64,000 bases of DNA from Candidatus Krumholzibacteriota bacterium (GTDB lineage Bacteria > Krumholzibacteriota > Krumholzibacteriia > Krumholzibacteriales > Krumholzibacteriaceae), in contig JAFGCX010000017.1 in NCBI GenBank assembly GCA_016932415.1, positions 1-64,000 on the forward strand, in the 5' to 3' direction. The stretch's first letter is position 1; each line of letters opens with the position of its first letter. The translations under genes and the position numbers were made by a program. The notes beneath the pieces are model-generated. The model was not told the DNA's origin, searched no databases, and saw only the letters and a list, made by a program, of their open reading frames with translations. Below are positions 1 through 64,000 of this stretch, piece by piece.

Positions 1-953
1 GGCACGAGATATCCGTCTTCTCCATCGCTGATCACCTCGGGGATACCCCCGACAGAAGTCGCCACGACCGGCAGAGCCGAAGCCATCGCTTCGAGAAGAG
101 TAAGAGGAAGTCCTTCAGAATCGGATGAAAGGACAAAAAGGTCAAGAGCGCTGAAAAAAGTAGAGACTTTCGGCGTCGCCGGCAGGATCGAGAGAGAGCT
201 TCCAACGCCGAGGGATGAGGCAAGCGAACGTAGAGAAGTTTCCAGGGGGCCCTGGCCGAGGATCGCGAGATGGGCCTCGGGAAATTCCTTCTTTACGGTG
301 GAAAAGGCTTCTATCAGAAGCATATGGTTCTTGACCGGAACGAGTCGTCCTACCGTACCGATGAGAGGCGAGCCGGTGGGAAGGCCGAACCATTTTCTTC
401 CTTTTTCCGGGGGGAGCGGATCTTTATAGGGAGAAAGGCATATACCGTTGCGGATCGTCACGATACGGTCAGCCAGGGTGGGGAAACAGGCCTCGAACGA
501 TCTGTGAGCATGTTCTGATACGGTGATGATCGTCCGGGCCCTGCGCGCGAAAAACCGGTACGACACCCTGTGGAAAAAAGGCAGGTCGGCGGGAAGCCAT
601 GGACGGTGTTCCGTCCTTATCACGGGTATCCTGTTTCTGATCAGCAGTGAAGAGATCGCTTCCCAGATACCGGCGGAGGAGTTATGCAGGTGGAGAATGT
701 CCGGCCCTGTCTCCCTGATCAGTGAGGAAAGGGCTCGTGGCAGGGACCTGTCGATCCCTTTTTTCTTCCCCAGAAGAAAGACTCTACCCCCGTGTTTTTC
801 GATTTCCTCGACAAGATCCCCGCCTGAAGAAAGGACAAAAACAAAGTGTTCGAAGGTTCTATCATCCCCACATCGCAGCAGAGTGCTTATTATATGCTCG
901 GCGCCCCCATGGTAGAGGGAATATACTATATGGGCAATCCTGTACTTCGTCAT
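1..953 (-). CDS. Glycosyltransferase family 4 (GT-B fold), 3' end cut by window edge
   Basis: This is an open reading frame of 317 complete codons running off the left edge, so the C-terminus is missing. The start is ATG at 953, giving MTKYRIAHIVYSLYHGGAEH, a typical N-terminal GT4 strand with the Gly-Gly-Ala-Glu loop. Further on are IITVSEHAHRSF, then GTVGRLVPVKNHMLLIEAF, which opens the nucleotide-sugar-binding domain. The donor-site motif is SEGLPLTLLEAMASALPVVA, with the paired glutamates of the E-x7-E signature, followed by VGGIPEVISDG. It is probably a retaining glycosyltransferase acting on a cell-surface polysaccharide or glycolipid; the substrate cannot be read. No clear Shine-Dalgarno sequence precedes the ATG. 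It is divergent from pyk. Confidence 0.9.
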   Translation of the reverse strand, partial: MTKYRIAHIVYSLYHGGAEHIISTLLRCGDDRTFEHFVFVLSSGGDLVEEIEKHGGRVFLLGKKKGIDRSLPRALSSLIRETGPDILHLHNSSAGIWEAISSLLIRNRIPVIRTEHRPWLPADLPFFHRVSYRFFARRARTIITVSEHAHRSFEACFPTLADRIVTIRNGICLSPYKDPLPPEKGRKWFGLPTGSPLIGTVGRLVPVKNHMLLIEAFSTVKKEFPEAHLAILGQGPLETSLRSLASSLGVGSSLSILPATPKVSTFFSALDLFVLSSDSEGLPLTLLEAMASALPVVATSVGGIPEVISDGEDGYLV

Positions 954-991
954 GACGCAATAGTACCGAACGGCAGGGGTATCTTTCCAGA

Positions 992-1013
992 TTAATCAGA
1001 GAATTTTGATTAA
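992..1013. repeat. 7-bp inverted repeat in the divergent GT4/pyk intergenic region
   Basis: TTAATCA (992-998) and TGATTAA (1007-1013) form a perfect inverted repeat with an 8-base AT-rich spacer. It lies in the 231-bp gap between two divergent genes, where promoters for both are expected, so it may be an operator or simply an AT-rich palindrome. No regulator is implied by the sequence alone. Confidence 0.3.
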
Positions 1014-1184
1014 AAACTAAAAAGAATCGCGATATCCTGATATTGTTATCAACAGTGGGCAATATCTGCCGATAAAACTGTCAGGCCGCGGGCGCGGCAT
1101 GACATGGCATATTTAAAGTGCCGCTGGATCACCAGGAATAGTCCTGCCTGGACTGCCGGAAGTGTAAATCGCTGGAGGTGTTCT

Positions 1185-2588
1185 TTGAAAAGAGCGAAGA
1201 TCGTATGTACTATCGGACCGGCATCGAGAGATGAGGAGACGCTTAAAAGATTGATCGATGCCGGGATGAATGTGGCGAGGATGAATTTTTCTCACGGAGA
1301 GCATGCCGAACATCTCGAGGTATACGACAGGATAAGAAAAATAGATGATTCAGTGGCGATAATGCAGGATCTTCAGGGGCCAAAGATCAGGGTCGGGATA
1401 ATAGAATCGGGAGAGATGATGCTTGGTTCCGCCGAGGAGATCACTCTCACTACCGGCGATAAGAAAGGGCCAGGAAAAATAGTGCCGGTGACATATTCTC
1501 ATCTGCCCGATGATGTCGTGCCCGGCAACAGTATTTTTCTCAACGACGGACTGATCCAGCTCGAGGTCCTTCGTGTTGAAGGACGGGAGGTCAGATGCAA
1601 AGTCCTGCTCGGAGGGATACTGACTTCCAGAAAAGGAGTAAATCTCCCCGGGGTCAGGGTCAGTTCGCCGGCGCTTACCGAAAAGGACAGGGAGGATCTC
1701 GAATTTGGACTCGACCTTGGAGTGGACTATGTCGCCCTTTCATTCGTCAGACGCGCTGAAGAAGTACGAGAACTTAAACACCTGATAGATATGGCAGATT
1801 CATCAGCCAGGGTAGTCTCTAAGATCGAGAAGCGCGAAGCGCTCGAATCAATCGACGAGATCCTTGACGAGACAGACGCCGTAATGATAGCAAGAGGGGA
1901 TCTCGGCGTGGAGATCCCGACCGAAGAAGTCCCCGTGATCCAGAAATCACTTATTGAGATGTGTCTGGCGAAAGGAAAACCGGTGATAACTGCGACCCAG
2001 ATGCTCGAATCGATGGTAAATTCGAAAAGGCCGACAAGGGCCGAAGCGAGCGATGTCGCCAATGCAGTCATAGACGGGACGGACGCGATCATGCTCTCTG
2101 CCGAAACAGCGACGGGCCATTATCCGGTCGAGACGGTCGAGGTGATGAGCAGGATCGCTGAAGCGGCTGAAAAATACAAAAGCAATTCATTCATAGTCCG
2201 AAAGGATTCAAGCGGATTCATTTCCGATGAAGCTGGCGCGCTTACAGATGCAATAGCCTCCGGCGTCGCTGCCGTTGCCAGAGATGTGGGCGCTTCGGCG
2301 ATCGCCGTACTGACACACGGTGGGCAGACAGCCAGGTTGATCGCAAGACGAAGGCCCGAAGTACCGATCATCGCCCTGACAGATTTTCTTCCCGTTGTAA
2401 GACAGATGTCTCTCGTGTGGGGAGTGGAGGCTATCCCGGTTGAAAGCATAGAAGAGACCGAAACGATATTCTCGATTGTAAAGGAAAAGGTCAGGAAAGC
2501 GGGATATAAAGGGAGAGTCGTTATGACGGCAGGTATTCCTACAAGAGAAAGAAGGCCGAGCAACACGATACATGTAATCGATATATAG
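1185..2588 (+). CDS. pyk: Pyruvate kinase
   Basis: Pyruvate kinase converts phosphoenolpyruvate and ADP to pyruvate and ATP, the last ATP-forming step of glycolysis. The start is taken as TTG at 1185 because GGAGGTG lies just upstream at 1174-1180 and the protein then opens KRAKIVCTIGPAS, the family's usual N-terminus. An upstream in-frame ATG at 1104 would add 27 residues unlike the family. The length is 467 aa, normal for bacterial enzymes. Visible motifs are MNFSHG, the active-site stretch SKIEKREA, MIARGDLGVEIP with the metal- and substrate-binding Asp and Glu, and TATQMLESM. The C-terminal domain (PVETVEVMSRIA onward) is present. A weak hairpin follows at 2728-2748. With the downstream citrate lyase and PEP carboxykinase genes it forms a PEP/pyruvate/oxaloacetate block. 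Confidence 0.97.
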   Translation: MKRAKIVCTIGPASRDEETLKRLIDAGMNVARMNFSHGEHAEHLEVYDRIRKIDDSVAIMQDLQGPKIRVGIIESGEMMLGSAEEITLTTGDKKGPGKIVPVTYSHLPDDVVPGNSIFLNDGLIQLEVLRVEGREVRCKVLLGGILTSRKGVNLPGVRVSSPALTEKDREDLEFGLDLGVDYVALSFVRRAEEVRELKHLIDMADSSARVVSKIEKREALESIDEILDETDAVMIARGDLGVEIPTEEVPVIQKSLIEMCLAKGKPVITATQMLESMVNSKRPTRAEASDVANAVIDGTDAIMLSAETATGHYPVETVEVMSRIAEAAEKYKSNSFIVRKDSSGFISDEAGALTDAIASGVAAVARDVGASAIAVLTHGGQTARLIARRRPEVPIIALTDFLPVVRQMSLVWGVEAIPVESIEETETIFSIVKEKVRKAGYKGRVVMTAGIPTRERRPSNTIHVIDI

Positions 2589-2727
2589 GGAAAGAAAGTT
2601 TACGGCAAAGAGTCGGGAGTTAAAATATTTTACGGCACAAAAATGTGAAAAAACGATGATAATCTGTTAAAAAACCAGGAAATGAAGGGCCGGAAACTTG
2701 GCCATCATTCTATAACACAAAGCCAAT

Positions 2728-2748
2728 AAAAACGTTACTGACGTTTTT
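2728..2748 (+). terminator. AT-rich hairpin downstream of pyk
   Basis: AAAAACGT and ACGTTTTT form an 8-bp stem with a 5-base loop, 140 bases after the pyk stop; the right arm itself supplies the T-run. It is a plausible intrinsic terminator for pyk, though the stem has only two or three G-C pairs. Confidence 0.45.
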
Positions 2749-2837
2749 AGAAGTCGCGAGCAGTCGAGGCTTTCCTCTTTCCCGTGCTGGTCGCCAGACT
2801 CCACCTTTCTGGCATAAAACTTGATGTAATAATGGGA

Positions 2838-3008
2838 TAGAGCCTGAGATGAGCCCGCGGAAACTCTTATAAAAACGGGGCCTCCCCCCCCAACGTTAAG
2901 AGAAGGTTCGAACAGGCGCCAGAGCCGAAGGAGGCTTGAGCAGCACGATCATATTTGAAAACCTTCGGGGACCTTATAAAGCGGACCGTGACCTGGTCCG
3001 CTTTTTTA
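2838..3008 (+). ncRNA. Candidate structured small RNA of about 170 nt (6S-like?), ending in an intrinsic terminator
   Basis: This gene-free segment can be folded and ends in a strong terminator that no protein gene explains. GAGCCT (2840-2845) can pair with AGGCTT near 2932-2937. Inside it, CTCTTA (2864-2869) pairs with TAAGAG (2897-2902), enclosing ACGGGG and a run of eight C residues. A TAATAAT -10-like element sits just upstream, near 2828. The long, mostly closed rod with an internal GG/CC-rich arm and the stretch TTCGAACAGG recall 6S RNA, but I could not align it with certainty. It lacks the tmRNA, RNase P and SRP signatures I looked for. The family assignment is a guess; that it is a transcribed structured RNA is more likely. 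Confidence 0.4.
2981..3008 (+). terminator. Strong rho-independent terminator
   Basis: GCGGACC (2981-2987) and GGTCCGC (2995-3001) form a perfect 7-bp stem with a 7-base loop, followed directly by TTTTTT. It lies nearly 400 bases past pyk and before the promoter of the citrate lyase genes, so it most likely ends the small RNA candidate. Confidence 0.85.
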
Positions 3009-3073
3009 TTATCCATTCGACAGTTATGACAGACGACCCTTTTAAATTAAAGAGGAAAGGGCGGCAAACCCTT

Positions 3074-3102
3074 TTGACAAACAAAACGGTTTTGGTTACA
3101 TT
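3074..3102 (+). promoter_or_regulatory. Sigma-70-type promoter for the citrate lyase genes
   Basis: A consensus -35 TTGACA (3074-3079), a 17-base spacer and TACATT (3097-3102) match a housekeeping promoter. Transcription would start near 3109 and leave a leader of about 125 nt before the citDE start at 3235. Confidence 0.6.
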
Positions 3103-3116
3103 GTTGCAGACCATAG

Positions 3117-3175
3117 GGCCTGTAGAAAACAGGACAGGCCGCCTCTGGTTCCTTGGGCAGGGGATCGAGCCTGTC
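3117..3175 (+). promoter_or_regulatory. Leader with mutually exclusive hairpins upstream of citrate lyase
   Basis: GGCCTGT (3117-3123) is perfectly complementary to ACAGGCC (3134-3140). The overlapping GACAGGC (3133-3139) is also perfectly complementary to GCCTGTC (3169-3175). The middle segment can therefore pair either way, as in attenuators and riboswitches. No T-run follows either hairpin, so any control would act on translation or RNA stability. No known riboswitch core was recognised. That this is regulatory is an inference. Confidence 0.35.
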
Positions 3176-3234
3176 AAAGAGAGTGGTATTGACGGCGAAT
3201 ATTCCCTGAAAATAAAACCTGGTGGAAGTGGGTC

Positions 3235-4446
3235 ATGGTTTCAAAAAATGAAGCTCGTGCAGGCAGGGATGAAAAAAAGGGAGACCTTTCTATCATCCTG
3301 AAGTTGAAAGAGCGCGGCGGGATATCTGTCAATGTGGACAGTACGGTCGGTGATTTGTTCGGCGCGAAGATCGCGGAAAGAGTGGAAAAGACTCTGATTA
3401 ACCTCGGCGTCGGCGATGCTGAGATAGAAGTCGCTGATATGGGGGCTCTCGACTATGTCATCCAGGCCCGCGTGGAAACGGCGGTCAGGCGGCTTAAGGA
3501 AGTTGAAAAGTCCGATCTCCCGAAAAACACAATAAAATATGGCCCGCCGGTCAGGGACAGGCTGCGCAGGACAAGGCTCTACATGCCGGGGAACAATCCA
3601 GACCTGATGCGCAACGGAGGGCTTTACGGCGCCGATTGCCTGATACTCGATCTCGAGGATTCGGTCTCTCCCATCGAGAAAGATTCTGCAAGGATCCTTG
3701 TTCGCAATACCCTTCACACGATTGATTTCGGCGCCGCCGAACGGATCGTGAGGATCAATCCCCTTTCAACACCGTACAGCAGGGAAGACCTTGAGATGAT
3801 AGTGCCGGTAAGGCCCGATACGATCCTTATCCCCAAATGCGAGACAGCTTCCGATGTCGCAGACGTGGCGGCGATCATCGACAGGATAGAGCAGGAAAAC
3901 GGTATAAAGGAAAAGACCCTGCTGATGCCGCTTATCGAGACGGCAAAAGGGATCCTGAACGCTTTTGAGATCGCTTCAGCAAGCGACAGGAATGTCGCGC
4001 TCTGTTTCGGGGCGGAGGATTTCACTGCCGACATCGGTGTCGAGAGGACAAGGGAAGGGGCCGAGACCTTTGTCGCGAGGTCTTTGCTCGTCCTTGGCGC
4101 CAAGGCGGCCAGGGTACAGGCTATAGATACGGTATTCTCCGATTTCAAGGATGAAGAAGGGCTGGTAAAAAGTACAGAGGAAGCGATGGCTATCGGATTC
4201 GAGGGCAAGGGCGTGATACATCCGTCACAGATAGATCCAGTCCACAGGGTCTTTACGCCGACGAAAGAACGTATAGAATACGCGAGGAAAGTCGTCGCGG
4301 CGATAGAATCGGCCAGAGAAAAGGGAAGCGGAGTCGCTTCGATCGGAAGCAAGATGGTGGACGCGCCGATAGAGATCAGGGCGAGAAAGATCCTGAGGCT
4401 TGCCGGCGCGCTTGGCCTGCTCGATGATGATCCACCGGTGGTATGA
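3235..4446 (+). CDS. citE: Citrate lyase gamma-beta fusion (CitD-like domain plus CitE)
   Basis: A 403-aa protein with two parts. Residues 1 to about 95 resemble CitD, the acyl-carrier subunit: the region ISVNVDSTVGDLFGAKI and the conserved GALDYVIQARVE match its fold. Residues from about 112 are CitE (HpcH/HpaI family): RLYMPGNNPDLMRNG, then CLILDLEDSVSP with the Mg-binding acidic residues, LIETAKGI, CFGAEDFTADIG, and GKGVIHPSQI. CitE cleaves citryl-thioester to oxaloacetate and acetyl-thioester. The usual CitD prosthetic-group serine, within a pattern like GTLESGD, is not seen; here the stretch reads AGRDEKKGD. The partner subunit CitF follows 42 bases downstream. No citC, citX or citG (activation genes) lies in the window. 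A citramalyl- or malyl-CoA lyase role is an alternative, but the CitF neighbour argues for citrate lyase. Confidence 0.85.
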   Translation: MVSKNEARAGRDEKKGDLSIILKLKERGGISVNVDSTVGDLFGAKIAERVEKTLINLGVGDAEIEVADMGALDYVIQARVETAVRRLKEVEKSDLPKNTIKYGPPVRDRLRRTRLYMPGNNPDLMRNGGLYGADCLILDLEDSVSPIEKDSARILVRNTLHTIDFGAAERIVRINPLSTPYSREDLEMIVPVRPDTILIPKCETASDVADVAAIIDRIEQENGIKEKTLLMPLIETAKGILNAFEIASASDRNVALCFGAEDFTADIGVERTREGAETFVARSLLVLGAKAARVQAIDTVFSDFKDEEGLVKSTEEAMAIGFEGKGVIHPSQIDPVHRVFTPTKERIEYARKVVAAIESAREKGSGVASIGSKMVDAPIEIRARKILRLAGALGLLDDDPPVV

Positions 4447-4488
4447 ATATAGAGTTGGGTGATTAAACCTTAGTCAGGGGGATGGATC

Positions 4489-6033
4489 GTGAAGATGGTC
4501 CGGAACGCTCTTGGAAGAATGATTCCAGAGGAGATCGATGGCCGAATATTGAGACCTTTCAATGGAGCGCATGCTGATCATGGCGGCGGAAGAAAAGCCT
4601 CCCCTCCGATAAGGGCGGTCGTCGATTATGAAAATAAGGTTAGAAAATCCCTTGATGAAGCGATAGAAGCATGCGAGATAAAGGACGGGATGACGGTCTC
4701 GTTCCACCACCACCTGCGAAACGGTGATCATGTAGTGAACATGGTTATCGACAAGCTCGCCGAAAAAGGGCTTAAAGGATTGACCATAGCCCCCTCGGCC
4801 CTTTTCCCCGTGCACGAACCGCTGATAAGACATATAGAGAATGGTGTCATCACGCATGTCGAGGGATCGATGAACGGGCCGGTCGGGAGGGCCTGTTCTC
4901 TCGGAAAGATGAGCAAAACCTCGATACTTCGTTCTCATGGCGGAAGATACAGGGCGATCCAGGATGGCGACCTTCATATAGATGTGGCCTTTATCGCCGC
5001 TCCCGCGGCAGATTCGTTCGGAAACTGCAATGGCAGGACTGGCCCGTCCGCTTGCGGAGTGATGAGTTACGCTCTCGCCGATTCACAGTACGCCGACAGG
5101 GTAGTCGTACTGACTGACAATCTTGTGCCATTTCCGAATCATCCATGGATAATCAGGGGCGGGAATGTCGATCATATCGCGGTCGTGGAAAAACTCGGAG
5201 ACCCTGGACAGATAGTCTCCGGCACTACGATGATAACCAAGAGCCCGACCAGGTTACTTATAGCGAAATACGCGGCGCAGCTTGTCAGCGATATGGGTCT
5301 TATCGAAGAGCCGGAATTCTCATTCCAGGCGGGAGCTGGAGGGATATCCCTCGCTTTTATCAAATATCTCGGGGATATGCTCAGGGAACGAGGAGCAAAG
5401 GCCGATTTCGCCAGGGGAGGGTCGAATAAATTCCTCGTCGATATGCTCGAGGAGGGGCTTGTCCAATATATTCTCGACGGCCAGTGTTTCGATGGAGTCG
5501 GGATAAGGTCTCTCAGGGAAAACCCCCGGCATGTGGAGACGGACCCGTTTACTTCATACTGTTATCACGAGAAGGGCAATTTCGCTACGCGGGTCAGGGC
5601 GGCGGTCCTCGGAGCTACTGAGATCGATCTTGATTTCAACGTCAATGTAAATACCCACTCCGATGGATGGCTTCTGCACGGGATCGGCGGATTCACCGAC
5701 GTATGCGACGCGTACTGCACGATAATAACGGCGCCCCTGCTGAGAGGCAGGTTGTCAACGATAGTAGAAAAGGTGACGACCGTCACCGCGCCGGGAGAGA
5801 CTGTCGATGTCCTGGTCACCGAACAGGGGATAGCGGTAAATCCCGCCAGAAAAGACCTTCTCGAAAGGCTCAAAGGGACGCGAATTCCGATGAGATCGAT
5901 AGCCGAGCTGAGAAAGATGGCGATAGATATCGCAGGAGAACCGGAAAAACCTCAGTTTGAAGAGAGGATCGTCGCGCTGATAGAATATCGTGATGGCACT
6001 GTTATTGATACCGTAAGGCAGTTGAAAGTATAG
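4489..6033 (+). CDS. citF: Citrate lyase alpha subunit (citrate:acetyl-ACP transferase)
   Basis: At 514 aa this is the usual CitF length. The protein swaps acetate for citrate on the carrier-bound thioester, after which CitE cleaves citryl-ACP. Family features are the N-terminal NALGRMIPEEIDGR, TVSFHHHLRNGDHVVN, AAPAADSFGNCNG, the glycine-rich FQAGAGGISLAF, and the late coenzyme-A-transferase stretch VTEQGIAVNPAR. The start is GTG at 4489, after AGGGGGAT; an ATG two codons later is possible. It follows the CitD-CitE fusion by 42 bases and so is in the same transcript. Together they would split citrate into oxaloacetate and acetate. Confidence 0.95.
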   Translation: MKMVRNALGRMIPEEIDGRILRPFNGAHADHGGGRKASPPIRAVVDYENKVRKSLDEAIEACEIKDGMTVSFHHHLRNGDHVVNMVIDKLAEKGLKGLTIAPSALFPVHEPLIRHIENGVITHVEGSMNGPVGRACSLGKMSKTSILRSHGGRYRAIQDGDLHIDVAFIAAPAADSFGNCNGRTGPSACGVMSYALADSQYADRVVVLTDNLVPFPNHPWIIRGGNVDHIAVVEKLGDPGQIVSGTTMITKSPTRLLIAKYAAQLVSDMGLIEEPEFSFQAGAGGISLAFIKYLGDMLRERGAKADFARGGSNKFLVDMLEEGLVQYILDGQCFDGVGIRSLRENPRHVETDPFTSYCYHEKGNFATRVRAAVLGATEIDLDFNVNVNTHSDGWLLHGIGGFTDVCDAYCTIITAPLLRGRLSTIVEKVTTVTAPGETVDVLVTEQGIAVNPARKDLLERLKGTRIPMRSIAELRKMAIDIAGEPEKPQFEERIVALIEYRDGTVIDTVRQLKV

Positions 6034-6136
6034 ATCTGCCACTGCGCGGTAATAAGATGATCGAACGATCCCGGCGGCGTATGAACGAATACTTCTCCCG
6101 GCCGCAAAGGCACCACATCTCTTCAAAGGAGGAGTT

Positions 6137-8077
6137 TTGAAAGGCTCCAGCTCAAAGACATTTTTAAAAGATATCGTCAGCAGGATCACCACCCTTGCTG
6201 AAAATAAAGGGCTGCTTGTCAGCGATAGGGAAAAGATCTACCGGCTTTCACTTCACGACAAAGTTACTCTGCGGGGAAGAAAAACCGAAGATGTACTCAA
6301 CATTCACGGATCTCCTTCTTTTATAACAAGGAAAACAAGCAGATCGGCGGCACAGACGGAGATATTTTTCGCCGATCCGGATGAAAGACAAAAAGAGATC
6401 ATCCTCGCCGCGGTAAAATTTCTCGAAGATCACCTTGCCGGCGGGGGAGAACTTCTTCTTATGGACAAGAAGATGGGGCTTCACCGCGATCATTCCCACC
6501 TCTGCAGAACCATAGTGACACCGGATTACGCGAGGATGCTCGTCATGTGGGACAGGCTGATCTTCGACCAGAGTGCCGACGAAAAAGGCGATGGCCCGGG
6601 GCAGGTGGAAGTCCTTATTCCGGAATGGGAGGAATACGCGAGGACAAAAGGCCTCCCTCCGGTAGCCATTCTCGTCGACGCGGTAAACAGGATCACATTC
6701 GCTCTCGGAAGCGATTACTTCGGCGAGGTCAAGAAAGGCCATCTGCGAATGGCGATGTACAGTGAAAAACTGTCTTTCCTCGAGGGAAAAGGGGGAGGAC
6801 TGGGCGTGCATGCCGGGGGGAAAGTCATAGGTGTGGTAGAAAAAGATACCGGGAAAGTGAAAGAGAAGGGTGCTCTCTTCTTCGGCCTCAGCGGAACAGG
6901 AAAGACGACTCTCTCCGTCCACCATTTCTGGCTCGACGCGGAAAATGGAGAACACGTGATCATCCGCCAGGATGATTTCTTCGTCCTGGGAAAAGACGCG
7001 AAGGCGTATGGCACCGAGGATAACGCCTATATCAAGACGGAGGGACTTGAGGCTGAAGGGCAGCCACTCCTCTATGCGGGGGCGACGAGCCCCCGGGCGG
7101 TGCTTGAGAATGTCTATATCGAGCCCGGGACACTCAGGCCTGATTTTTTCAGGTACGACCACCCTCATGTTCAGGGAGGCAGGTGCCTTAACGGGCGAGG
7201 GATCGTGATCAGAAAGGAACTTGATTTTACCGACGAGAGGATTGATCTCGACCGGGTCGACATGATCTTCTTTATAACGAGAAGAGAAACAGTCATTCCT
7301 CCCGTTATGAGACTCGATACCGAACAGGCCGCCGCCACTTTCATGCTCGGTGAATCGATACTTACCTCGGCAGCCGATCCGGCGAGAGCGGGAGAATCGG
7401 TCCTCGAGGTGGGAACAAATCCTTTTATCGTGGGATCAAAGGGAAAAGAAGGGAATATATTCCTCGATATTCTTGAAAGTAACAGGAATATCCAGGCCTT
7501 TCTGCTCAACACGGGCGGTTTCGGCGGGCGGACAGTCGAGAGTATGGCGGGGACGCTCGATTCGCCGGAAGGGATGGAGGCTCTGACTGACTACCTTTCA
7601 GGGAGACCCCACGGGGAAAAGGGAAAGGTGGTGAAGCGTTCTCTTGTCGACGGGGCCGAGGCCCGTTTCACGATCGACCAGGTCAGGTTCGAGGTAGAAA
7701 AGGACAACAGAAGATACAGATCAAAGGCAGAACTTGAGGAGATCGTTGAAAAGATCGAAAGAGGCGATGCTGACGCCTCAGATCATGATCTCGTCAGGAT
7801 CGACAGGCTCCTGGGTGAAAAGATAAGGATACAGGATTCAGCGGCATGTATCAGGGAAATTTCCAGGGGCGCGGTCGAATGGAAGAGGGATGATTACTGG
7901 GGATATGAGGTCCCCGTCTCCCTTCCCGGAATCGATATGTCGAGATTCGACGAAAACAGGTTTTACACTCCGCCGGAACTGATCGAGCTGAAGGAGAGGA
8001 TCAGAAAAGAAAGGATAGAATGGCTTCATTCTTTCGATGATCTCGATCCCAGGATAAGGAATAATTTCGACATCTAG
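6137..8077 (+). CDS. pckA: ATP-type phosphoenolpyruvate carboxykinase, long divergent form
   Basis: A 646-aa protein. The start is TTG at 6137 behind an excellent AAAGGAGGAG at 6125-6134. Its P-loop FGLSGTGKTTLS is the kinase-1 signature of ATP-dependent PEP carboxykinases, which convert oxaloacetate and ATP to PEP, CO2 and ADP. The metal-binding aspartate pair is present as IIRQDDFFVLG instead of the usual GDDEHGW. The substrate region PPVMRLDTEQAAATFMLG matches the family's PPVS-RLTPEQA stretch. Classic enzymes are about 530-540 aa, so roughly 100 residues are extra, mainly an N-terminal extension and a charged C-terminal region (LEEIVEKIERGDADASDHD). It lies 103 bases after citF, so lyase-made oxaloacetate could pass to PEP. 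A related kinase with another substrate cannot be excluded. Confidence 0.85.
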   Translation: MKGSSSKTFLKDIVSRITTLAENKGLLVSDREKIYRLSLHDKVTLRGRKTEDVLNIHGSPSFITRKTSRSAAQTEIFFADPDERQKEIILAAVKFLEDHLAGGGELLLMDKKMGLHRDHSHLCRTIVTPDYARMLVMWDRLIFDQSADEKGDGPGQVEVLIPEWEEYARTKGLPPVAILVDAVNRITFALGSDYFGEVKKGHLRMAMYSEKLSFLEGKGGGLGVHAGGKVIGVVEKDTGKVKEKGALFFGLSGTGKTTLSVHHFWLDAENGEHVIIRQDDFFVLGKDAKAYGTEDNAYIKTEGLEAEGQPLLYAGATSPRAVLENVYIEPGTLRPDFFRYDHPHVQGGRCLNGRGIVIRKELDFTDERIDLDRVDMIFFITRRETVIPPVMRLDTEQAAATFMLGESILTSAADPARAGESVLEVGTNPFIVGSKGKEGNIFLDILESNRNIQAFLLNTGGFGGRTVESMAGTLDSPEGMEALTDYLSGRPHGEKGKVVKRSLVDGAEARFTIDQVRFEVEKDNRRYRSKAELEEIVEKIERGDADASDHDLVRIDRLLGEKIRIQDSAACIREISRGAVEWKRDDYWGYEVPVSLPGIDMSRFDENRFYTPPELIELKERIRKERIEWLHSFDDLDPRIRNNFDI

Positions 8078-8235
8078 TTATTAAAGGCACGTCCCGCCGG
8101 AGTATTCTTACGGTCTGGCCTCAATCCCAGGTTATTTTATTCCCTGAAATATTTCTTTGCTCTTTTGGTCAGAATATACTAGGCTGTGGCGAGTCTGATG
8201 AGTGTAACGACAACTGGCCCAGAAGGAGGAGTTTT

Positions 8236-8709
8236 ATGCGACGTCTTATCGCCCTGTCCCTGCTCGTAATCATTCTCGCGGCGGCTTCCGGAGTAAATGG
8301 AGAAGGAATCCGCGAGAGAAAGCCGACGCTCGTCTACGGCGAACTTGGTGGAAAGGCCATATTTTACAGTATGGGGGTTGAAAGGTATCTCACAAACACC
8401 TTCGGCATCGGGGCAGGAGTAATGGGTATCGGCGTCAGCGACGGCTTCGTCGGACTTTTCCCCATCTATATCTCACTCAATCCGGTCGGTGATATGCACA
8501 GCCTGTATCTGTCGGGCGGGACGCTGATCGCGGCGGCTTCGAACTGGGATGAGACCGAATCGGCAGCTCTCTTTACAGGGTCTATCGGATACCAGTACCA
8601 GTCGGACAGTGGGCTCTGGGTGCGGCCGACGATCAATGTGATCTTTGACACCGATTCGGAGGGGCTTTTTTTAGTTCTTCCAGGTGTCGCCATCGGTGGC
8701 AGTTTTTAG
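8236..8709 (+). CDS. Small secreted outer-membrane-type protein of unknown function
   Basis: A 157-aa protein. It begins at ATG 8236 behind AAGGAGGAG. The signal peptide MRRLIALSLLVIILAAASG is followed by a likely cut near VNGEG. The mature part is a series of short alternating strands rich in Gly and aromatic residues (FGIGAGVMGIGVSDGF, LYLSGGTLIAAASNW) and ends GVAIGGSF. The terminal Phe and strand pattern suggest a small beta-barrel or barrel-like protein of the outer membrane. No known family was recognised. It is separated by 158 bases from the PEP carboxykinase gene and is probably its own unit. Confidence 0.75.
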   Translation: MRRLIALSLLVIILAAASGVNGEGIRERKPTLVYGELGGKAIFYSMGVERYLTNTFGIGAGVMGIGVSDGFVGLFPIYISLNPVGDMHSLYLSGGTLIAAASNWDETESAALFTGSIGYQYQSDSGLWVRPTINVIFDTDSEGLFLVLPGVAIGGSF

Positions 8710-8845
8710 ACTGTCGAAGCTGGGAGAACCGGTATGAAGAGATAGCGGCAAAACAGCTCAGACCCCTTTCCATAAGAGGGTTTTTCTGCTATATTGGAAG
8801 CACGGACTCCGGCACTTTAAACCCGCCCCTGTATGCGAGGTCAAG

Positions 8846-10297
8846 ATGTATCGGACTATTTTGCTTGCTGCAGCGCTGATGGCAGCCTCTTCAATGAACC
8901 TTTATGCCTCAGGCGTGGAAGAAGAGCTCGAGGCCCTGACCCGGATCGTGGATCAGGGTGGATACGGTTTCAGCGTAGGCAACACATCGGTAATGCGGCT
9001 GTCTCCGGAAGAAAGAAGCCTGATGCGGGGGTTTATTCCTCCTTCCGCAGAGATGTGGAAATCCCTGCCGAAGTTCAGGACATCGGGCGCTGATATCGAC
9101 GACCCTGTTTTCGACTGGCGCTCGGGAGGGTACGTAACCGGTGTCCGCAACCAGGGCCCATGCGGTTCATGCTGGGCCTTCGCCTCGATAGGGCAGCTGG
9201 AATCGCATATAATCATCAACGACGGAGTGGTTTTCGATCTTTCCGAGCAGCACGTTATAGACTGCAATATCTATGGCAGCGACTGTGGCGGAGGGAATAC
9301 GCAAGCGGCGTATCATCTTCTGCGAACGAACGGAGCTGTCCTGGAATCATGCATCCCATATACGGCGACCGACGGCAATACCTGCGGTCAGGATGCCTGT
9401 CTCAGCGTCGCGCTGATCAGCGCCGGGATGGCGGTGAACAACGATATCGCCTCTATCAAGGAAGCTCTTCTGTCTGGACCTGTATATTCAGCGGTCAGGA
9501 CTCACGCCCTTTTCGACGCATATGACGGCGGATGTTACGATTATGACGACAATCTTCATGAACCCGACCATGCCGTGCTTATCGTCGGATGGGACGATAC
9601 CGCCTGCGGCGGGAGCGGCGCCTGGATATGCAAAAACAGCTGGGGTACCGGCTGGGGGATAGACGGATTTTTCTACATCAAGTACGGCGTCAGCTGGATC
9701 GGCTGGTACGCGACGCAGATATCGTATCATCCCATCGTCGAGATAGTGTATCCGAGCGGAGGAGAGACTCTCAATATAGGAGACCTCGTCAATATAGAAT
9801 GGACTACCGGCAACGTAGAACCAGATTCGGTGAGGATCATCCTTGAGTACAACGACATGTCGCCGGTGCAGACGGTCCTGGCGACAGGGCTTACCGGCAC
9901 GAATCTCTATGTCTGGGAAGTTCCCGAACTTTACGTTGAGGACGCTTCGATAGAGATCATCTCTTTTCTGGGAGACGGGATAAGGGGTAGCGACCGCAGC
10001 GGCGGATTTGATATTTCTCTGGGGAACACGGTCAGACAGAACTATCCCAATCCCTTTTCCGAGACCACGACTATTTCCTATTCGCTTACCCAGGCCGGGA
10101 AAGTGAGGATCACGATCTTCGACAGTAACGGTCACCTGGTCAGGGTGGTCGAGGAGAAGACACGCGAACCGGGAAGTTATACAGTCGAATGGGACGGCCG
10201 GTCGGAAGACGGTTCCGTCGTATCGTCAGGGGTCTATTTCTGCAGGATCGAAGCGGGGACTAAAGACACGACAAAGAAGATCGTCCTGTTGAAATAG
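8846..10297 (+). CDS. Secreted papain-family (C1) cysteine protease with FlgD-like sorting C-terminus
   Basis: A 483-aa exported protease. The order is: signal peptide MYRTILLAAALMAASSMN, a short pro-region, then the papain core. Catalytic residues visible are Cys109 in GPCGSCWAF, His242 in HAVLIVGWD, and Asn264 in KNSWGTGWGIDGFFYIKYG, with the oxyanion Gln in NQGPCGS. After the core comes an Ig-like domain starting VYPSGGETLNIGDLVNIEW, similar to Ser-Thr-rich GPI-anchor-type repeats, and then a FlgD-like Ig domain beginning NYPNPFSETTTISYSL and ending TTKKIVLLK. Such C-termini mark proteins exported and surface-attached in FCB bacteria, where they serve type IX or similar sorting. A GAGG precedes the ATG. 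It probably degrades protein outside the cell. Confidence 0.93.
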   Translation: MYRTILLAAALMAASSMNLYASGVEEELEALTRIVDQGGYGFSVGNTSVMRLSPEERSLMRGFIPPSAEMWKSLPKFRTSGADIDDPVFDWRSGGYVTGVRNQGPCGSCWAFASIGQLESHIIINDGVVFDLSEQHVIDCNIYGSDCGGGNTQAAYHLLRTNGAVLESCIPYTATDGNTCGQDACLSVALISAGMAVNNDIASIKEALLSGPVYSAVRTHALFDAYDGGCYDYDDNLHEPDHAVLIVGWDDTACGGSGAWICKNSWGTGWGIDGFFYIKYGVSWIGWYATQISYHPIVEIVYPSGGETLNIGDLVNIEWTTGNVEPDSVRIILEYNDMSPVQTVLATGLTGTNLYVWEVPELYVEDASIEIISFLGDGIRGSDRSGGFDISLGNTVRQNYPNPFSETTTISYSLTQAGKVRITIFDSNGHLVRVVEEKTREPGSYTVEWDGRSEDGSVVSSGVYFCRIEAGTKDTTKKIVLLK

Positions 10298-10309
10298 AAG
10301 GCTACAGTC

Positions 10310-13258
10310 CTAGAAAAGGCTGTTGAATCCGATCGTCCAGCGAAATTCCCATTTTTCCTCATCCCCCGCGAGTACAGGATCGCTCAGATAGATCGGAAAT
10401 TCAGCCCTCAGTTTCCACACCTTCACTCCCACGCCGAAGTCCTGGAGTATGCCATCAAAAAGGTCTGAACCTATCTCGCTGGCAAAAGGATCCGGTATGG
10501 ACCTCATCCTGTCTCCTCCGAGGATCTTTCCCCAGTCGTGAAAGAGGCAGAAGCTGGCTCCCGCTTTTTTCCGAAGGGCCGGACCGAGAGGAAGTGGCAG
10601 CGGCATCTCGAGCTCGAAATTGGAGGTGAATATCGATTTGAATCCGAAATCGCCGTTGTAGTATCCGCGGAGGTTCCCGTCTCCAGGCACGTGGAAGTTT
10701 CCGTAATTGTCCTTCCAGAAAGCGCCACGGCTCCGAAGCCAGAAGTAATCATCCTTGTCGATGCTGCCGGCGCCGGCCAGATTGAAAAGTTCCTGCACCG
10801 GTGGGTCTATGGTAGCACGGCCGTAAAAGAAGCGAAGCTTCGGAAGGAAAGGCGCGGGCCAGTATATCGAAGGCCAGATCCGAAGATCGAAGGAGAGCTT
10901 CTCATAGTTGTGTTCGCTTCCCCAGGTCGAACGCTCAAGCCCGAGCAGGACCGAGGAATCAAGAATATCGGTGCGGGGATAACTGGCTATGAACAGTGAA
11001 GCTTTCAGGTTCTTTCCTTCTTCGTAGCTGCCAGGGATGATATATTCCGGGTCTTTCATTTCCTGGTAAGTAAGTTTCACCGTGTATTGTTTCGCCAGTG
11101 GTTCGGATAGGTGCTTTCTCCTTATCTTGTCTATCGCGAGTGATCCCCCCTGCCTGCCTTCCCGGTTGTAGGCGTCGAATGACCAGCTCGCCTCACGTCC
11201 GAAATATCCCAGCGGAGACTCGAAAGCTCCATAGAAATCGATCGTCTCGCTTTCAAATCCGTAAAGGCCCTGAAGGGTGAAATTCCTGTAGGTCCCGTCA
11301 TAACTGCCGCGTATCCTCAACCCGGCCTTTCCGCCATCGATATCGTTATAGTAGCCCAGGGGCAGAAGACGCAGCTGATAGGCGTCAGATGGGTAGTATC
11401 CACTGAAAGGGTTGTCGAGGACGAGAGCTCGCCTGCGGGGCGAAAAATTATCGAGTTGGTATATGTCGAGGATCTCATTCTCAGGGTTGATGGAGAGCGA
11501 GACAGGTTCGACGGGAAAAGTGAAGGATTTTTCATGCTCTCTGGGGAATCCATCGATCCATTCGGATACCGTATTGCCGTTTTTCAGCCGGAAAGCGAGC
11601 TTGAGCGGCATGATCATCTCGCCCTTGCGTTTTACCCTTACGTCGGCGACCCAGTCGTCCGAGGATTTTTCAACGTCGAAGCGATCGACGGCATAATCGC
11701 AATCTTTCGTCGTATGAAGCCACTGCCTGAAAAACTCACCAAGGTCTTTTCCAGATATCTCTTCGCATATCGAAAGAAACACCTCTTCGTCTACATGTTT
11801 GAATTTCCAGCGCTCGAAATAGGTGTGCAGTATCTTCCAGAAGTCTTCGTCACCGACGTAGTAACGCAGCGCGCGGATAAAAAGGGCGCTTTTTATATAT
11901 ACCATCGTCCTGCCTGAACTTCTGAATTCATGGTGCGGTGTGGCGACACGTTCGGCGAAACCGGACCGGTGATACCCGATCACCTCGTCTGAAAGCGATT
12001 CCCACAGAGTCTTCCTTGGAGCAAGGAAAGAGAAAGACCCCTTTCCGTCAGGCTTTCCATAAGGGCCGTAAGTCAGTTCATTGTAGAGGAACTTCTGGTA
12101 CTGCGTCAGGCCTTCATCCATCCAGGCTTCGTCGCGTTCGTTATTGGCGAGCATCCCGTAGAACCAGCTGTGTCCAAGCTCGTGGAATATCAGACCTTCC
12201 CTTGCCGATCCATTCATGACGAGCATCGGGTATTCCATCCCGCCACTCGAATTGGCATCGACTATACTTATCTGGGGATAACCGTAAGGCCCGGCGAATC
12301 TATCGAGCCATTCGACCGCCCTTACTCCGCGGGCGAGAGCTGAATCGGCCCAGGAGGTGTTCCATGGCCTGTAGAAACTCATCACGCTGTAACCGTCGCG
12401 TTCGGCGCTCTCGACTATATAATCAGGATCGGCGCACCACGCGAAATCATGGACGTTCTCGGCGCGGAAAACGACGGTCTTCATCTTTTCCCCGGTTTTA
12501 TCGGATCTGCCGCCATCTGAAGAGCTTTTTTCTCCCTTTTTGTTTTTCCCCCAGCCAGGGTCGCCGGAGACAGGGACCCCGGTAGCCGCCACGACATATC
12601 TTTCCGGCAGGGTAATATGGACATCGTATCTGCCGAATTCTCCATAGAATTCTCCCATTCGAAACTGGTCGGGGTGCCATCCTTCGTTGTCGTATACGAC
12701 CATTTTCGGGTACCACTGCCCCATATCGTAATGGTCGCCGACATATCCCGCCCTCCCGAGGCGTTTTCGTATTTTTTCGGTAAAGGCGAGGGTCATCGCC
12801 ACTTCAGCTCCAGGAAGGAGAGGGCGCGCAAGCCCGGCCCTGAGGATCGTCCCGTCGACGGTGAAAAGCGCGGCGCGTCCGTCTATAGTCAGGGTGTCGA
12901 TATCGAGGAATCCCCTGTTTTTTCCGGGGAGTCCGACAAACTGGAACCAGACGCCGGCGAGAAAATCCTTTAAAAGTTCGGAATCCCTCTCCCTGTAGGC
13001 GTTCGGATAGAGGTGAAGGTATATCTCTGAAAGGGTGTCGGGAGAATTATTCTTATACTTTATCTCCTGCGTTCCGGTGAGGGTGTGCCTTTCCGTATCG
13101 AGGCGGCACTTGATAATATAATCCGATCTCTGTTGCCAGTAAGGTCGATCGATGCCGGGGAGGCTCCCGGTCTGGGCGGACAGAGCGGAAGCATAGAGGA
13201 TAAATAACAAAATAATAAAAGATATTCTCGTGACTGGTTTTTTCATTTTGCCTGTCAT
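10310..13258 (-). CDS. M1-family metallo-aminopeptidase fused to an Omp85-like outer-membrane barrel
   Basis: A 982-aa protein. An N-terminal signal peptide (MKKPVTRISFIILLFILYAS) is followed by an M1 N-terminal beta domain, then the zinc site HELGH at residues 359-363 with the third ligand Glu382 in WMDEG. The substrate-binding loop appears as GGMEYPM, the counterpart of GAMEN. From about residue 630 the sequence changes to alternating strands with aromatic girdles. It contains GDGNLRGYYNGDFG, like the G-x-x-x-LRGY motif of Omp85/D15 surface antigens, and ends RWTIGFNSLF with a terminal Phe as in outer-membrane barrels. The peptidase would thus be anchored in the outer membrane by its own barrel. 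The start may be ATG 13258 or the ATG four codons on. It is convergent with the papain-like gene and divergent from the M16 pair. Confidence 0.88.
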   Translation of the reverse strand: MTGKMKKPVTRISFIILLFILYASALSAQTGSLPGIDRPYWQQRSDYIIKCRLDTERHTLTGTQEIKYKNNSPDTLSEIYLHLYPNAYRERDSELLKDFLAGVWFQFVGLPGKNRGFLDIDTLTIDGRAALFTVDGTILRAGLARPLLPGAEVAMTLAFTEKIRKRLGRAGYVGDHYDMGQWYPKMVVYDNEGWHPDQFRMGEFYGEFGRYDVHITLPERYVVAATGVPVSGDPGWGKNKKGEKSSSDGGRSDKTGEKMKTVVFRAENVHDFAWCADPDYIVESAERDGYSVMSFYRPWNTSWADSALARGVRAVEWLDRFAGPYGYPQISIVDANSSGGMEYPMLVMNGSAREGLIFHELGHSWFYGMLANNERDEAWMDEGLTQYQKFLYNELTYGPYGKPDGKGSFSFLAPRKTLWESLSDEVIGYHRSGFAERVATPHHEFRSSGRTMVYIKSALFIRALRYYVGDEDFWKILHTYFERWKFKHVDEEVFLSICEEISGKDLGEFFRQWLHTTKDCDYAVDRFDVEKSSDDWVADVRVKRKGEMIMPLKLAFRLKNGNTVSEWIDGFPREHEKSFTFPVEPVSLSINPENEILDIYQLDNFSPRRRALVLDNPFSGYYPSDAYQLRLLPLGYYNDIDGGKAGLRIRGSYDGTYRNFTLQGLYGFESETIDFYGAFESPLGYFGREASWSFDAYNREGRQGGSLAIDKIRRKHLSEPLAKQYTVKLTYQEMKDPEYIIPGSYEEGKNLKASLFIASYPRTDILDSSVLLGLERSTWGSEHNYEKLSFDLRIWPSIYWPAPFLPKLRFFYGRATIDPPVQELFNLAGAGSIDKDDYFWLRSRGAFWKDNYGNFHVPGDGNLRGYYNGDFGFKSIFTSNFELEMPLPLPLGPALRKKAGASFCLFHDWGKILGGDRMRSIPDPFASEIGSDLFDGILQDFGVGVKVWKLRAEFPIYLSDPVLAGDEEKWEFRWTIGFNSLF

Positions 13259-13525
13259 CCCTTCATAAGACGGATCCGGATATGCTTGATGGCGGCCTCA
13301 GCCGCTTCTTTTTAGTTCGTGTAAATTACCACAGCGGCTGTTACTTATCAAGACAGATAAAAGTTGTACAACGACAACCACGAGCAGTTCCATTATTCAT
13401 TTTCCTTGAACCGGTGGAGAGAGGCTGATAAAATCATCTTTCGGCCGTCCGGGACAGGCTCCCGGGGCCTTCTGACAGAGACGAGTAACCAGGTGACAAT
13501 GATCGACTTCCGGGAAGGAGGAAGG

Positions 13526-15421
13526 ATGAACAGAAAGTGCAGCGCCCTTTTCTTTACGGCGCTTTCACTTCTGCTGGCTATTCTGGTCCAGCCGGCGCTT
13601 GCAGAAGGGACTCTTGAAGAAAAGGTAAATGAATTCGAGCTTGATAACGGCATGAAATTTCTTGTCGTCGAACGGCACGAGGCCCCGGTCGCCTTCTGTG
13701 CCATCGTGTTCAACGTGGGATCGGCGAACGAATGGCCGAACGTTACCGGGATATCGCATCTTCTTGAGCATATGATGTTCAAGGGATCAAAAAATATCGG
13801 AACGACAAACTATAAAAAAGAGATCCCATATATCGAAAAAACCGATGAGCTTGGAGAAAAAACGATAGAACTGCGAAGCAGGATAGAGGAGTGGCGGTTC
13901 GAGGCTTTCAAGGATTTCAGCAAAACTGTCATCTCGGGGTTCAGCGAAGAGGAACAGGCGGAAGTCGGTACTGACAAGTACAGGCAGAACAGGCTTCTCA
14001 TCGAGAAGATAAGGGCCCTTGAAGAGATGCCGGAAGAGATGGTCTCAAGAAAATACCTTCTTGAGCAGGACGGGACCGACTATCTGCGGCTTTACCTTGA
14101 ATACGAGGAGGCCTGGGGGGAGATCGTCAGGCTGATAGACGAGCAGAGGGGAAAATACATAGTCAACAATGAACTCTGGGAATCATACATGAACAACGGG
14201 TCTCGGATGCTCAATGCCGGGACATCGAACGATTTTACAGTCTATTTCGTGTACCTTCCCGCGAACAGGCTGGAATTATGGATGACCCTTGAATCTGACA
14301 GGATGGATGAACCGGTATTCAGGGAGTTCTGGACAGAGCGCGATGTCGTTATGGAGGAAAGGCGCCTGGCAGAGAACGATCCTGACGACGTACTAGACGA
14401 AGCGTTCAACTCCGTGGCGTTCACCGCCTGTCCGTACAAGTGGCCGGTGCTGGGATGGATGAGCGACCTGAGAACTACCGACCGCAAGGAGCTTATGCGA
14501 TATCATCAGATCTTTTACGCTCCGAACAACGCGACAGCCGTCGTGGTCGGTGATATCGAACTGGCTATGGTGAAAAAGATGGCAACGAAATATTTCGGTC
14601 CGATCGCGGCCCAGAGCGACCCCGCTCCTCTCGAGACGCGCGAACCCGAGCAGCAGGGTGAAAGAAGGCTCGTCATCGAGCATGACGCCAATCCGAAACT
14701 TATGATAGGATATCATAAACCTCTCTATCCCGATCCCGAGGCAGTCGTCTTCGAAGTGATGAACAATATTCTCGCCGGCGGACGTACCTCGAGGCTGTAT
14801 AAATCTATATACGAAGAAAAGCAGCTTACCGCGGAGCCTCCGGCAGTCTACACCGGGCCGGGAGAACGCTATGACAATCTTCTGATCTTCTCAGCCGAAC
14901 CGCGGCATCCTCACACGCTCGAAGAGGTCGAAGAGGCGATATTTGAAGAGATAGAAAAACTCAAGACCGAACCGGTGACTGACCGGGAACTCCAGAGGAT
15001 AAAAAACCAGATCGATTCCCAGATGATCCAGCAGCTGGGATCCAACCTCGGGATTGCCTTCACGGTGCTGATCGGAGAGATCTACAGGGGAGATTACAAG
15101 GCGATGTTCAGGCAGATCGAGATGATAAAGAAAGTGACTGCCGACGACGTGATGCGTGTCGCCGAAAAGTATCTTACAAAGAAAAACCGTACCGTTGCGT
15201 GGCGGGTTCAGGTCGAGAAAGAGGACGCGGGGGAAACGGGGGAAGAGGAAAAATTCGACGAGCAGAAATTAAGGGCCTATATCATGTCTCTTCCGCAGGA
15301 TGAGATGATGGAGATCGTGCAGAAATTCCAGAGCATGAGGTCGGAAGCGGAAGCCATGGAATACGCTAAGGAACTGATGGAAAGGGCAAAAGCCGCAGGT
15401 TTCTTCGACAAGAAGGAATAA
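13526..15421 (+). CDS. M16-family zinc protease, catalytic member, periplasmic
   Basis: A 631-aa protein from ATG 13526, chosen because GGAAGGAGGAAGG lies directly before it and a signal peptide follows (MNRKCSALFFTALSLLLAIL). The inverted zinc motif H-x-x-E-H is present as HLLEH at residues 78-82, and the downstream glutamate is in FWTERDVVMEERRL. An insert of about 120 residues, rich in charged coiled-coil-like sequence (IEKIRALEEMPEEM), separates the zinc motif from the rest. The C-terminal M16 domain (GGRTSRLYKSIYEEKQL) is recognisable. The next gene, 22 bases away, encodes a partner without the zinc motif, so the two probably form a heterodimer like mitochondrial processing peptidase. 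Confidence 0.93.
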   Translation: MNRKCSALFFTALSLLLAILVQPALAEGTLEEKVNEFELDNGMKFLVVERHEAPVAFCAIVFNVGSANEWPNVTGISHLLEHMMFKGSKNIGTTNYKKEIPYIEKTDELGEKTIELRSRIEEWRFEAFKDFSKTVISGFSEEEQAEVGTDKYRQNRLLIEKIRALEEMPEEMVSRKYLLEQDGTDYLRLYLEYEEAWGEIVRLIDEQRGKYIVNNELWESYMNNGSRMLNAGTSNDFTVYFVYLPANRLELWMTLESDRMDEPVFREFWTERDVVMEERRLAENDPDDVLDEAFNSVAFTACPYKWPVLGWMSDLRTTDRKELMRYHQIFYAPNNATAVVVGDIELAMVKKMATKYFGPIAAQSDPAPLETREPEQQGERRLVIEHDANPKLMIGYHKPLYPDPEAVVFEVMNNILAGGRTSRLYKSIYEEKQLTAEPPAVYTGPGERYDNLLIFSAEPRHPHTLEEVEEAIFEEIEKLKTEPVTDRELQRIKNQIDSQMIQQLGSNLGIAFTVLIGEIYRGDYKAMFRQIEMIKKVTADDVMRVAEKYLTKKNRTVAWRVQVEKEDAGETGEEEKFDEQKLRAYIMSLPQDEMMEIVQKFQSMRSEAEAMEYAKELMERAKAAGFFDKKE

Positions 15422-15442
15422 TGGAAGAAAAGGAGATCTAAA

Positions 15443-16855
15443 ATGAATAGAAAAATTGTCATATCGCTCCTTGCGGTGATGCTTACGATCTCGTTCGCGT
15501 CCCCTCTGCCTGCCGGGAGAAAACATCCGAGCAAATTGAAATATCCTCCGCTTGAGGTCAAGACTCCCGAAGTCCTTGATATAGCCCTCGACAACGGGAT
15601 CAAGGGGTTCATGATCGAGGACCACGAGATACCGATGGTAAACATAGTGATCCTGCTGAAGACTTATTTCCCCGGGAAGGAAAAGTACGGTCTAAATGAT
15701 ATAGCGCAATGGGTCCTGAGGAATGGTGGAAGCGAGAACTGGCCGGCGGACAAGCTTAATGATGAACTGGAATTTCTCCCGGCCACAGTTGAAGTCTTTG
15801 GCGATGATCTGAGCACGATGGTCTTCGTCAGCTGCCTCAAGAAAGATATGAAAGAGGTCCTCCCGATAATGGCGGATCTTCTGCTCAACCCTCTTTTTCC
15901 CCAGGACAAGCTTGAAAAGAGAAAAGCAGATATGCTCGAGGAGATCAGGAGGAAGAACGACCAGCCGAGCGACATCGTTCGACGCGAATTCAACAGGTTG
16001 CTGTACAGAGACCATCCGTACGGCTGGGAAACGACCGAGGAGAGTGTCTCCTCTGTCAGCCGAGAGGATCTGGTCGAATTCCACGACAGCTATTTCCATC
16101 CTGATAATGCCCTGATAGGGATAAGCGGAGATGTCACGAAAAGCGAGATGGAGGCTGAACTTGCCGCGGTGCTTGGAGGTTGGGAACCGAAGGAAGTCGT
16201 CGTTCCGAAAGTGCCCGCAGTCGATATCAAAGAGACGGAGAATTATAACTATATCTATAAGGATATTAACCAGGCATACATGAGTATCGGCCATCTCGGG
16301 ATAAATTCGAACAACCCGGACCGCTGCGCGGTGACAATAATGAATTTTATCCTCGGAGGCGGTTCGTTCACTTCGTGGATAACGGAGGAAGTAAGGGAAA
16401 AGAAAGGGCTAGCCTATTCAGCCCGGTCGCGTTTCAGCAGCGATCCCTTTGCCCTGGGCACCTTCGCCGCTTCGGCCCAGACCTCGGCGGGAGAGTACAG
16501 CCGGGCGATGACGATCATCATAGAACAGATAAAAAGAATGAAGACTGAAGGGCCGACGCAGGAAGAGCTTAAAAAAGCGGTCGATTCGTTCCTCAACAGC
16601 AAGGTCTTTGATTACGATTCCAAGTCGGGGCTCGTCCGAAGGCTGGTCAACCTCAAATTCCAGGGGAGACCGCTCGATACTCCCGAAAAGGATATGGAGA
16701 CTTATGCTTCCCTTACGGTCGAGGATATAAGGAAAGCCGCTGAAAAGTATCTCCATCTTGACAGGCTGACGATTCTCGTTGTCGGAGACAAGGGACAGTT
16801 CGACAGGCCTCTTTCAGATTTTGGAACGGTAAACGAGATCGAACTCGGCAAGTAA
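15443..16855 (+). CDS. M16-family protein, non-catalytic partner
   Basis: A 470-aa protein with a signal peptide (MNRKIVISLLAVMLTISFAS) and an RBS GGAGA 7 bases upstream. It keeps the two-domain M16 fold: LDIALDNGIKGFMIEDHEIP at the start, GISGDVTKSEMEAEL after the first domain, and FILGGGSFTSWITEEVREKK in the second. At the expected H-x-x-E-H position the sequence reads DIAQWVLRNGG, so the zinc ligands are absent. The second-domain glycine-rich loop is intact. It is expected to pair with the upstream catalytic member and help hold peptide substrates. Confidence 0.9.
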   Translation: MNRKIVISLLAVMLTISFASPLPAGRKHPSKLKYPPLEVKTPEVLDIALDNGIKGFMIEDHEIPMVNIVILLKTYFPGKEKYGLNDIAQWVLRNGGSENWPADKLNDELEFLPATVEVFGDDLSTMVFVSCLKKDMKEVLPIMADLLLNPLFPQDKLEKRKADMLEEIRRKNDQPSDIVRREFNRLLYRDHPYGWETTEESVSSVSREDLVEFHDSYFHPDNALIGISGDVTKSEMEAELAAVLGGWEPKEVVVPKVPAVDIKETENYNYIYKDINQAYMSIGHLGINSNNPDRCAVTIMNFILGGGSFTSWITEEVREKKGLAYSARSRFSSDPFALGTFAASAQTSAGEYSRAMTIIIEQIKRMKTEGPTQEELKKAVDSFLNSKVFDYDSKSGLVRRLVNLKFQGRPLDTPEKDMETYASLTVEDIRKAAEKYLHLDRLTILVVGDKGQFDRPLSDFGTVNEIELGK

Positions 16856-16897
16856 CAGCCCGCCTTGAAAGCCGTCTTTCGGGCAGGAACGCAGTTG

Positions 16898-16934
16898 CCA
16901 GCTGCGCCGGGTTGCTTTGATCTGGCGCAGCTGG
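16898..16934 (+). promoter_or_regulatory. Perfect 11-bp inverted repeat just upstream of glgC
   Basis: CCAGCTGCGCC (16898-16908) and GGCGCAGCTGG (16924-16934) can form an 11-bp hairpin with a 15-base loop. It ends only 5 bases before the glgC ribosome-binding site GGAAAG. A second imperfect hairpin lies just before it (GCCC..GAAAG..CTTTCGGGC, 16858-16884). No T-run follows, so a plain terminator is unlikely. It may be an operator or a translational control element. Confidence 0.4.
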
Positions 16935-16950
16935 TTCACGGAAAGATACA

Positions 16951-18225
16951 ATGGGTGATATAACAGCAGTAGTACTTGGAGGAGGAAGAGGGACAAGACT
17001 CTACCCGCTTACAAGAAACAGGTCGAAACCGGCCGTTCCGCTTGCCGGGAACTACAGGCTGATAGATGTCCCGGTAAGTAACTGCATCAATTCCGGAATA
17101 GACAGGATCTACGTCCTAACCCAGTTCAATTCCGCTTCGTTGAACCAGCATATATCGAGGACGTACCGTTTCGACAACTTCAGCAAGGGGTTCGTCGAAA
17201 TACTCGCCGCAGAACAGACCCTTGCCTCGTCTGCCTGGTTTCAGGGAACAGCAGACGCGGTGAGGCAGGCGATGCCTCATCTGACCGACCGGCAGAGCGA
17301 AGATGTCCTCATCCTTTCGGGAGACCACCTGTACAGGATGGATTACACCGGATTCATCAGGCATCATCGAAAGATGGGCGCCGATATAAGTATCGCCGTG
17401 AAACCGGTGACGGCGGCAAAAGCCAAAGGATTCGGGATATTACAGGCGGACGCCGAGGGGTGGATAACAGAATTCAGGGAAAAACCGAAAGGTAAAGCGC
17501 TGCGCGATATAAGGACCGATACAAGGGCGCTTGGGTTGAGCCCGACGCAGGCAAAAAAACATCCGTACCTCGGTTCGATGGGGATATACCTCTTCAAGAC
17601 CGATCGGCTCAGAGAGGCGCTCGATCTCGATCCGGAGATCATTGATTTCGCGAAACAGGTAATACCGAGAGCTCTTAAGGAACGCAGGGTCAGCGCCTTT
17701 CCTCACGAAGGATACTGGGAGGATATCGGTACGATCAGGTCTTTTTACGACGCGCACATGAAGCTTCTCTCGAAGGATCCGGAATTCAATATCTTCGACG
17801 TCGATTTTCATCTCTACACGCATCCGAGATTCCTTCCCGGATCGCGGGTCAACAGAGGGGTGGTTGAAAAGTCGATCCTGAACGCGGGATGCATCATCGA
17901 CAGGGCAAGTATAAGACATTCGATAATAGGGATCAGGTCGATGATCGGCAAGGGCGCAAAGATCGAAAACTCAATAATCCTCGGCGCCGACTACTACGAT
18001 TCAGATAAAGACCGAGTGCCGGGAGTGCCGCCACTCGGGATCGGACCGAACGCCGTAATAAAAAAAGCGATAATTGATACAAACGTCCATATAGGAAAGA
18101 ATGTTGTCCTGGAAAACAGAAAGAGACTCCGGAAATACGACGATCCCGAAGGAAACATATATGTCCGCGACGGGATCATCGTTCTCGCGAAAGGATCTGT
18201 CATAAGGGACGGAACAAAGTTCTAA
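16951..18225 (+). CDS. glgC: Glucose-1-phosphate adenylyltransferase (ADP-glucose pyrophosphorylase)
   Basis: A 424-aa protein of normal GlgC length. It makes ADP-glucose from ATP and glucose-1-phosphate for glycogen synthesis. The nucleotide-binding N-terminus [15 protein letters not shown] and [16 protein letters not shown] are canonical, as are [11 protein letters not shown] and the active-site aspartate in [11 protein letters not shown]. The C-terminal half is a left-handed beta-helix ([18 protein letters not shown]) used for allosteric control. GGAAAG lies 5 bases before the ATG. A T-rich terminator hairpin follows at 18242-18277. It fits with the nearby gluconeogenic genes for fructose bisphosphatase and PEP carboxykinase. 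Confidence 0.97.
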
Positions 18226-18241
18226 CAGGTTTCCGCCCTGA

Positions 18242-18277
18242 CGGCCGGGGTCAATCGAGTGATCCGGTCGTTTTTTT
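18242..18277 (+). terminator. Rho-independent terminator after glgC
   Basis: CGGCCGG (18242-18248) pairs with CCGGTCG (18264-18270), allowing one G-U pair, and is followed by seven T residues. The T-run lies inside the 3' end of the convergent gene at 18251-18778. Confidence 0.65.
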
Positions 18278-18778
18278 CATGCTTTTCCAGTCGAATGACC
18301 TGGCGAGCGCAAGCGCTTCTTTTTCGTCAAGGTCCTCAAAAGAGAGAACAAAAACGGAAGTCTCGGTCTCGGTCGGGTTGAGAAGGACGGTTATCCCTCC
18401 CGAGCGGTCTTTCTTGTCATAAATAATATGAACAGTGAATCCGTCGATCTCTTTCGTCTCCGCCTTCGCGTCGGAGGATTCGAACTTTGCCTCCCCGTGC
18501 TGTTGCATCGAAGCTGCCGCCGAGGCGGCGTTACCGATCATGATCATCGCGCTGATCTCGACTTTGTCCTTCTTGTAAATCCGCATCGCCTGGACCATTT
18601 TCATTCCCGGCATATCCATCGCCATCCCCTCGGGTTCTTCCCCTTTCCACCCCTTTATATCCTTGAGCTCCCCGTAGAGTTTTTCATGCTTTTCGGCTGA
18701 AGCGCCAGATGGTGACAGAACGACGGCAAGAAATAGTACAGATAGCAGAACAGGCAAACAGACCAGAGATTTTTTCAT
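18251..18778 (-). CDS. Secreted protein of unknown function, methionine-rich centre
   Basis: A 175-aa protein with an excellent GGAGGAAAG before its ATG and a clear signal peptide, MKKSLVCLPVLLSVLFLAVV, with cleavage near ASA. The mature part holds a Met-rich segment (GMAMDMPGMKMVQAM) and then a mixed alpha/beta domain (AETKEIDGFTVHIIYDKKD). I do not recognise the family. The methionines could bind metal such as copper, but no histidine cluster supports this and it is only a suggestion. It ends convergently with glgC. Confidence 0.75.
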   Translation of the reverse strand: MKKSLVCLPVLLSVLFLAVVLSPSGASAEKHEKLYGELKDIKGWKGEEPEGMAMDMPGMKMVQAMRIYKKDKVEISAMIMIGNAASAAASMQQHGEAKFESSDAKAETKEIDGFTVHIIYDKKDRSGGITVLLNPTETETSVFVLSFEDLDEKEALALARSFDWKSMKKTTGSLD

Positions 18779-18862
18779 TATCTTTCCTCCTTTTGGGGAA
18801 AATTAAGATCAACAATCAACAGTTACCGCCCCCTGATCAGTGGAACGGGGATAATATTTCCA

Positions 18863-19849
18863 TTAAAGCATTTGTTTCCTGATGCTTTCGATAAGGGGCT
18901 TCGACCCGACATATAACGCCGTGCGTTGGTGCGGGGTCTCAGGGATTATTTCAAGTATCTCCTTTCCGTTCTCATCGATTGCGCAACCACCTGCCTCTTT
19001 CGCGATGAAAGCTGCTACATTTGCTTCATAAAGAAGTCGAAGTTTTCCCCGGGGACGGTTTTTTGCCGGACTGGGGTGATTGACGATCGCTGGATACAAG
19101 AACATTCCGCCGTTAGAAAGAAGGCGGTGGAAATCACCGGCGAGCGAGCCCATATATCTGAAAGAATATTTAATCTCATTCTGCTCGATCCAGTTCCGGA
19201 TCTTATCAGAGAAGGTGCTGCGATTGGCGGAATTGAAAGACAGCTCCCAGCTTTTTTTATTTTCCGGGATAACAAGGCGCTCGGAATTGTCAGGAATGAC
19301 ATACGTCATCGTCTCGTCGAGATGAAACCGGAAGACTCCCGAGTCGGCAAGGGCAAGAGTGAAGACTCCATTGGGGATCAGAAAGATCCCGGCCGCGCGG
19401 AGTTCAGATCCTTTTCTGAGATGTCCGTCCTCGGGACCGCTCAAGTTTCTCTTCGCGACGGCGAACATAAAACCTACGGGGAGGTTATGCTTGATATTGC
19501 TCGATCCGTCAAGCGGGTCGTAATAGAAGAAATACCTGCCCCCATCCTCGTTAAGGAGCACCGGGTCGGCTTCTTCTTCCGTCACGGCGCAGATCACCTG
19601 GTTGGACCGCCGCAGATAATGCAGGACAATAGCGTTGGCAATATCGTCCATCTCCATAACAGACTCGCCGTGGACGTTTGTGATCCCTGCTTCGCCCATT
19701 ACATTTTTGAGAGAACCTGTCTGGTAGAAATACTGAATATATTTCGCCGCCGTCTGGACAGCTTCAAGGAGAACGAGAAAGTTATAACTTCTCTTGTGGT
19801 TTTCCTGGTGGTGAAGCATGAAGTCCATGAAGCTCTGTTCCAGTTTCAT
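18863..19849 (-). CDS. fbp: Fructose-1,6-bisphosphatase, class I
   Basis: A 328-aa protein. It hydrolyses fructose-1,6-bisphosphate to fructose-6-phosphate, the committed step of gluconeogenesis. The start is taken as ATG 19849 because GGAGAAGG precedes it. An upstream in-frame ATG at 19942 would add 31 residues without homology. The metal site is seen in DPLDGSSNI, with upstream acidic residues in CAVTEEEADP. The C-terminal active-site region is RLLYEANVAAFIAKEAGGCA, the counterpart of the family's LYE-P-A motif. The length is normal. Together with glgC and the PEP carboxykinase it points to active gluconeogenesis and glycogen storage. Confidence 0.96.
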   Translation of the reverse strand: MKLEQSFMDFMLHHQENHKRSYNFLVLLEAVQTAAKYIQYFYQTGSLKNVMGEAGITNVHGESVMEMDDIANAIVLHYLRRSNQVICAVTEEEADPVLLNEDGGRYFFYYDPLDGSSNIKHNLPVGFMFAVAKRNLSGPEDGHLRKGSELRAAGIFLIPNGVFTLALADSGVFRFHLDETMTYVIPDNSERLVIPENKKSWELSFNSANRSTFSDKIRNWIEQNEIKYSFRYMGSLAGDFHRLLSNGGMFLYPAIVNHPSPAKNRPRGKLRLLYEANVAAFIAKEAGGCAIDENGKEILEIIPETPHQRTALYVGSKPLIESIRKQML

Positions 19850-20027
19850 TTTATCCTTCTCCGGGGAGGAAGCCAGGAGATCGCGGCGGTATCGATCGCC
19901 GAGATCGTCTCCCAATTGTAATTGCCTTGCTCCGGCTATCAATTGTTTTTCATCGGACGAGAAAAGATTGTATCAGGTCCGGTAAAAGGTTTCAAGCCGG
20001 GGATTGATTGCTTGAGCAAAGCAATAA

Positions 20028-20056
20028 TTGACGCAATAAAACAATGCTGCCATAAT
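20028..20056 (+). promoter_or_regulatory. Sigma-70-type promoter in the fbp / lipoprotein intergenic region
   Basis: TTGACG (20028-20033), 17 bases, CATAAT (20051-20056). It faces the broken small ORF that follows. Transcription would begin near 20063, inside that ORF, so the ORF's first ATG would lie upstream of the RNA start. Confidence 0.45.
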
Positions 20057-20324
20057 GATGAATGTAAAACCCTTTTCGATCAGAGCCGATGGGGCGACTG
20101 AAGAACAGGTCTTTGATTTCCACTTCACCGGGCTTGGGTTTGCCTGAGGAGGCAATATCATAACCACGGGCAGTAGTTTCGCGGACATTTTTTTCTCCGC
20201 CTATACGATCACACTGACAACGCAGACCCTCGCCGAGCTCTGGGTATATACGATCAATCTTCCCGGGGAGACCGACGCCCTGGCCGATAGATGGGGAAGG
20301 ATCAAGAGTATCTACACTGAGTGA
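20055..20324 (+). pseudogene. Small ORF interrupted by one in-frame TGA; family unknown
   Basis: Reading from ATG 20055 gives 30 codons (MMNVKPFSIRADGATEEQVF and on), a TGA at 20145-20147, and then 58 further open codons in the same frame (GGNIITTGSSFADIFFSAYT and on) to a TGA at 20322. The second half looks protein-like, with alternating hydrophobic strands. A point mutation in a small gene is the simplest reading. Recoding of UGA as selenocysteine is possible in principle, but no convincing SECIS hairpin was seen just after it. No ribosome-binding site precedes the ATG. The rest of the 738-bp gap between fbp and the next gene (20325-20587) holds only AT-rich sequence that could carry a promoter. 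Confidence 0.3.
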
Positions 20325-20587
20325 AGATCAGTACTCCTATCTACAGACAGGCCCGGCAGAAAGTGTACCTAATAGTACAGTTGGCAGGTCTGATCTGCCC
20401 GGACCGGTTCAGCTTCCCGCTTAAAAAAGCATCATCTTGCCAGGCTTGATAAAGGCAACACGTTATATAAATGGCAATTACACCCGTTCCCGATTCTCCG
20501 GCCACCGGGGCACAGAGGTTGCTTTATCCTGCTTGTGACAGCGTAGTATAAATATAAATTTGCATGAATTCTGAAAGGAGACTAAAA

Positions 20588-21331
20588 ATGAGGATTCATC
20601 GACTGCAGGTCAGATCGATTCTGACATTCGCCATAATCCTGCTTTCCTCGGTCGCGATGATCGGGTGCAGCCAGGATTCGACTTCTACAGCCCCTGAAAG
20701 TTCGGATATAGAGCTTTCCAAGATCGCAGAAGACCCGTTCGAGCAGGTCCTGACCTCCACAGACGGGTACACTCCCGAGGATCCAGGTATGAGGATCGAC
20801 CGTCTTGCCGAGAAACTGGGCCTCGATGACGCGCAGAAGGAAGCGTTGCTGAGCGCCTATATCGAATTCAGGACAGCTGTAATAGAACTAAGAGACCTTG
20901 TCCGCGCCGGTGAGATCACTTTCGAAGAAGCGCGCGCCGAGGCTGTAATTCTTCGCGAAGCTTTTGAAGCGGAGCTTCAGCTTATCCTTACTCCAGAGCA
21001 GTATGATCTGCTTCAGGAGATGAGACGAGTCCGGGACCGGATCAGGGACAGGATTCACGCGACCGATAAATATGTGCGCTGGGAGATCTGGCTCACAGAG
21101 ATCGGTGCTGATTCCGCGCAGACCGCCGACGTCTATCTGGCTCTTGAGGCCCTTCATGAAGGGATCAGAGACCTGGTAGCCCAGGTCAAAGACGGCTTGA
21201 TCACAAAAGAAGAGGCTCTTCTTGCAGCTCAAGTCCTCAGGGATGAATTCGACGCGGCCCTGCAGGCAATACTGACACCGGAGCAGTATGATGCCCTTCT
21301 CGCTCTGCGTCCTGACAAGTGCAAGGTCTAG
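20588..21331 (+). CDS. Lipoprotein with a duplicated 'LTPEQYD' helical module
   Basis: A 247-aa protein starting at ATG 20588, chosen because GAAAGGAG lies 7 bases upstream; a start eight codons earlier would precede that site. A lipobox VAMIGC ends the signal peptide. The mature protein is almost wholly helical. Two modules are related: EITFEEARAEAVILREAFEA followed by LILTPEQYDLL, and LITKEEALLAAQVLRDEFDA followed by AILTPEQYDAL. LTPEQ is typical of the Spy/CpxP-type LTxxQ chaperone families, so a periplasmic chaperone or metal-sensing role is possible. A strong terminator follows at 21380. Confidence 0.8.
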   Translation: MRIHRLQVRSILTFAIILLSSVAMIGCSQDSTSTAPESSDIELSKIAEDPFEQVLTSTDGYTPEDPGMRIDRLAEKLGLDDAQKEALLSAYIEFRTAVIELRDLVRAGEITFEEARAEAVILREAFEAELQLILTPEQYDLLQEMRRVRDRIRDRIHATDKYVRWEIWLTEIGADSAQTADVYLALEALHEGIRDLVAQVKDGLITKEEALLAAQVLRDEFDAALQAILTPEQYDALLALRPDKCKV

Positions 21332-21379
21332 CTGGCGACTCCCATCGGGGAAGTGCCATTATTGAATGATATCGTGATG

Positions 21380-21407
21380 CCCCGGGGTACTGTTCCCGGG
21401 GTTTTTA
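21380..21407 (+). terminator. Rho-independent terminator after the LTPEQ lipoprotein
   Basis: CCCCGGG (21380-21386) and CCCGGGG (21395-21401) form a perfect 7-bp GC stem with an 8-base loop, followed by TTTTTATTT. Confidence 0.85.
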
Positions 21408-21479
21408 TTTCTATGCCGCGGCGAGAAGAAATGGATATTCCCAGGGTGGGCCAGATGTGGCCGGAAGAGGGAAGAATCG

Positions 21480-23318
21480 TTATAATCCTGGCTGGTAACC
21501 GGGTTTGATCATTTTTCTGCTCCGGGCAGAGAGGACCGTCTTCTTGAGACGGATCGATTTCGGAGTTATCTCGACCATTTCGTCGTCGCGGATGAAACTG
21601 ATAGCTTTTTCGATTGTTATAGGTTTGACCGGAGTCAGGATCACTGCGTCATCCTTTCCCGCCGCTCTCATATTGGACAGTTTCTTTTCCTTGGCGTGAT
21701 TGACATTGATATCGTTATCGCGGTTGTGCTCTCCGACGATCATTCCCTCGTATCCTGGGTCGCCCGGCCTGACGAAGAGTCTGCCACGCGCTTCAAGATT
21801 GAACAAAGCGTAAGCTACGGCCTTTCCAGGCCTGTCAGCGACGAGGGAGCCGGTGAAGCGCGTGGTGAAGTCTCCCCGGTACTCTTCGTATCCGGCGAAA
21901 TACGAATTCATCACGCCGGTCCCCTTCGTGTCGGTAAGAAACTCGTCACGGTATCCTATCAGGGCTCTCGACGGCGCCGAGAACTCGACCCTGACCCTGC
22001 CGCTACCGGAATGGACAAGGTCTGTCATCCTCGCTTTTCGCAGCGAAAGTTTCTCGGTCACGACGCCGAGATAATCCTGTTCGCAATCGACCAGAAGGCG
22101 TTCCACAGGTTCAAGGCGTTTTCCGTTTTCATATTTGTATATGACATGAGGACGCCCGACGCAGAATTCAAATCCTTCCCTTCTCATCGTTTCGATCAGT
22201 ATCGCCATCTGGAATTCCCCGCGTCCTTTCACTATGAAGCTGTCTGTCCCCCGGTCCTCTTCCATCCGGATCGCTACATTCATCAACGTCTCCCTGAAAA
22301 GGCGTTCGCGGATCTTCGGGGACTGGACGAAGCGGCCTTCCTGGCCGCTGAAAGGAGAGTTGTTGATCGTAAAACGCATCGAGATCGTAGGTTCGTCGAC
22401 CGTGATCCGCGGAAGGGCCTTGGGGTGTTCTCTCGTGCAGACAGTATCGCCTATCTTCACATTCTCGATACCGGCAAGGACGACGATATCGCCAGCATCT
22501 GCCGATTCGGCCGGCCTGTACGTCATCCCTTCGTACTTCTGGAGTTTTGTCACCTTGATAGGGATCTGCGCGCCGCTGGAATCAATACATACGAGCAACT
22601 GGTTAGAGCTTACCTTCCCGTTGATGATCTTTCCGACGGCGAGGCGGCCGAGGTAGTCGCTGTAGCCGAGATCGGATACGAGCATCTGGAACGGTTCTTC
22701 CGGGTCGAACGATGGAGAAGGGATCTTGTCGATGATAGTATCGAGCAGCTGGTGGATATTGTCTGTTTCTTCCTCAAGCGTCCTTTTGGCGATCCCATCG
22801 CGGCCGATAGCGTAAAAAACAGGGAAATCGATCTGGTCATCGCGGGCGCCGAGATCGATGAAGAGATCATATATCTCATTGAGGACGATCGCCGGCCGGG
22901 CGTCCTTACGGTCGATCTTGTTTATCACGACTATGATTTTGAGGTCAGCTTCGAGAGTTTTTTTGAGGACAAACCTTGTCTGCGGGAGAGGACCCTCTGA
23001 AGCATCAACGAGAAGAATGGCGCCGTCGACCATCGAGAGGGCTCTTTCTACTTCCGCCCCGAAATCAGAGTGCCCTGGAGTATCGAGGATATTGATCTTT
23101 ACCTTTTTCCAGGAAACGGAACAATTTTTGGCGGTTATCGTTATGCCTCGTTCGCGTTCAAGATCCATGCTGTCCATGATCCGTTCGTCCATCACCTGCT
23201 TCTCGTGAAGCAGCCCGCTCTGCCTGAAGATCGCGTCGACGAGCGTCGTCTTGCCGTGATCGACATGGGCGATAATTGCGATATTCCTGATATCCTTGTT
23301 TTCAACTTTCGAGCTCAT
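21480..23318 (-). CDS. typA: Ribosome-associated translational GTPase TypA/BipA
   Basis: A 612-aa protein, the usual TypA/BipA length. The G domain contains G1 AHVDHGKTT, G3 DTPGHSDFG, and G4 NKIDR. The second domain is followed by a C-terminal region with the family's GRGEFQMAILIETMRREG and YEGMIVGEHNRDNDINVN. It binds ribosomes and assists assembly and stress- or cold-related translation. A sigma-70-like promoter lies upstream at 23425-23452. A 434-codon open frame on the opposite strand is only a shadow of this gene. Confidence 0.97.
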   Translation of the reverse strand: MSSKVENKDIRNIAIIAHVDHGKTTLVDAIFRQSGLLHEKQVMDERIMDSMDLERERGITITAKNCSVSWKKVKINILDTPGHSDFGAEVERALSMVDGAILLVDASEGPLPQTRFVLKKTLEADLKIIVVINKIDRKDARPAIVLNEIYDLFIDLGARDDQIDFPVFYAIGRDGIAKRTLEEETDNIHQLLDTIIDKIPSPSFDPEEPFQMLVSDLGYSDYLGRLAVGKIINGKVSSNQLLVCIDSSGAQIPIKVTKLQKYEGMTYRPAESADAGDIVVLAGIENVKIGDTVCTREHPKALPRITVDEPTISMRFTINNSPFSGQEGRFVQSPKIRERLFRETLMNVAIRMEEDRGTDSFIVKGRGEFQMAILIETMRREGFEFCVGRPHVIYKYENGKRLEPVERLLVDCEQDYLGVVTEKLSLRKARMTDLVHSGSGRVRVEFSAPSRALIGYRDEFLTDTKGTGVMNSYFAGYEEYRGDFTTRFTGSLVADRPGKAVAYALFNLEARGRLFVRPGDPGYEGMIVGEHNRDNDINVNHAKEKKLSNMRAAGKDDAVILTPVKPITIEKAISFIRDDEMVEITPKSIRLKKTVLSARSRKMIKPGYQPGL

Positions 23319-23424
23319 GATATATTCCCGCGATCAAGTATTCCGCCACTGATACAGGGCAGTGCGCCGATCGGGCGATCCTGCCCTTCAGGCAGAGACC
23401 GGACGCGGCACCAAAGTGTGACAA

Positions 23425-23452
23425 AAGATAAGCTGTTGCGCGCGTTTGTCAA
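23425..23452 (-). promoter_or_regulatory. Sigma-70-type promoter for typA
   Basis: Reading on the minus strand, TTGACA (complement of 23447-23452), 16 bases, TATCTT (complement of 23425-23430). This is the only recognisable signal in the 322-bp gap between typA and the next plus-strand gene. Confidence 0.55.
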
Positions 23453-23640
23453 CAGAGAAGAGGCCGGTCGGATCTGTAAGCGATAAAATATTCCTTCAAT
23501 CGGTGAGATTTTGAGGATTTGGGCTTGAAAAAAGTCAGCAGGCCCGGTGATAATCTCTTCAGCCCGTGTCATTATCGGGTTTTGGCAGTCAGACAGTAAA
23601 GGGAAATCAATCAGATCGATCGATGGAAGAAGGTACAGTA

Positions 23641-25266
23641 ATGAAAGAAAAAAGAAGAAATCCTGCCGGGAATACAAAAGGCCTATTCGTTGTAACTTTT
23701 CTTCTTCTGATCGCGCAGATAGTGTTCTATGGATGCGGAGACAGCAGCGGACCATCAACGCCGGTTGATACGGTGATCGGTCCCGAAGGAGGGACTGTCA
23801 CTGATCCGGGAGGAGCGTCGGTGATCATCCCTGCCGGAGCGCTCGCCTCCGAAACCAGGATCACGGTCAACACGCTGCAGGAAAAAGGGGACCTGCCTGA
23901 AGAGAACCAGATCTTCCTACCGATGCTCGGAGGGGGCGAGTTCGGTCCCGACGGGACTGTTTTCGCCATCCCTGTCACGATGACAATTCCTGTCGATCCA
24001 CCCCTGCAGCCGACCGATAAAGTGACCGTCCTGTACTGGGATGACACCGAAGAAGGATGGAGCAGGCTCGAATCGATCGTCTCGGTCGCGCCGGACGGGA
24101 TGAGCGTGACTTTCGAGTCGACGCACTTCTCTATCTTTTCGGCCGTGACCGACGTCTTCGATGATTTTCATGAAAACTTCGGAGACGGATCTACAGCTGA
24201 AGCGGCCTTTACCGGTTATGTATCCTGGTTCAAGGCGAATGTGACCGATATCGGGCGAAAGGGCCTGTACAGGGAAGACTGCCACGAAGTCGTAGGGCTT
24301 CGGATAGGTCTTTCATACAGTGTTCACCATCTGCCCGATGGTCCAGTCTACGAAGGTATCCCCTATCATATGGAAGGAAGCTCGACAGCGATCGAGGTAG
24401 TCTTCTTCGTTGCGTATGAATTCGTGCAGGCGGGAGTACTCGACAAGAATTACAATCTCGAGATACATGTCTTTCTCGAATGCTGCCAGGCCGAAGTCGA
24501 GGTATCGGCCGATCCGTCGTCGATCGGGACGGGGCAGACGAGCCGTGTGACGGCGACGGTCGCCTGCGACGATGAGGCGATGCGGGGGTACGAGGTGACA
24601 TTCGAATCACTTGGAGGATTCGGCACTGTCAGTCCCGCGTCGGCTACGACTTCGTCCGGGGGCACCGCTTTTACGACATTCACCGCCGGAGATGACGAGG
24701 GAGTCGAGTCTGTCAGGGCTTCCACGACAAACTGCGGTGGAAGCGAATCGCCTGACGGGGCCGCGCAGATAGAAATAAACAACGACTGGAGCGGGGATCT
24801 CGACATCACCTTCGTCCATGATATAGGCGACGAGCCTCTTTTTACCTTCACAGACGATGTCTCGATATCGGTGAACCTGACGATCGAGGAAGGGGTCGTA
24901 ACTGGAACGGGCTCGGGAACTCACAATATATCCCTTTCGATCCACAACCGTTGCGGCGAAGAGGGGATGAGCGCTCCGGGATTTTCCGTTTTCGCCTCCG
25001 GCGTGGTATCGGGAGATATGATAGAGATGCAGATAGTGGCGATGAGCATGCCGGTATATTTCAATCTCCATTGCGTATGGGATACTGAAGAGGGGGATTT
25101 TCCGTACCCCGTTTACGGACTGCTCGAATCAGCGATCATAGCGCAGTATATATTCATAGAGGTGCCTTTTGAAGATGGAGGGACTGATTCGGGGTCAGGG
25201 ATAGACCCTTCCGGAGAAGATATCCCGATGGCGTACAGCTATTCCTTTTCGCTCAGCGGGTCATAA
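23641..25266 (+). CDS. Large lipoprotein with ZU5-like and Ig-like domains
   Basis: A 541-aa protein. ATG 23641 is chosen as start because GAAGG lies 9 bases before it. The lipobox is VFYGC, so the protein is lipid-anchored. The first domain (IGPEGGTVTDPGGASVIIPA and on to VTFESTHFSIFSAV) matches ZU5-like domains common in secreted bacterial proteins. A second part of roughly 150 residues is unknown. It is followed by a bacterial Ig-like repeat (CCQAEVEVSADPSSIGTGQT to FTTFTAGDDEGVESV) and a C-terminal beta-rich domain. A surface adhesin or structural role is likely; no enzyme motif was seen. It stands alone, convergent with the HDOD gene. Confidence 0.8.
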   Translation: MKEKRRNPAGNTKGLFVVTFLLLIAQIVFYGCGDSSGPSTPVDTVIGPEGGTVTDPGGASVIIPAGALASETRITVNTLQEKGDLPEENQIFLPMLGGGEFGPDGTVFAIPVTMTIPVDPPLQPTDKVTVLYWDDTEEGWSRLESIVSVAPDGMSVTFESTHFSIFSAVTDVFDDFHENFGDGSTAEAAFTGYVSWFKANVTDIGRKGLYREDCHEVVGLRIGLSYSVHHLPDGPVYEGIPYHMEGSSTAIEVVFFVAYEFVQAGVLDKNYNLEIHVFLECCQAEVEVSADPSSIGTGQTSRVTATVACDDEAMRGYEVTFESLGGFGTVSPASATTSSGGTAFTTFTAGDDEGVESVRASTTNCGGSESPDGAAQIEINNDWSGDLDITFVHDIGDEPLFTFTDDVSISVNLTIEEGVVTGTGSGTHNISLSIHNRCGEEGMSAPGFSVFASGVVSGDMIEMQIVAMSMPVYFNLHCVWDTEEGDFPYPVYGLLESAIIAQYIFIEVPFEDGGTDSGSGIDPSGEDIPMAYSYSFSLSGS

Positions 25267-25286
25267 CAGCGCGGCGGCTGATGATC

Positions 25287-26171
25287 CTAGCAGTTGCTGT
25301 CGTACAGGGCTTCAAGGTTGGCCAGTTTCTGCCGGATCTCCCAGAGTATTCCCTCAAGATCTGATTCGGCGATCCGGAGGATTTCCAGTTCACCGGCATA
25401 ATCTGCGTATGAGATCTCTTCGCCGAGGTCCATGAATGGCTGGATACCCACGTTCCAGAAATTGCAGATCCTGTCAGCCAGGGAGACGACAAGAGCATCG
25501 GGTCTGACCACATCCCCCTCTAGTGGGTCATGATGGAATCTTACAGATTCGGATATTATCTCCGGGATGCTCCATCTTTCCATGATTCGTTTTCCAAGAT
25601 CGGCGTGATCGATACCGGCGGCGGAGCGTTCCTCGTCGAGGGATATCGGGCCAAGGCCGGTCCGCCCTTTAAGAAAATCATCGATTATCAGCTTTCCGGC
25701 GTCATGGACGAGGCCGGCGATGAAAGCCTGTTCATCGTTGAATCCTGCCTCTCCGACCCTTTCGTTAAGGACCCTGCAAGCTGTCCCTACTCCCATCGAG
25801 TGGAGCCAGAAACCTTTTTCAGAATAAGGATATCCCTTGAAGTCCCTGCGGATCAATCCTTCGCTTGATACGGCGTAGACGATCTTCTTGACATTGTCCA
25901 GCCCTATCATGACGATCGCGTCGGTTATGGAGGTGATAGTGCCGGAGCGGCCGTAGAAACTGCTGTTGGCGAGCTTGAGAAGCCTGCTGACCAGCGCCTG
26001 GTCCTTCGAGAGCACCTTCTGGATATCCCTTCCCGATATCATCTCTTTTTTGGAAATATCAAGGAATTCCCCCACGATGTTCGAGAGGCTTGGCAGCCTG
26101 TCGATACGAGAGAGGGCTTCCCGCGGATCTTTCGTTGTTGTGGCCTGTTCTTCGACGTTGATTTCACTCAT
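25287..26171 (-). CDS. HDOD-domain signalling protein, last gene of the pilus operon
   Basis: A 294-aa protein. The start at ATG 26171 (MSEINVEEQATTT) overlaps the secretin stop codon, so translation is coupled; an earlier in-frame start at 26198 lies deep in the secretin gene. The HDOD domain covers roughly residues 15-220: LPSLSNIVGEFLDIS, LVSRLLKLANSSFYG, ITSITDAIVMIGLDNVKKI. The partial HD motif appears as GLVHDAGKLIIDD. HDOD proteins usually regulate type IV pilus motility, chemotaxis or cyclic-dinucleotide responses and often lack enzymatic activity. The tail holds a C-terminal helix. Being the last gene in a pilus/secretion operon supports a regulatory link to it. Confidence 0.9.
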   Translation of the reverse strand: MSEINVEEQATTTKDPREALSRIDRLPSLSNIVGEFLDISKKEMISGRDIQKVLSKDQALVSRLLKLANSSFYGRSGTITSITDAIVMIGLDNVKKIVYAVSSEGLIRRDFKGYPYSEKGFWLHSMGVGTACRVLNERVGEAGFNDEQAFIAGLVHDAGKLIIDDFLKGRTGLGPISLDEERSAAGIDHADLGKRIMERWSIPEIISESVRFHHDPLEGDVVRPDALVVSLADRICNFWNVGIQPFMDLGEEISYADYAGELEILRIAESDLEGILWEIRQKLANLEALYDSNC

Positions 26172-27666
26172 TTTGTGCTTCCTCTCCCTTTCCCGCATCG
26201 CCGGCCGTAGCGCCGCTCTCGCTCAGGATGACCGGAGTCAACATCATTACCAGTTCTGTAGTGGTCTTTTCCTTGTAAGAACGTTTGAAGAAATAACCCA
26301 GAAGAGGGATGCTCCTCAGAAGTGGGATTCCAGAGGACTCGATCCTTTCTCCTTCCGACAGGAGGCCCGCGATCACCAGTGTCTCACCGTCGGCCACCCT
26401 GCCTACCGTATCGAGTTCGCGGATGGAGATTACAGGAGCCCTGTCCTGGTTCGGGCTGACTTCCTCCCTTACGATATTCGATATTGTCGGATGAACGTTG
26501 AGGGTGATTACTCCGTTATTCCCTATCTGCGGCGTCACGTCGAGTACCATCCCGACGGGGATCATTTCCGGCCTGTATTCGACGACCGGGTTTGTCCCCG
26601 TGCCGGCGCTCACAAGGGCCGGTTCGACCTGCGCGACAAAAAAGACTTCTTCGGTGACGATCCTTACTATAGCTTTCTGATTGTTGAGCGTGGTGATCCT
26701 CGGAGTGCTGAGCACCTCTACATTGCCCTGTTCACTGATCGCTTCCATAAGGCTTGAGAGTCGCTCAGTCCCGACGATGAAGGAAAAAACCGGGCTGGCA
26801 AGCCCTTCGGCCGATTCAAGCGACGCATTGACATCGCCGCCGGTGATGGTAGTCCAGTCTATTCCGGTCCTGTCTGATTCCCAGAAGAGTACCTCGAGGA
26901 TCTTGACCTCGATCGCCACCTGCCGCTGGAGCGATACTTCGAGGTTTTCTATAAGCTCTTCGACCTGTTTGATGCGTGGCCATTCCGCCGTTACCTGGAC
27001 AAGGCCGGCCATCGGGTTTATGACAAGTATGCGGCCTTCCTCATCGGCTATACTGAGAGCTTCCGTCGATGAATCGCCGGTCACCGCTCCACCGTTTTCG
27101 GGATTATTGAAGACTAGGATGTTGATGGCGCTGATTACCTGCGGCCATACTTTCATAACGGCTGTGCTGGTTACATGGCTTTCATTTTCCGTGTTATTTT
27201 CGCTCTGGCTGCTGTTCCCCGACACGAGCAGCGCGCCCCGGCCTTCTCTCTCGGTAACGGGATAATCGAAAAAGAAAGATCTTGTCAGCATACCTCCACG
27301 ATATACTATAAGCACTCCGTCTATGATCTCGTAGCCGAGGCCGGCCCTTCCGAGAACGGTTTCAAGAGCTTTTTCGATCGCGACATCGACGAGATGCACG
27401 TTGACATTTTCCGCGACGTCCGGAGCGACCTCAAGGCCGAGCCCGGCGCTAGCGGCGATAGAGGCGAGGAGATCCCTGATATCGACCCAGCCATTGGTTA
27501 TCAGAGTGATCTTTCCCATGCCGGGGGGTGCCGGACTTTTGACTGATTCCGCTTCAGCGGCCGGCAGGCCTTCGGCGAGGGCCGTCCCTGCCGAAACAAC
27601 GCCAGAGACGCACAGGCAGAAAAAGATGGCAGCTGCTCCAGCGCGAACAAATCGATCTTTCATCAT
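26164..27666 (-). CDS. Secretin (outer-membrane pore) of type IV pilus / type II secretion type
   Basis: A 500-aa protein with a signal peptide (MMKDRFVRAGAAAIFFCLCV) and GGAAGGAA before the ATG pair. An STN-type N-domain (ITLITNGWVDIRDLLASIAA, LETVLGRAGLGYEI) precedes an N0/N1-like repeat (VQVTAEWPRIKQVEELIENL). The secretin core contains VEVLSTPRITTLNNQKA and GETLVIAGLLSEGE, and near the C-terminus IPLLGYFFKRSYKEKTTTEL, all typical of the MshL/PilQ/GspD superfamily. It forms the multimeric outer-membrane channel. PilM-PilN, PilO and PilP homologues lie upstream, so it is nearest to the MSHA/type IV pilus group. The family is certain; the exact system is inferred. Confidence 0.95.
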   Translation of the reverse strand: MMKDRFVRAGAAAIFFCLCVSGVVSAGTALAEGLPAAEAESVKSPAPPGMGKITLITNGWVDIRDLLASIAASAGLGLEVAPDVAENVNVHLVDVAIEKALETVLGRAGLGYEIIDGVLIVYRGGMLTRSFFFDYPVTEREGRGALLVSGNSSQSENNTENESHVTSTAVMKVWPQVISAINILVFNNPENGGAVTGDSSTEALSIADEEGRILVINPMAGLVQVTAEWPRIKQVEELIENLEVSLQRQVAIEVKILEVLFWESDRTGIDWTTITGGDVNASLESAEGLASPVFSFIVGTERLSSLMEAISEQGNVEVLSTPRITTLNNQKAIVRIVTEEVFFVAQVEPALVSAGTGTNPVVEYRPEMIPVGMVLDVTPQIGNNGVITLNVHPTISNIVREEVSPNQDRAPVISIRELDTVGRVADGETLVIAGLLSEGERIESSGIPLLRSIPLLGYFFKRSYKEKTTTELVMMLTPVILSESGATAGDAGKGEEAQNE

Positions 27667-27769
27667 CTGATTCCTTCCATTTTGAGGCTGACGCGATCGG
27701 TGGCTGCCAGCCCGTTCGATCAGCGTTTCACCCGTCTTTTATCAGTCCGGCAGTTTTTCCGGACACAGA

Positions 27770-28327
27770 TCAGTCTATCCCGGATATCACCGGGAGATAT
27801 TTTTCGCTCGTCGCCTTTCTGGCGACGGGAACAAAGATATTTTTACCGTTGCTTGTCAGTTGTACTCCCTCAAGAGAGATATGCCTGACAATGTATCCGT
27901 CGAAACGATCCCCCGTTCGCCGCGATATCCCGTTCAAGACCGCCACGGGAAGGCTGTCGTTTATCGAGATCGCCGTGCAGATAAGGCCCGAGGAATTGAC
28001 CTTGGCACCAACGGGTCGCGCTCCGGGCTCACCATCTCTTCGAGAGAAGGGATCCCTGTATGCGGCGGGAAAGCGCAGATCTCCATCTCCAGCCCCGCCA
28101 GGGGTGGCATGCCGACCGGCAGCGAGCCTGGACGCGGCGAAACCGGCCATCTCTGCCAGGTCAGCGGGGAGTTGAAGCATTTCCTCTTCCTGCTGGCGCG
28201 CGAGGGCTGTTTTTTTCGATAGCATCGGCTGGACTATGCGCCAGTTTACGACGATGATCCCGGCTGCTATCACCAGCGCGGTCATCACGACCTTTCGGTC
28301 GCGCAGATCAATCAGGTTTACGGGCAT
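27770..28327 (-). CDS. PilP-like inner-membrane/periplasmic protein
   Basis: A 185-aa protein. The start is taken as ATG 28327 (MPVNLIDLRDRKVVMT), with GGAG ten bases upstream; a TTG three codons earlier is possible. It has one transmembrane helix (VVMTALVIAAGIIVVNWRI), a Pro/Gly-rich linker, and a C-terminal small beta domain (NSSGLICTAISINDSLPVAV, GYIVRHISLEGVQL) like the PilP/GspC domain that contacts the secretin. A short hairpin lies between it and the secretin gene. Sequence similarity to PilP is weak and is supported mainly by position and by the membrane anchor plus beta domain. Confidence 0.7.
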   Translation of the reverse strand: MPVNLIDLRDRKVVMTALVIAAGIIVVNWRIVQPMLSKKTALARQQEEEMLQLPADLAEMAGFAASRLAAGRHATPGGAGDGDLRFPAAYRDPFSRRDGEPGARPVGAKVNSSGLICTAISINDSLPVAVLNGISRRTGDRFDGYIVRHISLEGVQLTSNGKNIFVPVARKATSEKYLPVISGID

Positions 28328-28955
28328 AATAATCAAGCTCCATTATTACTGTTATTCCTTCCGGACCCTGTTCTATGTCAAGATCGTGAAGAGTCAGTGC
28401 CCTCGGTATCGTTCGAAGACCCGACAGGAACCCGGCCATCGCGGAATACTCCGAGTCGAACGACATCCGCAGCCTGAAAGAGCGCAGACTTGGATCAGGC
28501 AGGCCGGATAGGTCGATCGCCAGTGCTTCAAAAAGCATAATCATGTCTTCGTCTCCGGAATCATCGGCCAGCTCGTCGACAGATCCCCCGTCATTGTTTT
28601 CCATAAGCGCTATCTCTCTGAGCGTAAACGGATCGATCCCGTTTTCAAGGGCGAGAGAAGCGATCTGTAGAAAGAGCTGCTCCCTCTGCTTTTCTACGGG
28701 AAACAGCAGGTCGTACTCTTCGATCATTCCAGGTTCGACTTTTCTTACGACTTCTTCGAACCATCCGCCTGCCGATGAGAGGGAAGCCATCGCTTCGATC
28801 CTTTCCGAGGCTGTCTCGATCTTTTTTCTGTTCTCAAGGCTTCTTCTGGTCGAGGGAATGGCCCCGGCGAAGAAGACGATCACCCAGACGACGACTGATA
28901 TAACAAGAAGTCTCCGGCCATGGAATATTCCCTTCATTGAGGGGTGAAGAGTCAT
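28308..28955 (-). CDS. PilO-like assembly protein
   Basis: A 215-aa protein with one N-terminal transmembrane helix (LLVISVVVWVIVFFAGA), a coiled-coil stretch (RKKIETASERIEAMASL), and a ferredoxin-like periplasmic part (IDPFTLREIALMENN to LDIEQGPEGITVIMELD). These are the hallmarks of PilO/GspM-type proteins that pair with PilN and PilP. The start ATG overlaps the stop of the upstream gene as ATGA, and its own 3' end overlaps the PilP-like start, so the group is translationally coupled. Confidence 0.8.
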   Translation of the reverse strand: MTLHPSMKGIFHGRRLLVISVVVWVIVFFAGAIPSTRRSLENRKKIETASERIEAMASLSSAGGWFEEVVRKVEPGMIEEYDLLFPVEKQREQLFLQIASLALENGIDPFTLREIALMENNDGGSVDELADDSGDEDMIMLFEALAIDLSGLPDPSLRSFRLRMSFDSEYSAMAGFLSGLRTIPRALTLHDLDIEQGPEGITVIMELDYYARKPD

Positions 28956-30424
28956 TCTCTATCCTCCAGGATATAGTATTCAACGGTGAAGGCTACCCGG
29001 GATCTTACGATCTCATCCTCTTCTATTCCGGAGATCTCCAGCCAGGAAGGTTCTCTTTTCCTCTGAAGCCTGGGATTTGAATCAAGCGATTGAAGAAAGC
29101 GCAGGAAGGAAAGTTGCGCGAGTTCCCCATCGGAAGCTACGCTTCTGCCTTTCAATATCAGCTGATATTTTTCCCCGGCATCTCTGTCGATCTTCATCTT
29201 TTCGAACGTGATCGCGTCCGGCGCGCCAAGAGCGATCTCCCTCATGACTCCAGCCAGCCACGATTGTCCTCTTCCTATCCCCTCGATATTGGACAAGCAG
29301 GTTTTCAAAGCCCTGTTATGAAGGTAAGATTCGGCGGATGCGTCGACGCGCTCGGTCAGAAAATCCATGTCTCCCCCGGCCCGCGCGAGAAACTCTTCCT
29401 GGACTCCGGCAGTCCATATTCCGCCGATAAAAAGAATCGGAGCGACACTCGCGGCAAGGGCCGAGACCGTCACAATGGCGTAGCGCCGAAGAAAGTCATT
29501 TTTGCCGACCACTGCGCGCATTGGAAGCAAAGAGTATGAAGGAGACTCGATCACCGCGGCGGCGGCAGCGAGGGAGAGGGTATTTTCCCACCTGCCCGGG
29601 CCATCAGTCTCGAAAAGTTCCTCAGGCTTCCAGCGGATTATTTCCATTCCGCCGGTTTCGGCCATTCTGGTGACCAGGCTGTCCGCGCTGCGGGGTTCGC
29701 CGCAGATGATAACCCTGTTTATTTCGACACTGTCTTCCTTCTGGCGGGCAAAGAAGGCCGATCTTTCGATCTCGACAGCTATTTTACCTATATATTCTTC
29801 TTCTTCGGTACCTCCGGAAAGATCTCCGGGAAGGATCCGGGCAAGCAGAAGAGTCTCGCTGTCTCCCGCGCAGAGGAATCGCTCAGTCTTTCCCATGAAT
29901 ACGAGGATCCAGCCGCCATCTTCAGAAAGCGCTGGCTCATTGACGCGAAATAATTGTTCGAGAGCAAGATATCCGGGCATCATCGCAATGGGGACCAGCC
30001 CCATTTTTTCAGCTTTATCGAATTGTCCTTCTATAGTCTCCCTGGCAGCCCCTACGGCGGTGATCCTTTTTTTCTGGCCGGATTGGATACCTGTCCCTTT
30101 TTTCCCCGCTATCGTGTAATCGATGATCCAGTCATCTATTCCCCCGCCTTTTTCCTTCGCTATCAATCCTTTCAGAGCGTTCGCCAGCATCCGGCTTTTC
30201 ATCTCCGGCAGCATGACCGTCATGAGTGAGACGTCGGCGCCAGGGAGTGTCAGGACAAGGTTGCCGCCAGGAGCATCCGGTAACCTGGAAGATTCTCCTC
30301 CCGGTATACTGGAAAACTCCTTTATCCATTCAAGCCTGTATTTCTTCTCTTTCCCGGGACTCACCTTCAGGAGGGTGTAGTCATCGGTGTTCAGGTCAAG
30401 GCCGTAACCATGGCTTTTTCTCAT
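28952..30424 (-). CDS. PilM-PilN fusion protein
   Basis: A 490-aa protein combining two pilus assembly proteins that are usually separate. Residues 1 to about 300 resemble the actin-like PilM/GspL cytoplasmic domain: HGYGLDLNTDDYTLLKV, with later VFMGKTERFLCAGDSETLLL, IAVEIERSAFFARQ, and the last-strand region RWENTLSLAAAAAVIE. A single transmembrane helix (YAIVTVSALAASVAPILFIG) follows at about residues 320-340, then a PilN-like periplasmic ferredoxin-type part (GQSWLAGVMREIALGAPD). The start overlaps the pseudopilin stop as ATGA. GspL has this same overall order, so it can also be described as GspL-like. It would link the ATPase to the periplasmic PilO/PilP ring. Confidence 0.8.
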   Translation of the reverse strand: MRKSHGYGLDLNTDDYTLLKVSPGKEKKYRLEWIKEFSSIPGGESSRLPDAPGGNLVLTLPGADVSLMTVMLPEMKSRMLANALKGLIAKEKGGGIDDWIIDYTIAGKKGTGIQSGQKKRITAVGAARETIEGQFDKAEKMGLVPIAMMPGYLALEQLFRVNEPALSEDGGWILVFMGKTERFLCAGDSETLLLARILPGDLSGGTEEEEYIGKIAVEIERSAFFARQKEDSVEINRVIICGEPRSADSLVTRMAETGGMEIIRWKPEELFETDGPGRWENTLSLAAAAAVIESPSYSLLPMRAVVGKNDFLRRYAIVTVSALAASVAPILFIGGIWTAGVQEEFLARAGGDMDFLTERVDASAESYLHNRALKTCLSNIEGIGRGQSWLAGVMREIALGAPDAITFEKMKIDRDAGEKYQLILKGRSVASDGELAQLSFLRFLQSLDSNPRLQRKREPSWLEISGIEEDEIVRSRVAFTVEYYILEDRE

Positions 30425-31518
30425 TGTCCCACTCCTGTCGGCAGGTTATCCGATACGGTCGCGGCGCGGCCGTCCGGTCCGCACGAAAAGATCAACCGGG
30501 AACCGATATTGACCCGATAGCTGTTTCCCCATCCATCAAGATCGAACACTTCAGCCAGGCCCAGCCTGGCCCGTATTCCCGCCGCGCCTGTCCAGCTTCC
30601 AGTGAGATCGAATTCCGGGTCGCGCGTCAGAGCGGCTTGTGCTATATCGAGTTCACTTCTCGTCGTTATCCTGCCGGGCGGTATGCTGCTGGTGAGGAGG
30701 GAAAGATCGTCTCCGCCGCCTGAATCGTCCCGCCTGTCCGGTCCGCAACTGTAGATCATCAGGGTCACCGCTCCACCGCCGCCATATTGAATCGTCCTGT
30801 ATCCGACTTTCCAGGCGTCCTCGAAGATGCCGCCAGCGAATCCCGAGTCAAGATAGACTCCGGAGAGTTCGGAAAGGGTGGTCGGGAATGAAGAGTTATC
30901 GCGGTAATATTCACTGCAGGCGGCAGAGAGTATCTGCAGTTCTTCGCGGGCCTCGTTCTCCTTTGTTCTTTCAATCGCCGCCGCGCTGACCACCGTAAAG
31001 ATGTCGTCTGTATCCGACTCGAGGTCCCAGGTGCGGTTGAGCCGGCCGGCACCGGGAGTCAGGTCGGCTCCGCCGCTCGCGACGAGCACATCGGCAGAAC
31101 CCGGAGGGTCGGTCACGGGATTGAGATCGTATATATATTCCATCCCGAAAGCGTCACCTTTGATCGCTTCGGCGGGGCTTCTCTTCGCCGAGGAGAGATA
31201 CGGCCCCTGCCAGTTGGCAAGGCCGGGGTCGGATACGAGCGCTTCAAGACCTTCCGCTTCGGTTGGAAACCGTCCTGTATCCTGATAGAATGAAAGCAAG
31301 CCGGATTCTATCTGGTCAAGTTCCTGAACAGTCACCTTTGACCTGGCGGAATTGATCTGTTTGAAGACGACAGGTGCCAGAGCTCCAGCCATAAGGGCTA
31401 CTATGGCGACAGCGATGATCACCTCCATAAGGGTGAATCCGCCTGAGTCGCCGCGTAACAGTGTGGTTCGGCGGCCCATTCCGGTCTTTGAATATATTTT
31501 CGTCTCTCTCGCGGTCAC
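30421..31518 (-). CDS. Large pseudopilin-like protein with three GspG-like segments
   Basis: A 365-aa protein starting with GTG at 31518 behind GGAGAGG. The prepilin signal is in GGFTLMEVIIAVAIVALMAG, with the cleavage Gly followed by Phe and the Glu at +5 of the mature protein. A GspG-like domain follows (QIESGLLSFYQDTGRFPTEA, GLANWQGPYLSS). Two more segments with the same order follow: ELQILSAACSEYYRDNSSFP with a calcium-loop-like SCGPDRRDDSGGGDD, and DIAQAALTRDPEFDL with DLDGWGNSYRVN and SCGPDG. A single pseudopilin therefore carries three related domains; family members usually have one and are about 140-150 aa. It may be a minor or tip pilin. Confidence 0.85.
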   Translation of the reverse strand: MTARETKIYSKTGMGRRTTLLRGDSGGFTLMEVIIAVAIVALMAGALAPVVFKQINSARSKVTVQELDQIESGLLSFYQDTGRFPTEAEGLEALVSDPGLANWQGPYLSSAKRSPAEAIKGDAFGMEYIYDLNPVTDPPGSADVLVASGGADLTPGAGRLNRTWDLESDTDDIFTVVSAAAIERTKENEAREELQILSAACSEYYRDNSSFPTTLSELSGVYLDSGFAGGIFEDAWKVGYRTIQYGGGGAVTLMIYSCGPDRRDDSGGGDDLSLLTSSIPPGRITTRSELDIAQAALTRDPEFDLTGSWTGAAGIRARLGLAEVFDLDGWGNSYRVNIGSRLIFSCGPDGRAATVSDNLPTGVGQ

Positions 31519-31531
31519 TGTTTTTCCTCTC

Positions 31532-32734
31532 CTACATCATATTGCGCATCTGCATTACAGGAAGAAGTATCGACAGGGCGGCGATAGCTATCAGTCCACC
31601 CAGGACGGTTATTATCAGGGCGTTAAGGATCGTAAAAGCCTGCTTGAGTTCTCTCGGGATCTCCTTGTCCAGATAGTCGGCGGCATGAATAAGCGAGTTA
31701 TCAAGCTGACCGGTCTTTTCTCCGACAGCGACAAGACGCTGGATCATCGGCGGGAAATGGGGCGCCTGGGAAAAACTCGAAGTAAGCGTCTCTCCAGTCA
31801 TCACCCTGTCGCGGATATCCTTCAGCTCCACGGCAAGGACATTATTCCCCACGACCTTGATAAGAAGCTCCAGCACATTGAGAAGGCTTGTTCCCGCCGC
31901 GAAAAGAAGGGAGAAATATCTGGAGAATCGTGCCAGTGCGAGTTTGTGGACGAATCCGCCGACCACCGGCAGCCTGAGCATGAAATCATCTATGAGATAT
32001 CTCCCTTTCACGCTTTTCCGGAGAGTAAAATACCCCACTATCATCGCGGCAGAAGCTGCGAGGATAGCGGGCCACCATACGGTGAACCAGTCGAAAGCTC
32101 CCATCACGAAAAGAGTCACAGCGGGGAGCTGCGAATCCTGAAATTTGAACATATCCATAAAACGCGGGAGTACGTAAAAAAGCATAAGCATGAAGAGACC
32201 GATGATACCGGCTATCATGAGAGCCGGGTAAACGAGCGCCTGCTTCGATTTTCCATGGAGGTCGTCGAGCCATTCAAGGTGATCCACAAGGTTTGAAAAA
32301 GCCTGGGCAAGATCTCCCGTACTCTGTCCGGCAGTCACTATGGCTATATATGTCTCCGAAAAGACTTCGGGGTATTTAGTCAAAGCTTCGTCTACCTGGG
32401 CGCCACTGTTTATCTCGCGCCTGATCCCGGCGATCATATTTTTCAAGTGTCCCTTGCCGCTGTCGTTCTCGAGATCGAGAAGAGCCGAACTTACAGGTAT
32501 CCCCGCGGCAAGGCAGGTCGCCATGTGCAGGGTGAAATCGCGAAGCTCCCGCGGATTTATCCTTCCGGCGATCGAGAAAGTCTTTCCAAAAGATTGAAGG
32601 GTCTGCCTGGAGTTGAGGAGGATGAGGTTTTGCGCCGAGAGTTCCTCGGTTAGTAGCCACCTGTTCGACGCACGGTGAACGCCGGTGACTACCGCTCCGG
32701 AAGAATTCAGCGCCTTGTATTGATACTCTTTCAT
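31532..32734 (-). CDS. Inner-membrane platform protein GspF/PilC
   Basis: A 400-aa protein of the usual length. It has the duplicated GspF domain: LRDFTLHMATCLAAGIPVSS at about 65-85, IVTAGQSTGDLAQAFSNLVD, then ALARFSRYFSLLFAAGTSLL, and VAVGEKTGQLDNSLIHAADY. Transmembrane helices are in LVYPALMIAGIIGLFMLMLF, WPAILAASAAMIVGYFTL and near the C-terminus. It forms the inner-membrane core that couples the assembly ATPase to pilin addition. The start ATG overlaps the GspE/PilB stop by 4 bases (ATGA). Confidence 0.96.
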   Translation of the reverse strand: MKEYQYKALNSSGAVVTGVHRASNRWLLTEELSAQNLILLNSRQTLQSFGKTFSIAGRINPRELRDFTLHMATCLAAGIPVSSALLDLENDSGKGHLKNMIAGIRREINSGAQVDEALTKYPEVFSETYIAIVTAGQSTGDLAQAFSNLVDHLEWLDDLHGKSKQALVYPALMIAGIIGLFMLMLFYVLPRFMDMFKFQDSQLPAVTLFVMGAFDWFTVWWPAILAASAAMIVGYFTLRKSVKGRYLIDDFMLRLPVVGGFVHKLALARFSRYFSLLFAAGTSLLNVLELLIKVVGNNVLAVELKDIRDRVMTGETLTSSFSQAPHFPPMIQRLVAVGEKTGQLDNSLIHAADYLDKEIPRELKQAFTILNALIITVLGGLIAIAALSILLPVMQMRNMM

Positions 32735-34404
32735 GACACCACCCTCATCACTTCACTGAGCGATGTCTTTCCGGAAAGAAGTTTTTCCATCGCGTCCTGT
32801 CTCAGGGTCCTCATATCCGACTCGATCGCTTTTTCCATTATCGCGTCAATGCTGGCCCCTTCGCTTATCAGTCTTCTGATGCTGGAATCGACCTGCAGAT
32901 ATTCGAAGACAGCTGCCCTGCCACTGCAACCGGTATGTTTGCAGGAAGGACAGCCTTTACCGGTAGAGTATCGCGGTGTTCCTTCAAGTTCGTCGAGGCG
33001 AAGAAGGATCTTCTGGTCCTCTGTCGGTTCCTCCCTGACCCGGCAAAGCGGGCATACGCTTCGTACCAGTCTCTGGGCCAGGACGGAGATGAGGGTCGCT
33101 GAAAGGAGAAACGGTTCGATGCCCATATCTATCAGGCGGGGTATGGCGCCGGCGGCGGTATTCGTGTGAAGAGTGCTGAATACGAGATGCCCGGTAAGCG
33201 CCGCCCTTATGGCAAGCTGGGCAGTCTCGGTATCGCGGATCTCCCCGATGAGGAGAATGTCGGGGTCCTGCCTCAGGATAGCCCTCAATCCGCTGGCGAA
33301 AGTGAACCCCTGCTGTGCCATGATCTGAGCCTGGCTGATAATCGACAGTTCATACTCGACCGGGTCTTCAAGAGTAATGATCTTCGTGTCAGGCTTGTTA
33401 AGGTAGGTCAGTGCCGAATAGAGCGTTGTCGTTTTCCCCGAACCGGTCGGACCGGTGACGAGTATCATCCCATGAGGCCTCGATATATCCTGCCTGAAAC
33501 GGGTCAGCATATCCCTGTTCATACCGAGTTTCTCAAGACCGTAGACGAGGTTCTTCTTGTCGAGAACCCTGCAGACTATCGTTTCGCCGTGAACGGTAGG
33601 AAGAGTGGAGACTCGCAGATCTGTTTTATCCTGACCTTTTCCGTACTGGATCCTTCCGTCCTGGGGTATACGGGTCTTGGAGATGTTCAGCCCCGCCATT
33701 ATTTTCACGCGGGTCGTCACGATGCTCTGGAGCTCTCGCGCCAGGGAAGGGCCCTGAACGAGGCGTCCATCGATGCGGTATCGTATATGGACGACTTTTT
33801 CCTCCGGTTCTATGTGGATATCGGTTGCTCCTTCATCGACAGCTTTTTCAATGATCAGGTCTACCAGGCGGATATAGGGGGAGTCCGCTTCGCTGAGAGG
33901 CGTATCGTTGGCCGCCGCGGCGCGCGATTCCTCGATCGTGCTCTGCATAAGGGTGTCTATATCGCTTTTCGCTCCGTAATACTTTCTATGAGCTTCCTGG
34001 ATATCCGATTCGGTCGCGTATACCACTTCGACGTAATGGCCTGTCATCCTGCCGACGGCGTCGATCGTGTCGAGATCGAGAGGATCGGCCATCGCGAGGA
34101 GCAGAGTACTTCCCTGGAGGGAAATAGGAAGGAGCATCTGTTTTTCGGCATATTCACCCGGTACCAGGTCGATCGCGTCACGCTTTATCCATTCCTCGGC
34201 AAGTGAGACGTAACCGACCCCGATCTGAGACGCGAAGACCTTGTCGATCTCCTCGCGGGTGCAGATGCCGAGCCGGCTGAGGATATCGCCGAGCTTCTCA
34301 CCTGTCTGCTTCTGTTCCTTCAACGCCAGTTCGAGCTGGTCTTCGGTCAGGTTCCCAGCTTCGACGAGGATCCGGCCCAGCTTTTTTGTCTTAGTGACGA
34401 CCAT
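32731..34404 (-). CDS. Assembly ATPase GspE/PilB
   Basis: A 557-aa ATPase. ATG 34404 (MVVTKTKKLGRILVEAG) is preferred; an ATG at 34443 adds 13 residues and has no ribosome-binding site. The N-terminal MshEN-type domain (GEKLGDILSRLGICTREEID) precedes the motor. Motor motifs are Walker A GPTGSGKTTTLYSAL, the Asp box ITLEDPVEY, Walker B DILLIGEIRDTETA, and the His box GHLVFSTLHTN. The zinc-binding tetracysteine pair is CPLC and CPSC. It powers pilin or pseudopilin assembly. No PilT retraction ATPase lies in the window, which favours a secretion-type or non-retracting system. Confidence 0.96.
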   Translation of the reverse strand: MVVTKTKKLGRILVEAGNLTEDQLELALKEQKQTGEKLGDILSRLGICTREEIDKVFASQIGVGYVSLAEEWIKRDAIDLVPGEYAEKQMLLPISLQGSTLLLAMADPLDLDTIDAVGRMTGHYVEVVYATESDIQEAHRKYYGAKSDIDTLMQSTIEESRAAAANDTPLSEADSPYIRLVDLIIEKAVDEGATDIHIEPEEKVVHIRYRIDGRLVQGPSLARELQSIVTTRVKIMAGLNISKTRIPQDGRIQYGKGQDKTDLRVSTLPTVHGETIVCRVLDKKNLVYGLEKLGMNRDMLTRFRQDISRPHGMILVTGPTGSGKTTTLYSALTYLNKPDTKIITLEDPVEYELSIISQAQIMAQQGFTFASGLRAILRQDPDILLIGEIRDTETAQLAIRAALTGHLVFSTLHTNTAAGAIPRLIDMGIEPFLLSATLISVLAQRLVRSVCPLCRVREEPTEDQKILLRLDELEGTPRYSTGKGCPSCKHTGCSGRAAVFEYLQVDSSIRRLISEGASIDAIMEKAIESDMRTLRQDAMEKLLSGKTSLSEVMRVVS

Positions 34405-34508
34405 CTGCTTTCCCTGGTGAATAAAGTGGCAGACCTTCTCCATTACAGGCAGTAAGAGAGAAAGCCTGGAGAAAACCTGTTTTTCAATCTTCCCTTAAAG
34501 CCGCAATC

Positions 34509-35168
34509 CTATTGAGGCGTAGAACTCCTTATAATATAACCGACGTCATCTCCACCGATCTCCTCGTCGTACGTATTGTTTTGAAAAGCCGTGTCGAATA
34601 CACCGTTCGGGCCGGCTGAAAGGACCATCACGTTGTGACGGTCATAGTTAGCAACGGTATTGTTCAAAAACCTGACATTTACGACGAAAGGATTACCCCA
34701 GGGATCGAGAGGAACCGATTCGAGATAGGGGCCGTTCCAACCCGGTCTGGTGTGAGGGCTTTTACTTTCCGGATATAGAGGATCGATCGTTCCTACCGCG
34801 TTGGCTACCAACTGCTCAGTGAGAGTACTCGATTCTCCCCAGCTGTCCCAATTTCCACCGCCGCTTATTCCCGTGCCCCCGGGAGGGACGCCGGTGTCTC
34901 CGCCACCGAGCGGGCCACTTCCGACGAGGCGCGTCAGGTCATATGCCGAATCGCTGTCGTTCTGCAGGGGCCACCGGCCCGTATCCTTGTAGAACGAAAG
35001 GACGGCGTTACCGATCACCTGGGCGTCGCTCTGAGCCCTGGCGACTCTTCCCTCGTTGAGGTTCTTGATCAGGGGTGGAGCGATCGCTACCGCCATAATG
35101 GCTACTATAGCGACCGCGATGATTATCTCCAGCAGCGTGAAACCGCTGGAATCTTTAAGCTTCTGCAT
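34509..35168 (-). CDS. GspG-like major pseudopilin
   Basis: A 219-aa protein. The start is ATG 35168 (MQKLKDSSGFTLLEIIIAVA) behind AAAAGGAGGAAGG; upstream in-frame ATGs would add an implausible 83 residues. The prepilin peptidase site is SG-FTLLE. The hydrophobic helix is followed by NAVLSFYKDTGRWP and the C-terminal GspG signature DPWGNPF plus SAGPNG. A Gly/Pro-rich insertion (GGGDTGVPPGGTGISGGGNW) is unusual for the family. It is the first gene of the cluster, 104 bases before the ATPase, and is probably the main pilin-like subunit. Confidence 0.92.
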   Translation of the reverse strand: MQKLKDSSGFTLLEIIIAVAIVAIMAVAIAPPLIKNLNEGRVARAQSDAQVIGNAVLSFYKDTGRWPLQNDSDSAYDLTRLVGSGPLGGGDTGVPPGGTGISGGGNWDSWGESSTLTEQLVANAVGTIDPLYPESKSPHTRPGWNGPYLESVPLDPWGNPFVVNVRFLNNTVANYDRHNVMVLSAGPNGVFDTAFQNNTYDEEIGGDDVGYIIRSSTPQ

Positions 35169-35638
35169 CAGAACCTTCCTCCTTTTCTGACTGCACCGAA
35201 GTATCCGTGGACCTTCCCGCGAAAGGTGATTGCCTGTCCCATCGGGACGAGAGACCCTGATTACACATCCTTGCCGCCGCGCGAACTCCTCTACTCGGGA
35301 ACGCGCCGGTCCATCCGGACACAGATTTCTGCTCTCACAGAATCTTCGGCATTGGACCAGGAGCACTTTAAGGTTTTTATTCGAGAACCGGGGATTACCC
35401 GCGGGTATTTCTTCCATTCACTCTGATTTCCCATTGTATCGGGAAATTTCCGGTCATTGCCGATAGTTGAGAACAGTTCTTGCAACCCAATCGCTTGACA
35501 AGCCAGGAGGCGTCATTGGTGGATGAGGTGTAATAGCCTCAATTATAAAAAGATATACGATTGTCGAGCAAAAGTATCAGGCACCGACACGACATGCGCA
35601 ATAGGGGATAAAGAATCAAATAATAATAAGTTATACCT
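35169..35638. other. Divergent intergenic region, no gene recognised
   Basis: 470 bases between the pseudopilin (minus) and the giant repeat protein (plus). It must hold promoters for both; the right end (35530-35638) is AT-rich. No convincing -35/-10 pair, hairpin terminator or RNA gene was seen. Short open frames here lack ribosome-binding sites and family-like sequence. Confidence 0.5.
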
Positions 35639-38600
35639 ATGCTGGTATCGATGGACAAGATGCGGAAAAGAAGCTTAAAAATCGCTAAAAAAGGAAAAAC
35701 CGGTAAATTATTGCCCACTGTAGCTGCAATTCTGGCATTCAATTATCTTCTCTGTGCCTCCGGCTCACGAGTCCTGGCTGACCAGGGGGGAGAATGGAGC
35801 CCGGATAGACCTCAAGCCGCCGTCGCTGTGACCGCGGGGTTATGGATCACCGAAGTATCCTGCCCGTACGATACTCTCGCAATCAATCAGAAGAATATAC
35901 CGGTGACAGTCAGGGTGAAGAACCTTTCTGACTCGGAGATCAGTATACAGCTTCTGTCGCTGATCTTTACCTATGTCTCATCGGGGGATCACAATTCAGA
36001 TTACACGGTCACAGGGTCGCCGAGCGCCGACTCGCTCCTTTCGCCGGATATGACGGGCACTTTCGAATTCGATATAGATGTCAATCCCGATGCTATTACC
36101 GATGTCAACATTTCTGTCAAAGCGGTGGTCGTCGGAGAGAAACAGGACAATCTGCAGATCATATCGGCGAGAAGTGACGACATCATCTACGCGCTCGATA
36201 GTTTTTCCATAGTAGCTCTCGACAATAATGATGGAACGTATAACTGGCGGGCTGAGTGGACGGAGATCGGCGAGTCGGATGGTCCCGGAATCGGAAAGAT
36301 ACAGGTAGTCGAAAGCCCGGGAAATCTGCGGATCGGTGACCCCGCTTCATATTCCCCCGTGGGAGTCAGCAGAGCGATCAAACTTGGTGACGCGGGCAGG
36401 GCCCTTCTTGAGTTCAGTTGGGCGAGGGATCCCGCATACGGGTTTAACGGGACCCTGGTCGTCGAAATATCCGAGAACGGGACAGACGGATGGGAGACGA
36501 TCTTTACTGTTGGAAGTGGTCCCGGCACATCTTTCGCGACACAGATCTTTGATATGTCAGATTATATCTCCGACGATACTGCTATCCGTCTCATGACTTC
36601 CGGGACCTGTTCGGGAATTGTATATTTCGACGATATTAAGGTGACTCCCGAGACTTTGACCGGCGCGTTCGACTGGACCGTTCTGTCCGATGTCATCTTT
36701 TTTACCGCCGCTCTTTTTGACACGAAGAATTCAAGAGTGCGGGCGGACGATGGACTACTTTTTGTTTCGGATGAGGAAGGAGTGATCCTCAACAATATAC
36801 ATTATTTGAATGGCGGCAGACCGTTGATTTCGATCCCATTTGAGCAGGAAACGCTCTATCGCCTCGTCATCCAGTTCAATTCGACATTTGACTGGGACTG
36901 GGAACCTAAGGAAAGTGAAGAAGGCTACGTCGCCTTCAACGATTCTTCTCTTGGTTTCGGGAGGATCTCGGCCCCTCGACCCGGCCTGAAGGAGCTTCTT
37001 CTCTCCGAATTGATGATAGGGGACGAGGAGGCCGATCCGGCTGATTATCTTATAGGCGCAACCAAAAGCGACGATCCCGTTATCCCCTGGACGATGAAGA
37101 CCGATCCCCTGCTCGACCCGAAAGTGGACGATGGGAAAGTCAAGGAGTATGGTGCTCTGGTGGAGGGATTAGATCCTCCGAGGATGATCATCGACTGCAG
37201 GGATGATGATAAACACTGGGAAATAACGGGCAACTGCGAGTCGGACCGCTACTATTTCCACGAAGTATGGTTTAAGCCGGACCTTGAATGGGCGCATGGC
37301 GATACGGCTGACATCTTTCTTCATCTCGGCGGCAAGGAACCGGACGAAAACCTCGACGAGCTCCATCTTCTCCTCAGGATGATAGACGATGATTACGCAG
37401 GTCCAGTCATCTCGGATTTTTCCCCCGAAGTACTTCCGGCAGGGGCTGTGGATTATATAACATGTCTTATAACCGATCCGAGCGGCGTCTATGACGACGA
37501 GTCGGGGGCGGGTGGCCAGGGAGTATATCTTCTCTGGGATACCGATGGCAGCCTTGAAGACGATTATAATGAAATGCTGATGTCCCCGGCGGGCGGCGGA
37601 TATTTTACAAGCGACGGGATGGTCGGAGGAGTGGCGGAAGGGACAGACCTGGTATACAGGGTCTTCGCCTGCGACGACGATTCCGACAGGGGGGCTCCGG
37701 ACAGGAGCTGTTCGGTGAGCAGTATACAGCATATCCAGATACTCGGTTCGGCGATAGTATTCGACAACCCGTCAACGCTTACGCCCGATTTCGTGTACCC
37801 GGGAGATGAGGATCAGGTCTTTTCGATCAAAGTCAGCAATCCAAATCCAGAAAATATAGTAATTCTACCCGCGGTATCGTATCTGCAAATAGATGACGGT
37901 GATTCGATCATCACGACTTACCTGGCAAACGAGACCCTTCTTGTCCCGGGCGCGACTCAATTCCCGATTTCATTCGATCCGGTCGATATTCCTGAAGATT
38001 TTTCCGCTCCCGATTCTCTCGAGCTGACCCTCCACCTTGAGGGGACTTTCATGGGATTTATATTCTGGGAGCAAACCTGGACAGCTTCCATCACGAACAG
38101 GCTAATAGTCAGGGAACCTCTCCTGCTGATCGAAGCTCATTCGATCGCTTCGGTAGATGTAAACCCCGGAGATAGAAAAATTGAACTGATGCGCCTGGAG
38201 ATAAGCCTCGATGGCATCGGTGATATATCGATCGATAGCCTCGTTGTCTTGAATCCAATTGGCAGCGAGGCTGAGCGTTCGGGAAGCGATTCGAATTTTG
38301 AAAGATTGTATCTTTACAAGGAGGCTGATGTTCCCGAGACGACCGGTCAAATCGAGGAAGACGCCGGGGAGCCTCTCCCGGCGAGCAGGCCGCTGGGCGA
38401 AGGAGATTCTCTTCTGGCCGAGGCTGTTTTTGAAAACAGAAGGGCCGTATTCGATCTGTCGAGTGGAAAGGTGATTCATCCCGGAGAATCTGTCTATTAT
38501 TACATCGCCGCGGATGTCGATTCATTTTCAGCCCGGGATGGAGAATATCTCGACGTTGAGATCGACTCTCCCGATTCGATCCATATCTCGGGAAATGCAT

Positions 38601-41600
38601 CGATATTTATCGATGATCTTCCGCTGAATTCAGAGGGAAGCTGCCGCATAGACGGTTTTCTCAGCTTCCAGGCCCGGGTCGTCAATGTTCTTCCCGACAC
38701 GGTCTATTCCGGAGGCAGCGGCGAGCTTGTACTTGCCGTCGACCTTCCCGGAAACGGTAATTCTCCCGATATACTGTCGGGTCTTTCGGCATGGAACTTC
38801 GGCGATTATGAAGCGAACGGCCTGGTCGAGGAGTTGATCCTGTGGGCTGATAACGGGAATGGCGTTTTTTCTTCGGAAACCGACGGCTCTCTCGGGATCT
38901 TAAGCAACACGGGAGGCCGTTTCCAGATATCCGGACTCTCGCAACCTATATTCGGGTCAAAAAGATTCTTTCTGACGGCTGTCTTCGGACAGGGATTTAC
39001 AGAGAATCTCCTGGTGAGATTCGGAATCCCGGAAAACGGCGTCGAATATATATCGGGAAACGATGGTCCACTTGATTCAGAATTGATCAACACTCACTCG
39101 CAGATCCTCATAAGGCGCGAAGGAGTGACAATCGAGAGTTTTCAGTCAGCCGACCGGCCGGACGTGTTGTATCCAGGTGATAGAAATGCGGAGATATTCG
39201 GGATGAGGGTCAGAAACAACACCATTGGTCAGGCTATTATCGATTCTCTGAGTCTTGCATCGGAGATGAGACTCTTCGAATGCGAACCTCTCAAGCCGGT
39301 GTTTCTGTTTCTTGATGACGGCGATGACACGTTCGATCCTGAAAAGGATACCATACTGTCAGAGACAGCCTGGTCTGAAGGGGAGGGATTTTTCGGCGAG
39401 ATCGGAATCGATATAGCTTCGGGAGCCGAAGCAGTACTGTATCTGGCCACAGACATCGATTCATTCAGGACCGCTGATGGTGAGACTCTGTCAGTGTGGC
39501 TTGATAACGTAGAGGATATCTATTTGTCAATAGAAACAGAGAACCCTTATGAGATATCGGGAGATTTTCCCCTCATGGTCGAGGAGGCGCCGTCTACCGA
39601 TGGGATGCTTTCATTCCAGATCAGATTAAGCGCGGGGGACAGCACGATCTCGGGGCGGACCGAAAATATCCCGGTCCTTGATCTTGTTATTCCCGGAAAC
39701 GGTTGCCATGACGATACGCTCACTTCGATCACGGTCGTCAACGACGGAACAGCTGGCAAAGAACATATAAAAAGGACTGTTCTCTGGAAAGATGATGGAG
39801 ACGGGATCTTCGATCCGGATTCGGATGAATTCCTTTCCGAACTTGATCAGATCGAGACAAAGAAATACAATTCTTCCGGCCTTGCGGTAACGTTGACTGG
39901 CGGATCGGGGGAAAGACTGTTTGTATCGGTAGACCTTGAGGACGCCTTTACTACCGGGGCTTCGATCATGGCGGGAATTCCCAGGATGGGCATCGGGGTC
40001 GCCTCGGGGAACGATGGACCGTCAGATAAGGATATATTTTCCGATAAAAGCATACTGATTCCCGTTCCAGACCGCGTGACGCTATATACCAGCATGCTGG
40101 GAAACAGACGAGTCCACCCGGGAGAAAATGATCTGCTCATAATGGTGATCGGCGCGTACAACAGCTACGCGCTGCCCAAAACGCTTCAGTCGATCCAGCT
40201 TCTGAGAAGCGGTTCGGCCAGGCCTGAGGAGATCCTCAGAGCGAAAGCATATTCAGACGCGGATGAAGACGGATTTTTCGATCCAGCGTCCGACAGACTG
40301 CTTCAGACGGTAGAATCTTCCGGCGTACTCTTCGAGTTCGACGCCCTTCTGATGACGCTGGCACCTTATAAAAGCAGCCAGATATTTATTGCCTATGATA
40401 TTCCCGGCGAAGGAGTGCGCGATTCGGTCGCGGTCGATTTCAGCATACCAGACAGGACATGGGTATCATTTATAAGCGGTACTACGGTAATAGAGGGCGA
40501 ATTTCCGCTCAATTCGGCCGGAGAAGACCTGATTGATGGCATGGTGGCATCGCAGATAGAAGTCGCGACGGTAAACAGCGCGCGGGTTTCCCCCGGGGAC
40601 ATGGATGTTCCCTGTTTTTCCTTCCGGCTGCCGTGCAACGGGACCCAGGGGGATTCGCTTATAAGCATAGTCCTTGAAAACGAAGGTTCCGGCATGCCGG
40701 GGATCGATATCGAATATCTCAAGTTATGGAAGGAAGGGGGGGGTGAAGATGGGATCTACGATCCGGGGGAGGAAGAGTTTATAGGGTATTTCATGTGGAA
40801 CGGTAGCAGTTGGAACACAGTATCGAGCCTCTGGGAGTATATCGATTGCGATGGATTGTCTCTTCATGTCACGGCCGATTTTTCCGAGATAGCGGTCGAT
40901 GGCAGGACAGTTGTTCTCTCTCTCCCTGTAGACGCGATCGAAGTCCGGTCCGGTAACGATGGACCGATCGACAGGCCGCTGATATCTAAAGCGAAAATTA
41001 CAGTCACCACCGATCCGATCATCGTATCATTCGTACCAATACTGCCGGTAACTACGGGCCAGGTATTCGACTGCGAATTGATTTTGAGCAACGTCACCGA
41101 TTCACTGCTCACAATGGTCCGCCCCGACAGTTTTATGCACTTTGGCGACGGAGGAATCGCGCCTCTCTCCGGACCTTTCCCGGAATCGATCGATCTGGAA
41201 GCCCACCACGACAGCTCTTTCACATGGAGTTTCAACGCCGTCTCGCAGGGAAAAATCGTTTTTCAGGCAAAAGCCTCTGAAGACGGGGGAATCGCCCAGA
41301 GCCGCCTGGAATACTCTGATACAATATCGATTGAAAACATCCCCGACGATTTCGATATCATGATCGACGATCTTTCCCCGGTAAGTCTCAACAGGGGACA
41401 CAGGGCAGCCGAAGTTTTCGAAATGGCCGTCAGTTATAGTTCAGGATGCGAGCAGTGCGCCGCTGTGGACTTTGTCTCGATCGAATTGATCTTCACCGAT
41501 GGCGCGGGAACCGGACTTGCGGTAAACGACGTCGCTTCTAAAATAACTTTTGAGGATGAAACAATGGTCCTGTTCTCTGCGCAGACCTCATCGGTGACAG

Positions 41601-43609
41601 ATTCGACGATCGAACTGACACCGGTCGAACCTGTAATATTTTCTCCCGGCGATATGAAGATATTCACAGTTTCTCTCGATGTGGCAGAGGATGCCAGGGC
41701 GGCGAATTTCAGGCTGCTGTTGGAAGACCCCGATGATATATCTATAATCGATCATAATAACTCTGCCCTGGTCATTTTCGGCGGATCGACATTTCCCTGG
41801 TCGACCAATACGATCACTCTTAAAGATCCGGCGGTCGAGCTTCTGGTGGGCGTCGATACGCAACTTCCTGAAAAGGTCAACAGGGGACAGGAGACAGTAC
41901 CAGCGTTCAGTCTTGTCATTGCGAATTCAGGGGGATCTTCGGCGGCCGATATCAGTGTTTCGGCGATCGAGTTCAAGACATTCGATATGTCGAATGAACC
42001 GCTCGCGCCATCCGGTTTTCTGAAAAAGATAAGAATTCAGGATATGTACGGGTACAGTTATTTCGTCACCGATGTTTTCCCGCTTTCGTCAGGGATCCAC
42101 TGTCTTTTCCAGCCCGAACTGGTCGTTTCAGCGCTGACTCCCCTGGTACTTAACGCATTTCTGGATTTCAGATCTGATCCCGAGCCATCCGCGTTCGCCA
42201 TATCTTTACACGATTCGATCTCTGTTTCGGCCAGGGATATAAATTCCGGTCAGACTGTGGAAGTCAGGGCGAACGCATCCGAAGGATACGGGTTTCCTAT
42301 GAATTGCGGCGAAGCGATTTTTATAGATCCTTTGAGCAGCTTTTCAATTTCAGGTGATGGACTTCTTCCCACCAGGATCACCGGTGGGCTCGACGATGTC
42401 GACGCTCTACGCCTGACCCTTTGTCACACGGGAACAACCGGCGAATCTCCGGCGGCAGTATCGGGGCTTTCCCTGCGGCTGATCGACCAGACTGGAGGAG
42501 GTCTCGCGCAGAACAGTAAATTTTCAGCGATAAGAGTCGAATCGATCGACAGTGTTATCTGCGCAGTCTACCCTACCGCTCTCGATACTTCATCTTACAT
42601 AAGGATGGAATTTGACGATCCTGTCCTTATCGAACCGGAAGGTTCCGTGGTCCTTGATATATCGCTGGATATTGACCAGGATGCGGTTCCGGGATATTTC
42701 CAGATGCATCTATACGGAACCGCGGTCGAAATACTTGACGCGACATCTGGAGCGGTTTTCGACAAACCGACAGGCGCTTTTCCCCTGTCGAGCGGATTGA
42801 CCAACGTGGTGATCCCCGTGGGCAGCATCTCTTTCGAAGCCAGTGGAGTCCTGCCTGCGAATATTGCCGCGGGCGAGAAAGTAAAGGCATTCGACCTCCG
42901 GTTCTCAAGAAGCGCTGATTCAGGCGGCTCGACCGCCATGATCGATTTCATAACTCTTCACTTCGAGGATGAAAAGAAGATGCCGGTGGAGACAGCTTCC
43001 GATATCGCCGGAATCACCATCGAATCCGGGTCCGGGATGATAGAGACAGAGGCAGTCCAGATCGAAGATGGCGTAAGGGTGGATTTTATCGATCCTCAAA
43101 GACTTGAATCGGAAGAAACACTCGATCTCGAACTTTTTCTCACCATCGCCCCCGGCACCGCGATCACGATGGTATCTGCCGCGATCAGGTCTGCCGATGA
43201 TATTTCCGGCACTGACGAGACTACAGGCGATCCCGTCGCGGTGGGACTCGCCGATGGAAGCGCGTTTCCCTTTAATTCAGGGAGGGCAGCCCTGCTCTCG
43301 ACTGAACTGGAAGACTCGTTTTCCAACTATCCCAACCCGTTTGTCGCCAGCAGAGAAAAGACGACGATCGTTTTTTTCATGCCGGATAATGGAACGGTGA
43401 CGGTCCAGGTTTATACTATTCTGGGCCGCCTCGTCAGGACTCTGGCGCTCAATGAAGAACGTGGCGCGGGGCCACACCAGGATATTTCATGGGATGGACG
43501 AAATGGCAGGGGAGAAAAAGTGATCAACGGAGTCTACTACCTGGTTCTGAAAGCGAAAATCAATGGAAAGGAACAGGTCCTGAGACGAAAGGCCGCTTTG
43601 GTACGATGA
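35639..43609 (+). CDS. Giant secreted repeat protein (2656 aa) with FlgD-like sorting C-terminus
   Basis: A long exported protein. The N-terminus has charged residues and then a hydrophobic segment (LPTVAAILAFNYLLCASGSR), a likely signal peptide. Its start is uncertain: ATGs at 35639, 35651 and 35660 all lack a good ribosome-binding site. The first part includes a jelly-roll-like domain (GNLRIGDPASYSPVGVSRAI to SGIVYFDDIKV). From about residue 980 there are three modules of about 316 residues, each with SGNDGP (1139, 1456, 1771) and calcium-loop-like DDGDGIFDPDSD-type motifs. From about 1910 four modules of about 165 residues follow, starting VSLNRG, KVNRGQ, RITGGL and NIAAGE. It ends with NYPNPFVASREKTTIVFF and a FlgD-like fold. 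No enzyme motif was found; an adhesin, stalk or surface-layer role is likely. The next gene is coupled by ATGA. Confidence 0.88.
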   Translation: MLVSMDKMRKRSLKIAKKGKTGKLLPTVAAILAFNYLLCASGSRVLADQGGEWSPDRPQAAVAVTAGLWITEVSCPYDTLAINQKNIPVTVRVKNLSDSEISIQLLSLIFTYVSSGDHNSDYTVTGSPSADSLLSPDMTGTFEFDIDVNPDAITDVNISVKAVVVGEKQDNLQIISARSDDIIYALDSFSIVALDNNDGTYNWRAEWTEIGESDGPGIGKIQVVESPGNLRIGDPASYSPVGVSRAIKLGDAGRALLEFSWARDPAYGFNGTLVVEISENGTDGWETIFTVGSGPGTSFATQIFDMSDYISDDTAIRLMTSGTCSGIVYFDDIKVTPETLTGAFDWTVLSDVIFFTAALFDTKNSRVRADDGLLFVSDEEGVILNNIHYLNGGRPLISIPFEQETLYRLVIQFNSTFDWDWEPKESEEGYVAFNDSSLGFGRISAPRPGLKELLLSELMIGDEEADPADYLIGATKSDDPVIPWTMKTDPLLDPKVDDGKVKEYGALVEGLDPPRMIIDCRDDDKHWEITGNCESDRYYFHEVWFKPDLEWAHGDTADIFLHLGGKEPDENLDELHLLLRMIDDDYAGPVISDFSPEVLPAGAVDYITCLITDPSGVYDDESGAGGQGVYLLWDTDGSLEDDYNEMLMSPAGGGYFTSDGMVGGVAEGTDLVYRVFACDDDSDRGAPDRSCSVSSIQHIQILGSAIVFDNPSTLTPDFVYPGDEDQVFSIKVSNPNPENIVILPAVSYLQIDDGDSIITTYLANETLLVPGATQFPISFDPVDIPEDFSAPDSLELTLHLEGTFMGFIFWEQTWTASITNRLIVREPLLLIEAHSIASVDVNPGDRKIELMRLEISLDGIGDISIDSLVVLNPIGSEAERSGSDSNFERLYLYKEADVPETTGQIEEDAGEPLPASRPLGEGDSLLAEAVFENRRAVFDLSSGKVIHPGESVYYYIAADVDSFSARDGEYLDVEIDSPDSIHISGNASIFIDDLPLNSEGSCRIDGFLSFQARVVNVLPDTVYSGGSGELVLAVDLPGNGNSPDILSGLSAWNFGDYEANGLVEELILWADNGNGVFSSETDGSLGILSNTGGRFQISGLSQPIFGSKRFFLTAVFGQGFTENLLVRFGIPENGVEYISGNDGPLDSELINTHSQILIRREGVTIESFQSADRPDVLYPGDRNAEIFGMRVRNNTIGQAIIDSLSLASEMRLFECEPLKPVFLFLDDGDDTFDPEKDTILSETAWSEGEGFFGEIGIDIASGAEAVLYLATDIDSFRTADGETLSVWLDNVEDIYLSIETENPYEISGDFPLMVEEAPSTDGMLSFQIRLSAGDSTISGRTENIPVLDLVIPGNGCHDDTLTSITVVNDGTAGKEHIKRTVLWKDDGDGIFDPDSDEFLSELDQIETKKYNSSGLAVTLTGGSGERLFVSVDLEDAFTTGASIMAGIPRMGIGVASGNDGPSDKDIFSDKSILIPVPDRVTLYTSMLGNRRVHPGENDLLIMVIGAYNSYALPKTLQSIQLLRSGSARPEEILRAKAYSDADEDGFFDPASDRLLQTVESSGVLFEFDALLMTLAPYKSSQIFIAYDIPGEGVRDSVAVDFSIPDRTWVSFISGTTVIEGEFPLNSAGEDLIDGMVASQIEVATVNSARVSPGDMDVPCFSFRLPCNGTQGDSLISIVLENEGSGMPGIDIEYLKLWKEGGGEDGIYDPGEEEFIGYFMWNGSSWNTVSSLWEYIDCDGLSLHVTADFSEIAVDGRTVVLSLPVDAIEVRSGNDGPIDRPLISKAKITVTTDPIIVSFVPILPVTTGQVFDCELILSNVTDSLLTMVRPDSFMHFGDGGIAPLSGPFPESIDLEAHHDSSFTWSFNAVSQGKIVFQAKASEDGGIAQSRLEYSDTISIENIPDDFDIMIDDLSPVSLNRGHRAAEVFEMAVSYSSGCEQCAAVDFVSIELIFTDGAGTGLAVNDVASKITFEDETMVLFSAQTSSVTDSTIELTPVEPVIFSPGDMKIFTVSLDVAEDARAANFRLLLEDPDDISIIDHNNSALVIFGGSTFPWSTNTITLKDPAVELLVGVDTQLPEKVNRGQETVPAFSLVIANSGGSSAADISVSAIEFKTFDMSNEPLAPSGFLKKIRIQDMYGYSYFVTDVFPLSSGIHCLFQPELVVSALTPLVLNAFLDFRSDPEPSAFAISLHDSISVSARDINSGQTVEVRANASEGYGFPMNCGEAIFIDPLSSFSISGDGLLPTRITGGLDDVDALRLTLCHTGTTGESPAAVSGLSLRLIDQTGGGLAQNSKFSAIRVESIDSVICAVYPTALDTSSYIRMEFDDPVLIEPEGSVVLDISLDIDQDAVPGYFQMHLYGTAVEILDATSGAVFDKPTGAFPLSSGLTNVVIPVGSISFEASGVLPANIAAGEKVKAFDLRFSRSADSGGSTAMIDFITLHFEDEKKMPVETASDIAGITIESGSGMIETEAVQIEDGVRVDFIDPQRLESEETLDLELFLTIAPGTAITMVSAAIRSADDISGTDETTGDPVAVGLADGSAFPFNSGRAALLSTELEDSFSNYPNPFVASREKTTIVFFMPDNGTVTVQVYTILGRLVRTLALNEERGAGPHQDISWDGRNGRGEKVINGVYYLVLKAKINGKEQVLRRKAALVR

Positions 43610-45621
43610 TGTTTGTGCAGAGCAGAAAATATGTCGATGCCGTTCTGATATCGATGGCGATCCTCGCGCTCGGGGATCTTCCCCTGTTGGCCGGGGGCGA
43701 GGGAGGAGGCACGGAGTCTCCTTTTTCTCTTGGAGCGGGAGGTCGGAGTATTGCCATGGGAGGAGCGAAATGCGTGGTCTGGGGAGAGGCATATACGCTT
43801 CTCTGGAATCCGGCCGGGTTGGAATATCTTGAACGCGGGGAGATCAATCTGTTCCACACCCCTCTTTTGGATGAAACGAGTTCCTATTCCTCCATTCTGG
43901 GTTCATATCCATTGACCGATTTCGGCGCGATATCGTTCGGAGTCCTCAGGCTCGATGTCGGCGGAATAGAACGCAGGGACCAGGAAAACCTGGTGATCGA
44001 CGGAGAATTATCAAACAGGCAGACGAGGTATCTTTTCGGGTATGCAAGGAAAATATACAGAGGACTGTCAGGCGGCGTGACGATGAAACTCGACCGTTTC
44101 GTCCAAGGGTCGTACAACGCCAGCGGGTTCGGTGTCGACGCCGGGTTCGGGGTCAAGTCTGATATTGACAATGAGGCGTTCGATGGAGCCGCGTTGGGAC
44201 TTACACTGATAAATATAATCGAACCGAAGCTTAAACTCGAAGACGAAGAATCGGGCGACCCGTATGGGACCAGGGTCGGATTTGCCGTTTGGAGGTCTCT
44301 TTCAGGGCGTTTCGATGACAGGCTGCTCGTAGCGGTCGATATGATCAAGACAAAACATGACGAAGCGCGGATACAAGCCGGGTTCGAATATTCAGTAAAC
44401 CGGATGCTGGCTCTGCGTGGTGGATGGGATTCCGGTTCTCCGACCTTCGGGCTGGGATTCTCTCTTTCTTTCCTGCAGCTGGACTACGCCTGGCGAGACA
44501 GCGACCTTGAAAATTGTCATCTTTTCTCTCTTTCTTACAGATTCGGCAGCTCAAAGACGGAGCGGATCGAAAGACGGAAAAAAGAAAGAGAAGAGGAGAT
44601 AAAAAGGGAGCTGGAAAGAGAGACGGCGAGGTATGAGACAAGGCAGATGGAAAACTACCTTGCGAAAGCGCGGGAAGCCCTGCGGCAGGACAAGTTCAGT
44701 CAGGCGGAGGATCATTTCAAAACAGTCCTTCTCTGGGACCCTGAAAACGAGGAAGCAAAGGCGGGAAACCTGAAAGCGCAAGGATATATCATTATTACCC
44801 TGGCGGATTCGCTTTTCGCCGATGGAAGTTATGGCGAAGCCCTTATGCATTATCGAAAGGGGAACGAGAAGCTCTCCATCAGCGCGATAGACGACAGGAT
44901 CAGAGAATGCGAAAAACTGATCGGCCAGACCGCGGACCAGAGGCAGATGATCGATGCCGTCTTTGCCCATGCCGTTGAACTTTACTCCGAAAGGGACTGG
45001 ACTGGCGCCGTGGCAGCTTTCGCGCAGGTACTCAGGTTGGATCCGGGGCATGATATTGCCAGGCATTATTATGATAAGGCGACGGCTAGGCACAAGGAAG
45101 ATTACGCAAGGGTCCTTCAGCAGACCGGCGTTCTGGCGAGGAAAAAACGATACGGAGAAGCAATCGATCTTTTACGCTCTGGCCTGGACAAATTCAAGGG
45201 TGACGCCGAACTGGAGAAAAAACTTGCCGAGGTCATGGAACTCAGACAAAGAGAAGAAATAAGCACCATGGAAAAAGAAAAACCGGCGGCCACGAAAGCG
45301 CCTCTGACGAAAGAAGAAGCCGATAACTTGAGGTTGATATATGAAAAAGGCGCTGAATATTTCAAAAACGGAAAATTCGACAGAGCGATCGTCGAGTGGG
45401 AAAAAGTGTGGCATGGATACCCCGGATCCGAGCAGATCGGAGAGTACCTGGTCAAGGCCTACCTTTACCGGGGGATGGAGCTTTACACGATGCATGATTA
45501 CGAAGAAGCGCTCGAGATCTGGGGCAGGATATTGAAAGTAGATCCTGATAATGAAAAAGCTATCAGATATATAAGAAGGACAAAAGAGGAACTGAGCAGT
45601 CTCGAAAATGTAGCCGGATAG
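43606..45621 (+). CDS. PorV-like outer-membrane barrel fused to TPR domain
   Basis: A 671-aa protein starting at ATG 43606, whose first bases overlap the giant gene's stop (ATGA). After a signal peptide (VLISMAILALGDLPLLAGG) comes SPFSLGAGGRSIAMGGAKCV and AYTLLWNPAGLEYL, the entry signature of PorV/PorQ/UPF0164-type barrels, extending to about residue 320 (LFSLSYRFG). A highly charged coiled coil follows (RIERRKKEREEEIKRELERE). The rest is tetratricopeptide repeats: SQAEDHFKTVLLWDPENEEA, TGAVAAFAQVLRLDPGHD, and EEALEIWGRILKVDPDNEKA. PorV is the shuttle component that delivers type IX substrates. Pairing with a sorting-tagged giant fits an export or attachment role, though the TPR half would be periplasmic and is not known in PorV itself. 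Confidence 0.85.
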   Translation: MMFVQSRKYVDAVLISMAILALGDLPLLAGGEGGGTESPFSLGAGGRSIAMGGAKCVVWGEAYTLLWNPAGLEYLERGEINLFHTPLLDETSSYSSILGSYPLTDFGAISFGVLRLDVGGIERRDQENLVIDGELSNRQTRYLFGYARKIYRGLSGGVTMKLDRFVQGSYNASGFGVDAGFGVKSDIDNEAFDGAALGLTLINIIEPKLKLEDEESGDPYGTRVGFAVWRSLSGRFDDRLLVAVDMIKTKHDEARIQAGFEYSVNRMLALRGGWDSGSPTFGLGFSLSFLQLDYAWRDSDLENCHLFSLSYRFGSSKTERIERRKKEREEEIKRELERETARYETRQMENYLAKAREALRQDKFSQAEDHFKTVLLWDPENEEAKAGNLKAQGYIIITLADSLFADGSYGEALMHYRKGNEKLSISAIDDRIRECEKLIGQTADQRQMIDAVFAHAVELYSERDWTGAVAAFAQVLRLDPGHDIARHYYDKATARHKEDYARVLQQTGVLARKKRYGEAIDLLRSGLDKFKGDAELEKKLAEVMELRQREEISTMEKEKPAATKAPLTKEEADNLRLIYEKGAEYFKNGKFDRAIVEWEKVWHGYPGSEQIGEYLVKAYLYRGMELYTMHDYEEALEIWGRILKVDPDNEKAIRYIRRTKEELSSLENVAG

Positions 45622-45640
45622 CCGAAAGGCGTTGAAAGAC

Positions 45641-47191
45641 GTGAAGATATTAAGTCTGAAAATACAGATCACTTTATCAGTGATTCTTCTGGTCGCAGGT
45701 ATTGTCGGGGCGTTTTCATTGACCGTTGCCAGGATACAGAAAAATATCGTTCTGGAAGAGATGACAGAGATCGTTATCCTCCAGGGCAGGAACCTCGCGC
45801 TGAATTATTCAAAGCCCCTTCTTCACAGCGATCCGGAGTTCGAGCTTCATCCGCATATCTCAAGAGTGCTTGAAAAGAACGCCGATATCATACAGATAAT
45901 CGTTGTCGATAACGCCGGTATAATCAAAGGACACAGCGATCTTAGAATGATCGACGGCAGGTACGCTCATTCCCCGGGATTGGAGAGAACGAAAGGGTCC
46001 TCGAGGCTGGACGGGATAGAAGAACTTCGTGAAAACGACGACATTCTTGAGGCGAAGATACCGATCATCGATCAGGATGAATCGATCGGTCATGTCTATC
46101 TGACATATTCAAAAAAGAGGATGCGGCAGGCGGTCGCCGCGATTTACAGCAGAGTCCTCAAGATCGGACTAAGCGCTCTTGTCGCGGGGTCTGTAATTTC
46201 CCTTCTGCTGGCGCTGCATATAACGAGACCCGTAAGTATACTGACCGAGGGCGCCGAGTTGATCGGGCAGGGGAATCTTGATACGAGGATCACCGTAAAA
46301 TCAGGCAGAGAGATCCAGGCCCTCGCTGACACATTCAACCAGATGGCAGTGAGGCTTAAAAGCGACAGGATCGCGATGCTCGAAAAAGAAAGAATGGATA
46401 AGGAGCTTGAGATAGCGAAAAGCATCCAGGAAACGCTACTTCCGTCTGACATGCCGGTGATGAAAGGTTACCAGCTGGAAACGTATTATAATCCCGCTCA
46501 GGAGGTCGGGGGGGATTATTTCGATGTGATACCGATAGGCGGCAACAGGATAATGTTCATTGTCGGCGACGTGGCGGGAAAGGGAGTGCCGGGCCTGGTG
46601 ATCATGGCCATGGCCAGGGTCATGGTTAGGGATCTTGCCAAAAGAGGAGAAAACCCGGCAAGGTTGCTCAGATACCTTAATATCCACCTTGGGCAGGATA
46701 TAAAGAACAACATCTTTTTGACCCTTTTCTGTGGAATTCTCGATACGGAAAAGCGGACTTTCGATTACGCCAGCGCCGCTCATATGCCTATACTCTTTTA
46801 TCGGCATAAAGAACAGACAGTCTATTCGCTTGGAACAAAAGCCAAGCCGCTTGGAATTTTCGACGATGATGTATTTTCCGTTGGGCTGGAGGAAAACAGA
46901 CTAGTTCTCGAGCCTGGAGACCTGATACTGCAGTATACTGACGGGCTTACCGAGATGCGTAACCTGTCGGGTGATGAATATGGATTTGACAGGATCACAT
47001 CGATCGTCAAAGGAAGCGCTCGCAAAGGGGCGCGTGATCTTCTTCCCGAGATCCTGAGCGATCTTGGTGAATTCAGGGCTGAAGCGGCGCAGAGCGATGA
47101 TCTGACCCTTCTTGCTCTAAGCCTCACCGGGAACCGGATAATAGACGAAGTTGCCGGAGGCAAAAACGGAATGATGGTAAAGAGGGGCTGA
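45641..47191 (+). CDS. Membrane SpoIIE-type PP2C serine phosphatase with HAMP
   Basis: A 516-aa protein. I favour GTG 45641 as start (MKILSLKIQITLSVILLV), with AAAGG eleven bases upstream; TTG 45632 is an alternative. The order is: transmembrane helix (residues about 8-28), a periplasmic sensor of about 130 residues, a second helix (IGLSALVAGSVISLLLALHI), HAMP (ITRPVSILTEGAELIGQGNL), a linker helix, and the phosphatase. Catalytic aspartates are visible in EVGGDYFDVI, IVGDVAGKGVPG and SDDLTLL. Such RsbU-like enzymes dephosphorylate STAS antagonists and so switch partner-switching systems on. Its target is very likely the STAS domain encoded by the next gene. Confidence 0.94.
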   Translation: MKILSLKIQITLSVILLVAGIVGAFSLTVARIQKNIVLEEMTEIVILQGRNLALNYSKPLLHSDPEFELHPHISRVLEKNADIIQIIVVDNAGIIKGHSDLRMIDGRYAHSPGLERTKGSSRLDGIEELRENDDILEAKIPIIDQDESIGHVYLTYSKKRMRQAVAAIYSRVLKIGLSALVAGSVISLLLALHITRPVSILTEGAELIGQGNLDTRITVKSGREIQALADTFNQMAVRLKSDRIAMLEKERMDKELEIAKSIQETLLPSDMPVMKGYQLETYYNPAQEVGGDYFDVIPIGGNRIMFIVGDVAGKGVPGLVIMAMARVMVRDLAKRGENPARLLRYLNIHLGQDIKNNIFLTLFCGILDTEKRTFDYASAAHMPILFYRHKEQTVYSLGTKAKPLGIFDDDVFSVGLEENRLVLEPGDLILQYTDGLTEMRNLSGDEYGFDRITSIVKGSARKGARDLLPEILSDLGEFRAEAAQSDDLTLLALSLTGNRIIDEVAGGKNGMMVKRG

Positions 47192-47216
47192 ACAAAGGAA
47201 CGACAGGCAGGAATCG

Positions 47217-48308
47217 ATGATTCTGGAAGAAATAAAATTTACTCCTTTTATTATCAGGGTCAGTGGCGATGAAAAACCGACTCCGGAATTCGCGATCAAG
47301 CTGATCAGCCTCGTGCACACGGCGGTTGAATGCAGGCTGGAGAGGATATTGCTTGCCCCACCGGATGATTATACGGTGTTCATGGAAAATGTTGTCAAAA
47401 ATATCATTGATAACAACGGGATAATCAAGAGGACGGCAGAAAAATCCCGACTCGAAAAAGATGTCGAAGGGAACGATATTATATGCAATGAAGAAAAATT
47501 CATATGCATCCGGAACCGGATGACTCCGGATAAATATTCGCTACGGATCATGGCAACCATGGACAATGTCGAACTGGCTCCGAAAGTTTCCGCGATGATA
47601 ACGAACATACTTGGATTTCCAGGATTCATCTCTTTCGGGGTACGATTCAGCGTCTACGAACTGCTCAATAATATTGTCGAATACGGCATTTACCGTATCG
47701 ATAAAGAATGGATCGATCTTGAAATTGAGAAGGAAAACGACAGATTACTCATCTCTATAGCCGATGAAGGAATAGAATTCGATCCGACAAGCAGTGACGA
47801 GTTCAATCTTGATAATTACCTGAAAGGCGGTGCCAAAAGAGGCTTGGGCCTGATGATGATAAAGAAGCTTAACGAGAAAATGAAATACGCGAGAGAAAGA
47901 AAAACAAACAGGGTGGTAATTGAAAAATTTGTTCCGGGAGAAGATATCCCGGGAAAGGAGAGGAATATGACGCCACTCAACATAGGGGTACCGAAATCGG
48001 TCGGCGAAGGGATATACAAGATCGAGCTTTCGGGAGATCTGGATTCCAAGGGAGCTCTGATTCTGGAAGAGACGATGAATGCGTTGCTCGAACGCAAAAT
48101 ACACAACGTCATACTTGATTTTGACAAGTTGACCTTTATCTCGAGCGCGGGAGTGGGGATGCTCCTGGGGCTCGTCTCGTCACTCAGGCGCGAGAAGGGG
48201 CAAGCGACCTTCATCAATGTCTCTGAGCACGTGAGATCAGTCTTCAATCTACTTAACCTGAATGATTATTTCGAGTTTTCAACGCCTGAAGAAGTTGCCG
48301 GGCGCTAA
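47217..48308 (+). CDS. RsbW-like serine kinase fused to RsbV-like STAS antagonist
   Basis: A 363-aa protein. Residues 1 to about 105 are of unknown type. Residues about 120-245 form a GHKL ATPase: N-box SVYELLNNIVEYG, G1 SIADEGIEFDP, G2 KRGLGLMMIKKL, as in anti-sigma kinases. From residue 251 (MTPLNIGVPKS) it becomes a STAS domain with the phosphorylatable serine in FISSAGVGMLLGL. Kinase and antagonist are normally separate proteins that bind each other alternately. A strong internal ribosome-binding site precedes ATG 47967 at the start of STAS, so free antagonist may also be made. It lies 25 bases after the SpoIIE phosphatase, completing a partner switch. No sigma factor is adjacent. Confidence 0.9.
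   Translation: MILEEIKFTPFIIRVSGDEKPTPEFAIKLISLVHTAVECRLERILLAPPDDYTVFMENVVKNIIDNNGIIKRTAEKSRLEKDVEGNDIICNEEKFICIRNRMTPDKYSLRIMATMDNVELAPKVSAMITNILGFPGFISFGVRFSVYELLNNIVEYGIYRIDKEWIDLEIEKENDRLLISIADEGIEFDPTSSDEFNLDNYLKGGAKRGLGLMMIKKLNEKMKYARERKTNRVVIEKFVPGEDIPGKERNMTPLNIGVPKSVGEGIYKIELSGDLDSKGALILEETMNALLERKIHNVILDFDKLTFISSAGVGMLLGLVSSLRREKGQATFINVSEHVRSVFNLLNLNDYFEFSTPEEVAGR
47954..47969 (+). promoter_or_regulatory. Internal ribosome-binding site and ATG at the start of the STAS domain
   Basis: AAAGGAG (47954-47960) lies six bases before ATG 47967, which is in frame with the long ORF and falls exactly at the border between the kinase and STAS domains. Translation from here would give a free 113-aa RsbV-like protein. 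Use of the site is an inference, but its strength is equal to the best true starts in the window. Confidence 0.6.
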
Positions 48309-48334
48309 AATAACCTCAGTGAAAAAGGGCCGAA

Positions 48335-49780
48335 ATGACTGCGGCGGCAAGTATTGATGAGGAAAAAAAGACCGAATTGACGGTCGAAAAGACGAGGACC
48401 AGCCTTGACAACCGCGATTATTCATTCGATGCGCTTTTCCGTCTTTTTGAGAAACTCGGGACGACTCTCGAACTTGACAAGGTCATCAGGCTTTTTGTCA
48501 TGACCTTGGCCGGGCAATTGAGCCTGGGGCAGATATCATTCTATCTTTTTTCGAGGAAAACGGAAAAACTCGATTTATACTATTCACTCGGACTGGGCCG
48601 GGAAAACAGCGTTGATTCAATCTCAATCGATTCAGGTTTTGTCAATTGGCTTTTGTCGCGGGGATATCCGGCTAAGATAGAACTATTCGTGGCGAAACCG
48701 GATGATAACAGCGACGAAGATCAGAATGTCAAAAACCTACTGGTGGACGACTCGTTCAGGTACGCTTATCCACTGATCGATGGAGGCGAACTGCAGGGGA
48801 TGATAATTTTCGGTGACAGGATCACCGGTGAAGGATTCACCGATTTCAATATAGAGATACTCCACATGATGACGAGGATCGCGTCAATGACTGTTAAAAA
48901 CGCGGCACTCTACGAACATATGGTTCAATCCAGGATAAAACTAGAGAACTTCTCGAAAATGAAAAGAGAATTCATGCATCATACGTCGCATGAACTGAGA
49001 ACGCCATTGACAATACTTAAAAGTTCCCTCTCCTCGATCGATCCGAGGGAAGGAAGCGACGCGATGCTTGTCAATATAGCCATGGAAGCTGTCAATAAGC
49101 TCGCCGAACTGGTAGAACAGGTCCTTTCCCTGAACGCCGTAGAATCGGACGAGTCGTTTTTTAATTTCCAGAAAACAGAGATGGCCGGGTTCCTCGAAAA
49201 ATATTCGACAGATATCATTTCCGTTCTGGCCGAAAAAGGGATAACGTTGAAATTCGATAAAATCGGAGAGGCGAGAATAATCAGGGCCGATTCGGCAAAG
49301 ATACGCATCGCCCTGGACAGGATAATCGATAACGCGGTCTCCTCACTCTACACGGGCGGTACAATCTGTCTTGAGAGTTCTTTCAACGTCAATGATCCGG
49401 ACGATTCTGAAGGAGTCGAGATTAGGGGGGGAGCCCCGGGAGTTGAATCCACCTTTTTAGCTGAGAACAGACGTGAAGAAGAAGGATACGGGGAAGGCGC
49501 TGGTCGTTCGATAGACAAAATAAAAGCCGGGGATGATTTCGAAGGGTATTTCGTGATACGTATCAGGGATGATGGCGTCGGTATACCCGCCGGAGAGATC
49601 AAGGATATGGGAGAACCGTTCACCAGAGCTTCCAACTCAAGGACAAGCGAAGTTAAAGGGCTCGGTCTCGGGCTTTCAGTCTCGCAGAAGATAATCGCCG
49701 GTCACGGCGGGCACCTTCTATGTAAAAGTTCAGAAGGGAACGGGGCCGAATTTTCCATATGGCTTCCTGTCGCGAAGTGA
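48335..49780 (+). CDS. Cytoplasmic GAF-domain sensor histidine kinase
   Basis: A 481-aa protein without transmembrane helices. The GAF domain spans roughly residues 30-200 (LGTTLELDKVIRLFVMTLAG, MIIFGDRITGEGFTDFNIEI). The dimerisation helix holds the phospho-acceptor His in HHTSHELRTPLTILKSSLSS. The ATPase part has the N-box RIALDRIIDNAVSSL, G1 IRDDGVGIPAG, and G2 KGLGLGLSVSQKI. About 55 residues of low-complexity acidic sequence are inserted between the N and G1 boxes. It begins 26 bases after the kinase-STAS gene and completes the regulatory group. No response regulator is nearby, so its target is unknown. Confidence 0.93.
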   Translation: MTAAASIDEEKKTELTVEKTRTSLDNRDYSFDALFRLFEKLGTTLELDKVIRLFVMTLAGQLSLGQISFYLFSRKTEKLDLYYSLGLGRENSVDSISIDSGFVNWLLSRGYPAKIELFVAKPDDNSDEDQNVKNLLVDDSFRYAYPLIDGGELQGMIIFGDRITGEGFTDFNIEILHMMTRIASMTVKNAALYEHMVQSRIKLENFSKMKREFMHHTSHELRTPLTILKSSLSSIDPREGSDAMLVNIAMEAVNKLAELVEQVLSLNAVESDESFFNFQKTEMAGFLEKYSTDIISVLAEKGITLKFDKIGEARIIRADSAKIRIALDRIIDNAVSSLYTGGTICLESSFNVNDPDDSEGVEIRGGAPGVESTFLAENRREEEGYGEGAGRSIDKIKAGDDFEGYFVIRIRDDGVGIPAGEIKDMGEPFTRASNSRTSEVKGLGLGLSVSQKIIAGHGGHLLCKSSEGNGAEFSIWLPVAK

Positions 49781-49809
49781 CAGACACCACAAAAGGATTC
49801 CCAGTCATT

Positions 49810-49840
49810 AAAAAACGCCACGCCCATCAGGGGCGCGGCG
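49810..49840 (-). terminator. Rho-independent terminator of the PadR operon
   Basis: On the minus strand CGCCGCGCCC pairs with GGGCGTGGCG (10 bp, one G-U pair) around a 5-base loop, followed by TTTTTT. It lies 31 bases beyond the stop of the ExbB-like gene. Confidence 0.85.
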
Positions 49841-49870
49841 AACATAAAATCCAGGATTCCACGGCGGGTG

Positions 49871-50257
49871 TTATTTGAGCGCGCCCTTGATCCTGTTGTA
49901 GCGGGCAAGTAGAATAAACCAGACGATACCGGAAACGATCAGGACGTGGATGCCATAAATCGTTGTTGTAAGGGCCTGGCCGAAGCCGGACGCGATAATT
50001 GCCGGGGAAAGCGATTCGGCCCGGGAGATCGCCAGCATCGCGTTATAGATACCGGTGGCCTGTCCCAGAATACCGGTCACGGCGCTAATGACCCCCCAGA
50101 AGATTATCGCGTGCAAACCCTTGAACAGCTGAGCGTTTGAAAGTCCTTTTCTGAAATATAGATCAACGGTCTTTTTAACAACGAGCGCGATTATAGCGAG
50201 ACTTATTATGAACAGGGGCACAGCCCAGGTCCCCATTGAAGTAATGAAGTATCTCAT
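49871..50257 (-). CDS. MotA/TolQ/ExbB-like small membrane protein
   Basis: A 128-aa protein with three predicted transmembrane helices: AVPLFIISLAIIALVV, ISAVTGILGQATGIYNAML and the helix ending VLIVSGIVWFILL. The stretch TGILGQATGIYNAMLAIS followed by SPAIIASGFGQALTTTIYGI closely resembles the conserved core of ExbB/TolQ (GLLGTVIGI, then I-x-xGISEALITTA). The protein is short and consists of little more than that core; typical ExbB is above 200 aa. No ExbD/TolR partner is nearby. It follows the HAAS protein by 11 bases and is read in the same operon, so it may act with it. Confidence 0.75.
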   Translation of the reverse strand: MRYFITSMGTWAVPLFIISLAIIALVVKKTVDLYFRKGLSNAQLFKGLHAIIFWGVISAVTGILGQATGIYNAMLAISRAESLSPAIIASGFGQALTTTIYGIHVLIVSGIVWFILLARYNRIKGALK

Positions 50258-50268
50258 ATCATCTCCTT

Positions 50269-51012
50269 TTATCTGATATCAAACAACCATTCGGTTTCCG
50301 CTTCTTCGATTCGCCTGACCCTCCCTGTGATGAAGAACCAGATCAGGCCAATGGCGATAGAGAGAAGAAGACACGTCATCATCATGGCCGAGAGATTTAT
50401 CGCCAGATTGACAGCTCCTTTGAAAGCCGAGTCGATATTACCTGGTGCCGCTCTCATCGCTTTGAAGGTCTCAACGGATAATCCGTATACACCAGTAAGG
50501 ACGCTGCCGCAGCCAAGGGCGATGAACCACGCGGAACCGGATCGCAGCTTTCCCGTCCCGTGGTCTTTCCTTATGAAAAGAAGGTAGAATTGCCTGACCG
50601 TCAAGATTATGGCGGTTATGGCGATTCCCAGCAGAGGCCAGGCGTATGGCCCGATCCTGTTAAAAAAGCCGTCAGAAAAAAGATGTGGAACGGAGAAGAC
50701 AGCGATAGTAAGAAGGATCACGATTAGCAACGCTTTTTCCCATCTCGATCTTGCCTGTTCCGAAAGACGAGCGAGCAGCCTGTTGATAGCCGTCTGGTGA
50801 ATATTTACAAGTTCGGCAAGAGCCGCGTCGGAAATATCGAATTTCTCTCCCGCTCTCTTTTCCGCTTCCGCCTCGCTGAGTCCTTCCGCGACGTAGAGCT
50901 TGAACATCTCTTCCAGGTCAGACCCGACTTCGAGCAGTATTCTTGATTTGTCAGGTTGCGGCAGGTCCAATTTTCGGCTGATCTCCTTCAAAATCGTGCT
51001 GAATCTCCTCAT
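50269..51012 (-). CDS. HAAS-domain protein fused to ExbB-like membrane segment
   Basis: A 247-aa protein. The N-terminal 75 residues form a HAAS-type helical domain (LLEVGSDLEEMFKLYVAEGL, SEAEAEKRAGEKFD), commonly encoded next to PadR regulators. The rest has four predicted transmembrane helices. The last two (LGCGSVLTGVYGLSVETFKA, LAINLSAMMMTCLLLSIAIG) align well by eye with the core of the downstream ExbB-like protein, suggesting a duplicated module. The start overlaps the PadR stop as ATGA. HAAS proteins are thought to signal or to control the partner regulator; the function here is unknown. Confidence 0.75.
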   Translation of the reverse strand: MRRFSTILKEISRKLDLPQPDKSRILLEVGSDLEEMFKLYVAEGLSEAEAEKRAGEKFDISDAALAELVNIHQTAINRLLARLSEQARSRWEKALLIVILLTIAVFSVPHLFSDGFFNRIGPYAWPLLGIAITAIILTVRQFYLLFIRKDHGTGKLRSGSAWFIALGCGSVLTGVYGLSVETFKAMRAAPGNIDSAFKGAVNLAINLSAMMMTCLLLSIAIGLIWFFITGRVRRIEEAETEWLFDIR

Positions 51013-51356
51013 TTTCCAGCACCTCCCGTTATATTAAGGAATTGATCGAAGAATTCTTTCCACGCGAGAGCTTGACTGTCAGCGTATTTTTTCCCCCTGG
51101 CGGTCAGTGAATATTGTTTTCTTTTCCGTCTGCTTTCTTCCTTGAGCCATTCGCCCCTGATCTTGCCTTCTTTTTCGAGTTTATGAAGGATGGGGTAGAG
51201 AGTTCCATGATTGAATCTGAAATAATGACTGCTCTTTTCCTCGATTTCCAGCGCGATCTGATATCCGTGCATCTTTCCCTGGCGAAGCACGGCAAGTATA
51301 AGGTCCTCGTTACAATGTTTTGTGAGGTTCTGTATTTCGAGCCCGTTTTTATCCAT
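51009..51356 (-). CDS. PadR-family transcriptional regulator
   Basis: A 115-aa protein with the compact winged-helix PadR fold: LILAVLRQGKMHGYQIALEI, then GTLYPILHKLEKEGKIRGEW, and the C-terminal dimerisation helix. Its length is typical of the short PadR-s2 class. AGGTAGAG precedes ATG 51356. AT-rich direct repeats upstream (51408-51430) could be its own operator. It controls at least the HAAS/ExbB-like genes that follow it, by analogy with other PadR operons. Confidence 0.92.
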   Translation of the reverse strand: MDKNGLEIQNLTKHCNEDLILAVLRQGKMHGYQIALEIEEKSSHYFRFNHGTLYPILHKLEKEGKIRGEWLKEESRRKRKQYSLTARGKKYADSQALAWKEFFDQFLNITGGAGK

Positions 51357-51407
51357 CTCTACCTATCCGGGACGTGTTTCGATCCCCGAAGGGCTATATG
51401 TATGATC

Positions 51408-51430
51408 TCTATATATCGACCATCTATATA
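51408..51430. promoter_or_regulatory. Direct repeat upstream of padR, possible operator
   Basis: TCTATATA occurs twice, at 51408-51415 and 51423-51430, with 15-base spacing, in an AT-rich patch 50-75 bases before the PadR start. It may include the operon's -10 region and an autoregulatory PadR site. It does not match the best-known PadR palindrome exactly. Confidence 0.35.
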
Positions 51431-51521
51431 ATAACTGGCGGTGTGATTCCTGTCAATGTCTTTTGTCGATCTCAATCGTTAAAAACCATTAAGGAAAGCC
51501 TGTCATGGGGGAATGGCAGTG

Positions 51522-52490
51522 TCAGAGGCAGTTTTTTCCCCCGACCGAATCTTTTATGTGGACCAGGCCTTCAGGGTAAGGCGAAAAATAGGTCTGGGAT
51601 CTCAGATCTGCCGTTTTAAAACGGGCTATCCACACGCGAAGGAGCAGAAGCAGGGAACTGAGCGGCATTTTCTTTTCCCTGTAGCGTTCCATCGATTCGA
51701 GAAAAAACCCTTTTTCCTCGTGGGTCAGCGTATAGGAAAAATAACTCATCGCGTGAAGAAGAATATTTATATTGGAAGTATATCTTGAGGGTCTTCTCAG
51801 CGCGTAATTGAGATGTCTTCCATAGTCTTCCATTAACTGCCGGGTCGTCCTGCCGTCATGGTCCGAGAGAACCGTTTCAAGAGACCTCTTCTCTTTCGCG
51901 TTGTAGGAAGTGAGAAGAAGGTTGTTTTCCTCGTGGAACCTGGCGATTGCCCCTGCTTTGCCGCTCGAAGCGGCGACGCGGAAGCGGGCCATGGTAAAGA
52001 TCCTGGTCAGAAAATGCTCCCTTAATCTCAGATCATCGAGTCTTGTCTCATCCTCGATCGGGAGGTGACCAAATCGCGATAAGACGGAAGAGGCAAAAAA
52101 TCCCGAACCCCTTGAGCCCGGTGAAACAGAAGCTGGAGAAGAATATATTTTCACGCCGCCCGGTCCACATGAAGGAGACCTGCTTTTTAAAATAAATCCG
52201 TCGATCTTTTCAAGGCGCTCAAGAAAACGATCTGAAAAATCGATCATCCCGGTTGTAAGATCCCTGCCCGTCGAGGGCTGGAGCAGCCGCAGCGACCCTT
52301 TTTCTTCGACTATCCTTATCGTGTCCCGCGGAGTCCCCAGGGCGATCGCGACCTCGGGACAGACAGGTATGAAGTCGACATATTTCCCCAAACGCTTGAT
52401 AAACGGTGCCGAAACGACCTTGCCGTCATAACGGCAGGCGCTGAATCCGAGACATTCGCTGACTACTATAACGGGCCTGATCTTTTTCAT
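51522..52490 (-). CDS. DUF523 plus DUF1722 (YbgA-like) protein
   Basis: A 322-aa protein made of two known domains. Residues 1 to about 150 are DUF523 (VSECLGFSACRYDG, FIPVCPEVAIALGTPRD, SPSCGPGGVKIY), a cysteine-rich domain related to the thiouracil desulfidase TudS, with Cys residues that may carry an iron-sulfur cluster. Residues about 190-310 are DUF1722/YbgA (ARFHEENNLLLTSYNAKEKR, ALRRPSRYTSNINILLHAMS). This order is common in bacteria. The activity is likely a sulfur-related or radical-independent desulfidation, but the substrate is not known. Confidence 0.9.
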   Translation of the reverse strand: MKKIRPVIVVSECLGFSACRYDGKVVSAPFIKRLGKYVDFIPVCPEVAIALGTPRDTIRIVEEKGSLRLLQPSTGRDLTTGMIDFSDRFLERLEKIDGFILKSRSPSCGPGGVKIYSSPASVSPGSRGSGFFASSVLSRFGHLPIEDETRLDDLRLREHFLTRIFTMARFRVAASSGKAGAIARFHEENNLLLTSYNAKEKRSLETVLSDHDGRTTRQLMEDYGRHLNYALRRPSRYTSNINILLHAMSYFSYTLTHEEKGFFLESMERYREKKMPLSSLLLLLRVWIARFKTADLRSQTYFSPYPEGLVHIKDSVGGKNCL

Positions 52491-52730
52491 TTCTCCTCAC
52501 CGCGCCGGAAAAGCCGGCATGCCGGACCGTCGATCTCACCCGGGGAAATTAAACGATCCGCTTTCCGGACACAAACAGAAAAAGAGGTGCCAGGAGGCCG
52601 ATCCGATTCAAGACTGGACAAAAATGGCAATGGGAAGTACTCTCTGAAAGAATTTCCGCCTGGTTGCCACCGCTAAGGCAATAAGATCGATCTGTATCAG
52701 GGTCCCCGAGATGAAACGAGGTCATTATAT

Positions 52731-54869
52731 ATGAAGATCGCGAAAACGATAGTACTGATCATCGCATTTCCCGCGATCATTGGTTGTGCCGGGATCTCCG
52801 GCCGGCTTCCAGCTCCCGCAGAACCCGTAGCGAGCGGGGAATTTAACTCGGGCGCCGCTAAGGTCGATATTACGCCGATACCGGGATACCCGATGGGCGG
52901 ATACGCTATCGCGGGATATATATCAAGAGGTGTCTGGACGCGGCTGTACGCAAGGGCGGTATCTTTCGAAGATCCCGAAGGCAGAAGCATGGTGATCGTC
53001 TCGGCCGATCTCTGGGCGATGCCGGCGGGGCTAGCTGACAGGGTCGCCGAACTGGTAGCCCGGAAACACGGGATCGAGAGACTTTCGAGGGAACAGATGA
53101 TCCTGGCTGCTACTCATACTCACAACGGACCCGGCAATTTTTCATCGAGCAAATTCTATAACCAGATGGCTTCTCTGGAAGGCGGGTTCGACCGGGCGCT
53201 TTTTGATTTTCTCGCTGACAGGATAGCCTGGGCTATCGCTGAATCATGGAAGAAGAGAGAACCGGCGGCGGTGCGCTACGCGCAGGGACAGGTACCCGGA
53301 ATAGCGCGAAACCGCAGCATCGGACCGTTCAAGAAAAACGGATCGGACGCGCTGGAGCTTATCGAATCCAACAAGGGGCTTCCGGTCAGAAAAACCGATT
53401 TTCCCATTGGCGGCGACAAGGCATATATGGCGATCGACCAGACCCTGAGGATGATCAAGATACAGAGCGCCACGCGTGGCGGTGAGCTTATCGCCGCTCT
53501 TGCTTTTTACGCGGTACATCCGACCGTCATGAACACGACTACACGGGTATACAGCAGCGATATCTTCGGTGTGGCCACATCGATCGTGGAGAATTCGCTT
53601 CACGCAGCTGGAAGGGGAACGCCTGTTGTCGCGATGATCAACGGAGCCGAGGGAGATGTCGCCGCCAACTGGAAGCGGCGTGACAGGGAGGAGACGATCG
53701 AGATCGGAAGGCTGCTTTCCACCGGGATCCTCGATCTGATCGAGGGTCCGGGCAGTGATATAACCGGTCCGATCAAGTACAGTTTCGGTGAATCCCGCCT
53801 TTCGGAACTGACCGGTCCTGCCTCGGGAGCGTCCACTTTGTGCGGTGCTGAAGCAGACTGGTCATTCCTTCGGGACGCGGGGTTTTATGAGGGGATGAAA
53901 CAGGAAGATCCTGAAAGGCAGATGCCGGGGCAGTGGGTAAAGAGGAATCCTCTTAAGGACGATATCGAATCAAATATGATCAAGTCAGCCTATCCATGGA
54001 TCGTCAAGAACGTCATGCGGCCACCGGCAAGCGTTCCGATAGGAGTCTACGGCATAGGACCGGTGACGATTGCCACCTTGCCGGGGGAATTCACCACTGT
54101 GCTGGGTAAGAGGATAGCGAAAGCAGTAGCGAGGGAGCGTTCAGAGCGCGGGCCGGTTCTCCTGGCCGGGCTTGCCAACGAGTATATCTCGTATTTCTGT
54201 ACAAGGGAAGAATATGCCGAGCAGCATTACGAAGGAGCTTCGATGATTTACGGGCCATCGGCCGGAGAACGGATCAGGGATGACCTGGCCGGGTTGGCGA
54301 AGACGATGGACGGGAAGGAGCCACGGCTGAAAAGCAGGAAGTACAGGTATTCGACAGGATCGGGAAAAAGTTTCGGAGTAAAGCAGTTCGATCTTGTCTC
54401 CCACCAGGACAGATTGAAAGCTTTTCACTATACCCTTGACGGCCTGTTGCGCGGTGGCGAAAACAGCCTTCCAGTAACGGATAATCCACGTTTTATCTGG
54501 ATCGATGATAATCCCAGATGGTCGGATTACAGGTCTTCGAAACTCTCGCCGATGCCAGCGGTCGCCGTGGAAGTCCTCAGCCCTGACGGATGGAAACGGC
54601 TGAAAGTAGATGGGATCGATGAGACGGACGAGGGGACCGATTTCGTAACGGCGGTAGTGGCGTCGCTGATAGATAAGACCCGGTGGTCCACTATATGGAT
54701 CCCACCAGCGTCGGTAGAAAGCGACCCGGTCTTGCGAGAGGCGGAGTACAGGTTCGTCGTCAGGGGAAATACAGGCTTGTTCATCTCTCCTCCCTTTACG
54801 ATCGAATCGGCAAGAGCGAAAAGCGGCCTTACCGGAGTAGCGAGGAAGCCTGTCGAGCGGGAAAGCTGA
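52731..54869 (+). CDS. Neutral/alkaline ceramidase-like lipoprotein
   Basis: A 712-aa protein. The lipobox IIGC at residues 16-19 predicts lipid anchoring. The N-terminal domain (SGAAKVDITPIPGYPMGGYA, VIVSADLWAMPAGL) and the zinc-site motif AATHTHNGPG match the neutral/alkaline non-lysosomal ceramidase family, which cleaves N-acyl groups of ceramide. Later motifs include INGAEGDVAANW and ALAFYAVHPTVM, also conserved in the family. The C-terminal region is a beta domain (LRGGENSLPVTDNPRF). Whether it acts on ceramides or on other N-acyl lipids cannot be said. A T-rich 240-bp gap precedes it; the ribosome-binding site is not obvious. Confidence 0.88.
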   Translation: MKIAKTIVLIIAFPAIIGCAGISGRLPAPAEPVASGEFNSGAAKVDITPIPGYPMGGYAIAGYISRGVWTRLYARAVSFEDPEGRSMVIVSADLWAMPAGLADRVAELVARKHGIERLSREQMILAATHTHNGPGNFSSSKFYNQMASLEGGFDRALFDFLADRIAWAIAESWKKREPAAVRYAQGQVPGIARNRSIGPFKKNGSDALELIESNKGLPVRKTDFPIGGDKAYMAIDQTLRMIKIQSATRGGELIAALAFYAVHPTVMNTTTRVYSSDIFGVATSIVENSLHAAGRGTPVVAMINGAEGDVAANWKRRDREETIEIGRLLSTGILDLIEGPGSDITGPIKYSFGESRLSELTGPASGASTLCGAEADWSFLRDAGFYEGMKQEDPERQMPGQWVKRNPLKDDIESNMIKSAYPWIVKNVMRPPASVPIGVYGIGPVTIATLPGEFTTVLGKRIAKAVARERSERGPVLLAGLANEYISYFCTREEYAEQHYEGASMIYGPSAGERIRDDLAGLAKTMDGKEPRLKSRKYRYSTGSGKSFGVKQFDLVSHQDRLKAFHYTLDGLLRGGENSLPVTDNPRFIWIDDNPRWSDYRSSKLSPMPAVAVEVLSPDGWKRLKVDGIDETDEGTDFVTAVVASLIDKTRWSTIWIPPASVESDPVLREAEYRFVVRGNTGLFISPPFTIESARAKSGLTGVARKPVERES

Positions 54870-54921
54870 TCAAGGCATCGCTGTCAGGCGGCCGCCCCGA
54901 AAAACAAAGGAGAAGGATACG

Positions 54922-55341
54922 ATGTCAAAACAGACGGTCGACCTGAACTGGACAGAGAATATGTCTTTCAGCACGACACTCGACGGGCATGAGATCGTCC
55001 TGGACGCCGGGAGCGGATCGGGAGGGGAGGACAGAGGGCCGAGGCCGAAACAGCTGATGCTTGTAGCTCTTGCCGGATGCACCGGGATGGATGTCGTATC
55101 GATATTGAAAAAAATGAAGGTCGAGATTGAGGGTTTCAGAGTACTTGTCGAGGGGGAGCTGACCGATGAGCACCCGAAGTATTACAGGGCGATGCATGTA
55201 ATATACGAGTTTCGCGGAGACGGCCTGCCGATGGACAAACTGGAAAAGGCGGTGAGCCTTTCCGAAGAAAAATACTGCGGCGTGAGCGCTCTATACAAAA
55301 AAGCGATAGAAGTAAGTTCCGAGATCAGGATCGCCGGGTGA
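54922..55341 (+). CDS. OsmC-family thiol peroxidase-like protein
   Basis: A 139-aa protein of typical length. The two conserved cysteines are in LAGCTGMDVVSIL and KYCGVSAL, as in OsmC/Ohr peroxidases that reduce organic hydroperoxides. GGAGAAGG precedes the ATG. It begins 52 bases after the ceramidase-like gene and may share its transcript. Its stop lies four bases from that of the convergent mscS-like gene. Confidence 0.93.
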   Translation: MSKQTVDLNWTENMSFSTTLDGHEIVLDAGSGSGGEDRGPRPKQLMLVALAGCTGMDVVSILKKMKVEIEGFRVLVEGELTDEHPKYYRAMHVIYEFRGDGLPMDKLEKAVSLSEEKYCGVSALYKKAIEVSSEIRIAG

Positions 55342-55345
55342 CGCC

Positions 55346-56395
55346 CTACTGGTTTTCGATGTAGATCGACTGTGTCGGGAAAGCGAATTCTATCCCGTTC
55401 TTCTCGAACTCTTCCCTGATCCTTAAATTTATCTCCTGCTGGATATCCATATATTTATTATAATCCCTCGTCTCTATGAAATATGCGGTCTCTATATCCT
55501 GGCTGTAATCACCGAACCCCTGAAAATGGCAGCGGTCGAAAGTCGTCATTTCTGTCGACTCTATGATGTTTTTTATCAGTCCGGGAATGATCCTCAGTTT
55601 GTCACCTGGAGTATTGTACGTCACGCCGATCTTGAATATTGCGCGCCGCCTTTCCATCCGGCGATAGTTGCTCAGTCTCGAGTTGGTAATGTCGGTGTTC
55701 GAAAAAACGAGTTCCTCTCCGCTGAGACTTCTTATCCTCGACGTCTTGATCCCTATATGTTCCACCGTTCCCTTGAACTCACCGATGATGATGAAGTCGC
55801 CGATCTCGAAAGGCTTGTCGAAAAATATAGTGAAATAGCTGAAAAGATCTCCAAGTATCGTCTGGGCGGCAAGGGCGATAGCTATGCCGCCGATCCCGAG
55901 TCCGGTGACGAGAGCCGTTATCTTAAGTCCAAGATTGTCGAGCAGGATAAGCAGCGCGAATGTCCAGATGATAAGCCTGGCGATCGTGAGTATACCCTTG
56001 TAGACATGTTGCCTGGAATGGTCTGATCCTCTCTTCGCCTGGTATCTGTTCAGCAGGATCGAGATCAGCGCGAGGATGCTTCTTACGGCAAGATAGATTA
56101 TGACGGCAATGCTGGCGACGCTTATCGTTTTTTCAGCGAGAAGGCCGAGTTTCAGCTTGTGGATGCTGATGTAAAAGACGCCGTAATAGAGGATCGGCAC
56201 AAGCCATTTGGCACTGGCAAGAAATATGTTATCAACGATTGCCTCTGTTTTTGCAGTCAGCTTCCTGAGACGGCGGAGAATAATTGATTTAAAGATCCAT
56301 ATGACAGCAACGCCTGAAAGAAAGTATATTAGAAAAACGAGATAATCCAGGACCCTGTTATTATAGAATATTTTTTGCAAGAATTCCTGATACAT
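55346..56395 (-). CDS. MscS-family mechanosensitive channel
   Basis: A 349-aa protein with three to four N-terminal transmembrane helices and the MscS core. The pore helix is GLGIGGIAIALAAQTILGDL, followed by FSYFTIFFDKPFEIGDFIII, the beta-domain GTVEHIGIKTSRIRSLSG, and the C-terminal alpha/beta domain. It opens under membrane tension to release solutes. A 110-bp gap separates it from the decarboxylase beta gene upstream in the same direction, so it may be transcribed with it or alone. Confidence 0.95.
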   Translation of the reverse strand: MYQEFLQKIFYNNRVLDYLVFLIYFLSGVAVIWIFKSIILRRLRKLTAKTEAIVDNIFLASAKWLVPILYYGVFYISIHKLKLGLLAEKTISVASIAVIIYLAVRSILALISILLNRYQAKRGSDHSRQHVYKGILTIARLIIWTFALLILLDNLGLKITALVTGLGIGGIAIALAAQTILGDLFSYFTIFFDKPFEIGDFIIIGEFKGTVEHIGIKTSRIRSLSGEELVFSNTDITNSRLSNYRRMERRRAIFKIGVTYNTPGDKLRIIPGLIKNIIESTEMTTFDRCHFQGFGDYSQDIETAYFIETRDYNKYMDIQQEINLRIREEFEKNGIEFAFPTQSIYIENQ

Positions 56396-56505
56396 CAGGC
56401 GCCTCCTTTTACGGTTTGTGCCATATTAAGGCCGCGGGCCCGCTCGCTCAATGAAAAAAACAGGACAGACAGCGCGGCGGAGTATTTTGGACGGGTCAAG
56501 CAGGC

Positions 56506-57870
56506 CTAACGGCAGAGCGTAAGAAGGACGCCAGCGGCGACGGCCGATCCGATCACGCCGGCCACGTTCGGGCCCATTGCGTGCATGAGAAGAAAATTTC
56601 CCGGGTTCGCCTTCAACCCGACATCGGTGACTACCCTTGCCGCCATCGGGACGGCCGATACGCCAGCGGCTCCGATCAAAGGATTGATTTTCTCTCTGCT
56701 TACGAGGTTCATCAGCTTGGCAAGTATTATCCCAGCGGCGGTGCCGATGGCAAAAGCTATCATCCCAAGGGCTAGTATTCCAAGAGTCTCGGTGTGGAGG
56801 AATTTATCGGCGGCCAGTTTCGAACCTACCGAAAGACCGAGAAGAATAGTTATCGTATTGATCAGTTCGTTAGCCGCGGTATGCGAGAGCCGTTCCACGA
56901 CGCCAGATTCCCTGAGAAGGTTTCCGAACATCAGCATGCCGATCAGCGGGGTCGCTCCGGGAAGGAGAAGTATGCAGAGGCCGAGGACAATGAGCGGGAA
57001 GATTATTTTTTCAACCGCCGAGACTTCCCTGAGCTGTTTCATCTCGATCTCGCGCTCTTTTTTTGAAGTAAGGATCTTCATGATCGGGGGCTGTATTATC
57101 GGTACGAGGGCCATGTATGAATAGGCGGCGACGGCGATCGCGCCGAGCAGGCCAGGGGAAAGCCTTCCCGCGAGAAAGATCGCGGTAGGGCCGTCAGCGC
57201 CTCCGATGATACCTATCGCAGCGGCATCCTTGAGGGAAAAATCGATCCCGTCAACGGCTCCTGAAAGCCACAACGCTCCGATAAGGGTGGTGAAAATCCC
57301 GAACTGGGCTGCCGCGCCGAGAAGGGCTGTCTTGGGGTGAGCTATCAGTGGTCCGAAATCGGTCATTGCGCCCACTCCCATGAAGATCAGAAGAGGGAAT
57401 ACCCCTGTCTGAAGGCCAAATGTGTAAAGCATTCCAAGAAAGCCTTCCGGTCCGGATATCGCGGCAAGGGGTATATTGGCAAGTATTCCTCCGAACCCTA
57501 TCGGAAGAAGAAGCAGGGGTTCGTACTTGTTGTGTATCGCCAGGTAAATCAGTCCCGTACTTAGAGCGATCATAAGTATCTGGCCGAGACCGGCCGGTAT
57601 TCGCGCCTCACCTTCTGTCCCGGCAGCGACTTCGGCATCAGGGCCCCCGATGAAAGCAAATATCCCGGTAGACTTCCACAATTCCTTTATCTGACTCGCG
57701 ATTGTAGTCGTATCGGGGGCTTGCGCGAGTTCAGGCGATCTCACAGCCGGTTTTTCTTCCTGTGAAGAAAGAGTCAGGGGAGATAGAAAAAACCACGATA
57801 CAACAGCCAGGAAAAGGATCATCAGGCAATATCGCTCCGGAGATTTAATTTTTCCTGTCACAATGTCCAT
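56506..57870 (-). CDS. oadB: Na+-translocating decarboxylase beta subunit (OadB)
   Basis: A 454-aa membrane protein, near the usual length for OadB/GcdB/MmdB. It moves Na+ out while removing CO2 from carboxybiotin. The family core [20 protein letters not shown] with the essential Asp is present, as are [17 protein letters not shown] and the late [20 protein letters not shown]. An extra N-terminal region of about 75 residues contains a signal-like helix and a linker ([20 protein letters not shown]). It follows the alpha subunit by 44 bases. With alpha and gamma it forms the complete pump. Confidence 0.96.
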
Positions 57871-57914
57871 TCGAACGCGACCTTTTCAAAGAAGGCCCCC
57901 GGAAGGGGAGCATC

Positions 57915-59714
57915 TCAATAAATATACAGCAATATCTGTCCTGTTTTGACATGGTCTCCTATCAAGACGGCTATATCGGTGACTGTTCCGTCCGAAGGAG
58001 CGCTGATCGCCGTTTCCATCTTCATCGCTTCCTGTACGAGAAGGGCAGCCCCTGTTTTTACTTCCATACCATCCTTGACCAGAATGCGGACTATAGTACC
58101 CGGCATCCGGGCGGTCACTGCAATCTTGATCCTCGACTCGGCCACGGGGGTTTCTTCGATATCGTCGAAACCGTCATCGATCCGGTAATCATATTCTCTG
58201 CCGTTGACGATCGCCTTGTCCCCATCAAGCCTTACAGCATATCTGTTTTTGCCGACGCTTACCGTATAACGGCCTGATTCGGATGTCGTCTCCGCTTGAG
58301 AGGCCTGCGGACTGTTTTTCCGGACCCCCGTAGATGCATTTCCGAGAAGGTAGGTTATCCCTTTATCGCCGCAGGTAGCGGTTATGAATATATTTTCGTC
58401 AGTGGCCGGCAATCCATTTTCTTCAAGCTTTTTTGTTGCCGGAGCTATTCCCCTGGCGGGATCTTCCTCGACTATATCAAGCGGGTTTCTCGTGATCGGT
58501 TCAAGGCCGAGCTGTTTCGCCGCGATTTCGACAATATGGGGATCAGGCGGAATAGGGGTCTTTCCGAAATATCCAAGGATCATTTTTCCGTAACCTTCCG
58601 CGATATTTTTCCATTCCCCCAGGATCACGTTGTTGTAGGCCTGCTGGAAGTAAAACTGGCTTACCGGCGTGACCGATGTTCCGAATCCGCCCAGGCGGAC
58701 CACTTCACGAAGGGCGAGGACTACTTCGGGAAATCTGTCCATGATATCGTTATCACGCATCATCTGAGTATTGGCGGTCAATGCTCCGCCAGGCATCGGC
58801 GACCATGGGATAAGGGGTTCCACAGCCTTAGCCTCCGGAGGCATGAAATAATCCTTCATACACTCCTTGAATACTTCTTCAGCTTTCAGGACCTTGTCGA
58901 TATCTATGTCGAGTGTGTAATCTGTTCCCCGAAGGGCGTGCCACATCGTAGCTATATCCGGCTGGCAGGTCCCTCCTGAACAGGGAGCCATGGAGAGATC
59001 TATGATATCTGCTCCCGCTTCTATCGCTGCTTTATACCCCGCTATACTTATTCCGGCCGTCTCATGCGTATGAAAATGGAGCGGGATGCCGCAGGGAAGG
59101 ATCTTTTTAGCCCTTTTTACCGTTTCGAAGATCGTTGAAGGAGTCGAAGTGCCGGAAGCGTCCTTGAAACATATCGAATCGAATTCTATCCCGGCGGCAA
59201 GGATCTTCTTGAGGATCATCTCGTAGAAATCGGCGTCATGAGCTCCTTCGCACCCCGGAGGAAGGCCCATCATCGTGACGGCGACCTGGTGCCGCAGCCC
59301 CGCCTCAACAATGCACTTTCCACTGTATATAAGATTGTCCACGTCGTTCAGCGCGTCGAAATTCCTTATAGCGGTGATTCCGTGCCTGGCGAAAAGGGTA
59401 GCGTGCAATTTTATTATATCCCGGGGTTGTGATTCAAGCCCGACGACGTTGATCCCTCTTGCAAGGGTCTGGAGCTCGGCGTCAGGGCCGGCGGCATCTC
59501 GAAAACGATCCATCATCTCGAAAGCGTCTTCGTTGCTGTAGAAATAAAGCGACTGAAAGCGGGCGCCTCCCCCAGCCTCGAAATATCTTATTCCCGCGGC
59601 GGCGGCGGCCTTTACGGCAGGCAAAAAATCGTCGGTAAAGACCCGCGCTCCGTAAACTGACTGGAAGCCATCCCGGAAGGCGGTATTCATGAATCTGACA
59701 GTTTTTTTAGACAT
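57915..59714 (-). CDS. oadA: Oxaloacetate decarboxylase alpha subunit (carboxyltransferase with biotin domain)
   Basis: A 599-aa protein. The TIM-barrel carboxyltransferase domain shows the metal-binding HFHTHETAG and the lysine in CFKDASGT. A conserved PYC_OADA region and a linker follow. The C-terminal biotinyl domain holds the biotinylated lysine in QEAMKMETA. The usual first motif LRDAHQS is altered to FRDGFQS, so the family His is replaced by Phe; its effect is not known. It transfers CO2 from oxaloacetate to biotin before OadB releases it. It could instead be a pyruvate carboxylase or methylmalonyl/glutaconyl subunit, but oadB and oadG neighbours favour oxaloacetate. The start overlaps oadG by 8 bases. 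Confidence 0.9.
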   Translation of the reverse strand: MSKKTVRFMNTAFRDGFQSVYGARVFTDDFLPAVKAAAAAGIRYFEAGGGARFQSLYFYSNEDAFEMMDRFRDAAGPDAELQTLARGINVVGLESQPRDIIKLHATLFARHGITAIRNFDALNDVDNLIYSGKCIVEAGLRHQVAVTMMGLPPGCEGAHDADFYEMILKKILAAGIEFDSICFKDASGTSTPSTIFETVKRAKKILPCGIPLHFHTHETAGISIAGYKAAIEAGADIIDLSMAPCSGGTCQPDIATMWHALRGTDYTLDIDIDKVLKAEEVFKECMKDYFMPPEAKAVEPLIPWSPMPGGALTANTQMMRDNDIMDRFPEVVLALREVVRLGGFGTSVTPVSQFYFQQAYNNVILGEWKNIAEGYGKMILGYFGKTPIPPDPHIVEIAAKQLGLEPITRNPLDIVEEDPARGIAPATKKLEENGLPATDENIFITATCGDKGITYLLGNASTGVRKNSPQASQAETTSESGRYTVSVGKNRYAVRLDGDKAIVNGREYDYRIDDGFDDIEETPVAESRIKIAVTARMPGTIVRILVKDGMEVKTGAALLVQEAMKMETAISAPSDGTVTDIAVLIGDHVKTGQILLYIY

Positions 59715-59961
59715 TGGTATCCTTCCCCTGTCCCTCTCTGGTCACGGCCAGCGCGATCGCCAGAGCGATCTCGGCAGGATTCCCCGTGGAGTTATCAGGC
59801 CTTCGTTCTTCATTGCCGCTATCGGAGGGAAGATCGGCAGGCATTACGGAAAAATGTCTGAAGATCCTTGCCGAGACGTTCATGACAAGGACCATCAGGA
59901 GGAGGAACGCGAAGACCATTCCCATACCGGCAGCCATAAGGCCAAGGCCTTCAGTCAGCAT
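59707..59961 (-). CDS. oadG: Oxaloacetate decarboxylase gamma subunit (OadG)
   Basis: An 84-aa protein with one N-terminal transmembrane helix (GLGLMAAGMGMVFAFLLLMV) and a short hydrophilic tail. The tail is rich in Gly, Asn and charged residues (AEIALAIALAVTREGQG). This matches the small gamma subunit that stabilises the alpha-beta complex. It overlaps nadE at its 5' end and oadA at its 3' end, so the three genes are translationally coupled. Confidence 0.88.
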   Translation of the reverse strand: MLTEGLGLMAAGMGMVFAFLLLMVLVMNVSARIFRHFSVMPADLPSDSGNEERRPDNSTGNPAEIALAIALAVTREGQGKDTNV

Positions 59962-61793
59962 TCTTTTTCCTTTCGCCCGCCTGGATGTATTTTTGCCGAC
60001 CGCCTGTACCTGTTAGTGATAGGAAGCCGCCTGTCTCTTCCGAAAGCTTTCGGCGTGATTTTGATCCCCGGCGGCCCCTGGCGGCGCTTGTATTCGCTGA
60101 GATCTATCATCCGAACTGTTTTCTCCGCGATACCGGGAGCTATCCCGTCAGATATGATGCCGGAAAGGGAAAAGTCTTTTTCCACATAGAGTTCTATGAT
60201 TCTGTCAAGCGTCGGATAGGGAGGCAGCGAATCCTCATCGAGCTGTCCCGGGCGCAGTTCTGCCGAGGGTCTTCTTCTTATCGTCGACGCGGGGATCAGC
60301 GCCACGCCCGCCCGGCGGTTTCTGTATCTGCTCAGCGAAAAGACGAGAGTCTTGGGGACATCCTTCAATACGGCGAACCCTCCCGCCATATCTCCGTAAA
60401 GAGTGCAGTATCCGACGGCGATCTCGCTTTTATTGCCTGTCGTCAGGACGAGATGGCCGAATCTGTTCGAGAGGGCCATCAGGATGTTTCCCCGGATCCT
60501 GGCCTGCAGGTTTTCTTCGGTTATTCCAACAGGCCCTCTGGGAATGATATCGGCGAGCAGGTCGCGATAAGCATCGTAAAGCTTTCCGACCGGTATCTCT
60601 TTTATGTTTATATCGAGATTTTCAGCAAGGTGGTGAGCGTCTTTCAATGTAGATGAAGAAGTGTACTCCGAAGGCATCGTGACGCCGATGACTCTCTCTG
60701 GGCCGAGGGCATCGACCGCGATGGTAGCCGTAAGGGCGGAATCTATTCCTCCGCTCAATCCTATTATCACTCCGCTGAAGCCGTTTTTATCCACGTAATC
60801 ACGGGTCCCAAGGACGAGAGCTTCGTATATTTCTTTGTTCGGACCCGGATGCGCGGTCTTTTGTCTCGAGGGAAGACGCCTTTTTTCATGCGGGGAAAGG
60901 GCGGGAAGGAAAGCGGTGTCGATCAGGCCAACGGGAAGCCCCGGCGCAGTCGCGGAGCTGGTCTTTCCCTCTTTTTCCCCTTTAGCGGTCAGGTCTATAT
61001 CGGCGATGATGAGATCTTCCCTGAACACCGCTCCACGGGCTATCGTGGAACCGCCGGGGTCTATCACAAGGGAATTGCCATCGAAGACGAGCTCATCCTG
61101 AGCGCCGACGAGGTTCAGGTAGCAGAGCCAGGTGTTGTTCTCCCTGGCACGCCTTTGCATTAGTTTTTCGCGGTCTGGCCCTTTACGGCGATGATATGGC
61201 GAGGCCGATATATTTATTATGATCTCTGCTCCCCCATTGGAACATTGCGCGGTGATGGGCCCGTCATCGACCCATATATCCTCGCATATGCTTATCCCCA
61301 CCCTCGTATCGCCGAAAGAGGCGATAAAAGGGCGCTCGCCGGGAGCGAAATACCTTTTTTCGTCGAATACTCCGTAGTTCGGGAGGTTAATTTTGTCATA
61401 ACGTGCGGCGATCTTTCCATCACACAGGATGGACGCTGTATTGCGAAGGGTCGAGCCGGGATCCTCGGAACGCCTCGGAGCTCCTGCTATCACCGCTATC
61501 CCCGTCGCGTGCCTGGCCAGTTTCCGCAGTTCTTTTTCGCAGTCGATGATAAAACCCGGTTTTAAAAGAAGGTCTTCGGCGGGATACCCGCAAAGGAAAA
61601 GCTCGGGAAAGGCGAGTATCTGTACTCCCGATCTTTTCGCGTCGGCTATTATTCGGCGGGCGATGCCGGCGTTTCCCCCGAGGTCGCCGACAGTCGGATT
61701 TACCTGCGCCAGGCCGATCCGGACTTTCCTCTTTTTTCGTCCCATCGCCACTGTCCTTTTCATTCTATCGCGCGCGGAGGAGATCTGAAACAT
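59955..61793 (-). CDS. nadE: Glutamine-dependent NAD+ synthetase
   Basis: A 612-aa protein combining an N-terminal nitrilase-type glutaminase and a C-terminal synthetase. The glutaminase triad is Glu in AFPELFLCGYP, Lys in YDKINLPNYGVFDE, and Cys in GISICEDIW. The synthetase has the ATP-pyrophosphatase loop GLSGGIDSALTA and LTTGNKSEIAVGYCTLYGDM. It makes NAD+ from deamido-NAD+, ATP and glutamine. ATG 61793 is chosen because GGAGG sits four bases upstream, though ATGs 10 and 16 codons on are possible. The 3' end overlaps oadG. Confidence 0.96.
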   Translation of the reverse strand: MFQISSARDRMKRTVAMGRKKRKVRIGLAQVNPTVGDLGGNAGIARRIIADAKRSGVQILAFPELFLCGYPAEDLLLKPGFIIDCEKELRKLARHATGIAVIAGAPRRSEDPGSTLRNTASILCDGKIAARYDKINLPNYGVFDEKRYFAPGERPFIASFGDTRVGISICEDIWVDDGPITAQCSNGGAEIIINISASPYHRRKGPDREKLMQRRARENNTWLCYLNLVGAQDELVFDGNSLVIDPGGSTIARGAVFREDLIIADIDLTAKGEKEGKTSSATAPGLPVGLIDTAFLPALSPHEKRRLPSRQKTAHPGPNKEIYEALVLGTRDYVDKNGFSGVIIGLSGGIDSALTATIAVDALGPERVIGVTMPSEYTSSSTLKDAHHLAENLDINIKEIPVGKLYDAYRDLLADIIPRGPVGITEENLQARIRGNILMALSNRFGHLVLTTGNKSEIAVGYCTLYGDMAGGFAVLKDVPKTLVFSLSRYRNRRAGVALIPASTIRRRPSAELRPGQLDEDSLPPYPTLDRIIELYVEKDFSLSGIISDGIAPGIAEKTVRMIDLSEYKRRQGPPGIKITPKAFGRDRRLPITNRYRRSAKIHPGGRKEKEC

Positions 61794-61855
61794 TACACCT
61801 CCGCAATCGTACTCAATATATGACGCGAAGGCAGGTTTTTGAAAGGAGAAAGAGG

Positions 61856-63109
61856 ATGAAAAAGGGAGTATTAATGGCAGCGGTCCTTCTGCTTGTCGGA
61901 ATATTTCTGACTATCGGCGCGGAAGCAGCCGGGGATAGGAAGATAAAGAAGGAATTCAATACGAAACCGGGGAAGACGATAAGATTTGATCTCGATACCG
62001 GTGGAGATATCATGATAGAGGGGTGGGACCGCGATCTTATCGACGTGGAAGTGCTGCTAAAGGGTAAGGATAATGAGAATATCGAAGTCGATTTCGATAT
62101 GGACCGTTCCGGGCTTGAGATCTCGAGCGAATTCAGAAAGAGAAGAAGAAACAGCTGCGATATGACAATCATCGCGCGGGTGCCTGAAAGGTATGATATC
62201 GAGTTCAAGACGCTTGGAGGGGATATCGAGATCGATGGCGTCGAAGGGTTTGTCGAGGGATCTACGATGGGTGGAGATGTCGATTTCAGTGATCTGAAGG
62301 GTGAGCTGGCCGTGACGACGATGGGCGGCGATGTCACCGTGAAGGATTCATTTCTCGACGGCAAAGTGAAGACGATGGGCGGCGACGTGAATATAAAAAA
62401 TGTCGAGGGCGACCTGAAGGGGTATTCGATGGGAGGAGATATCGAATATCGAAACGTCAGGGGAAGAGACAGGGAGAAGGATGATGACAGCGAGGTCAGC
62501 ATAACGACTCTCGGGGGAGATCTCGACCTCGATTATGAGGGCAGGGATATCAAGGCCAAGACTTTCGGCGGGGATATCGACGTGGGTAAGGGCGAAAGGG
62601 TCAAGCTGAGCACGATGGGCGGAGATATCGATGTTAAGGAGGCGGGGCGAGGAGCCGATCTCCACACGATGGGGGGCGATATCAGGATCGGCCGGGCAGG
62701 CGTCTTCGCCAGGGCAAAGACGATGGGCGGAGATATAGAGATCCGGGAGGTAGACGGAAGCGCCAGGGCAACGACGATGGGTGGCGATGTTTTCGTAAGA
62801 ATGGTCGGTGATCCTGATGAAGGGGAAAGGGATGTTGAACTGAAATCGATGGGAGGGGATATCGAGCTGATAGTGCCGAAAGGGCTTTCAATGAAGTTCG
62901 ACATAGAGATCTCCTATACGAAAAAGAGAAGCAGGGACTATAGGATAGAATCCGATTTCGAAATGAAAGTAAAAGAGACGAAAGAGTGGAAACGCAAGTG
63001 GGGTCAGAAAAGAAAATATATATACGGCACCGGTGAGGTAGGAGGTGGGAGGAACCTTGTAAAGATCCGTACGATGAACGGCAATGTAATTATTAAAAAG
63101 GGAGACTAG
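61856..63109 (+). CDS. Secreted DUF4097-like solenoid with repeated 'MGGD' turns
   Basis: A 417-aa protein. The start is ATG 61856 with GAAAGGAG upstream. A signal peptide (MKKGVLMAAVLLLVGIFLTI) precedes the mature part. About thirteen repeats of 16-30 residues follow, each ending in a turn such as TMGGDVTV, KTMGGDVNI, STMGGDIDV or TTMGGDVFV; the last reads TMNGNVII. The regular strand-turn-strand pattern fits a right-handed beta-helix like DUF4097/adhesin-type proteins. A weak GC-rich hairpin (63143-63164) follows the stop. A role in the cell envelope is inferred from the signal peptide only. It is unusual for how perfectly the turn is kept. Confidence 0.85.
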   Translation: MKKGVLMAAVLLLVGIFLTIGAEAAGDRKIKKEFNTKPGKTIRFDLDTGGDIMIEGWDRDLIDVEVLLKGKDNENIEVDFDMDRSGLEISSEFRKRRRNSCDMTIIARVPERYDIEFKTLGGDIEIDGVEGFVEGSTMGGDVDFSDLKGELAVTTMGGDVTVKDSFLDGKVKTMGGDVNIKNVEGDLKGYSMGGDIEYRNVRGRDREKDDDSEVSITTLGGDLDLDYEGRDIKAKTFGGDIDVGKGERVKLSTMGGDIDVKEAGRGADLHTMGGDIRIGRAGVFARAKTMGGDIEIREVDGSARATTMGGDVFVRMVGDPDEGERDVELKSMGGDIELIVPKGLSMKFDIEISYTKKRSRDYRIESDFEMKVKETKEWKRKWGQKRKYIYGTGEVGGGRNLVKIRTMNGNVIIKKGD

Positions 63110-63142
63110 ATTTTCTGCCACCGTAGAAGAATCTTCATATTA

Positions 63143-63164
63143 AGAGGGCCCCCCGGGGCCCTCT
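63143..63164 (+). terminator. GC-rich hairpin after the MGGD protein
   Basis: AGAGGGCCCC and GGGGCCCTCT are perfectly complementary around two bases and followed by only a short pyrimidine stretch (TCGTC), not a T-run. It is a possible terminator of low strength. Confidence 0.4.
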
Positions 63165-63276
63165 CTTCGTCTGTCATCCCGGTCTTGACGATTTCAGCGC
63201 AACAGTGTATTGATTATATGCTGACATTTGGAATTTAACAGGCCGGTTATTACAGGTCTCCGGCCGGGAGGACGCA

Positions 63277-64000
63277 ATGCAGAAACTGGCATTCATAGGG
63301 TTTGGAGTCGTCGGGCAGGGACTGGTGCAGATACTTCTCGAAAAAAAAGAGATGCTGAAAAAGAAATATCGCTACGATTATTCTGTCGTAGCGGTCAGTG
63401 ATTTTACAAAGGGATCGGCTCTCGATGATAAAGGGCTCGACCTGGAAAAACTGCTCGAGCTGGCCAAAGATGGCAGAATATCGGAATACCCGGGCGCGAA
63501 GACCGGACTCAACGCGCTCGACACGATAAAGGAAACGGGTGCCGATGTCGTAATCGAGGTCTCATACACTGATATCAAGACTGCCGAACCTGCCAACAGC
63601 CACTTCGTCGCGGCCCTCAAAGGAGGCAAGCATCTTGTCACTACGAATAAAGGTCCGACAGCCCTGTTTCTTCGCGAGCTTCTGGAGCTTGCCAGAGCCA
63701 ATAAGGCGCAGTTCCGGTATGAGGGGACCGTGGTGGCGGGGACGCCTGTCCTCAATCTCGGCGAGAAGTGTCTGGCCGGTAACGAAATAAGCGAAATAAG
63801 AGGTATCCTGAACGGGACGACGAACTTCATCCTGACGAATATGGAAAGTGGAAAAAGCTATGGAGACGCCCTGAAAGAGGCCCAGGAACTGGGATTCGCC
63901 GAGGCCGACCCTACAGCCGATGTTGAGGGTTTCGATGCTCTCGCCAAGGTCGTCATCCTTGCCAAAAGCGTCATGGGCGCGGATATAGGCCCTGCTGACG
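63277..64000 (+). CDS. hom: Homoserine dehydrogenase, 3' end cut by window edge
   Basis: At least 241 codons are present from ATG 63277, with GGGAGG before the start; the C-terminus is beyond the window. The NAD(P)-binding loop is FIGFGVVGQGLVQ. The catalytic-domain motifs are KHLVTTNKGP, EGTVVAGTPVLN, and LNGTTNFILTNM, followed by EAQELGFAEADPTADVEGFD. It reduces aspartate semialdehyde to homoserine for threonine and methionine synthesis. No aspartokinase domain precedes it, so it is monofunctional. Confidence 0.94.
   Translation, partial: MQKLAFIGFGVVGQGLVQILLEKKEMLKKKYRYDYSVVAVSDFTKGSALDDKGLDLEKLLELAKDGRISEYPGAKTGLNALDTIKETGADVVIEVSYTDIKTAEPANSHFVAALKGGKHLVTTNKGPTALFLRELLELARANKAQFRYEGTVVAGTPVLNLGEKCLAGNEISEIRGILNGTTNFILTNMESGKSYGDALKEAQELGFAEADPTADVEGFDALAKVVILAKSVMGADIGPAD

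Follow-up and report, generated by a model that had tools for sequence, protein, structure and literature searches.

The locus and its genes

The window, a stretch of 64,000 nucleotides from a Candidatus Krumholzibacteriota genome of 3.11 Mb in 38 contigs, carries a run of five genes on its forward strand, one of which encodes a kinase and a STAS domain in one open frame. The genes, and the features within the fusion gene, are as follows.

35639..43609, + strand: first gene of the conserved locus, encoding a very large secreted protein that ends in a T9SS type A sorting / FlgD-like domain
43489..45621, + strand: PorV/PorQ-family outer-membrane barrel with TPR repeats (NF033709 PorV_fam, 100.5 bits, cut-off 90)
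45632..47191, + strand: membrane HAMP-PP2C (SpoIIE-type) phosphatase, presumed STAS phosphatase (SpoIIE 150.5 bits, HAMP 49.4 bits)
47217..48308, + strand: fusion gene, one intact open frame of 363 aa with N-terminal domain, GHKL kinase and STAS
47217..47537, + strand: N-terminal alpha/beta domain, residues 1-107 (AlphaFold2 pLDDT 91.7)
47628..47924, + strand: HATPase_c_2 kinase domain, residues 138-236, with N-box E148/N152, D183 and RGLGL
47932..47955, + strand: RNA hairpin with core CCGGGA/TCCCGG, directly upstream of the internal Shine-Dalgarno site
47954..47960, + strand: internal Shine-Dalgarno-like site AAAGGAG, 6 nt before ATG 47967 (M251)
47967..48308, + strand: predicted second product, a free STAS antagonist of 113 aa from M251, based on the near-invariant M251, the disordered linker and the STAS start of a separate-gene homologue (G040)
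48144..48146, + strand: codon of S310 in FISSAGVG, predicted from alignment with SpoIIAA to be the phosphorylated serine
48335..49780, + strand: histidine kinase (HisKA and HATPase_c), next gene after the fusion

The C-terminal 336 aa of the secreted protein matched TIGR04183 (27.5 bits against a cut-off of 23) and the Pfam family FlgD_ig. The listed open reading frame of the PorV-TPR gene overlaps the gene before it, and its true start probably lies further in. Between the end of the phosphatase frame at 47191 and the fusion lie 25 nt, which confirms the SpoIIE-type phosphatase that the original prediction had placed there; its motifs GGDYFD, GDVAGKG, DGLTE and DDLT are intact, and its best NCBIfam match was SiaA, at 64.6 bits far under the cut-off of 700. 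A promoter scan of the locus gave matches no more numerous than in shuffled sequences.

Domains of the fusion protein

The claim that a GHKL kinase runs in frame into a STAS domain with a phosphorylatable serine was borne out by the intact 363-aa frame and by Pfam, in which residues 138-236 matched HATPase_c_2 (45.6 bits, cut-off 27.4) and residues 264-355 matched STAS (55.6 bits, cut-off 22.6). Alignment of the STAS domain to SpoIIAA structures put S310 at the position of the SpoIIAA phospho-serine, and this serine is retained across all STAS rows of the family alignment. The active residues of phosphatase, kinase and STAS are all intact at the window locus. An AlphaFold2 model of the whole fusion (pLDDT 82) matched SpoIIAB, RsbW, SpoIIAA and RsbV chains. 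In the model, linker residues 241-249 are disordered, which places M251 exactly at the border between kinase and STAS. The fusion stays below the RsbW equivalog cut-offs (NF003144 / TIGR01924, 24.8 against 145 and 17.5 against 155 bits) and likewise below the SpoIIAA equivalog cut-off of NCBIfam.

Residues 1-107, which the original prediction had missed, form a compact, confidently folded domain in the predicted structure. This domain matched no Pfam family and no PDB fold at E<=0.001, with none below E 0.07. The kinase of G040, encoded by a gene of its own, has this domain too.

The fusion is conserved across two families

In a conservation search of 80 Krumholzibacteriota genomes, the fusion turned up at 19 loci, distributed over 14 genomes that comprise 11 of the 20 genomes of the window's own family (f1) and three genomes of a second family (f7), so that the architecture is indeed conserved in relatives. 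The fused frame is complete at 16 of the 19 loci; two of the others (G005 and G006) are cut between contigs, with the halves read apart, and the third (G042) is partly N-masked. Identity to the window protein among the fused homologues ranges from 18% to 56%. A scan of a contig collection returned one matching locus, from a Candidatus Krumholzibacteriota assembly, with a protein 57% identical, and no relatives of the fusion were found on plasmids. In both families the order of the locus is conserved, with a T9SS-like cargo followed by PorV-TPR, the HAMP-PP2C phosphatase, the fusion and the histidine kinase, the last of which directly follows the fusion in 15/15 f1 loci and 2/4 f7 loci.

We considered that two genes might have been joined into the single frame by an error of assembly or sequencing, as the same genes lie in different frames on one contig of a relative (G040_C262). 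The 16 full-length fused frames come from independent assemblies of two families, including some single-contig genomes; this conservation shows that the joining of the domains is not an assembly error and leaves that explanation with a negligible probability. A stop or frameshift between the domains in relatives had been proposed as the sign of such an error. Separate genes do occur in G028, G032 and G040, yet the fused frame recurs in so many independent assemblies that they do not carry that meaning.

An internal start at the domain border is kept at the RNA level

The original prediction had noted AAAGGAG 6 nt before an ATG at the domain border, and we located it at positions 47954-47960, with the modeled disordered linker at that border. 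Wherever the border is visible, the fused homologue carries a methionine there, and M251 is among only 16 nearly invariant columns of the alignment although it sits inside a variable linker. A Shine-Dalgarno-like site is kept in all 19 fused sequences with a visible border, spaced 5-8 nt before the ATG. It is stronger than the site of the first start in 16/16 genes in which both are visible, and among 395 in-frame internal ATGs in long open reading frames of the window, only about 2% have a Shine-Dalgarno energy of -9 or below. As the 16S tail gave no match in the 11 genomes searched, the canonical anti-Shine-Dalgarno sequence was assumed for all energies.

Holding the peptide fixed, we made 1000 synonymous recodings and compared the set mean of the Shine-Dalgarno energy. 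The mean of the 19 fused sequences, which are related rather than independent samples, was -10.15 kcal/mol against -6.57 +/- 0.59 after recoding, and 0/1000 recodings were as low. The excess persisted in thinned sets: f7 alone (0/2000), f1 type a (1/2000) and one sequence per deep lineage (0/2000). It was not significant in the b paralogues described below when tested alone (n=3; 156/2000), and tests on single genes were mostly weak (p 0.03-0.68).

One may ask whether the purine-rich motif is kept for the peptide that it encodes, such as a charged linker, with M251 being merely the first residue of the STAS fold. Most f1 rows do encode K-E or R-E at this place. Across the family, however, the residues vary and the Shine-Dalgarno core falls in three codon phases (KE, RE and QE in phase 0, RR and RG in phase 1, GG in phase 2), the signal exceeds that of synonymous recodings at a fixed peptide, and, as a negative control, none of the three STAS borders within another protein of this genome, 1454 aa long, has a Shine-Dalgarno site paired with a start. 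The codon phases and the synonymous test lead us to reject a constraint on the peptide, an explanation to which we give very little credence. A motif read in every codon phase, with more strength than the peptides need, indicates selection acting on the RNA, and we therefore consider the internal start and its Shine-Dalgarno site to be under RNA-level selection, as judged from the sequences. The idea that the gene yields two products is supported by this conservation of start and site in the fused homologues with a visible border.

The hairpin directly upstream of the internal site has a compensating change in a sister sequence (G010a, CCGGGG/CCCCGG), and hairpin strength over the family as a whole was matched by 3/300 recodings. 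Strong hairpins precede the internal site in G000, G010a, G016, G013 and G011b, and many relatives are without one; since it is not family-wide, a conserved hairpin was dropped from the claim. As a separate observation, a lone STAS gene on contig C3 of G010 (L058, minus strand, 1827-1484), 56% identical to the window STAS, has a Shine-Dalgarno site AAAGGAGG that can pair with CCTCCTT just upstream, forming a possible hairpin switch.

Homologues with separate genes

Separate kinase and STAS genes in the same gene order were found in G028, G032 and G040, where a PorV-TPR gene or a gene for a large secreted protein is followed by PP2C, kinase and STAS. The kinase stop and the STAS start overlap or nearly touch in G028 and G032; in G040 the two genes lie in different frames, and the start of the separate STAS gene corresponds to M251 of the fusion. 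The simplest history would be that the stop between adjacent kinase and STAS genes was lost and the ribosome-binding site of the STAS gene was kept. In a tree of fused and split forms, f1 is one group and the split form of G040 is placed, with long branches, within the fused f7 rows, a topology compatible both with a single fusion that was later split and with two independent fusions.

Domain borders of this switch have been joined elsewhere as well. At three loci (L143, L144 and L145, in G007, G032 and G033) the phosphatase is fused to the kinase and the STAS gene is separate, so that the other border is the one joined, and a PorV-TPR gene adjoins two of these loci.

A second locus with paired loss of catalytic residues

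Four genomes (G011, G015, G009 and G010) contain a second, shorter locus (L030, L031, L032 and L033) that consists of a fusion and a histidine kinase only. At this locus the N-box Asn of the fusion is lost in 3/4 and the H-box His of the histidine kinase in 4/4, and the STAS serine and the internal Shine-Dalgarno site and start are retained. The paired decay of fusion kinase and histidine kinase suggests that the two proteins act together, and points to the histidine kinase as a partner of the fusion. The products of the second locus may form a non-catalytic pair. The same four genomes also hold an intact fusion, so the STAS of the b paralogue could be a substrate of that kinase.

Comparison with known systems

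The locus resembles the RsbU-RsbW-RsbV and SpoIIE-SpoIIAB-SpoIIAA systems in having a PP2C phosphatase, a GHKL kinase with an intact N-box and a phospho-serine STAS in one operon. It differs from them in that kinase and antagonist are one protein, an extra N-terminal domain is present and the locus is without a sigma gene. The Pseudomonas SiaABCD system has a HAMP-PP2C membrane phosphatase, a kinase and a STAS-like antagonist, and its output is not a sigma factor (PMC7647112, PMC8457831). The parts of a partner switch with HAMP-PP2C phosphatase, kinase and STAS-type protein are thus shared, whereas SiaB and SiaC are separate proteins; here kinase and STAS are fused, the locus has no diguanylate cyclase and a HisKA/HATPase_c gene comes next.

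The closest precedent for the fusion itself is Rv1364c of M. tuberculosis, which carries PAS, PP2C, kinase and STAS on one chain and whose kinase phosphorylates the joined STAS (PMC9138534). In both proteins kinase and STAS are joined in frame on one polypeptide, but the phosphatase here is a membrane protein of its own, and no PAS match was found in Pfam. In the Krumholzibacteriota gene, moreover, the conserved internal start should also free the STAS, which would be a further difference.

Rv1364c contradicts the earlier assertion that kinase and antagonist are separate proteins in known systems, as does a chain encoded elsewhere in the window's genome. On contig C36 (L038:7032-11396), a 1454-aa protein has HATPase_c_2, a Cache-like region, HAMP, PP2C, a helix-turn-helix and three STAS domains; it holds an entire switch in a single polypeptide and exceeds Rv1364c in size. 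Behind it lie two free STAS genes (L038:13379-14156), and similar long frames of about 1350-1490 aa occur in many relatives.

For two products from one gene, a parallel is YscQ/SctQ, where an internal start gives the C-terminal domain beside the full-length protein and the products cooperate (PMC4295842). We predict the same arrangement here, with an internal start that lets one gene make two proteins; those of the two systems are unrelated, being structural subunits there and a kinase with its substrate-antagonist here. Among the open-licence papers searched, none of relevance was found to describe internal initiation in an RsbW/RsbV-type gene. The dual-product gene thus looks new for partner switching, while a kinase-STAS fusion as such is already known from Rv1364c.

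The feasibility of a one-chain switch, which Rv1364c demonstrates, bears on a further explanation, namely that the internal site and ATG are a relic of a former STAS gene and that the fusion is the sole functional product, working as Rv1364c does. The split genes in the same place in G028, G032 and G040 agree with this, in that the site would have been inherited. A relic, however, would be expected to have decayed in at least some homologues, and 19/19 keep the site although identity has fallen to 18-40%, in varied codon phases and above synonymous expectation. We regard a mere relic as improbable, though less so than a constraint on the peptide.

Proposed model and its output

Collectively, the architecture, its conservation, RNA-level selection on the start, synteny, the separate-gene homologues and the intact active residues make it likely that one gene gives rise to two functional products of a partner switch. 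From these features of the sequence we infer the presence of both products in the cell, an excess of free STAS, its phosphorylation and its target, in the following model.

Ribosomes starting at 47217 would make the fused kinase-STAS protein, which may be self-regulating, as originally suggested. At the stronger internal site, ribosomes would start at 47967, giving the free STAS antagonist of 113 aa, probably in excess. The kinase domain would place phosphate on S310 of the free antagonist and perhaps also on its own tethered copy, and the membrane HAMP-PP2C phosphatase would strip it upon an envelope signal. Unphosphorylated free STAS would then be the carrier of the signal, either docking on the kinase or acting on a target, for which the adjacent histidine kinase is the leading candidate, although we hold its assignment as the target only tentatively. 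The absence of a histidine kinase beside two of the four f7 fusions speaks against the model.

RsbW-type kinases commonly bind sigma factors. Another explanation accepts the two products but sees their output in an alternative sigma factor whose gene lies elsewhere; this would be an ordinary anti-sigma system, unusual in its gene layout. The host genome does hold 13 Sigma70_r2 matches, and contig C27 carries a separate kinase-STAS-sigma cluster. The earlier claim of a whole switch that lacks a sigma factor was thus overstated for the genome and stands for the locus: there is no sigma gene at the window locus and none was seen in the syntenic loci. The invariable presence of the histidine kinase behind the f1 fusions argues against a sigma output, as does the C27 cluster, in which another kinase-STAS pair already adjoins a sigma gene. 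We give a sigma output a fairly low probability, somewhat below that of the histidine kinase.

The full form of our model, in which a single mRNA has been selected to yield a tethered kinase-antagonist together with an excess of free antagonist, their ratio being set by two ribosome-binding sites, and in which the output is the histidine kinase and not a sigma factor, is a more speculative reading with a fairly low probability; it would tie serine-based partner switching into two-component signalling, at an envelope locus with T9SS-like features.

Discussion

The threshold of a partner switch is set by how much antagonist there is relative to kinase, and textbook systems use two genes for that ratio. 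If the gene described here does make two products, its two start sites would fix that ratio within one gene, in a layout that has outlived deep divergence. Gene annotation would list the fused protein alone and miss the second product. The family would offer a clean system for how tethered and free substrate compete for one kinase, and the paired decay at the second locus connects serine partner switching with two-component signalling in a way that can be put to the test.
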